Origin: Phycisphaera mikurensis
GTDB taxonomy: Bacteria; Planctomycetota; Phycisphaerae; WQYP01
Length of the DNA: 55,159 bases
Assembly (NCBI GenBank): GCA_022730455.1
Contig: DZDI01000005.1
Span: 1 to 55,159 of the forward strand
Direction of reading: 5' to 3'
Part shown: piece by piece, positions 1 to 55,159 of the stretch
Layout: each line of letters opens with the position of its first letter
Numbering within the stretch: position 1 is the stretch's first letter
Translations under genes and position numbers: made by a program
The notes under the pieces: generated by a model
The model's input: only the letters and a program-made list of their open reading frames with translations
What the model was told of the DNA's origin: nothing
The model's database searches: none

Positions 1-13
1 CCCGCCAAAATCC

Positions 14-53
14 ATGCCGTCGCAGTCCCTGTTATTACTTGGACAGGCTCCTA
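14..53 (-). repeat. Dispersed repeat family 1, copy 1
   Basis: Read on the minus strand this is TAGGAGCCTGTCCAAGTAAT followed by AACAGGGACTGCGACG. It matches copies at 4236, 15213 and 21364. The first TAG of the repeat serves as the stop codon of the adjacent glycosyltransferase, so the element may have trimmed that gene. Origin unknown. Confidence 0.6.
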
Positions 54-788
54 TGAGGATTTGGAGGGCGGCTTGCGACGGGCGGCAAAGAGTTCAGCCC
101 CTATGGTATAAAATATTTTCGTGCCGGCCCCCACCACGCCGTAAAGGGTACCGGATATTTTGGACTGGCCAATGCGGCGCCGGTAGTCCACCGGAATTTC
201 TTCGATGCGCAATCCGGCGGTCACGGCCCGTATCTGCATTTGTACGGTCCAGCCGAAATTTTGATCTTCCATGTGCAATTGATCGCAGGCTGATTTGCGA
301 ATAGCGCGAAAGGGCCCTAAATCGGTATAGTGATGATGCCAAAATAATTGAATCAGCGTGCACGCCAACCATCCGCCAAAACGTTGTTGAGGCAATAGCG
401 ACCCTTTTTCCCGATGGCCCAAAGTGCGGGAACCCAGCACCATATCGGCGCGATTATTGACGATCGGCGCGACGAGTGCATCCATGCGCTCGGGGTAATC
501 ACTTAAATCTCCATCCACAAAAACCAATATATCGGCATCGGTTGCTACGGAACACCCGGCCAGACATGCACGTCCGTAACCACGTTCCGGCACATGGATG
601 ACGGATGCACCCGCAGCGGCGGCTTCCGCGGCGGTCGAATCGGTTGATCCGTTATCACAAACGATGACCCGCTTCACCCAGCGCGGCACGGCCCGCACGA
701 CGTGCCCAATGGAATGCTGCTCATTGAGGGCGGGGATAATCACAGTGACGGAGCAGGCTTTTAGCCGCGATTCCATAGCGTTATCCAT
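51..788 (-). CDS. Family 2 glycosyltransferase (DPM1-like)
   Basis: A 245-residue GT-A fold glycosyltransferase, expected to work at the cytoplasmic face and move a sugar from a nucleotide donor to a lipid or glycan acceptor; donor and acceptor cannot be read. Seen: an N-terminal VTVIIPALNE strand, the DNGSTDST turn, a DGD metal-binding motif at about residues 92-94, and a C-terminal EIPVDYRRR block typical of dolichol/undecaprenyl-phosphate sugar transferases. No membrane helix is evident. The frame is open further upstream, but the ATG at 788 overlaps the TGA of the preceding gene (TGATG), so translational coupling decides the start. It forms an operon with the polytopic glycosyltransferase upstream, which could use its lipid-linked product. 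The stop codon coincides with the start of a dispersed repeat. Confidence 0.85.
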   Translation of the reverse strand: MDNAMESRLKACSVTVIIPALNEQHSIGHVVRAVPRWVKRVIVCDNGSTDSTAAEAAAAGASVIHVPERGYGRACLAGCSVATDADILVFVDGDLSDYPERMDALVAPIVNNRADMVLGSRTLGHREKGSLLPQQRFGGWLACTLIQLFWHHHYTDLGPFRAIRKSACDQLHMEDQNFGWTVQMQIRAVTAGLRIEEIPVDYRRRIGQSKISGTLYGVVGAGTKIFYTIGAELFAARRKPPSKSS

Positions 789-2152
789 CAGCATCTCTCC
801 GGTAAACCGACACGAGGGGCACTTGCAGCATGTCCTGCGTCTGGAAACCAACGGATTGACGGAATAAAAGACTCCAGGACAAACAGAAGGATGATGGGCG
901 CATGCTCAACCCAGATTAGTCCAGGATAAATATAGGCCAGATGATACAACCCAAGCGTACACGACCAAAGCAGAATGGAAAGCCTCGGGCTGACAGCCAA
1001 CATGGGCGTTACCCAGGTGTAGTACCATGGGAATTCGGTAGGAGCGAGCAAAAAGATCAACGCGGTAAGCCAAAGTCCCAATTTTATTAAATCCACCTGA
1101 TGTGAGGGCTTGCGCCGCAGCAGGACAATTGCCGTGATCGCATAGATAACCACCACCGTTATGCGGCTGGCACGCTGCGCCGCGAACCATGATGTCAGTA
1201 ACCATCCCCAAAGGCGTGAAATCAGGTGAAAGACGAGATCGTTGGCTTCCCAGTAATGGGCGTAGGCCTGAACCGAGATAAATGCACGCGGTCCGGTGAG
1301 CCACATGGGCGATAGTGCCACCAGTGTTGTAAGCGCCAATACCACTAATGCCCCGATCAAGCGCCACGGCTCACGCCAAAGCCTGCGTATGACAACGGCT
1401 ACCAGCACCAGCGGCCAGAATTTGGCACCGATTGCCAAGCCCAGCGCCACGCTCGCCCAAAGCAGGCGATCACTGACCAGTAACAGAAAGAATAGTGCTG
1501 TAAAAAACAGGACGATGGCATCCAGATGAGCTTCATTGGCGAAGGCATTGATAACAACAGGATTCCACCAGTAAAGAAGTAACCACGAAGACGGCAGTCG
1601 CAAGTGGAGCAGCGTCAGCCCGATAACCACTGCCGTGCCAGCGTCAAAAACCAGCAGCCATAATTTCAGCATGATGGTGCTTCCGGGTGACATCCAGGCC
1701 GATGCGGCAAAGACGGCTTCGCTGACGGGAGGGTAGATGGTGGGGAGTTTGTTATGGTTGATGCGCGTGATAAGTGCCCGGTGGTGCATCGCCATGGCGT
1801 GCAATCCGGCGGGCAGGCCAGCAGCCTGACCAGATAATGCGGCTGCCGGACTGTAGGCCCATGGGTCGTAGCCGTGAACCCAGACCATACCGTCCCAAAG
1901 GTACCGCAGATAATCGGTTTGGCGCGCGGGCGGAGCGGCGATTAATACCATTCGGGCGACAGCACCAATAAGAATGATCCAGAAAAGCATCCAGCGTGGC
2001 TGCGGATACTTCACACACATGGCGCTGATCACAAAAAGCAGGCCAACCGCGACGCAGCCTGCCACCAAAGGAATCCGAGGCGTCTGCGAACTCAGGGCGG
2101 CAGCTACAATCGCTGACCACGCCAATAGGACTGCAGCAACAACTAACGCCAC
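788..2152 (-). CDS. Polytopic membrane glycosyltransferase (GT-C / GT87-like)
   Basis: About 454 residues with roughly ten hydrophobic helices spread over the whole length. An early loop after the second or third helix holds the acidic RQTDYLRYLWDG stretch, and HGYDPW follows; this layout resembles polyprenyl-phosphate-mannose-dependent transferases and DUF2029/GT87 proteins. Expected role (family inference): transfer of a sugar from a lipid carrier on the outer face of the cytoplasmic membrane. It overlaps the downstream GT2 gene by one base, so the pair probably acts in one pathway. The start is uncertain. GTG at 2152 is the first standard start, but the frame stays open upstream to about 2227 and a GGAGAG lies at 2222-2227, before a possible CTG start at 2215 that would complete the first helix. 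Confidence 0.75.
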   Translation of the reverse strand: MALVVAAVLLAWSAIVAAALSSQTPRIPLVAGCVAVGLLFVISAMCVKYPQPRWMLFWIILIGAVARMVLIAAPPARQTDYLRYLWDGMVWVHGYDPWAYSPAAALSGQAAGLPAGLHAMAMHHRALITRINHNKLPTIYPPVSEAVFAASAWMSPGSTIMLKLWLLVFDAGTAVVIGLTLLHLRLPSSWLLLYWWNPVVINAFANEAHLDAIVLFFTALFFLLLVSDRLLWASVALGLAIGAKFWPLVLVAVVIRRLWREPWRLIGALVVLALTTLVALSPMWLTGPRAFISVQAYAHYWEANDLVFHLISRLWGWLLTSWFAAQRASRITVVVIYAITAIVLLRRKPSHQVDLIKLGLWLTALIFLLAPTEFPWYYTWVTPMLAVSPRLSILLWSCTLGLYHLAYIYPGLIWVEHAPIILLFVLESFIPSIRWFPDAGHAASAPRVGLPERC

Positions 2153-2480
2153 GCCTGTAAGCGCCAGAATGACTATTGATGCATGCGGAGTGGTGGCATT
2201 TCGACTTTTGACCAGTTTTAACTCTCCATTACCGCCGGTGTGCCGACTGACAAGCCGCTAAATTACCGGCCACTACAGTAATGATCCAGATGGCGGATGC
2301 TATCAGCCATATGCAACCACATATTTCCTACGTAAGATCATAGCGCTTAGGACGACCAACACCAAGGGCAGGGCGAGTCGCCATTGAGTTGGTGCCGGTG
2401 TTGTCCAGCCTTGCTATCACTTGGGCAGACGCCGAGCGCTGTGTGTGCACTTTACAGATATGTGGGAAAGTTGGAGGATA
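2153..2480. other. Divergent intergenic region
   Basis: A gap of about 330 bases between two divergent glycosyltransferase genes. It must hold promoters for both directions, but I see no convincing -35/-10 pair. Short ORFs here lack ribosome binding sites and family resemblance. The stretch at 2213-2227 may belong to the upstream gene (see its entry). Confidence 0.4.
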
Positions 2481-3296
2481 ATGGACTCCATGGATAATTT
2501 TGAGGCAATAGAGCCGACACCAGCCACCAGTCAAGGAGTACGAATAAGCGACTCGGGCGCGATACGCGGGGACTATCTGCGCAAAGTTTGCGATGGGAAG
2601 ATTGGCGTGGTGGTGCCTTGCAAAGGGGACGAGCATCTCTTGCCCGAGTGCTTGCATTCCCTCAAGGAGTTTCAACTGGCGGGCGATAGCATTGTCTTGG
2701 TGGATGGCGATGGAAACGCCGAATTGGCACACGACATCCAATCTCGCGGTTTAACCTATTTGCAAACCGAAGATTCACGACGCGGGTCAGCCATCGGTTG
2801 CGGCATTGCGTGGCTTTTGCAAAATGACCATGTCGATGTTCTGTTAATATGCCATGCGGATATGCGGCTTGCATATGGCACGCGTGCCGCAATGTTGGGC
2901 GCCGTCGGACACAACGCACGCCTGGCGTGGGGCTGGATGGGCCACCGCATAGATGATTGGCGTTGGCGATACCGTCTTATCGAATGGGGCAATAGCTGGC
3001 GCGGGGCGGCGTTGCATTTGCCATATGGTGATCAATTGATGTTTGTTGGATCCGATTTACTGGCACAGACCGGCGGGTGGCCGATGCAACCGACTATGGA
3101 AGACATCGAATTATCGCTTCGCCTGCGCAGGGTCACACCCCCGGTGCATGTCAAAACGCCAACATGGATTGGCAGCCGTCATTGGCGGGAAGGCGTCGTG
3201 AAAACCACTCTGCGTAATTGGCATACCGCATGGCGATATGCAGCCCACCGAAGGCCATCGTGCAAAGGGGTGACATGCCTGATGACCAAATCGTAA
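2481..3296 (+). CDS. TIGR04283-type glycosyltransferase (rSAM/selenodomain-associated transferase 2)
   Basis: A 271-residue GT2-fold transferase resembling the family called rSAM/selenodomain-associated transferase 2, also annotated arsenosugar-biosynthesis glycosyltransferase. Seen: IGVVVPCKGDE at the first strand, VLVDGDGNAE, the RGSAIGCG loop that replaces the usual GT2 RG/N-A-G motif, LICHADMRL as the metal-binding strand, and GDQLMFVGSDL followed by MEDIELSLRLR near the C-terminus; all fit that family. The start is the ATG at 2481, preceded by GGAGG at 2473-2477. It overlaps the TIGR04282 gene by 22 bases; the two families commonly sit together, which supports both calls. The radical-SAM partner and any arsenic methyltransferase are not in this window, so the product is unknown. 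Confidence 0.85.
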   Translation: MDSMDNFEAIEPTPATSQGVRISDSGAIRGDYLRKVCDGKIGVVVPCKGDEHLLPECLHSLKEFQLAGDSIVLVDGDGNAELAHDIQSRGLTYLQTEDSRRGSAIGCGIAWLLQNDHVDVLLICHADMRLAYGTRAAMLGAVGHNARLAWGWMGHRIDDWRWRYRLIEWGNSWRGAALHLPYGDQLMFVGSDLLAQTGGWPMQPTMEDIELSLRLRRVTPPVHVKTPTWIGSRHWREGVVKTTLRNWHTAWRYAAHRRPSCKGVTCLMTKS

Positions 3297-4015
3297 GCAG
3301 CGTAGAAAAGGCCGGAAGCGTGTCTTTGGTATTGGTTGCAAAAGAAGCGATTCCGGGGCGTGTCAAAACGCGCCTCATGCCGCAGATTTCGGCACACGCG
3401 GCGGCCGATGTGTACACGCTATTTCTGCACCATACTCGCAGCGTGTGCGAGCGAGCGGCTGGTTTCTGCAGCCATCTGCAACTGGTACTTTTATTTGACC
3501 CGCCGCACGCGATGCATGCGTGGCACTCTTGGACAAAGTGGCTAAGACTGCCGCAGACCGCTGGCGATCTGGGTGAGCGGCTCAAGCAGGCGCAGGCCAC
3601 CTTGGGACAAGCACATAACGGCGGATGCGTATTTCTCGGGGCCGACGCACCGGAAATAACCTCCGAACACATTTTGTGGGCCGTGGATGCCGTACGGGAA
3701 GCACGCTGCGCCATGGTGCCTTCACCCGACGGTGGATATGTGCTCATCGGCATTCCTACCGGCGGGCCGGAACTTTTTGATGGAATCACGTGGAGCACCG
3801 CGCAGGTGGCAGCGCAAACCCGCCAAGCCGCTATCCGACAGGATGCGGATATCCGAGAGTTGCCGCCGATTGCGGATATCGATCGCCCTGGCGATTTGTC
3901 AGAATTGATTGACCGTTTGCATGCATCATCGCGGTCTGCCGACCACGTCCTGAGACAGCAGCTTATCGGTGCGGTCCGATCAGCCAGCAATGGTGTTCCA
4001 AGTATTGCAAAATGA
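3275..4015 (+). CDS. TIGR04282/DUF2064 glycosyltransferase (rSAM/selenodomain-associated transferase 1)
   Basis: A 246-residue protein of the DUF2064 family, a nucleotidyl/glycosyl transferase fold. Seen: the diagnostic N-terminal LVAKEAIPGRVKTRLMP segment, where PG-R-KTRL is the nucleotide-binding loop, GDLGERL near residue 100, FLGADAPEI as the metal site, and PSPDGGYVLIGI. Start ATG at 3275 follows AAAGGGG at about 3264-3270; the frame is open upstream, but those residues lie inside the preceding gene. It is translationally overlapped with the TIGR04283 gene and should act with it. Family annotation links the pair to arsenosugar or other modified-sugar synthesis; nothing local tests this. 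A longer antisense ORF (3151-4065) is rejected as a shadow. Confidence 0.87.
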   Translation: MPDDQIVSSVEKAGSVSLVLVAKEAIPGRVKTRLMPQISAHAAADVYTLFLHHTRSVCERAAGFCSHLQLVLLFDPPHAMHAWHSWTKWLRLPQTAGDLGERLKQAQATLGQAHNGGCVFLGADAPEITSEHILWAVDAVREARCAMVPSPDGGYVLIGIPTGGPELFDGITWSTAQVAAQTRQAAIRQDADIRELPPIADIDRPGDLSELIDRLHASSRSADHVLRQQLIGAVRSASNGVPSIAK

Positions 4016-4235
4016 TAAGGAGCCATTTGCCCGCGCCCTGCGCGACACTGAACCAATGGCGTCAACTGAATGGCAGCAGTTCAAGCCCGGATGCAAAACA
4101 ACCACGACCATAAGCCGCGTGGCGTGCCCAATAATAACGCAACGCGTATGGATGAAATAGCCCGCGGCCCGTACGCATCGATGTAGACCCATGCAAGTCT
4201 GTAACCGCCCACTCCGTAGAGCCGGGAGTCTATCT

Positions 4236-4275
4236 GGGAGCCTGTCCAAGTAATAGCACGGATGCGATGTACGGG
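4236..4275 (+). repeat. Dispersed repeat family 1, copy 2
   Basis: GGAGCCTGTCCAAGTAATAG followed by CACGGATGCGATGTACGG. It lies in the 341-base gap between the TIGR04282 gene and dps. Apart from this repeat and the dps promoter the gap (4016-4356) shows nothing recognisable. Confidence 0.6.
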
Positions 4276-4320
4276 GTGTGCGGTCGCGTTGCCTGCTGTT
4301 TATTTTTTTACAATGGCCGC

Positions 4321-4350
4321 TTGACAGGCCATGTCGATATTCAGTACAAT
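4321..4350 (+). promoter_or_regulatory. Sigma-70-type promoter of dps
   Basis: A perfect -35 TTGACA at 4321-4326 and -10 TACAAT at 4345-4350 are separated by 18 bases. Transcription is expected to begin about 7 bases after the -10, at about 4357, which is the A of the dps ATG. Confidence 0.7.
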
Positions 4351-4356
4351 CGTGGT

Positions 4357-4815
4357 ATGAAGACTTCTACAGATTCCAAGGCCGCCCTGACCAACAGCCT
4401 GAACCAAGTGCTGGCTGATTCCTATGCGCTGATGTCGCTCACCCATCTGGCGCACTGGAATGTCGAAGGGCCCGGTTTTTTTTCCTTGCATACGGCATTT
4501 GAGACCCAGTATGAGGAATTATTTACGGCCATTGATGAGATTGCTGAACGCGTCCGCGCCCTGAACGCCTATGCAATCGGCGGCCTCAGTACGCTTGCAC
4601 ACACGGCACAGATGAAAGAATTTGCCGCGCCGATTGCCCAGCAGGATTACGTCAAGCGGCTCATCGCCGCCAATGATAAACTTTTGACCGACGCTGGTGA
4701 GGCGCGGGATTTGGCGATCCGGGCGGATGACGCCGAGAGTCAGGATTTGATGATCCGCCGCATTGCGTTACATCAAAAAACCGCTTGGATGCTTAACAGC
4801 TTCCTGAAGGGCTGA
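4357..4815 (+). CDS. dps: Dps-family DNA-protecting ferritin-like protein
   Basis: A 152-residue Dps/miniferritin that oxidises Fe(II) with peroxide and stores iron in a dodecamer in the cytoplasm. The inter-subunit ferroxidase residues are all present with exact family spacing: H33, H45, D60 and E64 (the 12-15-4 pattern of E. coli H51, H63, D78, E82). The helix after it carries ERVRALN. Length fits a compact Dps without a long DNA-binding tail, though the N-terminus has a few lysines. Start ATG at 4357: the frame is open upstream, but the promoter lies inside that extension, so the upstream ATGs are excluded. The mRNA is probably leaderless, and no Shine-Dalgarno is seen. A short stem (TGAAAAT/ATTTTCA) overlaps the stop codon but lacks a U-tract. 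It is an isolated single gene. Confidence 0.92.
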   Translation: MKTSTDSKAALTNSLNQVLADSYALMSLTHLAHWNVEGPGFFSLHTAFETQYEELFTAIDEIAERVRALNAYAIGGLSTLAHTAQMKEFAAPIAQQDYVKRLIAANDKLLTDAGEARDLAIRADDAESQDLMIRRIALHQKTAWMLNSFLKG

Positions 4816-4915
4816 AAATTCCATTTTCAAGCCATGATCGTATGCGTACCGAATCCATTCCCCAGCTTTCAGCCGCACGATATATTAATTTAACATCATC
4901 TCGGTACAAGAAAAA

Positions 4916-7798
4916 TCAGGACCCTGGCGCGGTGTCACTGCTGATTTTCGAGCCCATTTGATACACGCCGGACATGGCCTTGAAAACCGCATAACCATGG
5001 TGCACGCCACGAAATTTGATTTCCGGCAAGGATTTGGCCACCCGCCCGGATTCTCGTATGGCTTTGACATCCGATTGCGGAAAGTAAATCGTTGCCGTAC
5101 TGCCGACCGGAACAGTGATGTCCAGGGTCAAGTGCCGATTGTCGCGCCGCCAAGCGGTTTTAATCGGGCCATAGGGTGATAGATGATGAGCCTTGACGAA
5201 GTTCAGGCCAGGCAGGCAAGCCGGCTGCACGACGAAATGGCGGAACCCGGGCATGCGTGGATCCGGCCTGATACCTGCCAGGTGCTTAAAAAACCAGGCA
5301 CACACACTGCCGAACATGGGGTGCATGTGCGATCCCATTCCGTTCCAATTTTCCCATAATGTCGTAGCCCCTTGTGCGATCTGCCATCCATAGCTGGGAA
5401 AAGTGGTCTGGCTCATGAGAGACAAGGCCAGATCGCCACGCCCTTCGCGCATCAGCACATCCAGTAGAAGCGGGGTTGCCAAAATGCCGGTGTCAAAATG
5501 CCGATGCGTTACGCTTACCAGGTGATGCACGAGATGAGCGAACACTTTATGGCGAACTGACGGCGGAACCAGATCAAAGGCCAGAGGAAATACATCTGCC
5601 CCTTGGGAACCAATGGAATAATATCCGTGTGCAGTATTAAAAAACGCCTTGTTGACAGCCCGTTTTGATCGCGCACAACAACGCCTGAATACGGCAATAT
5701 CGTCCGGGCGGTGAACGATGGTGGCAATGCTGGCCATGACATTACAGATAAAGGCCAGGTAGCAGGTATTGACCAGTTCAGGTGGAATGGCAATAGGGGT
5801 TGGCGTGGCCCAGTCTCCCAGACACCATCCGCCGGGTTCTTCGTGGGTGATGATGCCGTCCTGGTTGGTGCAGTCATCCAGAAACGCCACCCATTTTTTC
5901 ATGGTTTCATAATGCTGGTTGAGAATATGCCGATCACCATAATACAGATAGACATACCATGGAATTAATACGCACGCGGACCCCCATGCGGGGCCGCCAC
6001 CGCCGCCTTCAAATGGCGCCGTATGCGGCACAAAACCGCTGAGCGGTCCCTGGGCGTCGGCAAGGTCCTGTGCCCATTTGATGTACAGGCGGTGCGTATC
6101 AAAGGAGTATATGGCGGGCTGTGCCGAGAGGTGCCCATCGGCGCCGTAACCGAGCCGTTCCCGATGCGGACAATCCATCGGCACGGCACCATGGATGGCC
6201 GCCAATTCCGTGCGCCGGTAATTGGCGTAGATTTGATTCAACAATGGGCTGGAGCATTCAAACGCCCCACAAGGTTTTACATCGGTATGGGCGCTTTGCC
6301 CTGAAATGGCATGCGCCTGTGGCGGCGTAACGCAGCCATTTACTTCAATGTATCTGAATCCGTGCCAAGTAAATCGCGGTTCATACACTTCCTCATCCAA
6401 GCCCTTGGCAATATAGGTATCAGATTGGCCATAGCGCAGCCCGGAGTCTTCAATATAATGAATTTGGATTTTTGTGCCGGCTGGCTGGCGTACTTTCATA
6501 CGTACCCAACCGGCAAAATTCTGGCCGCAATCAAAACCATAGACGCCGGGTTGGGGCGTAAATATCTGCCCTTCCAAACCGCGTATGGGTCGGGTCAATG
6601 CGGTCACGGGCAGTTTTTCTGTAACTCGATCATACGGGGCCATCTGGGCCATTAACGGGCCGATCGGTGCGGCGATGGCCCGTGCTGAAGTCCATGTCGC
6701 ATCATCATAATCCGCATGGCTCCATGCCGGGTTTGCGAGCCTCGCATCATATGTTTCGCCGGTAAAAATGGCATCGTTGAGGATCGGGCCGGTAGTGAAC
6801 TTCCAGTGGGGCGTGGTGCCGATGAGAGCAGACGTGCCATCGGTAAATTCCAGTCGCAATTGTAATATCAGGCGGGGCTGGCCATACCACATCCATCCTT
6901 CAACCCGGCGAGCACGCTGGTTGTACCAGCCATTGCCAAGAATAACCCCCATGGCGTTGCGACCAGGATGGAGATGGGTTGTGATGTCATGTGTGTTATA
7001 AAGAACGCGTTTTAACCCGTTGTCACGGACGGGATACAACAGATGTGAGAGATGCCGCGGGCCAAAATCCGTCTGGGCGGGCGCTAGGACCTGATCTCCC
7101 ACCTTTTGGCCATTCAGATACAGTTCATAGTAACCTAGGCCGCAGATATACGCTCTGGCGGCTTTTATGGGCCGGTCAATGGAAAATTCTGTTCGGAAAT
7201 AAGGTGCCGCTGGCGTGTCGAATGAATCGGGGTTTTCTACCGATGGCGAGCCAATCCAGGCGGCTTTCCAGTCCGCGGGATCGAGTAGCCCCATTTCCCA
7301 CGCCGCTGGTGCGCTCCATTGACCTAGGGCCCCATTCTGATCCCAAATCCGCACCTTCCAATAACACCGCAGGCCGGATCGCATAGGCCCGCCGCTGTAT
7401 ATTACATTCGTAGAGTCTGCCGACTGAACCTTCCCGGAGTTCCACAAATCGCCCGTATTATTGTTAAGTATTGAGGGCGAGCTTGCTACAATGATCTGAT
7501 AGCCCGATTGGCGGGCACCACGTTTAGCGGATATGAGTTGCCAGCCCAGCCGCGGCCGACGAACGTCTATCCCCAAAGGGTTAAACAGAAATTCGCACCG
7601 AAGATGATCGGCGTGCAGCGGTGAGTCCGCTGCGGCTACGGCTGCCGCCGACGCAGCATCAGTCTCCATCGCAAGACACAGTGCCGCAGCACCGGCGGTC
7701 AGGCTGAGAAAGATGCGACGATCCATGCCACGGGAACCATCGCCAGGATTATGTTGGTTCACGTGGGGCGACACAGGCGGGCGGCGCCGATTTTTCAT
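4916..7798 (-). CDS. GH78 alpha-L-rhamnosidase, Tat-exported
   Basis: A 960-residue GH78 enzyme that inverts and releases terminal alpha-L-rhamnose from pectin side chains, rhamnosides or glycans. Seen: an N-terminal region with RR-IFLSLTAG (Tat-like, preceded by a basic n-region), the N-terminal beta domain (PLGIDVRRPRLGW), the jelly-roll domain with LGNGWYNQR, and an alpha/alpha barrel with D542, E547 and D554 in DCPHRERLGYGAD, matching the catalytic-site D567/E572/D579 of Bacillus RhaB. GGWCLGDW and a C-terminal beta sandwich follow. Start ATG at 7798 has AGGA just upstream; an internal Met directly before DRRIF is an alternative. It lies 95 bases behind GH92 and is probably co-transcribed with it. 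Confidence 0.9.
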   Translation of the reverse strand: MKNRRRPPVSPHVNQHNPGDGSRGMDRRIFLSLTAGAAALCLAMETDAASAAAVAAADSPLHADHLRCEFLFNPLGIDVRRPRLGWQLISAKRGARQSGYQIIVASSPSILNNNTGDLWNSGKVQSADSTNVIYSGGPMRSGLRCYWKVRIWDQNGALGQWSAPAAWEMGLLDPADWKAAWIGSPSVENPDSFDTPAAPYFRTEFSIDRPIKAARAYICGLGYYELYLNGQKVGDQVLAPAQTDFGPRHLSHLLYPVRDNGLKRVLYNTHDITTHLHPGRNAMGVILGNGWYNQRARRVEGWMWYGQPRLILQLRLEFTDGTSALIGTTPHWKFTTGPILNDAIFTGETYDARLANPAWSHADYDDATWTSARAIAAPIGPLMAQMAPYDRVTEKLPVTALTRPIRGLEGQIFTPQPGVYGFDCGQNFAGWVRMKVRQPAGTKIQIHYIEDSGLRYGQSDTYIAKGLDEEVYEPRFTWHGFRYIEVNGCVTPPQAHAISGQSAHTDVKPCGAFECSSPLLNQIYANYRRTELAAIHGAVPMDCPHRERLGYGADGHLSAQPAIYSFDTHRLYIKWAQDLADAQGPLSGFVPHTAPFEGGGGGPAWGSACVLIPWYVYLYYGDRHILNQHYETMKKWVAFLDDCTNQDGIITHEEPGGWCLGDWATPTPIAIPPELVNTCYLAFICNVMASIATIVHRPDDIAVFRRCCARSKRAVNKAFFNTAHGYYSIGSQGADVFPLAFDLVPPSVRHKVFAHLVHHLVSVTHRHFDTGILATPLLLDVLMREGRGDLALSLMSQTTFPSYGWQIAQGATTLWENWNGMGSHMHPMFGSVCAWFFKHLAGIRPDPRMPGFRHFVVQPACLPGLNFVKAHHLSPYGPIKTAWRRDNRHLTLDITVPVGSTATIYFPQSDVKAIRESGRVAKSLPEIKFRGVHHGYAVFKAMSGVYQMGSKISSDTAPGS

Positions 7799-7893
7799 CG
7801 TCGTCCTTTCAGTCAGACAGGCGTCGCGAGCGACTTGTTTACGATTTGACGTTCAATATAGTAGAGCATTTCATCTGCCATCAACTGCCTGAA

Positions 7894-10242
7894 TTATTTT
7901 TCCTGCGACAACGATGGCGGCACATCGTCCTGTGCGGCTGCCCAGTTTTTGCTGGGGGTGGTACCGGCGGTCACATGCCAGGTGCCGCCCTGAAATACCG
8001 TCTGCTCCGGCAGCCACGGTTTGTTCAGCGGCTTACCATCCACCGTTGCCGCTTGGATGTACATATCCTTGCCACCACCGTTGGAGGTAGTGATGACGAA
8101 CGTTTTTCCTGTATGCGGGGCCTGCAAATGGATGGTAATGGTGGGAAATCTTGGCGTGCTGAGTTCAAAATCCGGCACGCCGGGATCAACCTGATACAAC
8201 CCGATCTGCGACAGGACGTACCATGCTGACATTTCGCCGCAATCGTCATTGCCGGCGCCCTTGGTCTTGCTCCACGCTAGGCCGAACGGGGAATCGGTGA
8301 AACTGGTATCGGCATTTTCAGCCACCCAGTACTGCGTGCGCCACGGTTGGCGGCAATAGTCAAAAAGATAGGGAGCCTGCAAATCCGGCTCATTGGTGGG
8401 ATCGTAATAGCCACCCGTAAAAAAATGCTGCAACCGCCTTGCAAAGGGCTTGTTTCCGCCCATCAGAGCGACCAAACCATGTACATCTTCCGGTACAAGC
8501 CAATCGTATTCCCAAGCTGAACCCTCGCAGTAGAATTGCCAGTTGTCTTGGTCGCGGGCGGCTTTAGTCAGCGGCATCCACGCCCCCTGCGCATTGCGCC
8601 CTTGCATAAACATGGTGGCCGGGTTGTACATGGAGGTATATTGCAGCGCATCGCCAAATAACACACTCGCGGCCTGCGGCATGTGTAGGTCCAGCGCCAG
8701 ATGGCCCAGCGACGCAAAGGCAATATCAGTTTCCTCCGCCGAGGCCACGTTGCTGTTGACCGGCAGAACACTGCCATATCGCTGCTCGGGTAGGCTTTGA
8801 TAGGGATGGACAGCGCTCGTATCCGCATGGCCGTCAAGAAAATTTGGAAAGCACTGTTTAGCCATGGCGTGATAGGCGGCGCGGATATTGAAATGGTTCA
8901 GGCCCGCCTGCCAGATTTCGACCAAGCAGTTGGTCAGCGGGAGACCATTCATCACACCAGTAGGCCGATTGGCGAATGGCCAGCGGTCGATATATCCAAG
9001 TTGCTTGGCCATCTCTACCACGGACTGGGCCATGTCCTGCGCTCGCTGTGGTTCAATCATGGTCAACAGAGGCATTTCACTGCGGTAAATATCCCAGCCG
9101 GACCAGTTGGCGTAAATATGTTTATGGCCTGCCGGCACATGGTGAATCTTATCGTCGTAACCGATGTACCGGCCATCGACATCATCAAACACACTTGGCA
9201 ACAGTAAGGTATGGTAAAGAGCAGTGTAGAAAACCCTACGATGCGTTAGCGAACCGCCTCGCACGGTGATGACGGACAGCGCCTTATTCCATCGGGCGTG
9301 CGCTTGGGCACGCATGGCGGAAAAATTAAATTGCGGCATCTCGGCGTGGAGATTCCTCTTAGCGCCGCCGACACTGACAAACGATATGCCAATTCGAACC
9401 TTCACCACCCTTGTGTGACCGGTTGACGGATAGCTTACAAAAGCTCCGATGGGCGGACCGGGAAGCCGCAGCTTAAACGCCGGGTTGGCTGCGGTGATCG
9501 CGGCCCCGACATTTTCACGCTGTACCTGATTGGCCACGTGTGGCTTAATGGCGGTGCCTTGCCATACGCCGTAGGTTTTGAACGGCCGGCTGAATTTCAT
9601 GACGAAGTAGACCGTAAATGGCTCGTTGGTTTGGCAGAACGTCAAGCTGGTAACCGAACCGGTAATGGTATGGTCGTTGAGGATATGGATATTAGAAGCC
9701 ACCGTTGTGGTGACGGTATGGCTGATGGGGACCAGAATATTGGCCTGTTTGCCGGCCGGGAAAGTAAACTTTGCCATGCCGCAGCGGGTAGTGGCGGTCA
9801 ATTGGGCGTTGATGCCCCAGGTTTTCATGAACACGCGATAGTAGCCGGGAGAGGCCGCCTCCTGTTTGTGGCTGAAATTAAAACCGTATTGTTGCGGCTG
9901 CACTTGCAGCGGCCCAGTGGTAGCCGTAAAAAAAACATCGCCATAGCTGGGACACCCAACGCCACTGAGGTGCGTCATACTGAAACCGCTTATGTGGTTT
10001 TGCTGATAAATGTAGTAACTGTTGGTGTGCATGTCCGGGCTTAGTTCCACCATGCCGAACGGCGTAATCGCCCCTGGAACGATGTCACCGCCCAATGCAG
10101 TGCCCACAAAAGGGTTAACCAAGGCCGCTAAATCTGCGCCGTATGCGACCCTGCCTGCGGGTATCAGCAGCGCCAAGAGCATGGTCATCAAACTCATCCG
10201 GATCACGAACCGATATACGCGGGGGAAATACTCTTGCAACAT
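7894..10242 (-). CDS. GH92 alpha-mannosidase
   Basis: A 782-residue GH92 enzyme, a calcium-dependent inverting exo-alpha-mannosidase acting outside the cytoplasm. Seen: a hydrophobic Sec-type signal over about residues 10-35 ending near GRVAYGAD; the N-terminal beta domain beginning NPFVGTALGGDIVPGA with TPFGMVELSPD and FSMTHLSGVGCP; and in the C-terminal barrel GNDDCGEMSAWYVLSQIGLY, the most characteristic GH92 signature, carrying the paired aspartates of the catalytic base. The length is that of a typical single GH92. Start ATG at 10242 is preceded by AGGAG with 6-base spacing; an upstream in-frame ATG lacks this. Unlike most enzymes in the cluster it lacks the RR motif. It is 52 bases downstream of the pectin-lyase-fold gene, so an operon is likely. 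Confidence 0.92.
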   Translation of the reverse strand: MLQEYFPRVYRFVIRMSLMTMLLALLIPAGRVAYGADLAALVNPFVGTALGGDIVPGAITPFGMVELSPDMHTNSYYIYQQNHISGFSMTHLSGVGCPSYGDVFFTATTGPLQVQPQQYGFNFSHKQEAASPGYYRVFMKTWGINAQLTATTRCGMAKFTFPAGKQANILVPISHTVTTTVASNIHILNDHTITGSVTSLTFCQTNEPFTVYFVMKFSRPFKTYGVWQGTAIKPHVANQVQRENVGAAITAANPAFKLRLPGPPIGAFVSYPSTGHTRVVKVRIGISFVSVGGAKRNLHAEMPQFNFSAMRAQAHARWNKALSVITVRGGSLTHRRVFYTALYHTLLLPSVFDDVDGRYIGYDDKIHHVPAGHKHIYANWSGWDIYRSEMPLLTMIEPQRAQDMAQSVVEMAKQLGYIDRWPFANRPTGVMNGLPLTNCLVEIWQAGLNHFNIRAAYHAMAKQCFPNFLDGHADTSAVHPYQSLPEQRYGSVLPVNSNVASAEETDIAFASLGHLALDLHMPQAASVLFGDALQYTSMYNPATMFMQGRNAQGAWMPLTKAARDQDNWQFYCEGSAWEYDWLVPEDVHGLVALMGGNKPFARRLQHFFTGGYYDPTNEPDLQAPYLFDYCRQPWRTQYWVAENADTSFTDSPFGLAWSKTKGAGNDDCGEMSAWYVLSQIGLYQVDPGVPDFELSTPRFPTITIHLQAPHTGKTFVITTSNGGGKDMYIQAATVDGKPLNKPWLPEQTVFQGGTWHVTAGTTPSKNWAAAQDDVPPSLSQEK

Positions 10243-10294
10243 GAAATCTCCTTGTACGTGCGCGATCGCAGCCATTTATCAGTAACTGTGCATC

Positions 10295-11659
10295 CTACTT
10301 AGCGTCACTCCCGACTGCAATGTTGGAATGAATTTGAAAGTGCGATGGGGGTAGTTCTTTTGAATGATCCACGACAAACGCGGTGGTCGCCGTGATATTC
10401 CCTGTTATGACCGCCCCGACACAATTGTTCGTGATGCCCACGATTGTTTTTCGGCTCTTGGCGGGGACCGGATGAAATCGGCAGTTACTGATGATGGCAG
10501 GTGCACCGTCGCAGAGGATCGCGGGCTCGCCGCGATTATGCATATCCCAAGCCCCGTTGAAATTACAGCCGATGAGGCTCACCACACCGGCACCCTGCAC
10601 CGTTCCGAAGTGTTTGAGGTTGCCACCCCAAAACGCGCAATTGGTCATGCATACCTGTCCGGTATTGGCCGAATTAATGATAAACACCTGCGGGTCCGAA
10701 CCCAGATAGGCCGCAAATTCGCCATTGGTGATCTGCAGCCCGACAATGGATTCGGCTGCATCCACCTGCACCGGATAGTGGCAGGTGTCTGCCCCCAAAC
10801 CCAGAAAATTACCGTAGCAGGCACCACTTGGTGTCTGGACAAAATGGTAGCCAGTGTGATATTGGAAGCAAAACGTATTAAAAACATACTGGGCATCGCT
10901 GCGGCCAAAACGAAAGGCGGTGCCATGGGTCTCGACCCACGTATCCAGCGGGGTATTAATTCCACCCCAGAAGGGAAAAAAATGAATGTTTTCGATACGT
11001 CCAACATCGTAGCACTGGTCTACGTAAACGCCCGTCTTCATCGGGCGCCCATAGACCCTTGCGATGTAATGTCGCCCGGCACCGGTAAGGTTGATTCCCT
11101 GGTACGGATTGGTAAGCGCCACGTCAATGACCGATAAATCCTGCGGGAAATGCTGGCTCTGGATGGTCCAAGAATACGGTGCCGGCTCGACGGCTTCAGG
11201 ATCTTGTTCAGGATAATAAATTGCGAGCCCGCGGATCGTGCAATTATTGCCTGCGACGCCAATAAATGGTGGCCCATCTTCACGGCCCCGCCCCTGGGTC
11301 GGCAGCAGCTCAGTTCCGCCCGCCGAGCCGGCAATATATGCCGGTGGAGCGCGAAACACCCCCTCCAGGGTTGTATTAGCTGGGATGGTTAAGTGCCCTT
11401 TGAAAAGGTATCTCCCAGCCGGTACGTGCACAATGCCCCCACCGCGTGCGTGGACCAAATCCAGCGCCCTCTGAAACGCCGCGGTGTTGTCCGTTTTGGC
11501 ATCGCCCCGCGCGCCACAATCACGCACATCAAGAGCGATTAAATTGGGCGCAGTGCCCCCGTCGTGCGGTTGCGCCGCCCTCACGGCATGGCGCCCAGCT
11601 ACCACCGCACCAGCCATTCCGGCCATCGCCAGCCAATTGCGTCTGGAATATTCCGCCAT
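10295..11659 (-). CDS. Pectin-lyase-fold protein (Pectate_lyase_3-like), Tat-exported
   Basis: About 454 residues. An RR signal (SRRNWLAMAGMAGAVVAG) is followed by VRDCGARGDAKTDNTAAFQ and GGIVHVPAGRYLFKG, the standard opening of the Pectate_lyase_3/GH28-like right-handed beta-helix. Repeating short strands with inward Asn and Gly (for example GVAGNNCTIRGLAIYYP) run to the end. Enzymatic class (lyase, GH28, GH55 or binding only) cannot be fixed: I do not see the GH28 NTD/GHG/RIK set. Start ATG at 11659 with AGGGA 10 bases upstream; a second ATG at 11677 adds six residues. It is first of the probable operon with GH92 and GH78. It probably acts on a pectic or host-glycan backbone whose side chains the neighbours remove. 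Confidence 0.75.
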   Translation of the reverse strand: MAEYSRRNWLAMAGMAGAVVAGRHAVRAAQPHDGGTAPNLIALDVRDCGARGDAKTDNTAAFQRALDLVHARGGGIVHVPAGRYLFKGHLTIPANTTLEGVFRAPPAYIAGSAGGTELLPTQGRGREDGPPFIGVAGNNCTIRGLAIYYPEQDPEAVEPAPYSWTIQSQHFPQDLSVIDVALTNPYQGINLTGAGRHYIARVYGRPMKTGVYVDQCYDVGRIENIHFFPFWGGINTPLDTWVETHGTAFRFGRSDAQYVFNTFCFQYHTGYHFVQTPSGACYGNFLGLGADTCHYPVQVDAAESIVGLQITNGEFAAYLGSDPQVFIINSANTGQVCMTNCAFWGGNLKHFGTVQGAGVVSLIGCNFNGAWDMHNRGEPAILCDGAPAIISNCRFHPVPAKSRKTIVGITNNCVGAVITGNITATTAFVVDHSKELPPSHFQIHSNIAVGSDAK

Positions 11660-11745
11660 TTTATGAATTCCCTTCAATCACATAGGCCGGCGTCCCGTCC
11701 ATTTACAACGCCAACAAAAGAAATTGATTACCACGCAACTGTGGG

Positions 11746-11772
11746 TTTTTAGGACAGAACATCAACTGTCAA
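11746..11772 (-). promoter_or_regulatory. Possible promoter for the pectin-lyase/GH92/GH78 operon
   Basis: On the minus strand a perfect TTGACA (11767-11772) is followed after only 15 bases by TAAAAA (11746-11751). The short spacing makes this weak; the location, about 90 bases upstream of the first start, is sensible. Confidence 0.25.
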
Positions 11773-11887
11773 CTTTGGTCAGCCAAGCATCCACCCGCCG
11801 CCGCGGTGGCTGAGGCTCACTGGGGCGGAAGGGATCTATTGCCACACGACAGCGAATTATCCAAGAGCCACTGGCGAGCTGTGCAGG

Positions 11888-12790
11888 CTACCATCCAAAA
11901 TATATGCCGAAACCATAAAAACGCACCTTGATATCAGACATTGGCACCCAGTGGACCGAGCCGTCGTTGTACAACTCGTGCTCTCCTGCGGGCAAATAGT
12001 TTCCGTTGGTACCGTCCACGTGATTGGACCACGGTGCTCCAGCGATGGGCCAAGTGGTGGTGAATCCCGCCGTGGCGGAGACATTTGAGAACAGGGCGTT
12101 GTCCGTTACCAAAATCGTTCCGTCACCGGACTGAGGATTAAGCGCCGGCTCGTGCGCGGGGTCGCCGTTGACGAAACTCCAAGAGCCGAGCGTACCAGCA
12201 CTGGCAGTGCCGCTGGCCACCGGTCCCTGCCCAGGCGTGCCGTCGTAGATGCCATCTACGGCACCCACATCGTAACTCGTCTTGTAATTAAGTCCGTAGT
12301 CGACCCAGTAGCTGTATCCGGTGAGGAGATACCAGTTGTCAACGAGCCCCTGCGTATCGTAATGGGCAGGCGAAACCATCTCCTGCTGGGTAAGCCCGCT
12401 GCTCGTCTCCGGGCAGTACAGCAGGCTCATGCCAGCCGATGTCGGGTTCAGGATACCGGGCCTGACGGTTGATGGGATCATGCCCGCGCCTGCCACGCCA
12501 AATGAGTCGTAGTACAACAACCCCAGCCCCGCCATCGGATACGTTTCTTGGCCCCAGTTGGTGATATCCTGAAACGGGTATTCGCCCACGAAGGCCAGCG
12601 GATATTGACCGCGGTATTCGCCAGCGTATTCGTGCAGCGCAATGCCAATCTGCCTTAAATTGGAGGCGCATTGGATTCTCTGGGCTAATATTCTCGCCTT
12701 GGCCAGCGCCGGCAGGAGCAATGCCATCAGGATAGCGATTATGCCAATCACCACCAACAATTCAACAAGGGTAAATGCGTGGCGCTTCAT
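11888..12790 (-). CDS. Type II secretion-type pseudopilin with prepilin leader
   Basis: A 300-residue protein with a class III prepilin signal: [19 protein letters not shown], cleaved before F by a prepilin peptidase, then a long hydrophobic assembly helix. The C-terminal globular part ends with a [15 protein letters not shown] block, the H..G..DGSV tail seen in the many Planctomycetes pseudopilins (DUF1559 and relatives). Role by family: minor component of a type II/IV pilus-like fibre or a surface-displayed protein; such genes are numerous in this phylum. Start ATG at 12790, preceded by GGAGG; the longer frame upstream is rejected because the leader must be N-terminal. It follows the PEP-CTERM gene by 77 bases and is probably co-transcribed. 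Confidence 0.88.
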
Positions 12791-12867
12791 GAGATGGCCT
12801 CCGTTTTTTGATATCGATAATACCGCCAAAAGCCAGGCGCCATAAGCCAAAAGTTGGCCATGGCCAT

Positions 12868-13707
12868 TCAGGTACGTCGCCGCTTGGTTAACAGAAGCAG
12901 ACCGGATACGCCCCCCACCATCAGCCCCAGAGTCGCTGGTTCAGGCACAGGTGAAAATGAGAGCTCAAAGTTGCTGAACTGGCCGGAGGTGGCAATGGTA
13001 TTCAAACCAACGGCGGTAATGGCGGGGTTGGATGAGAATCCCTCGACCGGCGATACCGCGGTGCCGTTGTCAAATACTTGGTAGGTCCAAGCGCTGCTTC
13101 CCGTGTTCAGCACAATCGAGAGTTTTTGGATTTCGGTGGCACTGCTGCCAGTTGGGGGAGAAAAGTTTTGGCCGTAGACCGTGGCAGCGGGACCGGTGAA
13201 AAGCGAACCGATATAGGTGCCACTGGAGGGCGGAGCATGCACCAAAGTCCAAGGTGTGGCGCCCGGTCCGCCGCCCGAATCAGGCTGATCAAAGCGATTG
13301 TTGGTTATTGGATTCGTCATAAAGCCAAGCGCAAGCCAGGCGTTCGCAGCAGTTGTCTGCATGCCTACCGACAGGGTGTAGACCTGTCCACTGCTGGGTG
13401 TGAAGTCGAGGTAGGCGATGATGCCGTTACCAGTCGACGTTGTCGCGGTGCCGTTATCAGCGAACCCAGCGTAACCGGTGGTAACGCCAGCGATCCAAGT
13501 TGGGCTGCTGCCATTATCAGTGGTCGGTGCGGCACCGTTCAACGGTGTGGTTGAACTGCCGCTGAAACTATCTTGATAGATGACGGTGCTGGCCGACGCC
13601 GCGCCAGCCATCAGGCCGCCCAATCCCAGTGTCCCGAGGGCTATTGGAGCCAGCCCCAGAACTGCCAGGGAACAACCACGACAAATCGAAAAACCTTTAG
13701 AACCCAT
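12868..13707 (-). CDS. PEP-CTERM surface-sorted protein
   Basis: A 279-residue secreted protein. An N-terminal signal peptide (hydrophobic to about residue 40, ending AGAASAS) leads into a beta-rich domain (VIYQDSFSG..., [18 protein letters not shown]) resembling a concanavalin/LamG-like or CBM-like sandwich. The C-terminus is [16 protein letters not shown], a hydrophobic stretch and TKRRRT, a textbook PEP-CTERM anchor processed by an exosortase (EpsH/XrtA type) encoded elsewhere. The domain has no visible catalytic motif; glycan binding is a guess from shape and context. Start ATG at 13707 with GAGGAG 6 bases upstream. The promoter lies about 190 bases upstream with an operator-like palindrome at the expected transcription start. 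Confidence 0.88.
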
Positions 13708-13871
13708 AAAAATCTCCTCGCTCCTCGTGGGAGCCTATCAGGTTTCCCGCCGACCGGGCGGGGTGCGGGTCCACGCGCCAACTGCGCCGGGGACATTGAA
13801 TTTACTGCAACCGTTCGCGGCCTTTCGAGCCGCCAGACTTTTCACCGCCGCGATCCGTATCGAACATTTAA

Positions 13872-13896
13872 GATACCGATCACTGATACCGGTACC
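13872..13896 (-). promoter_or_regulatory. Operator-like imperfect palindrome at the PEP-CTERM promoter start
   Basis: The core ACCGATCACTGATACCGGT is an imperfect inverted repeat (ATCA-C-TGAT centre, ACCG and CGGT arms). The same stretch also reads as GATACCG twice, 13 bases apart. It overlaps the predicted transcription start, where a repressor would block initiation. The obvious candidate is the GntR/LacI-type regulator encoded about 100 bases away. Confidence 0.4.
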
Positions 13897-13899
13897 TTC

Positions 13900-13927
13900 A
13901 TTGTACAGCAGAAGGCATCCAAGGCAA
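13900..13927 (-). promoter_or_regulatory. Probable promoter of the PEP-CTERM/pseudopilin operon
   Basis: Minus strand: -35 TTGCCT (13922-13927), 16-base spacer, -10 TACAAT (13900-13905). The predicted start is near 13893, giving a leader of about 186 bases. Confidence 0.4.
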
Positions 13928-13989
13928 AGCCTTATTGCCGATAATTTGTCAAACTCTTGCTAGCTAACGCCCTATAACCTTTCGGAGAA

Positions 13990-15168
13990 CTATGGGTGGC
14001 GCCGTTTTTTTTGAATATTCCGAATTTGGCTCTTCGTTGGCCTCCGACGTGGGGCCGGCCCAATGGATCCGCCATCCTGCCAGGTGACCGGAAGCACGTG
14101 ATGCGGTAAATCATATCCCGCCATGATGTCGGAGCCGCTCTTGCTCCTCGCCATCATATCCAGCAATATGTCCATGGCCGCACTTCCCATTTCGCGTGCA
14201 GGCTGGCGGATGGTTGCCAGCGATGGTGTCAACAGGCGGCACGACGGATCACCATCAAACCCGACCACGCTGACATCTTCCGGAATTCGCAACCCTGAGG
14301 CGCGAATAGCCTCGTATCCGCGTATTGCGGCATGGTCGTTATTGTAAAAAATAGCGGTTGGCGGATCCGGCAAGCCGAGGAGCTCTCTGGTAAGCCGGTC
14401 GATCTCAGCGAATGGATCCTCCATCAGGGTTGCCCGGAGCTCACGATTGAGCGACCGGTCAAAGGGCAGATTGGCGTCGGCGAGCGCATCCTGCACACCT
14501 TGGGCCCGCTGCCGGGTGGTGTCGGCGGAAAAACTGATGTACCCAATCCGGCGGTGGCCGCGCTGGATTAGTTCCCGTCCCACCAGATAGCCACCGCGAT
14601 AGTTGTCCGCTAAAACGGTTGGGACATCAATATCGCGAAGAGATTCGTCGACCAGAACAAATGGATATCGGGCGGCCTTGAGCCCATAGAGCACCTCTGC
14701 AAAACGCTTGTGGTGAAGCGACCAGATGATCGCGCCGCGGGCAGCCGTAGCAGGTAGGTGGCGTAGAGTCTCCAAGTCGGAGTCGAAACTGCCATGGGCG
14801 TCGTAAACCTGCGTCTGCACACCCACCCTTAGGGCCGCGGCTTTTGCTCCACCGGCCATCTCAATGCAAAGATGCGCCGCCAACCTAGGCACCACCACCT
14901 GTATCCAGTGGGTTACGGAAACCGGCCCCCGAACGTATAGCCCCTTGCCTGGCCGGCGTTCCACCCGGCCATCGCGAACGAGAATATCAACGGCGCGCCG
15001 GACCGACCGACGGCTTGCCCCTTCACGCCGCGCTAAGTCATATTCAGAAACGAGAAACTGGCCCGGCTGTATATTTGGCTCCGCCAGCAACCGCCTGAGC
15101 TTTTGCAATAGCTGTTGGTAGATGTGCAATGCAGGCTTGGCACTGGCTCCGGAACTGGTGCTGCTCAT
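13990..15168 (-). CDS. GntR-HTH/LacI-type ligand-binding transcriptional regulator (AraR-like architecture)
   Basis: A 392-residue repressor with an N-terminal GntR winged helix at about residues 12-82 (IYQQLLQKLRRLLAE, SEYDLARREGASRRSVRRAV, RVERRPGKGLYV) fused to a C-terminal periplasmic-binding-protein-like sensor of the LacI/GalR type (GYLVGRELIQRGHRRIGYIS, PTAIFYNNDHAAI, ISVVGFDGD-like block, ATIRQPAREMGSAAMDILLD). This order matches AraR-type sugar regulators. Expected role: dimeric repressor released by a mono- or oligosaccharide from the cluster. It sits between the PEP-CTERM operon and GH2. No strong Shine-Dalgarno precedes the ATG at 15168. The effector sugar cannot be deduced. The C-terminal tail is basic (RRRPTKSQIRN). 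Confidence 0.88.
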   Translation of the reverse strand: MSSTSSGASAKPALHIYQQLLQKLRRLLAEPNIQPGQFLVSEYDLARREGASRRSVRRAVDILVRDGRVERRPGKGLYVRGPVSVTHWIQVVVPRLAAHLCIEMAGGAKAAALRVGVQTQVYDAHGSFDSDLETLRHLPATAARGAIIWSLHHKRFAEVLYGLKAARYPFVLVDESLRDIDVPTVLADNYRGGYLVGRELIQRGHRRIGYISFSADTTRQRAQGVQDALADANLPFDRSLNRELRATLMEDPFAEIDRLTRELLGLPDPPTAIFYNNDHAAIRGYEAIRASGLRIPEDVSVVGFDGDPSCRLLTPSLATIRQPAREMGSAAMDILLDMMARSKSGSDIMAGYDLPHHVLPVTWQDGGSIGPAPRRRPTKSQIRNIQKKRRHP

Positions 15169-15212
15169 GCTGGTAGTTTACCGTACCCGCAGCACGCGGA
15201 CGAGTGACAGCA

Positions 15213-15250
15213 AGGAGTCTGTCCAAGTATAACGGGACTGCGATGTGCCG
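15213..15250 (+). repeat. Dispersed repeat family 1, copy 3
   Basis: GGAGTCTGTCCAAGTATAAC then GGGACTGCGATGTGCCGG. It sits in the gap between the regulator start and the GH2 stop. One base shorter in the middle than the other copies. Confidence 0.6.
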
Positions 15251-15327
15251 GAAACGCTCCGGATGCAAGGCGTCGGGCCGTGCCGGCCCGCAGGTCAAGG
15301 TGTTTTTGCGGTCTTGCCAATGCGCCT

Positions 15328-17799
15328 TTAACTTCTCACCAGCAGTTCAACGTCCGCTGGTTTAAGTCCGGCGGCAGTTGCCCGCACATGGATCATTCCG
15401 CCTGTTCGGCCCGCCCGCGCCAAGACCATGCACCAGCCGTTGAACGCACTGCGATAATTGGCCTGATTAGGTTCGTGACAATTCGGATCACCATTGCCGA
15501 CCCCAGCGTTGACACCTGCTCCGGTAACGGTGAAATGAACCCGGTTGTTTGCCGTGGGCACCACGCGCCCGGCCGCATCGACAACTGCGACGGCTATAGG
15601 CACGGTATCCTGGCCACCGGCCTGAAGAATATGCCGGTCTGCCGTCAGGAACATCGCCGCTGGCTGCGCAGTGGTTTCGATGCGATGGGTCGCAGCAAGT
15701 ACCCCGCAGTTGTAGCCATGGGCGTCAATATGCCCCGGTGTATATGGCACTTCCCATTGCAGATGCTTCATAGGCGGCATCTTCTTGCGTCCATAACCCC
15801 TGCCATTGATACGCAATTCAATTTCATCACAGTTGCTGTAGCACCAAACACTGATGGATTTGCCTTCATGCCCCGGCCAGTTCCAATGGGGGAAAATATG
15901 CACCAGCGGTTTATCGCCCCACCATGCCTGGTAATACATGGCGATATCCTTGGGAAAGCCGCACATGTCCAACACCCCGAAATGTGAATTTATAGTGGGC
16001 CACGCGGTGGGAGAGGGCTCTCCGCGGTAATCAAAGCCAGTCCAGATAAATCCGCCTGCTATATATTGATCCGCTGCGACGATGGGCCAATACGACTGCA
16101 TGGTGTCGTTGTATGAACTGACGAACCCTGCAGCGATATCGGTTTTATAGATGCCGCGGTCCATTTCGGAATTTCCAATTTCACTTCCGAACATACGGGC
16201 CTCAGGATGATCTTTATGAAATTTGGCATAGTAGTTCGGTGCATAATTGCACCCCTGCAAATCTTCCACGGCTTCAAAACCGCGAAGTTTTTTCAGGTCG
16301 GCCCGCGCCTCCCAGCCGCTCTGCGGGCCCTGGCTGTAATTGGCGTTCATGGCACAGGTGATCGGTCTGGTCCGATCATATTGGTGTATGGATTTCATCA
16401 GATACGCAAAAACTTTTTCTCCATATTCGCTGTTCTGCACAAACATTTCTTCATTGCACAAAGACCACATGATGACGCTGGGGTGATTGCGATCGCGCAG
16501 CACCATCTCATCAACGTGCCATGCATTTTTGTATGGATCGCCGATGTGGCTCTTCGGTGTATAGTCATCGCTGAGGTGACGATTTTCATCCATCACCAGC
16601 ACGCCGAGTTCATCACATGCGTCATAATATGCCGGGGCCATCATGTTGTGAGAGCAGCGAACCGCATTACAGCCCAATTCTTTCAGCTTTCGCACCCGCC
16701 AGTACCACAAGCTGTCTGGCGCACCGATGCCCACCCCCACAAAATCCTGATGGTTGCATGTCCCTTTGAGTTTCACGTGCTTTTCATTGAGGAAGAACCC
16801 ATGGTTGGCGTCATAACGCAACGTCCGAACACCAAATTTCTGTTGATTAAAATCAACCCGCTCCTCACCACGCCTTACCACCGTCAGCAGCGAATAAAGA
16901 TGGCGATCTTCCAGTGACCATAGCGATACCTTCGATAGCCGGGCAGTCTGAAGCAATTCGGCGGTATTGCCTGCCGACACCGTCAATTGACCCGATACGG
17001 TAGCCATCAGAGTTCCCTTGGTGTCCAGCACATGGGAATCAATCGTCAGGTGCTGTTCATCCGATGAATCATTGACCAGGCAGGTTTGGATGCTCAATTC
17101 GGCCGACGGATGGGTACAGACATCGTGCACCTTGCTGACGACGTAGATGCCCCACGGTTTTACATGCACCGGGTCGGCAACGTTCAGCCATACATGTCTG
17201 TAAATACCACCGCCCTCATACCACCAGCCTTCAAATTCCGTTGGATCAACATACACGGCCAGTACGTTATCCCCACCAAATTCAGCAACGTTGGCAATGT
17301 CGAAGCGGAAGGGGGTATAGCCACCGCGATGTCGCCCCAGAAAATGGCCATTCAAATATACGTGTGCATCGCGATAGACACCTTCAAAGTCGATCCAGAT
17401 GGCTTTGCCTCGGTCGGATTCCGCAAGCGAAAAATGCTTCCGATACCACGCTGGAAACACCGGCAGATAGCCATGACTCTTACTGGCTTTAGGATTGTAA
17501 TTTCCCTCGACGATAAAATCGTGCGGTAATTGCACCACGCGCCAAACACTGTCATTAAAATTTTTGGCAACCTGTGGAAAAGCCGCCTTACTGCCAAGCT
17601 CCGCATGATTGGCAGGTTTGGCAGCGAGGGCCTGAAAACGCCAGTCGGCATCCAGCAGTTCGCGCCGGCGGGGGCAGGTGGCTGCGGTCGAGGCGTCTTC
17701 CGCAATGGATTGTCCCTTAGCCGGAACCGCCCATTGAGTCAGCGAAGTGGAGGCGGCGACGAGCAAACCGGTCTTGATGAATTCTCTACGCTGTAACAT
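15328..17799 (-). CDS. GH2 beta-galactosidase/glucuronidase-like, Tat-exported
   Basis: An 823-residue GH2 retaining glycosidase. Seen in order: RR signal (QRREFIKTGLLVAAS), the sugar-binding jelly roll (WRVVQLPHDFIVEGNYNP, AYLNGHFLGRHRGGYTPF-like block), an Ig-like domain, the TIM barrel with LGCNAVRCSHNM and the acid/base in MWSLCNEE at about residue 447, the probable nucleophile in MFGSEIGNSE at about 540, and C-terminal Ig/DUF4982-like domains (WSVWCYSNCDEIELRINGRG). The DUF4982 architecture is common in polysaccharide-utilisation beta-galactosidases. Substrate (galactoside versus glucuronide) is not certain. Start ATG at 17799 has GGAG 8 bases upstream. A pair of CGCGYAAGTTT direct repeats lies about 75 bases upstream. 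Confidence 0.9.
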   Translation of the reverse strand: MLQRREFIKTGLLVAASTSLTQWAVPAKGQSIAEDASTAATCPRRRELLDADWRFQALAAKPANHAELGSKAAFPQVAKNFNDSVWRVVQLPHDFIVEGNYNPKASKSHGYLPVFPAWYRKHFSLAESDRGKAIWIDFEGVYRDAHVYLNGHFLGRHRGGYTPFRFDIANVAEFGGDNVLAVYVDPTEFEGWWYEGGGIYRHVWLNVADPVHVKPWGIYVVSKVHDVCTHPSAELSIQTCLVNDSSDEQHLTIDSHVLDTKGTLMATVSGQLTVSAGNTAELLQTARLSKVSLWSLEDRHLYSLLTVVRRGEERVDFNQQKFGVRTLRYDANHGFFLNEKHVKLKGTCNHQDFVGVGIGAPDSLWYWRVRKLKELGCNAVRCSHNMMAPAYYDACDELGVLVMDENRHLSDDYTPKSHIGDPYKNAWHVDEMVLRDRNHPSVIMWSLCNEEMFVQNSEYGEKVFAYLMKSIHQYDRTRPITCAMNANYSQGPQSGWEARADLKKLRGFEAVEDLQGCNYAPNYYAKFHKDHPEARMFGSEIGNSEMDRGIYKTDIAAGFVSSYNDTMQSYWPIVAADQYIAGGFIWTGFDYRGEPSPTAWPTINSHFGVLDMCGFPKDIAMYYQAWWGDKPLVHIFPHWNWPGHEGKSISVWCYSNCDEIELRINGRGYGRKKMPPMKHLQWEVPYTPGHIDAHGYNCGVLAATHRIETTAQPAAMFLTADRHILQAGGQDTVPIAVAVVDAAGRVVPTANNRVHFTVTGAGVNAGVGNGDPNCHEPNQANYRSAFNGWCMVLARAGRTGGMIHVRATAAGLKPADVELLVRS

Positions 17800-17870
17800 T
17801 CAACATACTCCGCGATAGACTGCCATCGCCGCGAATCCAGTTGGGGTGTAGCCCATTGTGCGCATGGCGA

Positions 17871-17894
17871 CGCGTAAGTTTAACGCGCAAGTTT
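17871..17894 (-). repeat. Paired direct repeat upstream of GH2 (possible operator)
   Basis: CGCGTAAGTTT at 17871-17881 and CGCGCAAGTTT at 17884-17894, 13 bases apart, about 75-95 bases upstream of the GH2 start. A regulator binding site is possible but not shown. Confidence 0.3.
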
Positions 17895-17966
17895 CCATCA
17901 TGCGATTGTTGAGGTGAATACGGGATGCGGATGCAGCGCGGTGAGTGGCAATTTTCCCGGGCAGCC

Positions 17967-17986
17967 GCACCGGGCAAGCCCGGTGC
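17967..17986. repeat. Perfect inverted repeat
   Basis: GCACCGGGC and GCCCGGTGC around a two-base AA loop. No U-tract follows, so it is not an intrinsic terminator; REP-like or mobile-element remnant. Confidence 0.4.
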
Positions 17987-18050
17987 TATGTACGGGGAAA
18001 ACTGCAGCGGGCGGCTGGCGCTTACGCTACGCGCCATCGCCATCGGTGAT

Positions 18051-18070
18051 CACAGGCAGGAATGCCTGTG
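18051..18070. repeat. Perfect inverted repeat
   Basis: CACAGGCA and TGCCTGTG around a GGAA tetraloop. No U-tract. It pairs in position with the hairpin 65 bases upstream. Confidence 0.4.
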
Positions 18071-18120
18071 CCACCTTGAGTGCCGCGTATGGCTTCGGTC
18101 GGAAATGGAGAAACGGGCTC

Positions 18121-18150
18121 CCAGTGCTCTGTCACACCCGCGATTCGATT
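18121..18150 (+). repeat. Dispersed repeat family 2, partial copy
   Basis: AGTGCTCTGTCACACC is identical to the left part of the copy at 33859; the right part is diverged (CGCGATTCGATTGG against CTACAAATTAGGATTGA). It marks an old insertion between GH2 and GH31. Confidence 0.45.
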
Positions 18151-18203
18151 GGCACCATGCACGAATGTGCGAACGCAAAGGCCGCAATTAAACATGGCGG
18201 CGG

Positions 18204-21200
18204 TTACACAATCGTCGGTGCGTACGGCACCATCACGACATCGAGGTTAATTTCGCCGGTATTGTTTTCATCGTGCCGCAGCATAATGGTGTTATTCCCC
18301 GCAGCCAGTGGCAGATACATGGCGATATCTTGCCAAGTATCCCAACTTGGTGTGGAGGGTATTTGTAATTCTCCAAACAGGATGCCATTGACATACACAT
18401 TCATGGTTTTAATGGTATCAAGATAAGCATTGGCCACGCGGAATACCGCGCGATAATGGCCTGCGCTATGCCGCCGCAGATAATAGGTCGCGGCTGTACC
18501 CGGCAGCGTAAAGCCCGCGATAAAACCACTGGCGCTATACCCGGTATGGTTGGTGGCAATACCAGGGCGCGGGCTTGGCACAAGACCGAAGAGATGGATG
18601 TAAGGATTACCTGTGTTCAGAGGCACCGTTGGCGGCGTGGGGCCCGAACGGGAGGCGTCATCAGCATTCAAAATCTCCACTTCCTTATGCACCATCTTCG
18701 TGCCGCGCAATTGGAGATTTACTTTTTCCCCGGCGGGAACCTTTACCAACGTCACCGGGCCAATAACGTCCACATCCGTCAGCCAGCCCGTATGCTGCTG
18801 CGAAAGCGCAAAGCGGCTCTCCACCGTGTTGGCGGCTTGGCCGTTGACCGTAACCTCGGCCGCCGCCTGGCCATGAATCCGCAATACAAAGTGTTTAACG
18901 GTGGAGCGATAGCTGCCAACCGTGGATGAAATACCGATATCCGTGTGCTCTTTGTGCCTCTGGGCGGTAATGACCTGATAATGGAACTGCCCGTGCTGGT
19001 AGTCATAGGAGTCGCCATCATCATCGTAAAATTCACCCTGAGTCTTTTTAGCCGCCGGATATATATCCAGATAGATCATCTCCGGTTTAGCGGTGTGAAT
19101 GGCCCTTACAGGATCGGCCGTTGGAATAATGGCTCCATCTTTGATAAACAGCGGCCAATCCATCCAGGAGCCTACATTAAGCTGGTAATGGATCCACCTG
19201 CCGCCTTTGAGCCGATCACCACGAAAATAATCGATCCAATCTCCCGGTGGCAGATAAAGCCGGCGGGTGTTGGATTCTTCTTTTCCGGTACCCATTTTAT
19301 AGAGCACCGGCGCACAAAGAATCCAATCTCCGAACATCCACTGATCCGTTATCGAAGCAACATTGGAGTCCTTGGGATAATCAAAGGTGAGAGGACGGAC
19401 ACTACCTACACCCGTTTTAGTACTGCCGGCATGTTCTAGGGCATAGACATAAAAGAACCAGCTATAACGCTGCCGAATGGCCTGTTTGACAGTCTCACAA
19501 GCCTGATCGCCAAATACCCACGGCTGGCGACGTTCTCCAATTTCACAATGGGTGCGTAAAGTGGGGCAAACGGCGGTGAACTGGAACCAGCGGGTGTAGC
19601 ATTCCGAAGTTGGGTGGCCACCAAAGCCGCCGGTATCCTGGGCCCAGCGCATCTGTCCAAGATAAATGGTGTTGATCATGGCCAAGGTTTGCTGCCGCAT
19701 GACTTTAAAACCTGTGTTGATGTCTCCCGACCATGTGGCGTAAGCGTAGCGTTGCGAACCCAGATAGAAATTGCGATTCATGGACCATACGCGGTTCCTG
19801 GGGCGGTCCTGCCGCTGGCCTTCATACAAGGCCTGCTGCATGTGCAGGAATTCAAAGTTTCCCATGAAGCAATAATCGGCTTCGTCATTCCAGAAGCCCG
19901 CAATGCCCCGCTGCATGCAGCGGTGCGTCCAAGTAGCGCGCCAATACCATTGCCGACATAAGGGGTTGTAAAAATCCAGACAAATTTGATCGGTAAACCA
20001 TTTTGTATAGGGCTGAATGCTCGGCATGACAAAGCCCAATTTTTGCGCTGCCGCAGCCTGCGTGGTGATCTCACTGATGGCGCCCCGCATAGTGTTGAGA
20101 ACCACCCGAGGCTTCATGATGCCCGTGATTTTGCATTCCAGTTCGCGTGTCCAGTTTATCAGCGCGTCAGGATTATCCAGCGGATAAAGGGCTTGGGAAT
20201 ACTGCACCGGATTCCAGCGGAATTCACCATAATGGCTGGCACCCCAGTCTTTCCAATCATAATCCAGTGTGAAATTATCTATGGGTATATCCAGCGCCCG
20301 ATAAGTTTCCAGGTAGCCACGCAGCACGGTTTGATTGGTACCCCATTGGGAATTGGTAAAACCATATGCCCACTTCGGAAATAGCTGCATTCTGCCCGAT
20401 GCCAGAGCCAAACCGCGAAAAATATCATACGGCGATCCCACCAGCAGAAATACGGTTAAACTATTAGGCCGGAAATATCTTCGGGCGTACTGATTGGGCT
20501 TGGGATTACCGTAATAAAAGCCGATCTCTCCCGGTTTAATTTGGAAATACCCCCCATCCGAATCCACGAGAATGCCGTAGCCGCCGGTAGTCCAGGTAAA
20601 CGGCGCCCCGCCGCCACCTTCAAACGACGCTTCAACCTTGTAAGTATCGTTGGGAACGCTGGAACCATTTTTCACAACCGGCAAAAGTCTTGGAGACCAG
20701 CACCCAGAATTACGGATACCGTAAAATGTGTCATCTCGCGGGTGCCGAAAGCGAAATCCGGTTGTGCCCTGATTTTTGGGATCCACACTCAGGCTTTGAT
20801 CGGATGTCTGATCCAGCAACACGTTGCCCGCGCTATCCAGCAGCGTCAAGCGGCAAGGGTTGCGGCTGATGTGGAGTTGAAACTGATCCGTATGCAAACG
20901 TATGGGATCACCGGCCGTTTTGAAACTGGTCGATGGATTGCCAGGGTAGGTGGGATGTGGGTCTAACACCGGCGTATGCGGATCGCTCTTACCATCGGCC
21001 AGCAGGTCCAAGCGTAAGACGCCCGGGGCGGGCGTTTGCACGCGTAAAACAGTTGTACCGATGTTGACGTGCAGGCCATGAGCATCCACCCGCACTGCGG
21101 TAACCGCACCGAGTTGCGCGGCCGATTGCGCTTCTGCGGACGATTCCGAAGCAGCCATCGCAGTGGCCGCCGCTGTTGTGGAAATAACTTTGAGAAAGTC

Positions 21201-21215
21201 GCGTCGATTTTGCAT
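18204..21215 (-). CDS. GH31 alpha-xylosidase/alpha-glucosidase, Tat-exported
   Basis: A 1003-residue GH31 enzyme. Seen: RR signal (NRRDFLKVISTTAAATAM), the N-terminal beta sandwich (galactose-mutarotase-like), the barrel with the nucleophile in FWNDEADYCF at about residue 443 and the acid/base in WSGDINTGF at about 496, the post-barrel sheet with DUF5110-like PAAKKTQGEFYDDDGDSYDY, and an extra C-terminal module (NVYVNGILFGELQIPST, NNTIMLRHDENNTGEINLD) that looks like a CBM35/CBM6-type sandwich. Retaining exo-alpha-glycosidase; xylosidase versus glucosidase is not resolved. Start ATG at 21215 with GGAGAGG upstream. It probably acts with GH2 on xyloglucan-like or glucan side chains. Confidence 0.9.
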   Translation of the reverse strand: MQNRRDFLKVISTTAAATAMAASESSAEAQSAAQLGAVTAVRVDAHGLHVNIGTTVLRVQTPAPGVLRLDLLADGKSDPHTPVLDPHPTYPGNPSTSFKTAGDPIRLHTDQFQLHISRNPCRLTLLDSAGNVLLDQTSDQSLSVDPKNQGTTGFRFRHPRDDTFYGIRNSGCWSPRLLPVVKNGSSVPNDTYKVEASFEGGGGAPFTWTTGGYGILVDSDGGYFQIKPGEIGFYYGNPKPNQYARRYFRPNSLTVFLLVGSPYDIFRGLALASGRMQLFPKWAYGFTNSQWGTNQTVLRGYLETYRALDIPIDNFTLDYDWKDWGASHYGEFRWNPVQYSQALYPLDNPDALINWTRELECKITGIMKPRVVLNTMRGAISEITTQAAAAQKLGFVMPSIQPYTKWFTDQICLDFYNPLCRQWYWRATWTHRCMQRGIAGFWNDEADYCFMGNFEFLHMQQALYEGQRQDRPRNRVWSMNRNFYLGSQRYAYATWSGDINTGFKVMRQQTLAMINTIYLGQMRWAQDTGGFGGHPTSECYTRWFQFTAVCPTLRTHCEIGERRQPWVFGDQACETVKQAIRQRYSWFFYVYALEHAGSTKTGVGSVRPLTFDYPKDSNVASITDQWMFGDWILCAPVLYKMGTGKEESNTRRLYLPPGDWIDYFRGDRLKGGRWIHYQLNVGSWMDWPLFIKDGAIIPTADPVRAIHTAKPEMIYLDIYPAAKKTQGEFYDDDGDSYDYQHGQFHYQVITAQRHKEHTDIGISSTVGSYRSTVKHFVLRIHGQAAAEVTVNGQAANTVESRFALSQQHTGWLTDVDVIGPVTLVKVPAGEKVNLQLRGTKMVHKEVEILNADDASRSGPTPPTVPLNTGNPYIHLFGLVPSPRPGIATNHTGYSASGFIAGFTLPGTAATYYLRRHSAGHYRAVFRVANAYLDTIKTMNVYVNGILFGELQIPSTPSWDTWQDIAMYLPLAAGNNTIMLRHDENNTGEINLDVVMVPYAPTIV

Positions 21216-21363
21216 GGGGATAAACCTCTCCTAAGTACTGGCGGATGTTGGCGTCACCCGGCGTGATGACACGCAAAGTCCAAATGATAGCAGATGGCCG
21301 CACACGGGATTCCTTTGCGGCCGAATGTAGCGGCCCGACATAAAAAAACAAGTTTCGATCCGG

Positions 21364-21400
21364 TAGGAGTCTGTCCAAGCAATAGCAGTACCAGCGCATA
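21364..21400 (+). repeat. Dispersed repeat family 1, copy 4
   Basis: TAGGAGTCTGTCCAAGCAAT followed by AGCAGTACCAGCGCAT. It lies between the GH31 start and the duplicated CBM-like gene. Confidence 0.55.
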
Positions 21401-21454
21401 TTCACACCACATTGGCACACTGATGTCGCCATGCTGTCAGCACCGGTCGATGGG

Positions 21455-22636
21455 TTAATGCAAACCGTGCTTAATTCGTACCTTGGCCGAGACATTATCG
21501 ACATAGAACGTGCCGCTTGGCGCACTGCCGGTGGTCATGGATACAACAAAGTGCACGCTGCCACCGCTGATTGCTTTCAATGGTGTGGCAGTGACGGTAA
21601 ATTTCTTCCAGTGCGTGGTGGAAAGCTCTGATGGTCGAATGGTCAAATAATTCTGATTAAGCCACTGTCCGCCCGGGAAGTGGAATTCCACCCCGAGGCG
21701 GGCAACGGCGGAGCCGCGTAAAGGCGAATGCGTATCCGCTTTCAGATAGGCAGAAAATACCACCGTTTCCATGGCACTGAATGGCATATTAAGACCCTGC
21801 CAGTACCCTTCGATGGCATTGGGGGATGAAGCGCGGAACCGCAGTGATTGCACGCCGGAACGGGCCGCCGTTTTGGTTATGCCGACTGATGATTTACTCT
21901 GCGGCACATTGCCATAGTACAACCAATTGGCGGGCGCCTGATGCTTCAGGCCATTGCTGGCCGGGTAGCGAAATGCGCTGTTATGCAACAGCATGGCCAC
22001 AGCGTTCGTTCGTACCTTTGCTGAGGTATCATCGACGTAAAACGCGCCGCCCGGAGAATTGCCGGTGGTCATGGAAACAACAAAATGCACGCTGCCACCG
22101 CTGATTGCTTTCAATGGTGTGGCAGTGACAGTAAATTTTTTCCAGTGCGTGGTGGAAAGCTCTGATGGTCGAATGGTCAGGTACTGCTGATTGAGGAATG
22201 GGCCGCCCGGAAGGTGAAATTCCACCCCGAGGCGGGCAACGGCGGAGCCGCTCAATGGAGAATGTGGATCCGCTTTGATATAGGCAGAAAACATCACGGT
22301 TTCCAGGGCGTTGTATTGTGCGCGAAGCCGCTGCCAGTAACCTTCGATGGCGTTGGAGGATGACGCGTGAAACCGCAGTGATTGCACGCCGGAACGGGCC
22401 GCCTTTTTGGTTATGCCGACTGACGATTTACTCTGCGGCACATTGCCATAGTAGAACCAATTGGCGGGCGCCTGATTCTTCTGGCCATTGCTGGCCGGGT
22501 AGCCGAAGCCGCTATTGTAAAGCCTCATCTTGTGAACGACGGAGACGGTCTTGGCGGACGATCGGCCATTGAAGACTATCAGCCCCGCGCTTAAGCCGAC
22601 CGCCGCAAACAAAGCTATTGAATAAGTCTTTCTCAC
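21455..22636 (-). CDS. Secreted protein with two near-identical CBM-like repeats
   Basis: About 393 residues: a signal peptide (RKTYSIALFAAVGLSAG...) followed by two tandem copies of a domain of about 175 residues. Each copy holds YPASNG, QAPANW-YYGNVPQSKSSV, AARSGVQSLRF, NAIEGYWQ, GSAVARLGVEFH and the identical block TATPLKAISGGSVHFVVSMT. The fold looks like a CBM4/9-type or other galactose-binding-like sandwich (inference); no catalytic motif is seen. The copies are also very similar in DNA, so duplication is recent or maintained by conversion. Start is GTG at 22636, 5 bases after GGAGAAAC; the upstream extension lacks a signal. It follows the esterase gene by 59 bases and is probably co-transcribed. 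Role: glycan binding beside the hydrolases (inference). Confidence 0.75.
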   Translation of the reverse strand: MRKTYSIALFAAVGLSAGLIVFNGRSSAKTVSVVHKMRLYNSGFGYPASNGQKNQAPANWFYYGNVPQSKSSVGITKKAARSGVQSLRFHASSSNAIEGYWQRLRAQYNALETVMFSAYIKADPHSPLSGSAVARLGVEFHLPGGPFLNQQYLTIRPSELSTTHWKKFTVTATPLKAISGGSVHFVVSMTTGNSPGGAFYVDDTSAKVRTNAVAMLLHNSAFRYPASNGLKHQAPANWLYYGNVPQSKSSVGITKTAARSGVQSLRFRASSPNAIEGYWQGLNMPFSAMETVVFSAYLKADTHSPLRGSAVARLGVEFHFPGGQWLNQNYLTIRPSELSTTHWKKFTVTATPLKAISGGSVHFVVSMTTGSAPSGTFYVDNVSAKVRIKHGLH

Positions 22637-22695
22637 AACTGTTTCTCCAAGCTTGTGGATGGCCAACCCCGATGGCACGAGTTGCCATAAGGAAT

Positions 22696-24627
22696 TTAGC
22701 CAACGGAAATTGACTGCTGCGGAACACCCACAGCTTGTACCTTACGGGTATAAATTTCGGTCCCGGTGGATACATACAGGGTCTGCATGTCGTGATCGCC
22801 GAAACAGATGCCCGCCAATTGTCGTTCATGGACCGGCACAATGGCATAAACCAATCCACCTTCGCCACCGCTGGTGACAAAAACCTGAATCCCCAGCCGC
22901 GTGGCAGCGTAACCCCAACCATTTTGATCAAAGCACACCTGCCCGATGCCGCAATTGTTGGCGGAATCAGGGACATGCAACCAATAAAAGGGTTCTCCAT
23001 AACGCAAGTCGCCATTTGCCAGCACTTGATAATTCCAGCCATGATGCCCGTTGTGTTCACCCACGCACAACCACGAACCATCGGGCGTAAGCCCAATACC
23101 GACAGCACCGTTTATTCCTTCAGCAACCACTTTCTTCTTGCCGCCGGGTTGGACCAGCCATACTTTGCCGGCATGGAGCCGGTCTTCATTGGCTTCGGTC
23201 ACATAGATTAAGCCATTGCGGGTCACGGTCAGGCTCCGCCCGGCGATGCCTTCGGTTACCACGTGCATGGATCCGGATGCGTCGAACGCAAGTATCCGCG
23301 ACTTGGCAGCCTCCGCCACATAAAGCCGGTCGTGTGGGCCGAATGCCAGTCCGTTATTGCCGGGACTTACTTTGGTGAAAAGCTCAAATTTTCCAGATTT
23401 GATAAAGCGACATATTTCTCCGGTAGAGGGGTTCTGGAAGAAAACGCGTCCATGGCTGTCGCTGGCCAAGTCTGCGACGGTGGACGTTTCAGTCACAACC
23501 GGCTTGGCAACATAACCTGGAAAATGATATTCTGAGCTGGCGGCCGAAGCCTTGCTTTCAACGGCGATGCGCCAGCCTTCGCCGGGTTTGACCAGCCGGT
23601 TGACTACCGCATTACCGGGAGTTCCCGCGGTTACGGGTTTGGGCCAGTCTTTCCAAAGCCAGCGTACCACATCGGGGAAAAAGGTGACAGCCGGCCCCGC
23701 GCAATGCCCCCATATACCCCAGATGTGATTGACCTCATAACCCGAATAGAAAAGAGCGCGTTCCATGGCCTGGTTGGCCAACCACCAATCGCCAAGTTCC
23801 GGGCCGCCCCACCACTCATCGTGCGACCCATCGATCATAAACACGCGTAAGGGCTTATTTTCCGTCTTGCGTACGAGTGTCGGGTACCGATCAGCTCCGC
23901 GCATGGCCACCGCCGTCATACTCCAGAGGAAGACCCGGCGAAACAGGTCCGGGCGCTTCCATCCCACTGTAAACGCTGCCACCGCACCAGTGCTGCCGCC
24001 GGTGATGCACCGATCATTGGGATCATCCGACAAAATAATGGACCGCCCGTCCGAGGTCTTTTGCTTCTGCACGGCGGGCAGCAATTCGTGTTCGATAAAA
24101 TCGGATAAAACGCTGGTTATACTGTCAAACTCGAAACTGCGGTCGTACCGCGGATCATTGGTATTCCCGACGGGTTGTGTCACCCCGGACACCAGCCCAA
24201 TGCAAATCGTGACGGGCATCTGTTTTTGATAAATGAGATTGTCGCAGATGACGGGCGGAACCATTAAATTATCCATCGACAGCATCACGCAGGCCGGTTT
24301 GTCGGCCTTGTACTGAGCCGGGACGTAAACGAATATGGTGCGTGTAGAACCCGGAAAGCATATTGAGTTGTCCATGGTGAAAGTAAAAACCTGGCCCCGC
24401 GGCACCCACAGTTGGGCCTGCATTTCCGGAGGTTCCGGATATGGGGGTTTGCGCACGGACAGGGGGCGATCGAATTCCGCTATTTGGGCGGGGGTTGCCG
24501 AATAAGGGAGCGAAGTGCTGAGAACGGCAGAATCGACATTTTTTTGTTCTGCCACGGCCACTGCTGGCACCGTGAGGGCCGCGGCGGCACCAGCAACCGT
24601 TGACTTAAGAAAATCTCTGCGTTTCAT
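22696..24627 (-). CDS. Tat-exported esterase fused to an SMP-30/gluconolactonase beta-propeller
   Basis: A 643-residue two-domain protein. An RR signal (KRRDFLKSTVAGAAAAL) leads into an alpha/beta-hydrolase of the enterochelin-esterase/Esterase_D type: STRTIFVYVPAQY, DRSFEFDSITSVLSDFIEHE, nucleophile serine in TGGSTGA at about residue 215, DGSHDEWWGG as the acid/histidine region and a histidine in IWGHCAGPAVTFF. From about residue 350 a six-bladed SMP-30/Strictosidine-synthase-like propeller follows (GLAFGPHDRLYVAE, SLTVTRNGLIYVTEAN, GIGLTPDGSWLCVGEHNGH). Expected role: deacylation of acylated plant glycans plus lactone hydrolysis; both chemistries in one chain suit uronate or feruloyl ester removal (inference). 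A short gap separates it from the CBM-like gene. Confidence 0.82.
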   Translation of the reverse strand: MKRRDFLKSTVAGAAAALTVPAVAVAEQKNVDSAVLSTSLPYSATPAQIAEFDRPLSVRKPPYPEPPEMQAQLWVPRGQVFTFTMDNSICFPGSTRTIFVYVPAQYKADKPACVMLSMDNLMVPPVICDNLIYQKQMPVTICIGLVSGVTQPVGNTNDPRYDRSFEFDSITSVLSDFIEHELLPAVQKQKTSDGRSIILSDDPNDRCITGGSTGAVAAFTVGWKRPDLFRRVFLWSMTAVAMRGADRYPTLVRKTENKPLRVFMIDGSHDEWWGGPELGDWWLANQAMERALFYSGYEVNHIWGIWGHCAGPAVTFFPDVVRWLWKDWPKPVTAGTPGNAVVNRLVKPGEGWRIAVESKASAASSEYHFPGYVAKPVVTETSTVADLASDSHGRVFFQNPSTGEICRFIKSGKFELFTKVSPGNNGLAFGPHDRLYVAEAAKSRILAFDASGSMHVVTEGIAGRSLTVTRNGLIYVTEANEDRLHAGKVWLVQPGGKKKVVAEGINGAVGIGLTPDGSWLCVGEHNGHHGWNYQVLANGDLRYGEPFYWLHVPDSANNCGIGQVCFDQNGWGYAATRLGIQVFVTSGGEGGLVYAIVPVHERQLAGICFGDHDMQTLYVSTGTEIYTRKVQAVGVPQQSISVG

Positions 24628-24645
24628 GCGTAGCCGTACCTTTCT

Positions 24646-24674
24646 ATATTAAATAAATATACAACCGTTCACAA
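24646..24674 (-). promoter_or_regulatory. Possible promoter of the esterase/CBM-like operon
   Basis: Minus strand: -35 TTGTGA (24669-24674), exactly 17 bases, -10 TAATAT (24646-24651). Both boxes match consensus at 4 of 6 positions; position just upstream of the ATG is right. Confidence 0.4.
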
Positions 24675-24842
24675 CGTCTGCGCCATTCAAGCTCGCCAAG
24701 GGTCTGACCGCTAAGTCAAATATATTGCGATCCATGTGAAACGCAAACTCATCTTTGTTTGTCATGGCCCATGGATGGGCCGATGCCAGACTCAGGGCAC
24801 ATTGACCAGAAAAGCGTAGCGCCGCATAATCACGGCATCGGA

Positions 24843-24916
24843 GCGCCCGTAGCGCAATTGGATAGAGCGCGTGGCTTCGAACCACGAGGTTGCAGGTTCG
24901 AGTCCTGCCGGGCGCA
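24843..24916 (+). tRNA. tRNA-Arg (anticodon TCG)
   Basis: A complete cloverleaf of 74 bases. Acceptor stem GCGCCCG pairs with CGGGCGC, D-stem GCGC/GAGC-type arm with AATTGGATA loop, anticodon stem CGTGG/CCACG around CTTCGAA (anticodon TCG), T-arm GCAGG-TTCGAGT-CCTGC, discriminator A. CCA is not encoded. An accessory gene stretch begins directly downstream, as at many tRNA integration sites, but I found no copy of the 3' end that would mark attR. Confidence 0.95.
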
Positions 24917-25004
24917 TTTTTCCCGCGAGTCGGCGCTGCGCACGAAATTTTATTTGGATAGCGCGGCGGCCACTCTATTGAACCCGCGATATGGGACTGG
25001 AGAA

Positions 25005-25424
25005 TCAGGTGCCCGAATTTGGCTGCCACCAATGGAACAAGTTGGCGAGTCGCTTGCGGCTCTCATGGTCGGTAAGCAAAAGCCTGTTCGATTTTATCAG
25101 GCAGTGCTCCGGGTCCTCACCCGTGGGGGCTTTTTCTACATTGAAGCCCAACTGGATGACATCGTCCTGTTTGGCGAAACCAACGCGCGAATCGGCACTT
25201 GTGCGGCGAAGCTTGAGAAAGTTTTCCGCAGACTGATGTAGGCTCCCCATTGTGCAGGCGGTTACCGATATGCCATCTTCAATTCTCCCGGTGGCGTTAT
25301 TCCGCCGCGGTTTAAAATTTTCGCTCGTTATTCGGTGGGGCTGCTTACCTTGGAACTGAATACTGCCGGGTATGTGGCGTAGTAGAACGGCAACACCCGC
25401 TTCGTCCCTCGAGTCGGTCATCAT
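25005..25424 (-). CDS. Small protein, third gene of the TIGR04255 cassette
   Basis: 139 residues, family not recognised. Seen: a mostly soluble, charged protein with ITSENFKPRRNN near residue 35, a middle DDVIQLGFNVEKAPTGED segment and a C-terminal DHESRKRLANLFHWWQP. No membrane segment, signal or catalytic motif. It is judged real because the ATG at 25424 is preceded by CGGAG with 6-base spacing, it lies only 21 bases after the previous gene on the same strand, and the protein has ordinary composition. A plus-strand ORF over the same DNA (24759-25241) runs through the tRNA and is rejected. Function unknown; a partner of the two genes upstream is likely. Confidence 0.55.
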   Translation of the reverse strand: MMTDSRDEAGVAVLLRHIPGSIQFQGKQPHRITSENFKPRRNNATGRIEDGISVTACTMGSLHQSAENFLKLRRTSADSRVGFAKQDDVIQLGFNVEKAPTGEDPEHCLIKSNRLLLTDHESRKRLANLFHWWQPNSGT

Positions 25425-25445
25425 GTCGTCTCCGGACCGCCATAT

Positions 25446-25955
25446 TTACGGAAGCTTCTTCAGGTAGCGCATCAAGCGTTCGTCGTCATCTTGGCTGGGT
25501 GTCCCGTCGTAAAAGATGATGCCCCCATCAAAGTAGTCATTTTTCTGATATACGAACGTCACCACATCGGGCTTCTGAAATTCGATCTCGATTCCCTCGC
25601 GATCCGCTGCCTGCCAAGCGAGGAGTAGGCCGCCGTCGGGTGTGGGGCGTAAAAATGGTTCGGTAACATTCGGCAGGCGGTGGATTAGGGCCTCGACAAA
25701 TCCTGCTGCGGAGTTCAAGACTGCTTCGCTTGGCGCGGGCGAGCCTTCACCGTCCCAATCTGAATTTAGTTTCGCCAAATTCTGAAGCTGCGCGACGAAC
25801 GCTTGATACCAGGGCGCTGCCGATGAAGAGTTTCTCATCGCGTTGCTATCCGTCGACCAGCAAAGGAGGGCATCGGTAGGCGTGGTGACGTCGGATACAA
25901 ATCGCCCCTCGGATGCGTAGCCGGCGTGCGGATGATTACTGGTGTTCGTCAACAT
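25446..25955 (-). CDS. Small DWDG-motif protein, second gene of the TIGR04255 cassette
   Basis: About 169 residues, no named family. Seen: NLAKLNSDWDGEGSPAPS, an LPNVTEPFLRPTPDGGLLLAW stretch split by a loop, then EIEFQKPDVVTFVYQ and an acidic C-terminus (PSQDDDERLMRYLKKLP). Small proteins with a W-DG-GAP-P opening and a PT-DGG-LEW strand pair are common and uncharacterised in bacteria (from memory of the pattern, not a search). Start ATG at 25955 follows GGGGAATGGG and overlaps the TIGR04255 gene by 20 bases, so the two are translationally coupled. An ATG at 25970 is the alternative. No signal or membrane segment, so cytoplasmic. Confidence 0.65.
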   Translation of the reverse strand: MLTNTSNHPHAGYASEGRFVSDVTTPTDALLCWSTDSNAMRNSSSAAPWYQAFVAQLQNLAKLNSDWDGEGSPAPSEAVLNSAAGFVEALIHRLPNVTEPFLRPTPDGGLLLAWQAADREGIEIEFQKPDVVTFVYQKNDYFDGGIIFYDGTPSQDDDERLMRYLKKLP

Positions 25956-26778
25956 ATTCCCATTCCCCATGCATATCTGGACTGGTGAGGTCATAAAATC
26001 CATTAACAATCCATTCGTGGCCAAGATCAAGCCAAGCCAGTGCTTGGTCAGGTCCTCTCTCGGCAGGCATCCCGCGCGCCGTCAAACGAAATTCGATGAT
26101 GTTACGAGCATCTGGCGTTTCCAGTGGGCCGTGAATCAGCACGTGGAGCCGTCCGAGATTATTCTGGATCGGAAAGGCCGCAGTGTAGGTAATCCGGTCG
26201 GCCTGCGGCTGGAAACTGGAAGCGCGATCCCCCGATAGCTGCGGAAAGCAGCGTCTCGCTGCTGCGTGTACCGCTCCCGCCTCGTGTGAGATCGGAATCT
26301 GGTTTACATAGGTTACCTCACACTGGTTAATGGCCAACTGGCCAAGCCCGTGTTTGCGGATATGGTCCTCGAATTTTTTGAAATATTTTACAAAATTCGC
26401 CCTATTTTTTGTGTATGTGGGGTACTCCGCGGCCCCCGGCCTTGTACGCGCCCAGCCATGAATGAACCGGTCCCTCTGCAACTGTATACCGCCCTGGCCA
26501 TTTTCCAATGTTGTTGGTGACCGATACCACACCCGGGGCAACGGCAGATTGCCCCCAATTTGCCATTGGATCGGTGCCACGTGATAGCCTTGGGTGTCAA
26601 ATCGCTCGAAGGCGGGCGCAATCGGCTGGCGCTCTTCGACGATAGGGAATTCTTCTTTGACATCCAGCCAGAATAAACCAAAGTCGACCATACGTAAGCC
26701 GGAGAGGGGAGCAAACTGGACTGACAGCAAGGTCTCCACCAGAGGAGGTTTTGAAAATCTTGGCAGTGTCCTAGACAT
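25936..26778 (-). CDS. TIGR04255 family protein
   Basis: About 280 residues of a family defined only as sporadically distributed TIGR04255. Seen: the diagnostic opening FSKPPLVETLLSVQFAPLSG, then a central Q-R-DRF-HGW region, NQCEVTYVNQIP (a conserved strand with Y-N-I), and a C-terminal block LDLGHEWIVNGFYDLTSPDM that matches the family's usual H-I-F---T ending. Cytoplasmic, no signal. Function of the family is not established; it is typically found on mobile or accessory DNA. Start ATG at 26778 chosen as the first Met before the conserved N-terminus; an in-frame GTG at 26811 is possible and neither has a clear Shine-Dalgarno. First gene of a three-gene cassette. Confidence 0.8.
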   Translation of the reverse strand: MSRTLPRFSKPPLVETLLSVQFAPLSGLRMVDFGLFWLDVKEEFPIVEERQPIAPAFERFDTQGYHVAPIQWQIGGNLPLPRVWYRSPTTLENGQGGIQLQRDRFIHGWARTRPGAAEYPTYTKNRANFVKYFKKFEDHIRKHGLGQLAINQCEVTYVNQIPISHEAGAVHAAARRCFPQLSGDRASSFQPQADRITYTAAFPIQNNLGRLHVLIHGPLETPDARNIIEFRLTARGMPAERGPDQALAWLDLGHEWIVNGFYDLTSPDMHGEWEYVDEHQ

Positions 26779-27063
26779 ATTTCGGTAGCCCCGTACCGCT
26801 CGACCAACCACTGACGCTCGCCCGGAGGGATTCGCAAGCGGTGGCCGCGCGCATCCGTGAGTTTAGCCGCGACTGTCGCACTCGGCAACATTCAAACTCG
26901 GAACAACCCCGAAAATCCCACATCCGCGGCCATAAGGTGTAGCCGCCCAGTGCGTGTACCGGTTCAGCGCGAACAGGAGCAATAGCGCCTCAGGGACTAT
27001 GGGCTTCTTCGCCCGCGAGTTAATAACCGACCGCCATCAATCACGGCTATACGCAAGGCGGCG

Positions 27064-27444
27064 GTGGACTATCATGTATCTTTTACATCAATACCTGTGA
27101 GGTGGATACAGTTATGCGACTTCCCCTGTGCTATGGCGTGCATACAAGGCGGAGATATAAAATGGGGCTTTGTATTCGAAGGATTTACGAGTAATCACAT
27201 CTTCTCGCCCAAGCGTGCCGCACCCCTTCGATCTATATCTGCCGTGGAATTCTATCAGCAAGACAGTGCATTAAAGGCTTATCGTGAAGGAACCGGTTGG
27301 GGCATCACCTCACAATGGTTTGATAGTGATCACAAAGGGACTGAAATTAGCGCGTCATATCTGGTTGTGCCTTCGACACAACAAATGCTCATACTCCTGA
27401 CGGCATCAGAAGATGATCTTCCGGAGGGTTCAGATGACGATTGA
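27064..27444 (+). CDS. Hypothetical protein in the accessory region
   Basis: 126 residues if the GTG at 27064 is used, 103 from the ATG at 27133; not recognised. Seen: a soluble protein with SAVEFYQQDSALKAYREGTG, GWGITSQWFDSDH and a hydrophobic strand SYLVVPSTQQMLILLTA before an acidic tail (EDDLPEGSDDD). No clear Shine-Dalgarno for either start. It is divergent from the TIGR04255 cassette. A second reading frame starts inside its 3' end behind a strong GGAGG, which suggests it was the first gene of a small operon that has since decayed. It could itself be a fragment. Confidence 0.4.
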   Translation: MDYHVSFTSIPVRWIQLCDFPCAMACIQGGDIKWGFVFEGFTSNHIFSPKRAAPLRSISAVEFYQQDSALKAYREGTGWGITSQWFDSDHKGTEISASYLVVPSTQQMLILLTASEDDLPEGSDDD

Positions 27445-27585
27445 TGTATTGGCTGAAGAATGGTTTCGTGGTGATAGTTCTTAGCTTATTGGGACCGCCG
27501 TGATTCGGAATCTAAATACGTTTCCACCATTACCACGCCACGAAGCAAAGGCCGTTGCGTACTCAAGTCCGAACGCCAACCGTAA
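27434..27585 (+). pseudogene. Probable frameshifted small gene behind a strong RBS
   Basis: ATG at 27434 is preceded by GGAGG (about 27422-27426) and overlaps the previous gene. It encodes only 16 codons (MTIDVLAEEWFRGDSS) before TAG. Shifting one base near 27475 reopens a frame reading FLAYWDRRDSESKYVS and ending at TAA 27583-27585. A one-base indel in a small gene of about 50 codons would explain both. Not recognised; the case rests on the RBS and the continuity. Confidence 0.3.
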
Positions 27586-27598
27586 GGGGTTTAGGAGA

Positions 27599-28644
27599 TT
27601 ACCTCGACGCACCGTTGATAGCCGATTCCATCTCATCAAGGACGGCCAGAATTTGTTCAAAGGTCGGAACCGGACCAAAAATCATCTCCCGCATGTTCTG
27701 ATAATCCCGGCGAAGTTCGCCGAAGCGTGATTCAGGTGGAACAAGTCGAAGTGTGCCGGGGTGGGCCTTCGCGTATTGGGCTGATGCTGATGCGAAGAAA
27801 ACGCTTTTATGCGCGGCAACTTTGAGTAGCAATTCCGTGTCTTTCATAGCCTCATGACCGATGCCATGCTCATACATTCGAACCAAATCGTAATAATGGC
27901 GCGACTGCCGATCACGCAAAATCTTATTGGCCGGGGCGTGGTGCCAAGCGTGCAGGATCGTCGCCTTTTTTCAGAAGGTGCGTTCAGCCGCCAAAACATG
28001 CACGGAGCATGTGGGTGATTCAAAGATTGCTGGGAAATCCTCTGCTACGTATAGAAGCACTGTGCCATTACCCGCGGGCCAATGATCGGAACGAGCGCCG
28101 ATCTCCAAACGGACGACAGGGCCGATGTATGCTGGCTCTGTGTTCGATGTTGCCGTACCACTGACGGGATAGCGGAACACCAATGTCTGCTGATCGGTGG
28201 CGTCGCCAGCAAAGTTCAAAGCCCATGCTTCCCCGGCGACTTTACCAAGCGCACTGCCGAACGACCCACGAAGTTGGGGAAGAAGTGCGTCACGAATGAG
28301 TTCTCGGCAGATGTCCGTGAGCGAATCCAATCGCCTTTGACGGTGCTTGCCCGTCTTGGCGGCGGGATCGGAATTGCCGCTGAATCCCAAATCACTTTGG
28401 TTGAAGGATAGATCAATGTCTTCCGAAAATCGCTCTATCACTTTGAATACCTTGGCGAGCGATGTCCCCCCTTTAAAGAGTAATCCCGCTGGTGACGGGT
28501 TGAGCATACAGAGGCGTTTTAGTGTCCAACAGACCCAGAAATCTATTTCGATAATGGATGCACTCAATCCGTGTCACGCCGCGCCGCTACAGCGCGGAAC
28601 AGGTCGGCTCGATCGCTGGCTGATCGTTGTGCGAATTTATCCAT
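27599..28644 (-). pseudogene. abiEii: AbiEii/AbiGii-type nucleotidyltransferase toxin, broken twice
   Basis: Remains of a toxin of about 345 residues from a type IV AbiE system; the family transfers nucleotides to block growth during phage infection. Three pieces lie in order on the minus strand. From ATG 28644, MDKFAQRSASDRADLFRAV runs to about 28570. After a one-base loss the frame resumes with SASIIEIDFWVCWTLKRL and FKGGTSLAKVFKVIERFSED, holding the nucleotidyltransferase GGTSL and D-D motif. It stops at TGA 27971-27973 inside a conserved F-W-E-K-A-T-I-L-H segment, where the TGA stands for the Trp; reading on in the same frame gives AWHHAPANKILRDRQSRHYYDL and the rest to TAA at 27599. Both lesions are single-site, so decay is recent. 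The start overlaps the antitoxin stop by 8 bases. Confidence 0.85.
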
Positions 28645-29269
28645 GCTTGGCCTCCGTCGGCTTACCGGCGTGGCCTGCGATCTGCCGGACGATGTCAGCC
28701 ATCCAATCGGTGGTGTAGCGGGCATCTTTGAGCAGATCGTGCTTGTCCTTCGCCCGAATGACAGTCTTAAGCCGAGCCACAACGCTCGCGTCCACCGCTT
28801 GTTTACCTATGTGCCGCAGGGCTTGGAAAACCAAGGCGCTGGTCTGGCTGCCCGATGGCAGCTCTTTGAGAGCAACATGCTTAATCTGCAATTCCATCTT
28901 TCCGACGCGGATACGCCGAGATCGCCCATCGCTCAAATACACAAACTTGGCAGGCACCTGTGTGAATAAGCCAAAAATATTGGCGGCGACGGCGCCGGAC
29001 GGGACCATGCGGCTGCCGGTTCGGCGACCAATCGCTTGGGCAATCTGGTTTACTTCCGGTACGACTGCGATCTTCAAACGAGGATTGACCCGCGGGTAGT
29101 AGTAAAGCCCACGCCCCAGACGCTGGATGTCGCCGGAACGAACCAATCGGGAAAGTGCTTGGTCGGTGGCATATCGCGTACCAATGTCGAGAAAATCCTT
29201 TGGAGTAAAGACCTCGCCCTGGCCAGTCGACCGGATGCGGTTAAGAATAATCTGTTTCACGGTATCCAT
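28637..29269 (-). CDS. AbiEi-like antitoxin/regulator (DUF6088 family)
   Basis: A 210-residue antitoxin-type repressor. Seen: an N-terminal winged helix (GEVFTPKDFLDIGTRYATDQALSRL is the HTH, split here as two motifs, followed by RLGRGLYYYPR at about residue 55), then the DUF6088 body PEVNQIAQAIGRRTG, VPSGAVAANIFGL, FVYLSDGRSRRIRVG and a C-terminal DARYTTDWMADIVRQIAG. In AbiE systems this protein binds the promoter DNA and neutralises the toxin indirectly. Start ATG at 29269. The frame is intact, in contrast to the toxin immediately downstream, whose start codon overlaps its TAA. The reading upstream of the ATG contains no family sequence. Confidence 0.85.
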   Translation of the reverse strand: MDTVKQIILNRIRSTGQGEVFTPKDFLDIGTRYATDQALSRLVRSGDIQRLGRGLYYYPRVNPRLKIAVVPEVNQIAQAIGRRTGSRMVPSGAVAANIFGLFTQVPAKFVYLSDGRSRRIRVGKMELQIKHVALKELPSGSQTSALVFQALRHIGKQAVDASVVARLKTVIRAKDKHDLLKDARYTTDWMADIVRQIAGHAGKPTEAKHG

Positions 29270-29544
29270 AATAGCGGCCTCGTCAGAAAAGTGTATACGT
29301 TTTTCTGACAGACAGCAACCCTCTCGTTTTCGGTTGCCGATGGCGGGTGGGGCCAGCCAGCAGAGCCGTGTCATTCGATCTTTATCACCGAATCCCACCA
29401 TGTGTGATATGGTTGCGGCAGACTATATGGAATTTGGTAACAGGGCTTATAGCGTGCCGATCTGCCGATTTAGTGTAGTGATTCGATGAAAGTAAATACA
29501 ATATAGATGTCCTATTCATTCATTCTGAACCGATCCGCCGGCTG
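29270..29544. other. Intergenic, promoter side of the AbiE locus
   Basis: No gene is supported. It should hold the AbiE promoter; inverted repeats expected for AbiEi binding are not obvious to me (TCAGAAAAGTGTATACGTTT at 29282 contains a short GTATAC palindrome). Confidence 0.3.
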
Positions 29545-29694
29545 GTGCTCTGTCACGTCTACAAATTAGGATTGATTGGCCGCAAACACACCGATTTAGG
29601 GCGTCGGGCCGGCGGCGACTCTGATGAAGATGAGTCGTCAAAGCCCGAGAACGCCGCAGGCGGGGACACCCGTCGCCGCGTACGTCGCAATTAA
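29545..29694 (+). pseudogene. Possible 3' remnant of a gene fused to a repeat
   Basis: A frame open from the repeat to TAA at 29692-29694 ends in an acidic then basic tail: RRAGGDSDEDESSKPENAAG followed by TRRRVRRN. Such tails occur on many RNA- or ribosome-associated proteins, but the identity is not recognisable. No start codon with a ribosome binding site is present, and the 5' part is the repeat sequence, so this may be a truncated gene end. It converges on ffh with 7 bases between stops. Confidence 0.3.
29546..29575 (+). repeat. Dispersed repeat family 2, copy A
   Basis: TGCTCTGTCACGTCTACAAA then TTAGGATTGA, 28 of about 30 bases as in the copy at 33861. Both copies are later followed by TTGGCCGCAAAC, here directly and at the other locus after about 118 extra bases. 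Confidence 0.6.
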
Positions 29695-29701
29695 TACATA
29701 G

Positions 29702-31135
29702 TTATTTTCCGCGGCGGCGTTTATCCCGCATGCGGCGCTTCTGTTCCGGCGTCAGACGACTGGGGGTTTGGTGAGTCCCGCCGGCGGTCCCTGCGAAGCT
29801 CGTGTAGATAGATGGGTCTTCTATGGCCTTCATGCGGCTGCTTGGTGACAATTGTGAAAGCTTGCGCGCAACATTGCGGGCGGATTCAAAACCTTTCACC
29901 AGCTTGGATACTTCCTCCGGTGCAACGCCCGAACCGCGGGCGATGCGCCGCCGACGCGATCCATTTATTTCCTCTGGAGCACCGCGTTCATACGGTGTCA
30001 TGCTGCGGATGATCGCCTCAGCTCGATCGAGTTCCTTATCCGAAATCTGCACATCCTTTAATTGACTCGATACCCCGGGCAGCATGCCCAGGATGTGTTT
30101 CAATGGCCCCATTTTGCGCAGACTCTGCATCTGATCGAGAAAGTCTTCCAGCGTAAAGGTTGCCTTGGCTATTTTTTCCTGCATCCGCTGGGCGCTGGCT
30201 TCGTCAAATTCCTTTTGCGCCTTTTCAACCAGACTTACCACATCACCCATACCCAAAATGCGATCCGCCATGCGGGTGGGATGAAATTCCTCCAGCATGG
30301 TGAGTTTTTCGCCCACGCCGACAAAGCGAATTGGCTTGCCAGTAACAGCCTTGACAGAAAGTGCCGCACCACCGCGCGTATCGGAATCAAATTTGGTTAA
30401 TATGATCCCGCCGATTTCCAGTTCCCGGTTAAAGGCTTTGGCCGCATTTACGGCATCCTGCCCGACCATCGCATCAACCACTAGAAAAATGTGATGTGGT
30501 TTGACCACTTGTTGTACCTGCCGAAGTTCCTGCATCAACGGTGCGTCAATATGAAGGCGACCGGCGGTATCCAGTATCACCACATCACAGCCCAACTCGC
30601 GGGCTTTCTCGATGGATCGGCGACAAATCGTCACCGGCCCAACCGACGGGTCATCACGATACACAGGCACTTCCACTTGTTGGGCCAGCGTTTCAAGCTG
30701 ATCCATGGCGGCAGGACGTTGGGTGTCGGCGGCGACCAGCAGTGGTTGCCGCCCCTTGCCTTTGAGATACAGCGCCAGCTTGCCGCACGTGGTGGTTTTG
30801 CCCGCGCCCTGCAGACCGCACATCATGATGATGGTGGGGCCGGTTGTAAAAGAAAATATCTCATGATCCACCGGCCCCATAAGCTCAGCCAACTGCTGGT
30901 GGACGATGGCCACAAGCTGCTGATCGGGATTGATGGAGGCAAGCACCTTCTGGCCGATGGCCTTGTCCAGCACGGATGCAATGAAGCTATCCACGACGGC
31001 CTGATTGACATCCGCGTCCAGCAGGGCCCGCCGGACCTGCTCCAAGGCTTCCCGAACATTGCTTTCGGTGATGCGCCCGCGCCCGGAAATATTCCGGAAC
31101 AGCGACACGAACTGGTTGGATAACTGATCAAACAT
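29702..31135 (-). CDS. ffh: Signal recognition particle GTPase Ffh (SRP54)
   Basis: A 477-residue SRP54 that binds SRP RNA and signal sequences and delivers ribosomes to FtsY. Seen: N-domain beginning MFDQLSNQFVSLFRNISGRG, the ALLDADVN motif, G1 GLQGAGKTTTCGKLA, G3 DTAGRLHID, G4 TKFDSDTRGGAALS, and the Met-rich M-domain (LEDFLDQMQSLRKMGPLKHI, IINGSRRRRIARGSG-type RNA-binding segment seen here as EEINGSRRRRIARGSG). The C-terminus is basic (MRDKRRRGK). Full length. The start is fixed by the family N-terminus although no Shine-Dalgarno precedes it. It lies 21 bases after ispG and is probably co-transcribed. Confidence 0.98.
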   Translation of the reverse strand: MFDQLSNQFVSLFRNISGRGRITESNVREALEQVRRALLDADVNQAVVDSFIASVLDKAIGQKVLASINPDQQLVAIVHQQLAELMGPVDHEIFSFTTGPTIIMMCGLQGAGKTTTCGKLALYLKGKGRQPLLVAADTQRPAAMDQLETLAQQVEVPVYRDDPSVGPVTICRRSIEKARELGCDVVILDTAGRLHIDAPLMQELRQVQQVVKPHHIFLVVDAMVGQDAVNAAKAFNRELEIGGIILTKFDSDTRGGAALSVKAVTGKPIRFVGVGEKLTMLEEFHPTRMADRILGMGDVVSLVEKAQKEFDEASAQRMQEKIAKATFTLEDFLDQMQSLRKMGPLKHILGMLPGVSSQLKDVQISDKELDRAEAIIRSMTPYERGAPEEINGSRRRRIARGSGVAPEEVSKLVKGFESARNVARKLSQLSPSSRMKAIEDPSIYTSFAGTAGGTHQTPSRLTPEQKRRMRDKRRRGK

Positions 31136-31156
31136 GAGGAAAATATCTTTCGCGTA

Positions 31157-32401
31157 TTAAGACTGTAATATCGGAAGTGATGCGCCGCCGGCCTTTTCGG
31201 CCGCAATTTTTGAATAACCCGAGCCCAGCTCACCAATGGGATCCGGCGGGATGATATCCACCAGCTTTTCACCCAGTTTGGCCTCACCCCGATTGACTTT
31301 ATCCTGGAACAGCCGGCATTGCTCCAGCAGGGCGTCGAGAATCTTTTCTTCCGGCACATTGGCCACCTTCTGCCCCTGGACGTATATGATTCCGCGTTTA
31401 TCGCCGGCAAAAATCGCGACATCCGCCCCTTCACATTCGCCGGGACCGTTGACCACGCAGCCCATCACAGCGACTTTAATCGGTGCGGTAATGTGCTCCT
31501 TGAGTTTGGCGTTCACCTGCTGCACAAGTGTGAAAAGATCTACTTGAATCCGTCCGCAGGTGGGACAGGCAATAAGTTCCGCCCCTTTACGATTGCGCAA
31601 GGCCAATACGTAAAGTAATTCCAGCCCGTCCTGCACCTCATAGATCGGATCGTTGGCATAACTGATGCGAATCGTATCGCCTATGCCATTGGCCAGCAGC
31701 GTACCCAGCGGCACCACACTGCGAATAGTCCCCGTCTCCTTGGGGCCGGCGTGGGTCACACCCAGATGCAATGGATGATCAAAGCGACGGGATATCTCGG
31801 TATAGGCGTCAATGACCAGCAGAGGATCGATGGATTTAGCGGAGATGACAATATCGTAAAAATTGCGCTCGTAAAAAATATCCAGATATTCTTCCAATTT
31901 GGAAATCATGATTGCCAGCAGATGCCCATGGCGATTATCGCTGAAAACAGCGCCAAGCTCTTTCATTCGCCGTTGTTTGTCTTTACGTTCAACAATGGAG
32001 CCTTCATTGACCCCGACGCGGATGGGAATGCTGCGTTCTTTGCAGGCATCAATCACTTTTTCAACCTGTGTTCGGTCGTTAATGTTGCCAGGGTTCAGGC
32101 GTATCTTCTGCACCCCCGCATCGAGAGCCTCCAGTGCCCGTTGAAAGTGAAAGTGCACATCGGCCACCACCGGCACAGTCACCTGTTTGAGAATTTCCTT
32201 CAGGGCTTCCGTATCTTTTCGCTCGGGCACCGCCACGCGGACGATGTCCGCTCCGGCCGCTGCAAGCTTGTTGATTTCGCGTACACAACCATCGATATCG
32301 TGCGTGTAGCCACTGGTCATCGACTGCACCGCCACAGGGGCGTCACCGCCGATTAAAACATTTCCTACCTTAACTTGCCGGGTTTTTCGCCGCTTGATCA
32401 T
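31157..32401 (-). CDS. ispG: 4-hydroxy-3-methylbut-2-enyl diphosphate synthase IspG (GcpE)
   Basis: A 414-residue [4Fe-4S] enzyme of the MEP isoprenoid pathway that converts MEcPP to HMBPP. Seen: RQVKVGNVLIGGDAPVAVQS with MTSG at the N-terminus, the TIM barrel (ADVHFHFQRALEALDAGVQ, KIRLNPGNI, PIRVGVNEGS), and the cluster cysteines in ACPTCGR and in MGCVVNGPGECEGAD, which also gives the conserved NGPGE. Length fits the bacterial two-domain form without the plant/Chlamydia insert. Start ATG at 32401 is preceded by GAGAAAGG; an upstream extension is open but lacks family sequence. First gene of the ispG-ffh pair. Confidence 0.97.
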   Translation of the reverse strand: MIKRRKTRQVKVGNVLIGGDAPVAVQSMTSGYTHDIDGCVREINKLAAAGADIVRVAVPERKDTEALKEILKQVTVPVVADVHFHFQRALEALDAGVQKIRLNPGNINDRTQVEKVIDACKERSIPIRVGVNEGSIVERKDKQRRMKELGAVFSDNRHGHLLAIMISKLEEYLDIFYERNFYDIVISAKSIDPLLVIDAYTEISRRFDHPLHLGVTHAGPKETGTIRSVVPLGTLLANGIGDTIRISYANDPIYEVQDGLELLYVLALRNRKGAELIACPTCGRIQVDLFTLVQQVNAKLKEHITAPIKVAVMGCVVNGPGECEGADVAIFAGDKRGIIYVQGQKVANVPEEKILDALLEQCRLFQDKVNRGEAKLGEKLVDIIPPDPIGELGSGYSKIAAEKAGGASLPILQS

Positions 32402-32440
32402 ATAGCCTTTCTCCGCTGGGCCCAAAGAGCCTAAAAGGGA

Positions 32441-32469
32441 ATTGTAGCGGATATTCACCAGTTTTATAA
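32441..32469 (-). promoter_or_regulatory. Possible promoter of ispG-ffh
   Basis: Minus strand: -10 TACAAT (32441-32446), 17-base spacer, weak -35 TTATAA (32464-32469). The -10 is the same hexamer as at dps and the PEP-CTERM gene. A leader of about 33 bases would result. Confidence 0.35.
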
Positions 32470-32530
32470 CTGCCGCGATGGCCCGGATAGATTATTTTGG
32501 GTTCATCCCAATTTGGAAAAGATGCGGGCG

Positions 32531-32593
32531 GGGACGGAACACGATCTTGGCATTTATCGGGGGGGGACGGAACATGATCTTGGCATTTATTGG
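32531..32593. repeat. Tandem repeat, 33-base period, two copies
   Basis: GGGACGGAACAYGATCTTGG followed by CATTTATYGG, at 32531-32560 and 32564-32593, differing at two positions. The period is a multiple of three, but no reading frame across it has a ribosome binding site. It resembles REP-type intergenic repeats. Confidence 0.6.
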
Positions 32594-32635
32594 CATGCGA
32601 CGGCACCGTTTTTCATGCCGTCAGAACATTTCTCT

Positions 32636-32705
32636 GCGATCTTCGCGATCTTGGCGGCGCAGGTTATTTCTTTTGTTCACCGCAAAGGGCGCAAAGAAAC
32701 GCCAG
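32636..32705. repeat. Imperfect inverted repeat of the CACCGCAAAG...CGCAAAG type
   Basis: CTCTGCGATCTTCGCGATC with CTTGGCGG on one side and TTCACCGCAAAGGGCGCAAA with GAAACGCCAGG on the other form imperfect arms. Similar wording recurs in intergenic DNA of many bacterial genomes (memory, not a search). Together with the tandem repeat this fills most of the 554-base gap 32402-32955, which shows no gene. Confidence 0.4.
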
Positions 32706-32955
32706 GTTAAGTAAATCTTTTATATGAAACGGTCTGCGCGACACATAAACCAACATCATCATGCGGTCGCCTGCAACGGCATAGGTGTTTTAGCATGTCA
32801 TAGTTACTGGGATGCAGAAATCGCGATAGAGCTGGCAACATTTATCAACAAACTGTAACTTACGGGTCAATGATTGGTTTATGCCAGTAGAAGGTAACGC
32901 TGGTTGCGGCGCAACTGGCTGGATGTTTATTATTGCCGTGAAGGAGTTAAGAAAT

Positions 32956-33951
32956 ATGCATCGAATGAAATTACTGGCCATGGTATCTTTGCTGGGCGCG
33001 GTGGGCCTTATGGGCGGCTGTGCTTCGGTGAGCGTACACCCCGTAAGCGTGGCGGATGCCAGTAATCCAAGCGTGAACGGCATCCGATTTTACCAGTCAA
33101 CACCATATTTATTGGTGACGGAGATGCCGACGCCGCCTCATGTGATGTTTCCGCGCGGCCGGCTAGGAATGCATCCGCAGGGCCCGCGGATGGCCATGGG
33201 TGGACGAGGAATGCCGATGATGCATGGCCACCGGCCCGAAGCGATGCATGGCGGACCGCAACGCTGGAGACATGAGCCGCACGGTCGCATGGGTATGAGG
33301 CATCCGATGATGCGGATGACTGCGGCGCAGCGAATGATGATGTTGCAAATTATCTATTTGCCCGACTTCAACAAGCCTTACGTAGCAAATTTCAACAATG
33401 CATTTTCTCATAAGAAAAATTCCATCTTGCTTGCCAATGGGTGGGAATTCATGGGCCTGAATGTTAAAGGCCATATTACCGAGCCGCCACCTATCCGTGC
33501 CATTGATGCGGTGCCGATCGCTGGGCATCCGGGCCGACCGATGCGGGGTCAATGCCCGATGGGGCCAATGCGTGGGAACGGTCACAGGCTTGGTCCAATG
33601 CACCCGATGGGGGGAATGGGGCGTGGAATGATGCATGGCAAGCATGGTTTGCCCCATGGCGGCCACAAGATGTGTGCGAACCCCGGCATGATGGGTGGCA
33701 TGATGCACCGCCCTGCGATGCGGATCAATCGCTTGCACCGCATGATGATGGCTCGGCGTGCGGCCATGATGATGGGATTGGCGCCTGGCCTGTATCAGTT
33801 TATATACAGCCCCAAAACCGGCCAACTGATCGGACTCCGCCGGGTGCGTATCCTGCCTAGTGCTCTGTCACACCTACAAATTAGGATTGACGGTGGGCTA
33901 AGGGGTTGTGGGCGCGAAGCGAGGAGGATGGCGTATGGGAACATACATTGA
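32956..33951 (+). CDS. Met/His/Gly-rich lipoprotein, possible metal-binding protein; altered C-terminus
   Basis: About 331 residues, family not recognised. Seen: a lipoprotein signal with lipobox LMGGC (Cys22), a short conserved-looking domain (GIRFYQSTPYLLVTEMP), then Met/His/Gly-rich runs at about residues 62-130 and 190-270 rich in MM, MxxM, HG and MH pairs, separated by an ordinary segment (LQIIYLPDFNKPYVANFNNA, WEFMGLNVKGHITEP). After YQFIYSPKTGQLIGLRRVRI the frame enters dispersed repeat family 2 at 33859 and continues for about 30 foreign residues to the stop; the original end was probably there. Start ATG at 32956 with AAGGAG 9 bases upstream. Copper or other soft-metal binding at the envelope is an inference from composition only. 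The antisense ORF 33163-33825 is a shadow. Confidence 0.7.
   Translation: MHRMKLLAMVSLLGAVGLMGGCASVSVHPVSVADASNPSVNGIRFYQSTPYLLVTEMPTPPHVMFPRGRLGMHPQGPRMAMGGRGMPMMHGHRPEAMHGGPQRWRHEPHGRMGMRHPMMRMTAAQRMMMLQIIYLPDFNKPYVANFNNAFSHKKNSILLANGWEFMGLNVKGHITEPPPIRAIDAVPIAGHPGRPMRGQCPMGPMRGNGHRLGPMHPMGGMGRGMMHGKHGLPHGGHKMCANPGMMGGMMHRPAMRINRLHRMMMARRAAMMMGLAPGLYQFIYSPKTGQLIGLRRVRILPSALSHLQIRIDGGLRGCGREARRMAYGNIH
33859..33890 (+). repeat. Dispersed repeat family 2, copy B (inside a gene end)
   Basis: AGTGCTCTGTCACACC, CTACAAATTAGGATTGA. It lies in the 3' end of the Met/His-rich lipoprotein gene and changes its C-terminus. About 118 bases of further sequence, then TTGGCCGCAAAC, follow; copy A has the two ends joined. 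Confidence 0.65.
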
Positions 33952-34000
33952 CGACGAGCGACAAAGCCCACGGCCCGTTGGCCCCCGCCCCGCAGGGTTG

Positions 34001-34033
34001 GCCGCAAACGCCCTCTGCGTTTGGGGCTTTTTC
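34001..34033 (+). terminator. Probable intrinsic terminator
   Basis: CAAACGC (34005-34011), loop CCTCT, GCGTTTG (34017-34023), then GGGGC and a TTTTT tract. It would end transcription of the lipoprotein gene before rex. Confidence 0.5.
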
Positions 34034-34086
34034 TATAAAGCAGGCGAATATCCGATAAAAAATGGAGCGCCGCCTTAAAACGAATC

Positions 34087-34115
34087 TTGACCACAAGCGA
34101 CTCAGCACGTAAATT
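34087..34115 (+). promoter_or_regulatory. Probable promoter of rex
   Basis: -35 TTGACC (34087-34092, 5 of 6), 17-base spacer, -10 TAAATT (34110-34115, 4 of 6). No TTGTGAA-N6-TTCACAA Rex operator is visible near it. Confidence 0.45.
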
Positions 34116-34182
34116 ACGGAGAGAAGGAAGGCAAACGGCCACCTCCCCCAACACGATTTAGCACCTCGGAGCTTGACCAGAC

Positions 34183-34824
34183 ATGCAGGACATACCCGGT
34201 CCAGCCATATATCGGATCAGCTTTTATTTGCGTCAGCTTGAAACCTTGCAGCGTGCGAGCCACGAAACCGTCAGCAGCAAAGAGCTGGGCAAAGCACTGG
34301 GCTATAGCGATGCGCAGGTTCGGAAAGACTTAACCTATTTTGGACAATTTGGCCATCCGGGCGTGGGTTATCGGGTAGAAGAATTGATTCAGCGACTGAA
34401 GAAAATCCTCGGCACGGACCGCGTCTGGCCCGTGGTCTTAATTGGTGCGGGGAATTTAGGTCGAGCACTGATGAGTTATAAAGGGTTTTTGCGGAAGGGA
34501 TTTCAACTGGCGGCGGTGTTTGACGCCGATCCGGCCAAAGTCGGCCGCCGGTTCGGCGAATTAGAAATTTTGCCCATGGAGAAGCTTCAGGCGTGCGTCC
34601 ACGAATTGCAGGTGCGCATGGCGATCATTGCGGTGACGCCTGAGGCCGCGCAAAGTGTGGTTGACCTGCTGGCCGCTGCAGGTGTGCGCGGCGTATTGAA
34701 TTTTTCACCCACCAACCTGAAAACCCCGCCGGATGTCTACGTGCAAAGCGTCGATCTGGCCCTGCAATTAGAGCAGCTTTCTTTCCGGATGAGTATGGGT
34801 GCCGGGCCCCCGCTCGCCCCATAA
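34183..34824 (+). CDS. rex: Redox-sensing transcriptional repressor Rex
   Basis: A 213-residue Rex that senses the NADH/NAD+ ratio and represses respiratory or fermentative genes. Seen: N-terminal winged helix (YLRQLETLQRA, TVSSKELGKALGYSDAQVRK, DLTYFGQFGHPGVGY), the Rossmann domain with GAGNLGRALMSY and FDADPAKVG, the AIIAVTPEAAQSVVD strand, GVRGVLNFSPTNL and a C-terminal domain-swap helix (VDLALQLEQLSF). Full length. A strong promoter lies upstream; the Shine-Dalgarno (GGAG) is 11 bases from the ATG. It heads a long same-strand gene run and is followed by a Rieske protein, a fitting redox neighbour. Confidence 0.96.
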   Translation: MQDIPGPAIYRISFYLRQLETLQRASHETVSSKELGKALGYSDAQVRKDLTYFGQFGHPGVGYRVEELIQRLKKILGTDRVWPVVLIGAGNLGRALMSYKGFLRKGFQLAAVFDADPAKVGRRFGELEILPMEKLQACVHELQVRMAIIAVTPEAAQSVVDLLAAAGVRGVLNFSPTNLKTPPDVYVQSVDLALQLEQLSFRMSMGAGPPLAP

Positions 34825-34970
34825 TAATCACGTAGCCGGACGAGAATCGCGGCCGTACGGCGATTTGAAAAATTGAGCCGATAACACAGTCTGGCCGCCG
34901 GCACCTTGTCGCCAGAGTAATTTGGCGATTTAATCCCATGGCTGCGGATTAGCAGGCCGCAGCGTGTTGT

Positions 34971-35363
34971 GTGAATGTTGATGACGGCATGACGGAGTCG
35001 GATCGGTTGCAGGAGTATCGACGCTTAATATCGATGAGCGAATTAACGTCCGATGGCTTATTCCGGGGCATGTTGCATCAGCAGCCCTATCTCGTGACGA
35101 TCGTCAAAGGGGCTGTCGTGGTGGCGATGGATCGCTGTCCGCATGCGGATTTTCCCCTGAGCTCGGCGCGCCGCGATGGCGACTGCGTTGTGTGTCCGAT
35201 GCACAATGGCGTATTTGATTTAACAACTGGCGATTCGGTCGGCACGCGAAAATTTAACCCGCTCTGCAGGGTTGTGTCCCGTGTAACCGATGGTTATGTG
35301 GAGATTCTGGTGGACCCGGCCAGCAGTGAACCCGTCCGGTCGGCAACTGCCATCGAGGCGTGA
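34971..35363 (+). CDS. Rieske [2Fe-2S] ferredoxin-like protein
   Basis: A 130-residue soluble Rieske protein. The cluster motifs are C-P-H (DRCPHADFPLS) and C-x-x-H (VCPMHNGVFDL), with about 16 residues between them, in a small beta fold; VGTRKFNPLCRV and YVEILVD complete it. This is the NirD/biphenyl-ferredoxin type, an electron carrier or a small subunit; no partner oxygenase or nitrite reductase is in the window. Start GTG at 34971 (alternative ATG at 34989); neither has a clear Shine-Dalgarno. The stop is close to the ugd ribosome binding site. Function beyond electron transfer is not known. Confidence 0.85.
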   Translation: MNVDDGMTESDRLQEYRRLISMSELTSDGLFRGMLHQQPYLVTIVKGAVVVAMDRCPHADFPLSSARRDGDCVVCPMHNGVFDLTTGDSVGTRKFNPLCRVVSRVTDGYVEILVDPASSEPVRSATAIEA

Positions 35364-35416
35364 TCGCCCCTTGGAGGCGATGGCCAGGCGGTTTTGATCA
35401 AGAAGGAATACATACG

Positions 35417-36766
35417 ATGAATATTGCGGTGATCGGTTGTGGATACGTCGGTCTGGTGAGTGGTACCTGTCTGGCGGCGCTGGGGCATCAGGTAACCGGC
35501 GTAGATGTCAACACTCAGAGGGTAGCTGCTTTGCAGGCGGGGAAGGTCCCCATATACGAACCGGGTCTATCGGAAATGATTCTTCAGCAGACAGCGGCTA
35601 GGCGACTGACGTTTACAACTGATCTGCCGGCAGCGGTGCGCGAAGCTCAGGTCATTTTTGTGGCTGTGGGTACTCCACCATCGCCCAATGGCGGTTACGA
35701 CTTGAGTATGCTCTTCGGAGCGGTGGAAAAAATTATTCAATCGGCCCAAAGCAGCAAAACAATTGTCATCAAGAGCACGGTCCCACCGGGCACCGGTGAG
35801 AAAGTCGCACAGCTTGCCGCTCAATCCAACCATCGGCTGGAAGTGGTAAACAATCCTGAATTTTTGCGTGAAGGTACTGCAATTCGTGATTTTATGAATC
35901 CTGACCGAATTGTATTCGGGGCCAGCACAGCGGACGGTCTGGCCGTGCTGCGGGAAATATATCAACCGCTGATCGACAGGGGTTTTAATATTCTTTCGAT
36001 GGGCCGCGCCAGCGCGGAGTTATCCAAATTTGGAGCCAATGCGATGTTGGCCATGCGCATCAGTTTTATTAACGAGCTTTCGCGTCTGGCATCGGCCGTA
36101 GGCGCGGATATTGAAAGTGTCCGAATGGGGATCGGTTCGGACCCGCGGATCGGACCGGCGTTTTTGAAGGCCGGCATCGGTTACGGAGGCTCATGCTTCC
36201 CGAAGGATGTGGCGGCGCTGCTGCATCAGATGGAATCTCTGAAAATTGAACCGCATTTGCTGGCTGGCGTGGAAAAGGCGAATCAGCAGCAACGGCAGCA
36301 TTTTGTCGGGCGTGTGCTCGAGGCCGTCGCGGGCATCAAACAACCGGAAATTGCGCTCTGGGGATTGGCATTCAAGCCTGATACGGATGACATCCGTGAA
36401 TCTCCAGCGGTGGATATTGCCCGTCTACTTGCAACCGCCGGTTGCAAGGTGCGGGCTTTTGATCCTGAGGCGATGGACAATACACAACGCGTGCTGGGCA
36501 GCACGATAAGTTATACAACGGATATTATTTCAGCAACCACCGGCGCTGACGCTGTTGTGGTGGCGACCGACTGGCCAATATTCATCACCCAGAACTGGCA
36601 CACCATAAAGCAAGTGATGCGAGGCACGCATATATTCGATGGGCGCAACTGTCTGGCCAGCGGGAAGGTCGGTGCGGCTGGCTTGCATTATCATGCGGTA
36701 GGTCGCCCGCCCATCAGCCCCGGCGGAGGCCGCGAGGGCACGGTAGGTGTGGTGGTGGCGGGTTAG
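35417..36766 (+). CDS. ugd: UDP-glucose/UDP-sugar 6-dehydrogenase
   Basis: A 449-residue UGD that makes UDP-glucuronate (or a HexNAcA) with two NAD+ for exopolysaccharide or lipid sugar synthesis. Seen: Rossmann GCGYVGLVSGTCLAALGH, IYEPGLSEMI, FVAVGTPPSPNG, VIKSTVPPGTG, NPEFLREGTAIRDF, PDRIVFG, and the catalytic cysteine in GYGGSCFPKD near residue 260, then the C-terminal domain (LAFKPDTDDIRESPA, VVATDWP). Start ATG at 35417 with AAGGA 8 bases upstream; the ORF extends further back without family sequence. Followed by an epimerase/decarboxylase-type SDR, suggesting an activated-sugar pathway. Confidence 0.93.
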   Translation: MNIAVIGCGYVGLVSGTCLAALGHQVTGVDVNTQRVAALQAGKVPIYEPGLSEMILQQTAARRLTFTTDLPAAVREAQVIFVAVGTPPSPNGGYDLSMLFGAVEKIIQSAQSSKTIVIKSTVPPGTGEKVAQLAAQSNHRLEVVNNPEFLREGTAIRDFMNPDRIVFGASTADGLAVLREIYQPLIDRGFNILSMGRASAELSKFGANAMLAMRISFINELSRLASAVGADIESVRMGIGSDPRIGPAFLKAGIGYGGSCFPKDVAALLHQMESLKIEPHLLAGVEKANQQQRQHFVGRVLEAVAGIKQPEIALWGLAFKPDTDDIRESPAVDIARLLATAGCKVRAFDPEAMDNTQRVLGSTISYTTDIISATTGADAVVVATDWPIFITQNWHTIKQVMRGTHIFDGRNCLASGKVGAAGLHYHAVGRPPISPGGGREGTVGVVVAG

Positions 36767-36846
36767 CATGCCCGGATCGGCCGGGCCACGCGGGCCAATA
36801 CAGCCAGCAGGGAATTATTACCTGCAGACTGACGGAGACATCAATA

Positions 36847-37797
36847 ATGGATTATTACGCAGGCCAGCGTGTTCTGGTGACCGGTGGCGCCGGATTTATC
36901 GGATCTCACCTCGTACGCGGGTTACTTTCGGCAGGGGCTGTGGTACGGGTATTGGATAATTTTTACAGTTCTGGCCCCGTCAATCTCGCCGAGATACGGG
37001 ATCAGATTGACCTGGTCAGCGGCGACATCACGGATTCGGATGCCTGTCGGAGCGCCGCGGCCGGCGTCAAGATCATCTTTCATCTGGCGGCACGTGGTTC
37101 GGTGCCCGGATCGGTAGCCGACCCGGTTGGATATAACGCCGTGAATATCAACGGTACGTTAAATGTGCTTGAAGCAGCGCGGCACAACAGCGTAAAGAGA
37201 GTGGTTTATTCGGCCAGTTCAAGCGCCTACGGTGATACGAAGGAACTTCCCAAAAGGGAATCCATGGCAGCATCGCCCAAAAGCCCCTATGCAGTGGGCA
37301 AATACACCAGCGAACTCTACGCCGCGGTTTATTCATCGGTGTACCAGCTCTCGACGGTTTCGTTGCGGTATTTTAATGTGTTTGGGCCTCGGCAAAACCC
37401 GAGGAGTCAATACGCGGCGGTGATACCCGCGTTTGTAGCCGCCGGATTAGAGGGGCGAGCACCCGTCATTTACGGTGATGGCGGTCAGACGCGCGATTTT
37501 TGCCATGTGGATAATGTCGTTTACGCCAATATGCTTGCCGGCCAGTGCGCCAGGCCATTGGCAGGAGAAGTGGTTAATATTGCGTGCGGACAAAATATCA
37601 GCCTGTTGATGTTGCTGGAGAAGATCGGCAAATTACTGGGGAGAACCGTTACGGCGGAGCACCAACCCGAACGCGCGGGTGATGTACGCGATTCTCTGGC
37701 CGACATCTCACGGGCTAGGGAGGTCATTGGCTATCAGCCGAAGGTTTATTTTGATGAGGGCCTTAAACAAACTGTCGATTGGTATCGTAATAGTTGA
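36847..37797 (+). CDS. NAD-dependent UDP-sugar epimerase (SDR, WbpP/GalE-like)
   Basis: A 316-residue extended SDR. Seen: nucleotide loop VTGGAGFIGSHLVRGLL, LDNFYSSGPVNL, HLAARGSVPGSVADP, the SSSAYG serine, catalytic YAVGK, RYFNVFGPRQNP, and DFCHVDNVVYAN. The VPGSV/NPRSQYAAVIPAF pattern resembles WbpP-type UDP-HexNAc 4-epimerases, but GalE or UDP-glucuronate epimerase is equally possible. It acts on a nucleotide sugar in the cytoplasm. Start ATG at 36847 with ACGGAG upstream, 80 bases after ugd, so the two probably supply one modified sugar. Confidence 0.88.
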   Translation: MDYYAGQRVLVTGGAGFIGSHLVRGLLSAGAVVRVLDNFYSSGPVNLAEIRDQIDLVSGDITDSDACRSAAAGVKIIFHLAARGSVPGSVADPVGYNAVNINGTLNVLEAARHNSVKRVVYSASSSAYGDTKELPKRESMAASPKSPYAVGKYTSELYAAVYSSVYQLSTVSLRYFNVFGPRQNPRSQYAAVIPAFVAAGLEGRAPVIYGDGGQTRDFCHVDNVVYANMLAGQCARPLAGEVVNIACGQNISLLMLLEKIGKLLGRTVTAEHQPERAGDVRDSLADISRAREVIGYQPKVYFDEGLKQTVDWYRNS

Positions 37798-37849
37798 CTG
37801 GCACCGCTGCGGTCGGTGGATAAATTTGATTTTCAAGCCGGAGATGCGT

Positions 37850-38698
37850 GTGAAAGCAAGTCAGCGCTTTATTGCTAAACAGGCTAAATTTGTGGCCCAT
37901 TTGCCGTCGGCGGTGCTGGCGGCGTTCACACCTCAACATCCAGGGAGATTTATATTCCCTTTGGTAGCCGTGGCGGTATTGACGCTTGCGGGCTGTGTGG
38001 ACCTGACCAATCAACCCAATGACCCGGTGGTTCGCACGTTTCCACCCGCGACGCAACAGTCTTACCGAAATCCGGGGCATCTCTATGCCATGCGAGGTTT
38101 TCTGGGCATCTTCAGCACCGGCATGGACACGCTGTGCCGAAAGCTTAATCAGCGGCATATTTTACTTTCTGCGGCGGTCGCCGACGAAGCCGCGCATAGT
38201 TATCGAAGAAAATTGCTGCAGGCCTATCGGCAAGGCGACCTTACGGGGCCGCTGATCTTGGTAGGGCATTCATATGGCGCGGACGATCAAATCCGGACAG
38301 CACGCTATCTGGGGCGTCATAAGATTACGGTTACCCTGCTTTTGCTGCTGGATCCTGTGACACCACCGGCGATACCGGCAAACGTGCAGCGGTGTGTGGA
38401 TATTTACAAAAGCCAGCCATTGACAGACTGGCTGCCCTTTTTGAGAGGCGTTCCAGTATATGCGGCTGACCCACTGCTAACACGTCTTACCGACATCAAT
38501 CTGCGCTACGCCAAAGTTGATTTTAACACCGGCCCGGTGAATCACATGAATATCAGCGCCTTGCCGGGCGTGCAGAAAATGATGCTGCACTACATCGACA
38601 ACTCTCTCAAACGCTGGCAAGCCTGGGTGATGCCCCGCCGCAGCCATACCGCGTTAAAATGGCGGTCAGGTCAATATTGCGGCAGGGGAAAAGCTTGA
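37850..38698 (+). CDS. Alpha/beta-hydrolase lipoprotein
   Basis: About 282 residues. A basic N-terminus and hydrophobic segment end in the lipobox LAGC (FPLVAVAVLTLAGCVDL), so it is membrane-anchored outside the cytoplasm. The body is a compact alpha/beta hydrolase: the elbow LILVGHSYGADDQI gives G-H-S-Y-G with a nucleophile serine, LLLLDPVTPP could hold the acid, and VNHMNISALPGV the histidine. No lid or extra domain. Substrate unknown; an ester of lipid or sugar is likely. Start GTG at 37850 is 6 bases after GGAG; an ATG at 37844 is too close to it. It overlaps the methyltransferase gene. Confidence 0.7.
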   Translation: MKASQRFIAKQAKFVAHLPSAVLAAFTPQHPGRFIFPLVAVAVLTLAGCVDLTNQPNDPVVRTFPPATQQSYRNPGHLYAMRGFLGIFSTGMDTLCRKLNQRHILLSAAVADEAAHSYRRKLLQAYRQGDLTGPLILVGHSYGADDQIRTARYLGRHKITVTLLLLLDPVTPPAIPANVQRCVDIYKSQPLTDWLPFLRGVPVYAADPLLTRLTDINLRYAKVDFNTGPVNHMNISALPGVQKMMLHYIDNSLKRWQAWVMPRRSHTALKWRSGQYCGRGKA

Positions 38699-39327
38699 TT
38701 GCCCATCGCGTAGCGGAATTAGTGCTGGCCATTGAGATTGCGATTTATTGGGGAACGGTGCTTGTTAAAAGCTACCGGCTGTCGCGCAAAATCGGGCGAT
38801 ATCCGAATGTCATTCCTCGTGAAAAGACCGGCCGGCGGTTGCGGCTCCTATGGGCACCGACCGTATTGGTCTGGTGCGCCTTACCTTGGATTACCGCGTT
38901 CTGGCCCGCGCACCAGCGGCCTATGGTCATTGAATGTCTGGGCGAAGGCCGCGTTATCGGCGATATAGCGGCTTTTGCGGGTGCGGGTTTCGGACTGCTT
39001 GCGTTGTGGGCAACGTTTATCTGCTGGCGAAAAATGGGCCGGTCATGGCGGATCGGAATCGATCCAAATGAAAAAACCCAGCTTATTATCACCGGCCCTT
39101 ACCGCATGGTGCGCCATCCCATTTATGCCCTGTCTATTTTGTTGATGATCTGCAGTGTTGCGGTCGTCCCCAGTCCATTGATGATACTTGTCGCCGTGAT
39201 CCATATCTCCATGCTGCAGCTTGAAGCACGCCGTGAAGAACATTACCTTATCTCACTGCATGGTGCGGATTACCAAACCTATATGCGATCGGTCGGTCGA
39301 TTTATTCCATGGCGGCCAAACCAATGA
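38695..39327 (+). CDS. ICMT/PEMT-type integral membrane methyltransferase
   Basis: About 210 residues with three to five membrane helices and the isoprenylcysteine/phosphatidylethanolamine methyltransferase C-terminal signature: GPYRMVRHPIYALSILL followed by EARREEHYLISLHGADYQTY. It would methylate a lipid head group, isoprenoid thiol or other membrane substrate with SAM. Preferred start is TTG at 38695, after AGGGGAA and in a TTGA overlap with the previous stop; ATG at 38659 lies inside the hydrolase and lacks an RBS. The ATGA overlap at its 3' end couples the next gene. Confidence 0.78.
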   Translation: MIAHRVAELVLAIEIAIYWGTVLVKSYRLSRKIGRYPNVIPREKTGRRLRLLWAPTVLVWCALPWITAFWPAHQRPMVIECLGEGRVIGDIAAFAGAGFGLLALWATFICWRKMGRSWRIGIDPNEKTQLIITGPYRMVRHPIYALSILLMICSVAVVPSPLMILVAVIHISMLQLEARREEHYLISLHGADYQTYMRSVGRFIPWRPNQ

Positions 39328-40661
39328 TGGATGACGCTTCAAACCCGCGTTCTGAGGGCACAGGGGAAGATAGAGGCCTGAATTCTTTTCAAAAGTTGAT
39401 GCGATGCTGGACGACTCTGGCCCCCTATAACGCCCTTCAGGCGATTAAAATCAGCGGCATCGCCACCCGCGAACTTTGGCAGACGGCGGCGGACGAGACT
39501 TTAAAAATATTAATCGGCCAAAAACGGATTCCACCACTGCCGCCATTGGAACCCATTGAAGTGGCAGACGACGGAACGTCATGCATTGAAATAATTGTCC
39601 ACCAGATGAACAGGCCCTTCAGGGAAGGCGAGTGTCCCATTCGCCTGTGCCTGGTGCCCGATGGGGCCAGTTATCATCTGATTATGGTCTACGACCACTG
39701 GCTGGCCGACAGTTGGTCGATTCGTGAGTTAATGCGATGTATATATGGTCAGGCCCGGGATCATTCATTTACAACCGAATTGGCATCCGTAAAGGCTCCT
39801 GAACGCCGCAGCCGTTGGCTGGAGAGCGGGCGCCAATGTCTGTTGCAATACCTGCGGCATCGCCGTGCCGCCCGGCTTAATTTTGCTGACCCACTGGATT
39901 TCGGGACGGGCATGGTCATGCAAGTGCTGGGTGCCGATCTCATCGTGCGGTTGAAAGCGGCTGCAAAAATACGCGGGGTATCGGTGCATGATATTTTTGT
40001 CACGGTAATTGCCCAGTTAATGGGAGGCCTGTCGCAAAAAGGCCGTTATGGCCGCCGTCGATTCGGCCATGCACCGCGTGATCGGGTGGCAATTGGTTCG
40101 ATCGTCGATATCCGCAAATTGTTAATAAACCCGCCATCCCTGCAACCGGTTGGCCGATCGTCATCGGGTGAGACGTTGTATGACCGGCATTTTGGCGTAT
40201 CGCTGGGTTTTACGACGACCATGACACGTCGTCCCGAAAGTATGGCCACAGATGAGCTTTTGCGGCTGGTGCACAGTGAGCACGCGGCACAAAAGCGGCG
40301 TCTGTCGCCTGTGGCATCGCTGGCGGCCTTGGAAGTGACGCGTTTTTTCTGGAACCTGTATCGCGAAAAGCGCCATCATGCAATATTTTTTTCAAAAAAT
40401 CTTCCGCTGCAGGCCGGCATATCCAATGTAAATCTGACCGATCAATGGATGTGCCGCACGGACAGTGGTGATTTTAGAATTTTAGATTATTTTCGCGTGT
40501 CGCCCGTCGGGCCGCTGCTGCCTCTGGTCTGGGCCACCACCACCTTTAAGGATCGGCTGACGGTTTGCCTCACCTATCGGCAAACCGCGATAGCGGTGCA
40601 ACAAGCGACGCTTCTACTTCGCGATTTTGCTGATATGCTGGAGCGGTTCGTTTCATGTTGA
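39324..40661 (+). CDS. Condensation/acyltransferase-like protein with HxxxD motif
   Basis: About 445 residues. Seen: a NALQAIKISG-type opening, then YDHWLADSWSIREL at about residue 125, which matches H-x-x-x-D of the CoA-dependent acyltransferase/condensation superfamily in place of HHxxxDG, plus GVSVHDIFVTVIAQLMG-style helices and a late SNVNLTDQW strand. Such proteins acylate alcohols or amines (condensation domain, alcohol acetyltransferase, wax-ester or papA-like enzymes); the actual substrate is not readable. Start ATG at 39324 overlaps the methyltransferase TGA (ATGA). No signal peptide. Together with the hydrolase and the methyltransferase it may modify a lipid or glycolipid. Confidence 0.6.
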   Translation: MMDDASNPRSEGTGEDRGLNSFQKLMRCWTTLAPYNALQAIKISGIATRELWQTAADETLKILIGQKRIPPLPPLEPIEVADDGTSCIEIIVHQMNRPFREGECPIRLCLVPDGASYHLIMVYDHWLADSWSIRELMRCIYGQARDHSFTTELASVKAPERRSRWLESGRQCLLQYLRHRRAARLNFADPLDFGTGMVMQVLGADLIVRLKAAAKIRGVSVHDIFVTVIAQLMGGLSQKGRYGRRRFGHAPRDRVAIGSIVDIRKLLINPPSLQPVGRSSSGETLYDRHFGVSLGFTTTMTRRPESMATDELLRLVHSEHAAQKRRLSPVASLAALEVTRFFWNLYREKRHHAIFFSKNLPLQAGISNVNLTDQWMCRTDSGDFRILDYFRVSPVGPLLPLVWATTTFKDRLTVCLTYRQTAIAVQQATLLLRDFADMLERFVSC

Positions 40662-40758
40662 CAGGCGATGGGCCCAAGCCGCCTTGGTCGCCTCCCTGCC
40701 GGCAGGGACTATGAATATGAGCAGCCGGCAATAGTCCCGTGCGTGCGGAGCAATTAAG

Positions 40759-41520
40759 ATGAAGACAGCTCATCGATTCCATGCCGCAGCCGTTCACGCG
40801 CTGGACATGGTCATGCCGCGTACCTGCTGGCTTACCGGTGCCCCTGTTTCTGACAGCCAGTCGATGGTGGTGCCTGCGTTGCGGGATGAGTTGGCAGAAC
40901 TGCTGCAGTACCGATATTGTCACCGCTGTGGAGCTGACCGCCTGCCGGGCGTAGCGAGTTGCCCATTTTGTCCGAATCGGCGTTTAGGGACGGCCGAGAT
41001 AGTTCGCGCCGGTCCGTATGCCCATCCGCTTAAGGAACTGATCAGTCGATTCAAGTTTGGGAGGCATTGGGGGCTGGCACCGCTTTTAGCATCGCAAATG
41101 GCGGATGCATGGAAGCGAGCGGCCAGTCCGTCCATGGATGTGCTGGTGCCGATTCCACTGCATCGGAGGCGAGAATTCGGCCGGGGCTTTAATCAATCGC
41201 GGGAATTGGCGCGTTGTTTAAGCCGCCTCATTGGCGTACCGACCTATGACGGCTTGGTACGTCGCAAGTCAACTGGTCATCAGTCTGCGGCAACAAGCGT
41301 GCACCAGCGGCGCGAGAACTTGCGAGGGGCGTTTGAATCCAAACCGGTAGACTGGTCAAATCAGGAGGTTTGGCTGGTGGATGATGTCTGTACGACCGGC
41401 TCTACTGTGCATGCGGCAGTGGCGGCTTTCACCGCCCTGCCGCCGAAATACCAGCCGGCACGGATCAGCGCCATCGTTTTGGCGGTGACTGGCGTGAGTG
41501 TAATGGGTCCTCAGTCATAG
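40759..41520 (+). CDS. comF: ComF family phosphoribosyltransferase-like protein
   Basis: A 253-residue ComF/GntX type protein. Seen: N-terminal zinc-binding CHRCG and CPFC pair (YCHRCGADRLPG, ASCPFCPNRRL), AGPYAHPLKELISRFKFGRH, PIPLHRRREFGRGFNQS, and the PRPP-binding WLVDDVCTTGSTVHAA near the C-terminus. Role by family: DNA uptake in competent bacteria or a phosphoribosyl reaction; not settled. Start ATG at 40759 with GGAG 8 bases upstream. Same strand as its neighbours with a gap of about 100 bases on the left and about 190 on the right. Confidence 0.9.
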   Translation: MKTAHRFHAAAVHALDMVMPRTCWLTGAPVSDSQSMVVPALRDELAELLQYRYCHRCGADRLPGVASCPFCPNRRLGTAEIVRAGPYAHPLKELISRFKFGRHWGLAPLLASQMADAWKRAASPSMDVLVPIPLHRRREFGRGFNQSRELARCLSRLIGVPTYDGLVRRKSTGHQSAATSVHQRRENLRGAFESKPVDWSNQEVWLVDDVCTTGSTVHAAVAAFTALPPKYQPARISAIVLAVTGVSVMGPQS

Positions 41521-41715
41521 CGAGCCAACGCCGTACCTGATGGACAGGCGAGCCGATCACCAAAATAAGCCAAAGATAAAGCCACATTTTTGCCAGGCTA
41601 TGGATTCGAGCGAGGTCGAGGGTCCATTCGCAATTGCTGCCGCGTGAAATCGTTGTAGACTCTACGTGCATGCCGCGATTCAACGACGGCGTGGTGGCGT
41701 AATGGAGTTATGACG

Positions 41716-42822
41716 ATGAGTGAATTTATGGGTCGATTCGGTCAACCAGAGCGATCCGAAACGTCCGCATTGCCATCGTCTCAACCCGTACCGCCGCCGC
41801 CTGCCGCGGTACACGTCACTGGATCGGACGTGACGGCGGTGGAAGATTTAGCTAAAAGCTATCGAGCGATCTGCGACCAGCTTGCCAAGGTCATCGTTGG
41901 GCAGCAGGATGTTGTGGAGCAAGTGATAACCGCCATGTTCTGCCGAGGGCACACCTTGCTGGTGGGAGTGCCGGGGCTGGCCAAGACGATGCTGGTCAAA
42001 ACCATCAGCGAGGTATTGAGCCTGCAATTCAAGCGAGTGCAATTTACGCCCGATTTAATGCCGTCGGACATCACCGGGACCGATGTGCTGGAAGAAGACA
42101 AAACCACCGGCAAGCGGGCGTTTCGGTTTGTGCGTGGACCACTGTTTACCAACCTGCTGCTGGCCGATGAAATCAACCGAACCCCACCCAAGACGCAGGC
42201 GGCGTTGCTGGAGGCGATGCAGGAGCATCGGGTAACGGCTGGCGAGCACACCTATGATCTGCCTCTGCCATTTTTTGTTTTAGCAACCCAAAATCCGATA
42301 GAACAGGAGGGCACTTACCCGCTGCCCGAGGCGCAACTGGACCGATTTATGTTTATGACGGTGGTGCGTTATCCCACAGCCGTCGAAGAACTGCAGATCA
42401 TGAAGCAATCAAGTTCACTGCAGCCGGTGACGTTAAACCGGGTGCTGGATGGAGCGACGATTGAATATCTGCAGGATGTGGTGCGACGGGTACCGGCCGC
42501 AGACCACGTCTATGAATTTGCCCGCAGTCTGGTGCGGGCCACACGGCCTGGTGAAGCCGAGGCGCCGCCGTGGCTGGCAGATTTGGTGCAGTGGGGTGCC
42601 GGGCCCAGAGCAAGTATTTATTTAATACTTGCCGGCAAGGCGCGTGCGATTTTACACGGACGTATGCACGTCACTACTCAGGACATTGCAGCGGTGGCCA
42701 AACCGGTGCTGCGTCATCGCATCACCACCACATTCAGCGCCGAGGCGAGCGGCATATCCACTGATAAGATAATTGATCGCCTGCTGAGCGAGCTATCCAG
42801 AGCCAATCAACAGGCGGCGTAA
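41716..42822 (+). CDS. MoxR-family AAA+ ATPase
   Basis: About 368 residues of a MoxR-type AAA+ chaperone. Seen: Walker [28 protein letters not shown], Walker [22 protein letters not shown], sensor [23 protein letters not shown], and the C-terminal lid ([20 protein letters not shown]). It acts with DUF58 and vWA proteins to assemble or activate envelope complexes. Start ATG at 41716, 8 bases after GGAG; an ATG six bases earlier is too near. First gene of a six-gene operon. Confidence 0.94.
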
Positions 42823-42829
42823 CGAGAGT

Positions 42830-43792
42830 TTGAGTTCCGGAAGGCAGGTGGGTGGCATTTCCAAGACAAACCTTGAAATGGAACATGACGCAGCCAGCGC
42901 ACTGCTGGCACCAAAGCTGCTGTCGCGCATCAGCCGCCTTGAAATGGTTGCAAGGCAGGTGATGGACGGCTATGTGCAGGGTTTGCATCGCTCAGCGCAC
43001 CTCGGTTTTGCAACCGACTTTGCCCAGCACCGGGAATACACGCCTGGAGATGATCTCAAACGCATTGATTGGCGCGTATACGCCAAGGTAGATCGATATT
43101 ACATACGCCAATACGAGGTCAGCACTAACCTGCGGGCGCACCTCCTTGTCGATGCGAGCGGATCGATGGGCTACCAGGGCCAGCACGACGTCATGAGTAA
43201 ATACCGCTATGCCCAATTCACGGCGGCGTGTCTGGCTTACCTGCTGCTGCATCAGCAGGATTCCTGCGGCTTGATCAGCTTTGATGAAAAAATCCGCGAT
43301 TTTATCCCGGCACGCTCCGCCGCATCCCACCTCATTACGCTGGCGCGCGCACTCGATGCCCGCCCGCTGGGCGTTGAAGGCAAACTGAGCAGCACGCTGC
43401 ATGAGGCCGCCGATCGGCTCAAGCAACGCAGCATGATTATCCTGATAAGCGATCTGCTGGAGACGGCGGATGATGTGATCAGCGCCCTGCACCACTTGCG
43501 CCATCGCAGGCATGAGGTGTTACTGCTTCAGATATTATCGCATGATGAAATTGTTTTTCCATTTCGCAAATGGACACTCTTCAGAAATTTGGAATCCGCC
43601 GGCCACGAGTTGAGGCTGGACCCCGCCGTGGTGCGCCGGCGTTATCTGGAGGCGATGCGAACCCACCGTCGTGCCATTGAAAAAGCGTGCAGTGATCTCC
43701 ACATCAGCCATCAGCTTATCGATACGCAGAAGAGTGTAGATCAGGCATTAACCGCCTATCTTTCCACCCGTCTGCGGGAGCGCGGCATTTGA
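42830..43792 (+). CDS. DUF58 domain protein with vWA motif
   Basis: A 320-residue DUF58 protein, soluble partner of MoxR. Seen: the DUF58 block DFAQHREYTPGDDLKRIDWRV with YAKVDRYYIRQYE, then a vWA-like domain whose DASGSMG is a complete DxSxS metal site, and LISDLLETADDV. Start uncertain: TTG at 42830 is 8 bases after moxR but its GAGAG is too close; ATG at 42878 is the alternative. It overlaps the next gene by 4 bases, so the reading is coupled. Confidence 0.93.
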   Translation: MSSGRQVGGISKTNLEMEHDAASALLAPKLLSRISRLEMVARQVMDGYVQGLHRSAHLGFATDFAQHREYTPGDDLKRIDWRVYAKVDRYYIRQYEVSTNLRAHLLVDASGSMGYQGQHDVMSKYRYAQFTAACLAYLLLHQQDSCGLISFDEKIRDFIPARSAASHLITLARALDARPLGVEGKLSSTLHEAADRLKQRSMIILISDLLETADDVISALHHLRHRRHEVLLLQILSHDEIVFPFRKWTLFRNLESAGHELRLDPAVVRRRYLEAMRTHRRAIEKACSDLHISHQLIDTQKSVDQALTAYLSTRLRERGI

Positions 43793-46044
43793 TATTCGTC
43801 ATGCCCATCATGCTTGCCGGGATGGCTCTCGCCGCAATACCAGTCATCATTCATTTATTGCATAGGCACAAAACCACGCCCATTCAATGGTCGGCCATGC
43901 TGTTTCTGCTTCCCAGCGCAACGGCCCAAAAACAAAAAAAACTTCCGGAGCACTGGCTCCTGTTGCTGTTAAGAATACTGCTGCTGGCGCTTTTGGCATT
44001 ACTTTTATCGATGCCCATTCTCTCTGCCGGAGGTTTAGCGATCATCGGCCGGGGCGCTCCGACGGATGTCGTCGTCGTGATGGACCATTCCATTTCATCG
44101 GGAATGGTCAGTGGACGCCGCACTGTCTTTGCGCACAGCATATTGTTGCTCCGAAATCTTATTCGCCATTTAAGCCCGGATGACAGATTGAGTATCGTGG
44201 TGGCGGGACACAAAAATTACGCCTTGAGCCATCGAGGAATCTTAATTGCAGACCGGAGCAAAATTGAAAGGCGTTTTCTTTTGCCGCTTGAGCATATGCC
44301 GGCCGGCCTGTCGGGGGTTTCCATACCGCTGGCCATACGCGACGCACAGGCGATTGCGCGGCGTGGTGATAACCTGCGCAAAGTCATTTTTGTTTTATCT
44401 AACGACCGGGCCGTATCCTGGAAGATCAATCGGGAAGGACTATGGCGGGCAGTGCGGGCGACGGCCGCAGGTCGGCCGATTCCCATCTACAGCATAAAAG
44501 TGCCATCTGTGGTCACGCAATCCGACATTGCCATCGGGCCGCTGCGAATTGAGCCGCGGATTCCTGGGATGGGCCAACCCGCACGTATTATTTTTACCCT
44601 AGCCAACTCCGGCCCGCTTGCGGCCGGCCCCATTCGACTGCGACTGCTGATCAACGGCCAACCGGTGGCGGTTCAGCAGATCAAGACCCTCGCGGCTGGA
44701 AAAACGAAAACCGGTCGATTCAAGTATCGTTTTCATACCGCCGGGGCGCACTGGGTGGAAGTCCGCACGCACTACCAGGACTCTCTGGCGGCGGATAATC
44801 AATCTTTAGCGGCGGTTAAAGTCTGGCAACACCTGTTGGTATTGGTTATTGATCATCAAATTGGCCCCATTGGCGGCTATCGCGACAGCCGCTTTCTGGC
44901 AGCTGCGCTGAATCCATTTCCAACGGCGGATAGTGGCACGGCACTGGTTACGCCGACGGTGGTCAGTGTGAGTCAGGCGGTACAGGAGCATCTGCGGAAG
45001 TTTAATGCGATCATCATCAACGACCCGTTAACCATGCCCGGATCACTTCTCACCCGAATCGATCTTTTTGCACGCGGCGGCGGAGGCGTATGGATCATCG
45101 CCGGCAGCGGAACGAATCTGCATTTTTTAAATTCTGAATTGCAGTCGCATGGGTTGTCCGTCGGAACATTTGGGCCGATTCAAAGTACTAAAAAGCCGCC
45201 ATTTATCATTATCCGCAACCGGCGAAGTGCGATTGTTAAACCGTTGCTGCAAGCCGGACACAATCAAATTGTAGGAGTCACGCTGCGTCAATGGTGGGGA
45301 CTGCTTCCACAACCCAATGAAACTCAACTCATTGCCGCCACAGGGCATGGCCACCCCTTGATTGTGGAGCGTCATATCGGTTTATCAGGCGGCCAAGTGC
45401 TGGCGTGGACCACTGGCGTAAGCGGCCGCATGAATGACTGGCCAACCGTCGCGGCGAGCTTTGTTCCGCTGGTAAATCAAATTGTGCAGCAGCTCGCCCT
45501 CTCAGCGCGGGAACTATCCGACCAGCGCGAACTCAACCCCGGCGGTATGCTGGTCTGGACGGGGGCCGGCCACCCTCCCATATCTTCCGCCGTGATCACC
45601 CTGCCCAGTAAGCGAGTGATACGGGTGCATCCGCAACTGGAACCGGGCAATCACTATTTAATAACATCCAACCATACGCTGGAGCCCGGGCTTTACAGCC
45701 TGGCATTCACACCGAGGCGGCCCGATGAACCGATTTATTATTGTGTGGCGATTGATCAGCGCCAACTTGCGCCAGCGGAGCTGACCCCGGCTGATTGGCA
45801 TTGGCTGGAAAGTCAGGATTTGATCACCGGCCTGACCACACCGGACCACGCAGCCACCATCCTGGGCACCGCTGTTGGCGGCCTGTCGCTTTGGCCGTGG
45901 CTGGCCATATTAATACTCGCGGCGATGGCGACGGAAGGGTGGTTGTGCCGAAGATTGGGCCGTCTGCAAACAGATGACGATCTGATGGACGACGCGCACA
46001 GCGCACCGTTGGGTGATGTGGCCCGGATACCGGGGGTGCCATGA
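43789..46044 (+). CDS. BatA-type membrane protein with vWA domain
   Basis: A 751-residue membrane protein. Seen: the BatA N-terminal helix (MLAGMALAAIPVIIHLLHRHK), a second helix (LLLLRILLLALLALLLSMPI), a vWA domain with VVMDHSISS (D-x-S-x-S), a long periplasmic middle with a glutamine-amidotransferase-like part (RKFNAIIINDPLTMPGS), and a C-terminal helix (WPWLAILILAAMATEGWL). It fits the aerotolerance-type N-terminal/vWA family seen in Planctomycetes. Start TTG at 43789 has GGGAG 8 bases upstream and overlaps DUF58; ATG at 43801 is the alternative. ATGA overlap with the next gene. Confidence 0.88.
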   Translation: MIFVMPIMLAGMALAAIPVIIHLLHRHKTTPIQWSAMLFLLPSATAQKQKKLPEHWLLLLLRILLLALLALLLSMPILSAGGLAIIGRGAPTDVVVVMDHSISSGMVSGRRTVFAHSILLLRNLIRHLSPDDRLSIVVAGHKNYALSHRGILIADRSKIERRFLLPLEHMPAGLSGVSIPLAIRDAQAIARRGDNLRKVIFVLSNDRAVSWKINREGLWRAVRATAAGRPIPIYSIKVPSVVTQSDIAIGPLRIEPRIPGMGQPARIIFTLANSGPLAAGPIRLRLLINGQPVAVQQIKTLAAGKTKTGRFKYRFHTAGAHWVEVRTHYQDSLAADNQSLAAVKVWQHLLVLVIDHQIGPIGGYRDSRFLAAALNPFPTADSGTALVTPTVVSVSQAVQEHLRKFNAIIINDPLTMPGSLLTRIDLFARGGGGVWIIAGSGTNLHFLNSELQSHGLSVGTFGPIQSTKKPPFIIIRNRRSAIVKPLLQAGHNQIVGVTLRQWWGLLPQPNETQLIAATGHGHPLIVERHIGLSGGQVLAWTTGVSGRMNDWPTVAASFVPLVNQIVQQLALSARELSDQRELNPGGMLVWTGAGHPPISSAVITLPSKRVIRVHPQLEPGNHYLITSNHTLEPGLYSLAFTPRRPDEPIYYCVAIDQRQLAPAELTPADWHWLESQDLITGLTTPDHAATILGTAVGGLSLWPWLAILILAAMATEGWLCRRLGRLQTDDDLMDDAHSAPLGDVARIPGVP

Positions 46045-48947
46045 TGAATTCCCATGCCTCGGCATCCAGCTTCCACCTTTCACTGCACCCCGCAATGAAC
46101 ATCGGACTTTTATGGGTACTGGTGCTTGCTGCCGCGGGGGTACTGGTCTATTGGTACATGGGTCAGCGACGGTTATTAACGCCGTCAATGCTCGCGATTG
46201 TCACGATCATTCGGCTGGCGATGGTGGGCTTAATATTATTATGTCTGCTGCGCCCCAGCATATCGTGGCTGCGGGTAAAGCATGAATCAGGTTCGATCTG
46301 GTTGGTGGTGGATCATAGTCAATCGATGTCGATTAAAGATGGCCCGCATTCCCGCGTCATGGAATTGCAATGGGCTTGCGCGTTAGGGTATCTCAAAGCC
46401 AATGTATATCACGATGCGATGAATCGCGCCGCCACATGGGCCAGCGTACTGGCGCAGCGCCTCGACACCATTGACCGGGAACTGGAAGCTGGCGGTGGCC
46501 GAGACGGTGCAAGCGCCATACGTCTGCGCAGGCAGGTGACGTGGTGGATAAGATATATGAAGCGGTTGGTTGGCCATCTTTCTCGATGGCACAGTGCCCA
46601 GGATGTGCGCAGCGAATTCACATCGACACTGAGTATTGTGCGGCACCTCAGGCGAAGACTTGCATCCGCAGCGAAACAGCAGCGGGTCTTTGCTGGTCTC
46701 GATGCGGTTGCGAAGGCGTCGTTGCGCGCCAGCCGTGCGCTCGCGGGTTTAGCCACGGCGCGGGATAAAGCATTTCTGGCAACCCACGGTAAAAGCCCGG
46801 CGGTAATTCTGGCGCTCAATCGTGTTGGAACAATGAGCCGCACGGACCTGGCAATTGCCGCATTGTTGGCTCGACATCCAGCCGCCGGGAAAAGTCTGCA
46901 CGGTATTTTGGCCACGGCGCACGTGCACGTGGTGAGTTTTGCCACTCAAGCCTACAACGCTGGCCGGGCATCGGCATCCGCCTTGGGACGCATATTAAAA
47001 ACCACCATGAACCCGACCGGATCAGCAACGGATATATCCGCGGGGCTCCTGATGACCGCGGACCATATGACCTCCCCCGACTCATCCAGAGTGCTGGTGG
47101 TTTCGGATGGACGCCAAAATCTGGGGCCAGACCCTGGCCCTATTGCCCGCCTGTTACGGGCGCGGGGCGCACCTACGTACACCCTTTGTATGGGATCGGA
47201 GATGAACAGTCCTCGGGTGAGGATTCAGGCCATCAACGCGCCGACATGGATTTTCAAGCATCAAAAAATGCACGCGGTGGCCCTTGTTTCCATCCGCGAT
47301 TGGGCCAACCACCCGGTCAAGGTGTATCTGTACCGCAATGGCAAACGTATAGCCACCCGAACCTTACTTGCCACATCTGATCACAGTGTGCGTGCGGTGC
47401 GCTTCAGCGACACACTTGATACGCCCGGTGTGTATCGTTATCAATTGCGTGTGGGCCACATCACCGGGTCGCTGTTTCATGGAACGGTGAAAAAAACATT
47501 TCGGGTAACGGTGCGCCGCGATAAGCTCCAGATACTGCTGGTGGATAACCAACCAAGGTGGGCGTATCAATATCTGGTTAATTATTTTTCCCGCAGTGGC
47601 CGCGTACATCTGCAGGCCGTTTTGCTTCATCCCGCCACCATCGCTGGCATTACGCCGGCCCGACCCGTCCGGGCGTCACCCCATAATCCGCTGTACACCG
47701 CATCGCTTTTGCCCCGGGGCAAGAAGGGGTGGGAACAATTCAATTTAATCATTCTGGGTGATATTCCTCCCCACGCGCTGCCCTCCGCCGATCAGCAAGC
47801 GCTGTCGTATGCGATTGAAACGCAGGGCAGTTCACTGATGATCATTGCCGGGCAAAATTATATGCCACAGGCATGGCAGGGCACGGATTTGGCGAAACTT
47901 ATGCCGATTCGATTGACGCCCGCATGGGTGCCGAGCGTGATGCACGCGCAGGAGCGTCGCGGATTTACACCGCTGCTTACCACGGAAGGCGTGGAGTCAG
48001 ATTTATCCGACTTGGGCATCGACCGCAACCGCAACAGTCGGTATTGGCAGGATATGCCGCGTTGGTACTGGCACAGTGGTTATACCAATGCCCGCCCCAA
48101 TTCGCAGGTACTTTGGACGATTGGTGGTACCCACGGCTCAGCCAATACCAGTGCGGCGGATCGCCAGCGGGCACTGCTGGCGACGATGGGTGTGGGTGCA
48201 GGGCGCGTCATGTATCTGGCCAGCGACCAGATGTGGCGAATGCGATCCGTTGACGGGCATAATTTAGAAAACGCCTTTTTATCGCAGTTAACACGATGGG
48301 CAGCGGGCACAGAATTGCCCGTGGGCGGAAAATGGGTTCGGTTTGGCACGAATCGCACCCGGTATCATTTTGGACAGATGGTGCACGTGCGAGCTCGAAT
48401 ATTACATACCAATTTATTGCCGGCCGCCCACCTCCACTTTCACGTCGAGGCACAATTGATCCACAGCCGCCTCGCTTCAGGACCGGTCGGACAAGTGCAA
48501 TCGTCGCCCATGGTGCCATCCCCCGGCGCGCCGGGCTTTTACAGTGGTGTGCTGGCGGGATTGGAGCCGGGCAGTTATTCCGTCACGCTTAAAGGAGACT
48601 CGGTTGCAAAGAAGCTGGCCGACGACCCCACCGCAGTCAATCGCAATGAAATTATCCGTATCCGGGCGGCTAGAAATGTGGAAATGCTGGATCCATCCGC
48701 TGATCCACACGCCATGCGACAACTTGCCAGTGCCGGCGGTGGCGTAATGACGCCGGGCCCTGCGTTTTCCATTCTGGCTGCCGCCATGCCTCCGCAAAAA
48801 CATACGCTGCGAAGCGTTAACACCATTGGGCTTTTGACCAATCCTCGCAGTGGTGGCACACAGGTGGTTCAATGGCTGTTAATGGGGGTATTTGCGGCGC
48901 TAGCCACATCCGAATGGGTCATTAGAAAATGGAAAGGCTTGATATAA
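46041..48947 (+). CDS. Large vWA/GATase-like membrane protein
   Basis: A 968-residue protein. Two N-terminal helices (about 18-36 and 52-72), a vWA domain with LVVDHSQSM (D-x-S-x-S) interrupted by a long insert, a middle GATase-like domain (ILLVDNQPRWAYQYLVNYF, NLIILGDIPPHALPS), beta-rich modules, and a C-terminal helix (WLLMGVFAALATSEWVI). The order is typical of the second large vWA protein in such operons. Start ATG at 46041 overlaps the preceding stop (ATGA). The insert at about residues 105-270 is helical and not usual for the domain. Function unknown beyond assembly with MoxR, DUF58 and BatA. Confidence 0.83.
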   Translation: MMNSHASASSFHLSLHPAMNIGLLWVLVLAAAGVLVYWYMGQRRLLTPSMLAIVTIIRLAMVGLILLCLLRPSISWLRVKHESGSIWLVVDHSQSMSIKDGPHSRVMELQWACALGYLKANVYHDAMNRAATWASVLAQRLDTIDRELEAGGGRDGASAIRLRRQVTWWIRYMKRLVGHLSRWHSAQDVRSEFTSTLSIVRHLRRRLASAAKQQRVFAGLDAVAKASLRASRALAGLATARDKAFLATHGKSPAVILALNRVGTMSRTDLAIAALLARHPAAGKSLHGILATAHVHVVSFATQAYNAGRASASALGRILKTTMNPTGSATDISAGLLMTADHMTSPDSSRVLVVSDGRQNLGPDPGPIARLLRARGAPTYTLCMGSEMNSPRVRIQAINAPTWIFKHQKMHAVALVSIRDWANHPVKVYLYRNGKRIATRTLLATSDHSVRAVRFSDTLDTPGVYRYQLRVGHITGSLFHGTVKKTFRVTVRRDKLQILLVDNQPRWAYQYLVNYFSRSGRVHLQAVLLHPATIAGITPARPVRASPHNPLYTASLLPRGKKGWEQFNLIILGDIPPHALPSADQQALSYAIETQGSSLMIIAGQNYMPQAWQGTDLAKLMPIRLTPAWVPSVMHAQERRGFTPLLTTEGVESDLSDLGIDRNRNSRYWQDMPRWYWHSGYTNARPNSQVLWTIGGTHGSANTSAADRQRALLATMGVGAGRVMYLASDQMWRMRSVDGHNLENAFLSQLTRWAAGTELPVGGKWVRFGTNRTRYHFGQMVHVRARILHTNLLPAAHLHFHVEAQLIHSRLASGPVGQVQSSPMVPSPGAPGFYSGVLAGLEPGSYSVTLKGDSVAKKLADDPTAVNRNEIIRIRAARNVEMLDPSADPHAMRQLASAGGGVMTPGPAFSILAAAMPPQKHTLRSVNTIGLLTNPRSGGTQVVQWLLMGVFAALATSEWVIRKWKGLI

Positions 48948-49083
48948 TGATGAGTCGGAGGTCGCCCGCCTGCCACCGGCAAACGCCGAGCGGCATCGCG
49001 AGGATGGCTTATCGGCCCGCTACACGGCGGGAATGGGATCATCCACGCCGCAATTTTGGCGGTGCCTAGCAGGACATAAGAAA

Positions 49084-52000
49084 GTGAGCACCACAGCGGT
49101 ACTACCTGATGACATCTCCATTCCGCTGCAGGCGGTTGCGGGACGGCAGCGCCGCTTTCGCGTCGCCCGGGCACTGATCTGGGCCATTGGGGTGTGCGCC
49201 ATCATTGCGTTGGTGGCAGTGTTGGTGCTGGGAGCATATCCACAACTGGCAACGCCACTGCGCTGGGTTGTTGCAGGGCTTGCCTGGTTCGCCATGGCGT
49301 ATATTCTGTGGCGTTTTTTACGTGGTTGTTTCACCCCGATTGACCTGCTGACCGCCGCCGGTACCGTGGAAATCGCGGACCATTCGCATGAGGAAATGCT
49401 CCTGAGCGCAGTGCAATTTTCGGCGGATGACCAAGCCGGGCAAATTGCGTCGAGCGAACTGGTCAACAGCGTCATTCATAAGGCCGGCGATGTTGCTGCC
49501 CAAATTGACGCCCGCCAGATCATCACCCCGCGCACGTTTTTAAAAGCTGCCGTTATCTGCCTTCCCGCCTTGGCGGTTTGGCTGCTGCTTTGGCCGCTGA
49601 TGCCCAATACGCTGGCGCTCGGCATGCGGCGGACCATTATGCCATGGTCACAGCAGATGCCGCTCTCATCCATGCATCTGACCGTTTCGCCCGGCGACAT
49701 CACCCTTGGCCAAGGTGGCAATGTGGTGGTTACGGCGCGGGATGATGTCAAGGTGGCACCAGTAAAAACCCTGCATCTGGAATTGGCACAGCGCTACGCC
49801 GATGGCAGAGTCAGCGCACAGAACATGACTCCCACCGGCCCGCGATCATACCGCCATACATTTGCGGCCGTGCAAGCGTCATTTCAATACCGCATTATTT
49901 CCCGGCGGGGACAATCGCGCTGGTATGCCGTCCATGTCATCGAGCGGCCTGCCATCAGCGGCCTGACCATTCGCTATGTGTATCCGCCTTATACCCATCT
50001 CCCTCCACACCGCGTTACAGGCGTGGATGGATCGATTCGCGGCATCCGCGGAACGCAGGTGTCCATTACAGCCCACACCACGGAACCGCTTAACCGCCGC
50101 AGTGCGCTGCACATTGCCGCTTCGCCGGACGGTCCGGCCCAATGGGCGCGTCTCCACCATGCCGCAGGCGATGCGTATCGCGCTGTTTTTACACTTGAGG
50201 CCAGCACCCATTATCAAATTAATCTCTTCAATCAGCAGCACATCGCCAATCGCGATAATCGCGTCTGGCCCATCTCCGTTTTTTCAGACCCTCTACCGGT
50301 GGCGCACGTGATAAGCCCACGAGGCGTAGTGCGGGCACGGCCCGATGATGTCATCCCCATTCGCTATGAGGCAGCGGACCGTTACGGCATCACATCGCTG
50401 CGGGTCCGGATCAAAGTGGGTGACACGCCGTCACTTTCGTACCCCATATCGCTTGGGACTCTCGGGGGGCGCAACTACACCGGCACTTGGCATTTAAACA
50501 TTGCCAATCAACTTTTGGCTGCCAATGAGCCACACGCCAGGGCGCTCATTTATCGGCTGGTGGTGGAAGACAACTGTTTGCCGGCCCATCAAACGGGTAT
50601 GAGCGGCGAACACGAAATAAAGATCGATCCCAATTTAACCATGAGTTACCAAGCACGCCGTGACGCGGTGCTGTACCGCCGATTCTCGGCGGCTCTTAAA
50701 GACAGCATGCGCAAACTGGATCAGGCCGGAGAGCAGATTAAGATGCTGCAACGTGTGCCAGCGAGCCAGCACTTTAACGCCGGTGCCATGCACACCGCCA
50801 ATGACGCCCAGAATTTGATTCAGCAAAGCGCCCAAAATTTAAATTCGGCGGCAGCGCGGATACACCATGGTGTTTATCGGCAAGCCGCCCGGGCCGTTAA
50901 GCTCGCCGCTAATACTTCAATGGCCGCAGCGTCGAAAAATTTAGCCTTGGCGACCTTTGATAATCCAAAGTTGACGCAGTTACGGCCGGCCCAACTAGCA
51001 GCCGCCCGGCAGAATATCCGTCAGGCCTTGACCCAACTGCGTGCGGCTGCTTCGCATCTGCAGCATACCGCGGGGGTTCAGGCCATCAGCGACAGTGTTA
51101 AAGCCCTCGCCCAGCAGCAGACATCGGTATCGCATCAACTCAGCATCAACCCTGCCAGCACCCGGGCATTGGCGCAGCAGCGCCGCATTGAAAATCAACT
51201 TCAGCGGCTCATTAAACAGCACCCCACATTGCAAAAACCCACGCAGGCAGCGGCAGCCACTGCCGTCGGCAACCTGACGCATGAATTGCAAACCATCTTG
51301 GCGCGCCAGCAGGCTCTGCGTCAAACCATCAGCGCCAAACTTCACAAACAACAAGCCATCAATGCAATGGCCTCGCTGCAGGCACAACAGGCGCAACTGA
51401 ATCAGGCCATCACCCAATTTTCCACCGCCCAGACACGCACGCCCATTGGTCGTGATTTACGCCCGGTATCACATACCGCCATGCAGACGGCGGTACGCGC
51501 GTTGCAGCGTAGACATGCCGCCGCAGCCCACATTTCCCAAAGACAGATTGCCGACCAATTGGGTCAAGCCGCAGCGCAGTTGCAGCGTCGCGCCGCCCGT
51601 AGCCGCGCCAATGCCAAGGCGCAAGACCATGCCTTGGCCGCCCAACGGCAAGCACAGGAGGTTTTGCGAACTGCGAATCAAGCTGCCGGCCAAGCCATGG
51701 CCGCGAATACCGTGCAGTTGCAACATATGGCGCAGCAGTTAGCCAATGCAGCAAGCAGGCAGGCGGCTACTACCAGCAGCACCACCGCACAGCGTCTGTA
51801 CCGTCAAGCCGAGGCCCAGGCCGCTGCGGCCGAGCGCGCAGCGGCAGAGAATAATATGCCTGCATCGCGCCGGTTGGCGCAGGTGGCCGCCACCAATCTG
51901 GCCCGCGGTGCGCAAGCTCAAATAGCGAAAGCCGCAGACAAGGCCACTCCTCAGCAACTGACCGCCGCCGCACAACATCTCACGGCGCTCAAAGCCCGGG

Positions 52001-52977
52001 AACGCAACCTGGCCCGACAAACCGATGCCATCGCCCGGGAGATCGCGGCCGCCAATCAACCCAGCCGCCAGAGTATTATGCAGTCCACGCAGGCTGCCAC
52101 CGCCATCAGTCAGGCTTCAGCCACCGCCGGCCAACTTGAACGACAAACTGCGTTGGGCGCGCCGAATTTGGCGGCGGCGATCGCACAAGCGCGCCAACAA
52201 TTACGGCAGGCGCGTGCCGACCAGCAATCGACCAACCAAAGATTGCTGCAGCACAACCATGCCGAGGCGGCCATTCGCCAGCACGCGGCCATGGCGCATA
52301 TTCAATCCGCTCTTGCAGACTTGCAGCAGGGGATGCGCGGCGCAGGAACAGAATCTGCGCCCAGTTATAACGACCACATCGCCGGTGAAATGAATCCCAG
52401 CCAATTACAGGCCAGTAGTGCCCGGCATTCTTCCTCACCGGGTAGCTCTGCGGGCAGGCAGCACGGTGGGCCGTCGCAGGCGGGTCAAAGCGAATATCAG
52501 CGGCTGATGGCAACGGCGGAAAATTTGCAGCAGGCCTTGGCAGCAGGGCATTCGGCGGCGCAGGGCAATGCCAGTGCCGCACAGGCCGCCGCTGGGGCGC
52601 TTGCCCAGGCTGAGCAGTCAATCGGACCCCTTGGCGGATTGTCGCCTTCGGGTCAACCGATGCCAGACACTTCAGTCGGTGGGCAAAATGGTGCAGCCGG
52701 AGAGGCCGAGGCGGCAGGAATCGCCGGTACGCAGGGGGCCAGTACGTCCGGAGCGACAGGCCATCAGGGAACTGGCATCGAGGCCGACAATGCCGTGGGT
52801 CAGGTGCCGCAAGCCGTATCGGCCCTCGGTATCAGCCCCGCTCAATGGGTAAAACTCGGGACGCTGCGGCAGAACCAATTATTAAATTCGGCCCGGCAGT
52901 CGATTCCACCGGGTTATCGGCAGATGGTGCGGGATTATTATGTGAAAATAGCACGACTCGACAGTGAAAAGCCGTAA
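49084..52977 (+). CDS. Giant DUF4175-like membrane protein with Ala/Gln-rich coiled coil
   Basis: About 1297 residues. Seen: two helices at about residues 30-75 and a third at about 160, beta-rich periplasmic domains (VTVSPGDITLGQGGNVVVTA-type Ig-like blocks), then a long Ala/Gln/Arg-rich helical stretch from about residue 530 to 1130, full of QQAQLNQAI, AQQLANAA and ARQQLRQAR repeats predicted to coil, and a Gly/Ser/Ala-rich tail. The closest named type is DUF4175. Probably spans from the membrane into the periplasm. Start GTG at 49084 follows AGGA by 9 bases; ATG at 49033 is the longer alternative. Fifth gene of the MoxR operon. Confidence 0.75.
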   Translation: MSTTAVLPDDISIPLQAVAGRQRRFRVARALIWAIGVCAIIALVAVLVLGAYPQLATPLRWVVAGLAWFAMAYILWRFLRGCFTPIDLLTAAGTVEIADHSHEEMLLSAVQFSADDQAGQIASSELVNSVIHKAGDVAAQIDARQIITPRTFLKAAVICLPALAVWLLLWPLMPNTLALGMRRTIMPWSQQMPLSSMHLTVSPGDITLGQGGNVVVTARDDVKVAPVKTLHLELAQRYADGRVSAQNMTPTGPRSYRHTFAAVQASFQYRIISRRGQSRWYAVHVIERPAISGLTIRYVYPPYTHLPPHRVTGVDGSIRGIRGTQVSITAHTTEPLNRRSALHIAASPDGPAQWARLHHAAGDAYRAVFTLEASTHYQINLFNQQHIANRDNRVWPISVFSDPLPVAHVISPRGVVRARPDDVIPIRYEAADRYGITSLRVRIKVGDTPSLSYPISLGTLGGRNYTGTWHLNIANQLLAANEPHARALIYRLVVEDNCLPAHQTGMSGEHEIKIDPNLTMSYQARRDAVLYRRFSAALKDSMRKLDQAGEQIKMLQRVPASQHFNAGAMHTANDAQNLIQQSAQNLNSAAARIHHGVYRQAARAVKLAANTSMAAASKNLALATFDNPKLTQLRPAQLAAARQNIRQALTQLRAAASHLQHTAGVQAISDSVKALAQQQTSVSHQLSINPASTRALAQQRRIENQLQRLIKQHPTLQKPTQAAAATAVGNLTHELQTILARQQALRQTISAKLHKQQAINAMASLQAQQAQLNQAITQFSTAQTRTPIGRDLRPVSHTAMQTAVRALQRRHAAAAHISQRQIADQLGQAAAQLQRRAARSRANAKAQDHALAAQRQAQEVLRTANQAAGQAMAANTVQLQHMAQQLANAASRQAATTSSTTAQRLYRQAEAQAAAAERAAAENNMPASRRLAQVAATNLARGAQAQIAKAADKATPQQLTAAAQHLTALKARERNLARQTDAIAREIAAANQPSRQSIMQSTQAATAISQASATAGQLERQTALGAPNLAAAIAQARQQLRQARADQQSTNQRLLQHNHAEAAIRQHAAMAHIQSALADLQQGMRGAGTESAPSYNDHIAGEMNPSQLQASSARHSSSPGSSAGRQHGGPSQAGQSEYQRLMATAENLQQALAAGHSAAQGNASAAQAAAGALAQAEQSIGPLGGLSPSGQPMPDTSVGGQNGAAGEAEAAGIAGTQGASTSGATGHQGTGIEADNAVGQVPQAVSALGISPAQWVKLGTLRQNQLLNSARQSIPPGYRQMVRDYYVKIARLDSEKP

Positions 52978-52995
52978 AACGTCCGGAGACAGTTC

Positions 52996-54051
52996 ATGAA
53001 CAAACGCCGCATCTGGCATGCTTTACTGTGCAACTGCAGCCTTGGGCTGATCCTCACGACCTTAGCCTTAACCCTGCATGCCGCACCCTCGGCCCGCGCA
53101 TCGGACCGAATCCCAGCCTATGTCAAATCATCGGTAGCACGCGGGTTGCGATGGCTGGCACACCATCAGCTTTCCGACGGCAGCTTTCCATGTGCCAGTC
53201 AAGCCAAACCTGCCGACGCGGGTCTGGCCGCCATGGCATTTATGGCTCGTGGCTATACCGCCGACCACGGACCCTATCACCAGGTGATAGATGCGGCCAT
53301 CCGTTACATTCTTTCGTGCCAAAATTCCAATGGTTATATCACCGCTCCCGGCGGAACCATGTACGATCAAGGCATCTGCACGGTAGCTTTGACCGAAGTC
53401 TACGGCATGGAAGGCCCCACCACCCGCAAACGGATCGGCCGCGCCATTGCCAAAGCGGTAGCTTTAATTCTAGCGGCTCAAAAACGCAGTGTGAATCAAT
53501 TTGCCGGCGGTTGGCGATATCAACCATGGAGTACCGATGCCGATATTTCGTGCACTGGGTGGCAACTCATGGCTTTGCGCGGTGCTGCCGACTGCGGCGC
53601 TCAGGTGCCCGCAAGCTCGATCAAAGATGGTGTGGCGTTTGTGGTACGCGATGCGTGCATAAGTGGCGGGTTCGCGTATCAACCGGGCGGTCCTCCCGGG
53701 CGAGCCCGCACCGGAACAGGCATTCTCGCACTTGAACTCATGGGACACCGCCATTCACCCCAGGCCATCGCCGGCGGAAATTTTCTCCTGGCGCATCCCA
53801 TCCATCACAACGAAAACTTCTATTTTTATGCCGTTTATTATTGTTCGCAGGCCGCCTCACAACTTGGCGGGCACTATTGGACCGCTATATACCCGCCCAT
53901 TCGCAAAGAGCTCATCCACTATCAGCTTGCGAGCGGATGCTGGCAGCCGCCTGATGGTATCGAATTTCAGGGTGGAGAGCCCTACGCCACGGCCATGGCG
54001 ATCCTGGCCCTCTGCGTACCATTTCATTACTTACCGCTGTATCAGCGGTAG
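52996..54051 (+). CDS. Secreted squalene-cyclase/prenyltransferase-like alpha-alpha toroid protein
   Basis: A 351-residue protein with an N-terminal signal peptide (hydrophobic core about 10-27, then ARAS) and at least four repeats of the alpha/alpha toroid seen in terpene cyclases and prenyltransferase beta subunits: GLRWLAHHQLSDGSFP, AIRYILSCQNSNGYI, ALILAAQKRSVNQFAGGWRY, ELIHYQLASGCWQPP. The QW-like turns are there, but no DXDD acid motif of a cyclase, so catalysis is doubtful. In Planctomycetes such proteins commonly close MoxR operons. Start ATG at 52996 with GGAGAC upstream. Role: likely periplasmic partner of the vWA proteins. Confidence 0.85.
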   Translation: MNKRRIWHALLCNCSLGLILTTLALTLHAAPSARASDRIPAYVKSSVARGLRWLAHHQLSDGSFPCASQAKPADAGLAAMAFMARGYTADHGPYHQVIDAAIRYILSCQNSNGYITAPGGTMYDQGICTVALTEVYGMEGPTTRKRIGRAIAKAVALILAAQKRSVNQFAGGWRYQPWSTDADISCTGWQLMALRGAADCGAQVPASSIKDGVAFVVRDACISGGFAYQPGGPPGRARTGTGILALELMGHRHSPQAIAGGNFLLAHPIHHNENFYFYAVYYCSQAASQLGGHYWTAIYPPIRKELIHYQLASGCWQPPDGIEFQGGEPYATAMAILALCVPFHYLPLYQR

Positions 54052-54159
54052 CACGTATCTGAGAATCATTTTTTTGTGGTGACGCATCAACAGCAGGGTA
54101 TCTCCCATCACATGGCCCGATAAAATATTTGCCCCCCCCGGCACCATCTCCTGCACGTT

Positions 54160-55029
54160 TCAATCATCCACGGGCTGTACCGCCACCTGCGGATCGGTGC
54201 CTTCTCGCCAGTCATTCGGTTGGGCACCGGCTGTCCGTGAAACTGGAGTCGGTGTGACGTCAACTTTGGTTTTTGCAAGATAGGCGACAAAAGCCAGAAT
54301 CGCCAGCAGAAACACCACACTGGTACAAATGGTGCCCAGCCCGAAACCGCCGAGAGAACGCGGTTGAGACATCAGATCACCAAGCGATGCCCCCAGCGGC
54401 CGGGTCAGCACGTAGGCGATCCAGAAACATGCGACGGCGTTTAGCCGCAGGAGAAAATAGGCTGCGGTCACTGCCAGAATTCCGCCGGCGAATATCAGCA
54501 GCGAGTTAAAATAGCCCCAGCGGAGCGCCTCGGAAAGAAAATCGCCACCGGAGGTGCCCAAGGCAAAGGTGGCCAGCACGGTAAGCCAATAAAAGCCCTC
54601 GCGCCGTGTCGTGAAGATGGTGTGGATGGAGAGCGATTTCTCGGAGGCGTACCAAGTAATAAAAGCAACGGCCAGCGCTGCAGAAAATACTGGCGTAGTT
54701 ACCGTAAGAGGCACCCCAAGATTATCCACCAAGTTATCGCTCAAAAGCGTTCCGACAATGCTGATGAGCACCACGGCTACCCAATAATAACCCGGGACGT
54801 ATTGCCTTGAGCGAAACTGATAAAACAGCGCTACCACCAGAACCACGGCCATGATTACAGCCACCCAGGCTTCACCCAGATGAAGCGTCGTGCCGAGCAG
54901 GTCTGCGGCGGTTTCGCCAACAGTCGTCGCTAAAATCTTGATGATCCAGAAATAAATTGTAACTTCAGGCACTTTATTCAGCATTAGATGCGAGGTACGA
55001 GGTTGCATTTGCGGGTTGGGCGGTGGCAT
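54160..55029 (-). CDS. DUF347 (COG4705-type) repeat membrane protein
   Basis: A 289-residue integral membrane protein with eight or so helices in repeated units, each carrying a variant of FWIIKILATTVGETAADLL (also VLISIVGTLLSDNL, FALGTSGGDFLSE, LTRPLGASLGDLM). The internal fourfold repeat with G-x-x-x-D after each helix is the DUF347 pattern. Function of the family is not established. Start ATG at 55029 has AGGAG 8 bases upstream; the ATG at 55050 adds seven residues without an RBS. It converges on the MoxR operon; about 110 bases separate the stops and no clear intrinsic terminator is seen there. Confidence 0.85.
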   Translation of the reverse strand: MPPPNPQMQPRTSHLMLNKVPEVTIYFWIIKILATTVGETAADLLGTTLHLGEAWVAVIMAVVLVVALFYQFRSRQYVPGYYWVAVVLISIVGTLLSDNLVDNLGVPLTVTTPVFSAALAVAFITWYASEKSLSIHTIFTTRREGFYWLTVLATFALGTSGGDFLSEALRWGYFNSLLIFAGGILAVTAAYFLLRLNAVACFWIAYVLTRPLGASLGDLMSQPRSLGGFGLGTICTSVVFLLAILAFVAYLAKTKVDVTPTPVSRTAGAQPNDWREGTDPQVAVQPVDD

Positions 55030-55118
55030 AGGGCAAACTCCTTGGAACAAAAGTCCACAACTCGGGCGGGGCTACATAGATGTATACCCTGCCGGTAATT
55101 CGCCGCGTCACGCGCGCG

Positions 55119-55128
55119 GCGTTAACGC
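55119..55128. repeat. Short palindrome upstream of the DUF347 gene
   Basis: GCGTTAACGC, a perfect 10-base palindrome within a CG-rich alternating stretch, about 90 bases before the ATG. Possible operator; too short to be sure. Confidence 0.25.
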
Positions 55129-55159
55129 GCGTACAATAACAATTCAAAATGAAAGCTAG

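Follow-up and report, generated by a model that had tools for sequence, protein, structure and literature searches.

Three small genes of Phycisphaera mikurensis, referred to here as T, D, and B, constitute a real operon that is found with constant gene order in scattered bacteria, and we considered the chances about even that this trio is a tripartite toxin-antitoxin-like module, with B as the effector, D as its partner or neutralizer, and T as an exchangeable control gene. In the window, that is, the whole analyzed stretch of 55,159 nucleotides, the trio occupies the minus strand. T, the first gene (positions 26778–25936, with its ATG at 26778), encodes a TIGR04255 family protein of 280 amino acids; D, the middle gene (25955–25446), encodes a DWDG protein of 169 amino acids; and B, the last gene and the candidate effector (25424–25005), encodes a 139-amino-acid protein. 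The initial annotation had reported three same-strand genes with a 20-base overlap and a 21-base gap, and these coordinates were confirmed, the overlap being between the T and D frames and the gap between D and B. Its assignment of T to TIGR04255 was likewise sound, with T scoring 52.7 bits against the NCBIfam profile (cut-off 30) over the full profile length (1–252). T alone of the three scored above a curated family cut-off; D gave a sub-domain match in PADLOC, and the window's own B gave no match in the searches with family and PADLOC profiles.

The recurrence of the trio was evident at both short and long distances. Among 150 sampled genomes of the same class, close homologues of B (48–55% identity) were present in four, each directly behind D and T, which supports the earlier reading of the 139-residue frame as a real protein. 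The close trios, with identities of 45–55%, belong to four other Planctomycetota MAGs (LSA5.bin36, SKS5.bin63, FK5.bin10, and LL4.bin22). Profiles made from these close trios together with more distant neighbors revealed T-D-B in identical order in many further genomes of Planctomycetota; the initial annotation had made its cassette depend on the three genes occurring together elsewhere, and they did so. All 28 distant operons that we tabulated showed one order on one strand with tight packing: T and D overlapped in 28 of 28, and the D-B spacing lay between −125 and +81 bases, usually no more than about 20, where the few large overlaps may stem from picking the first start codon. The pairwise distances of T, D, and B were correlated (r = 0.64–0.73; 0 of 2000 permutations), a pattern that can also reflect shared descent of the operon and is no proof of protein interaction. 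More divergent arrangements were also observed. Downstream of two apparently solitary T genes (L058 and L072) lie a divergent middle gene and a clear B, two others (L056 and L065) are followed by an abutting pair resembling divergent D and B, of which D scored weakly and B not at all, and in L063 T is followed by D and by a 291-amino-acid protein with a B match. As in tripartite toxin-antitoxin systems, the trio thus consists of three small, adjacent or overlapping genes that are inherited together.

We addressed the relationship of the trio to the PADLOC candidate PDC-M32 by profile comparison. D matched PDC-M32A (E = 4.6e-7) at profile positions 258–337 of 375, and hhalign gave 93.8% for the close D relatives and 98.5% for a broader D profile; these profile matches mark D as homologous to its C-terminal domain. 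For B, distant members of the family matched PDC-M32B in PADLOC. In hhalign, the profile of the closest five B sequences gave 0.4% with PDC-M32B, and a seven-sequence profile, to which two relatives from phage contigs had been added, gave 86%; close B proteins were linked to the B proteins of other trios with 68%, and the latter to PDC-M32B with 97%. Through this hhalign chain, B appears to belong with PDC-M32B as a distant relative. The initial annotation gave D and B no named domain; the matches of D and of distant B homologues to PDC-M32 show that the genes do have relatives. A relationship of T with the N-domain of PDC-M32A was rejected (hhalign 0.2%). As in the trio, a B-type gene lies directly behind the D domain in PDC-M32, in the same order; however, PDC-M32A fuses an N-domain to the D domain, whereas D in the trio is a separate gene with TIGR04255 in the front place. 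The trio accordingly lacks the fusion characteristic of PDC-M32A, its D covering the C-terminal stretch only. Because D corresponds to the C-terminal domain of PDC-M32A and B groups with PDC-M32B, we proposed that the trio would be a three-gene variant around the D-B pair of PDC-M32, in which TIGR04255 replaces the N-domain of PDC-M32A. PDC systems are unvalidated candidates (PMC12813430), and the sole paper found to name PDC-M32 records it from prophages of Sinorhizobium (PMC12429752).

The genes next to D and T indicated which parts of the operon are constant and which are exchanged. In 294 sampled Planctomycetota genomes, B lay directly behind D in 25 of 30 D places and T lay in front of D in 18 of 30, both counts being on the low side, as reading of the flanks added further B genes and at least one T gene that these searches had missed. 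D-B without T is also known, namely as PDC-M32A, with its N-domain fused to D, together with PDC-M32B. Since B follows D in 25 of the 30 places and T precedes it in 18, we regarded D-B as a stable pair and T as the exchanged component. Seen from T, 25 of the 69 T genes in the same 294 genomes led to D or B. In a set of 66 T loci, in which trios are overrepresented because the D search had supplied some of the loci, the downstream genes were D/B in 31, PIN in 9, HTH in 5, DUF7689 in 3, Fic in 1, and a family that we termed QGDI in 6. The PIN genes were confirmed with Pfam in the five cases checked, the HTH gene comes with a gene termed TQTCD, and several T operons of the non-D/B kind contain a small gene between T and the last gene. 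Two more TIGR04255 genes (L085 and L057) were observed on contig C98 of the same genome as the window; a small gene follows each, with Fic behind it in one case and PIN in the other. At seven loci (L027, L028, L034, L037, L040, L053, and L087), TIGR04255 is followed by a gene of the DUF7689 or the QGDI...TQSCDL family. The PIN and Fic families are both well known as toxins. Their position as toxin-type last genes in the sibling T operons is the main ground on which we read B as an effector and the operon as toxin-antitoxin-like, a reading inferred together from these operon siblings, the conserved residues of B, and a weak fold match.

Three residues of B, R16, S53, and H107, were invariant in an alignment of 34 divergent B proteins. 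In 11 B proteins outside this alignment, the serine and the histidine were present in all 11, and the arginine kept its column in 9 and was one residue later in the remaining 2. In the predicted structure of B, which is of fair quality (pLDDT 81, pTM 0.76), the three residues are located on strands 12–18, 52–58, and 107–112, respectively. Catalytic triads of ADP-ribosyltransferases (ARTs) sit on beta1, beta2, and beta5. The modeled positions of R16, S53, and H107 would match this triad layout, but R-S-H is non-canonical for an ART. These conserved residues could instead be structural, and T-D-B could be a structural or regulatory complex with a non-enzymatic B, as would be allowed by the finding that B has no significant homologue among enzyme families; we considered this improbable, given that three polar residues are the sole positions kept throughout such divergent proteins.

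The fold comparisons pointed, with low significance, to the same kind of enzyme. Foldseek gave no PDB match for B below E = 1e-3. The most consistent fold neighbors were KptA/Tpt1 proteins (probability 0.2–0.85, E of about 0.1 to 1), with recurring entries from Thermococcus, Pyrococcus, and Aeropyrum and a best probability of 0.85; NarE and the cholera A chain ranked lower in the list, and aspartate kinase entries outranked KptA by E-value with low probability. The order of strands and helices in KptA/Tpt1 resembles that of the B model, but B lacks the N-terminal lobe, significant sequence similarity, and the same triad residues. In profile comparison with KptA, the seven-sequence alignment of B gave 9.7%, its score exceeding those of all 100 column-shuffled controls, and the remaining alignments gave 0.2–1.8%; thus, with less than 2% in all alignments but one, this comparison was not significant and added little independent support. 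A similarity of B to DUF952 was rejected (<1% by profile), and PDB sequence searches with T, D, and B profiles returned nothing significant. Taking the model and these matches together, we put the prospects of B being an ART-like enzyme at roughly even. The same KptA/Tpt1 resemblance would fit an RNA processing or repair enzyme, for example one that removes a 2'-phosphate, in which case the operon would be a non-toxic housekeeping or stress unit for RNA repair. This explanation seems quite improbable, as the trio is patchy in distribution and highly divergent compared with Ffh, and PIN or Fic genes hold the place of B behind other T genes.

The structure predicted for T by AlphaFold2, likewise of fair quality (pLDDT 82, pTM 0.83), had TBP as its best Foldseek match (E = 3.7e-5, probability 1.00) with a TM score of only 0.27–0.41; helix-grip proteins came after TBP among the PDB matches, and SecB was absent from the 50 best. 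T is accordingly predicted to have a duplicated TBP-like/helix-grip fold, which says little about function, and TIGR04255 was named in no paper found in a search of the open-access literature. In a tree of T proteins from Planctomycetota, 22 of the 28 trio T proteins fell in one half, which contained few other T genes. The trio label requires about 7 changes on this tree, a number that would be lower if L056 and L065, drawn there as solitary, are divergent trios. The trio T proteins are thus not a single clade, and the pairing of T with D-B was gained or lost on more than one occasion.

On this basis, we proposed a mechanism for the toxin-antitoxin-like reading. B would probably be a small enzyme whose core is ADP-ribosyltransferase-like (KptA/Tpt1-like), and it would act as the effector, with R16, S53, and H107 as its key residues. 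D would most likely be the dedicated partner of B, a neutralizing or holding domain, although it showed no similarity to any known antitoxin. T would be the front component, open to exchange, and would govern D-B, for instance by detecting a trigger or by keeping D stable. The toxicity and chemistry of B, neutralization by D, sensing by T, and a role in phage defense or plasmid keeping are what we infer and not direct observations.

The distribution of the trio was patchy: of about 23 genomes sampled from the family to which the window belongs, 8 had a D match. Compared with the window, genome G004 has an Ffh that is 91% identical and a T that is only 28% identical, the corresponding values for G024 are 81% and 48%, and G033, with 93% identity in Ffh, has no D match. 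The genes flanking the trios vary between genomes, and many are ordinary. On a plasmid of Mycobacterium paragordonae, a trio lies between a MobF relaxase gene and a type IV secretion gene. The trio is also present in two IMG/VR contigs, directly behind a phage-type integrase in one and between tail genes in the other. In the latter (L099:3932–5728), the trio is located within the tail module of the phage contig, flanked by an NlpC/P60-like gene and a large tail protein. Searches of INPHARED phage genomes with relatives of D, B, and T gave no match, and scans of viral contigs with D and B patterns gave none that was confirmed. These plasmid and phage-contig copies, in conjunction with the varied neighbors, fit horizontal spread of the trio. 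The earlier idea of a cassette is borne out: the trio recurs, has a patchy distribution, and is present in one plasmid as well as in phage contigs. PDC-M32 pairs are carried by plasmids as well; in a Limnohabitans plasmid (L097:3075–10892), such a pair lies amid RelE/ParE and VapBC toxin-antitoxin genes. Carriage of this kind, together with the PIN or Fic genes that end sibling T operons, would also be expected if the trio were an addiction module of plasmids or prophages without a defense role that is now stranded on chromosomes. We regarded this as rather unlikely, most trio copies being chromosomal among ordinary genes, in collections that themselves consist mostly of chromosomes.

The neighbors of the trio in the window contributed little to its interpretation. 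A tRNA-Arg gene (anticodon TCG; 24843–24916, plus strand) lies 88 bases past B on the opposite strand, and an AbiE pair lies upstream of T, with AbiEi at 29401–28637 and AbiEii on the minus strand at 28567–27971; both neighbors are at the sides of the trio given in the initial annotation. Between T and AbiE there is an open reading frame of 126 amino acids (27064–27444, plus strand) that had no match in Pfam or NCBIfam. AbiEii is apparently split across two reading frames of the minus strand, with a second piece at 27919–27599, so that the neighboring AbiE pair may be broken. The placement beside tRNA-Arg and AbiE had been taken as a clue to defense or mobility, and we gave it no weight, because the stretches surrounding four related trios (L076, L079, L080, and L084) contained no tRNA, the tRNA-Arg end was not repeated within the window, and PADLOC families were not visibly more frequent in 99 open reading frames beside trios than in 75 beside other T genes, a coarse comparison in which the first 25 families were listed for each set. 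An integrated element borne by the tRNA was rejected on the first two of these results, and a defense-island signal for the trio was not visible relative to the control flanks of other TIGR04255 genes. The tRNA and AbiE neighbors of the trio thus look incidental. The exact insertion site could not be read from related genomes, because DNA similarity stops right behind ffh in four relatives and no empty site is readable.

These results also bear on whether the trio is an anti-phage abortive infection system, in which T would sense a phage component and B would kill the cell or block translation. The closest precedent is CmdTAC, an anti-phage toxin-antitoxin-chaperone system whose toxin is an mRNA ADP-ribosyltransferase with the triad H-Y-[EDQ] (PMC11618068). 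Like CmdTAC, the trio has three small adjacent genes, and its effector is predicted to be ART-like; however, T is not SecB-like among the fold matches listed, no resemblance of D to CmdA came up in the general searches, and B has R-S-H where CmdT has H-Y-[EDQ], so CmdTAC would serve as an analogy only. The listing of D and B relatives under PDC-M32, the two phage contigs, one with the trio in a tail module, and the patchy distribution make such a system possible, but the flanks without visible PADLOC excess, the unvalidated status of PDC systems, and the fold of T leave it doubtful. Overall, a toxin-antitoxin or defense-type module, as suggested in the initial annotation, is the best reading of the trio.

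More broadly, it is conceivable, although we would place it somewhat short of an even chance, that TIGR04255 is the shared control module of previously unrecognized three-component toxin-antitoxin or defense operons with swappable effectors, namely PIN, Fic, and B as a new ART-like clade with R-S-H, among which PDC-M32 would be one branch. The TIGR04255 family, which is without an assigned function, would thereby gain a testable role at the head of operons whose last genes are of toxin type, and the PDC-M32 candidate would gain a specific, testable mechanism involving R16, S53, and H107 of B, with D as the defined partner.
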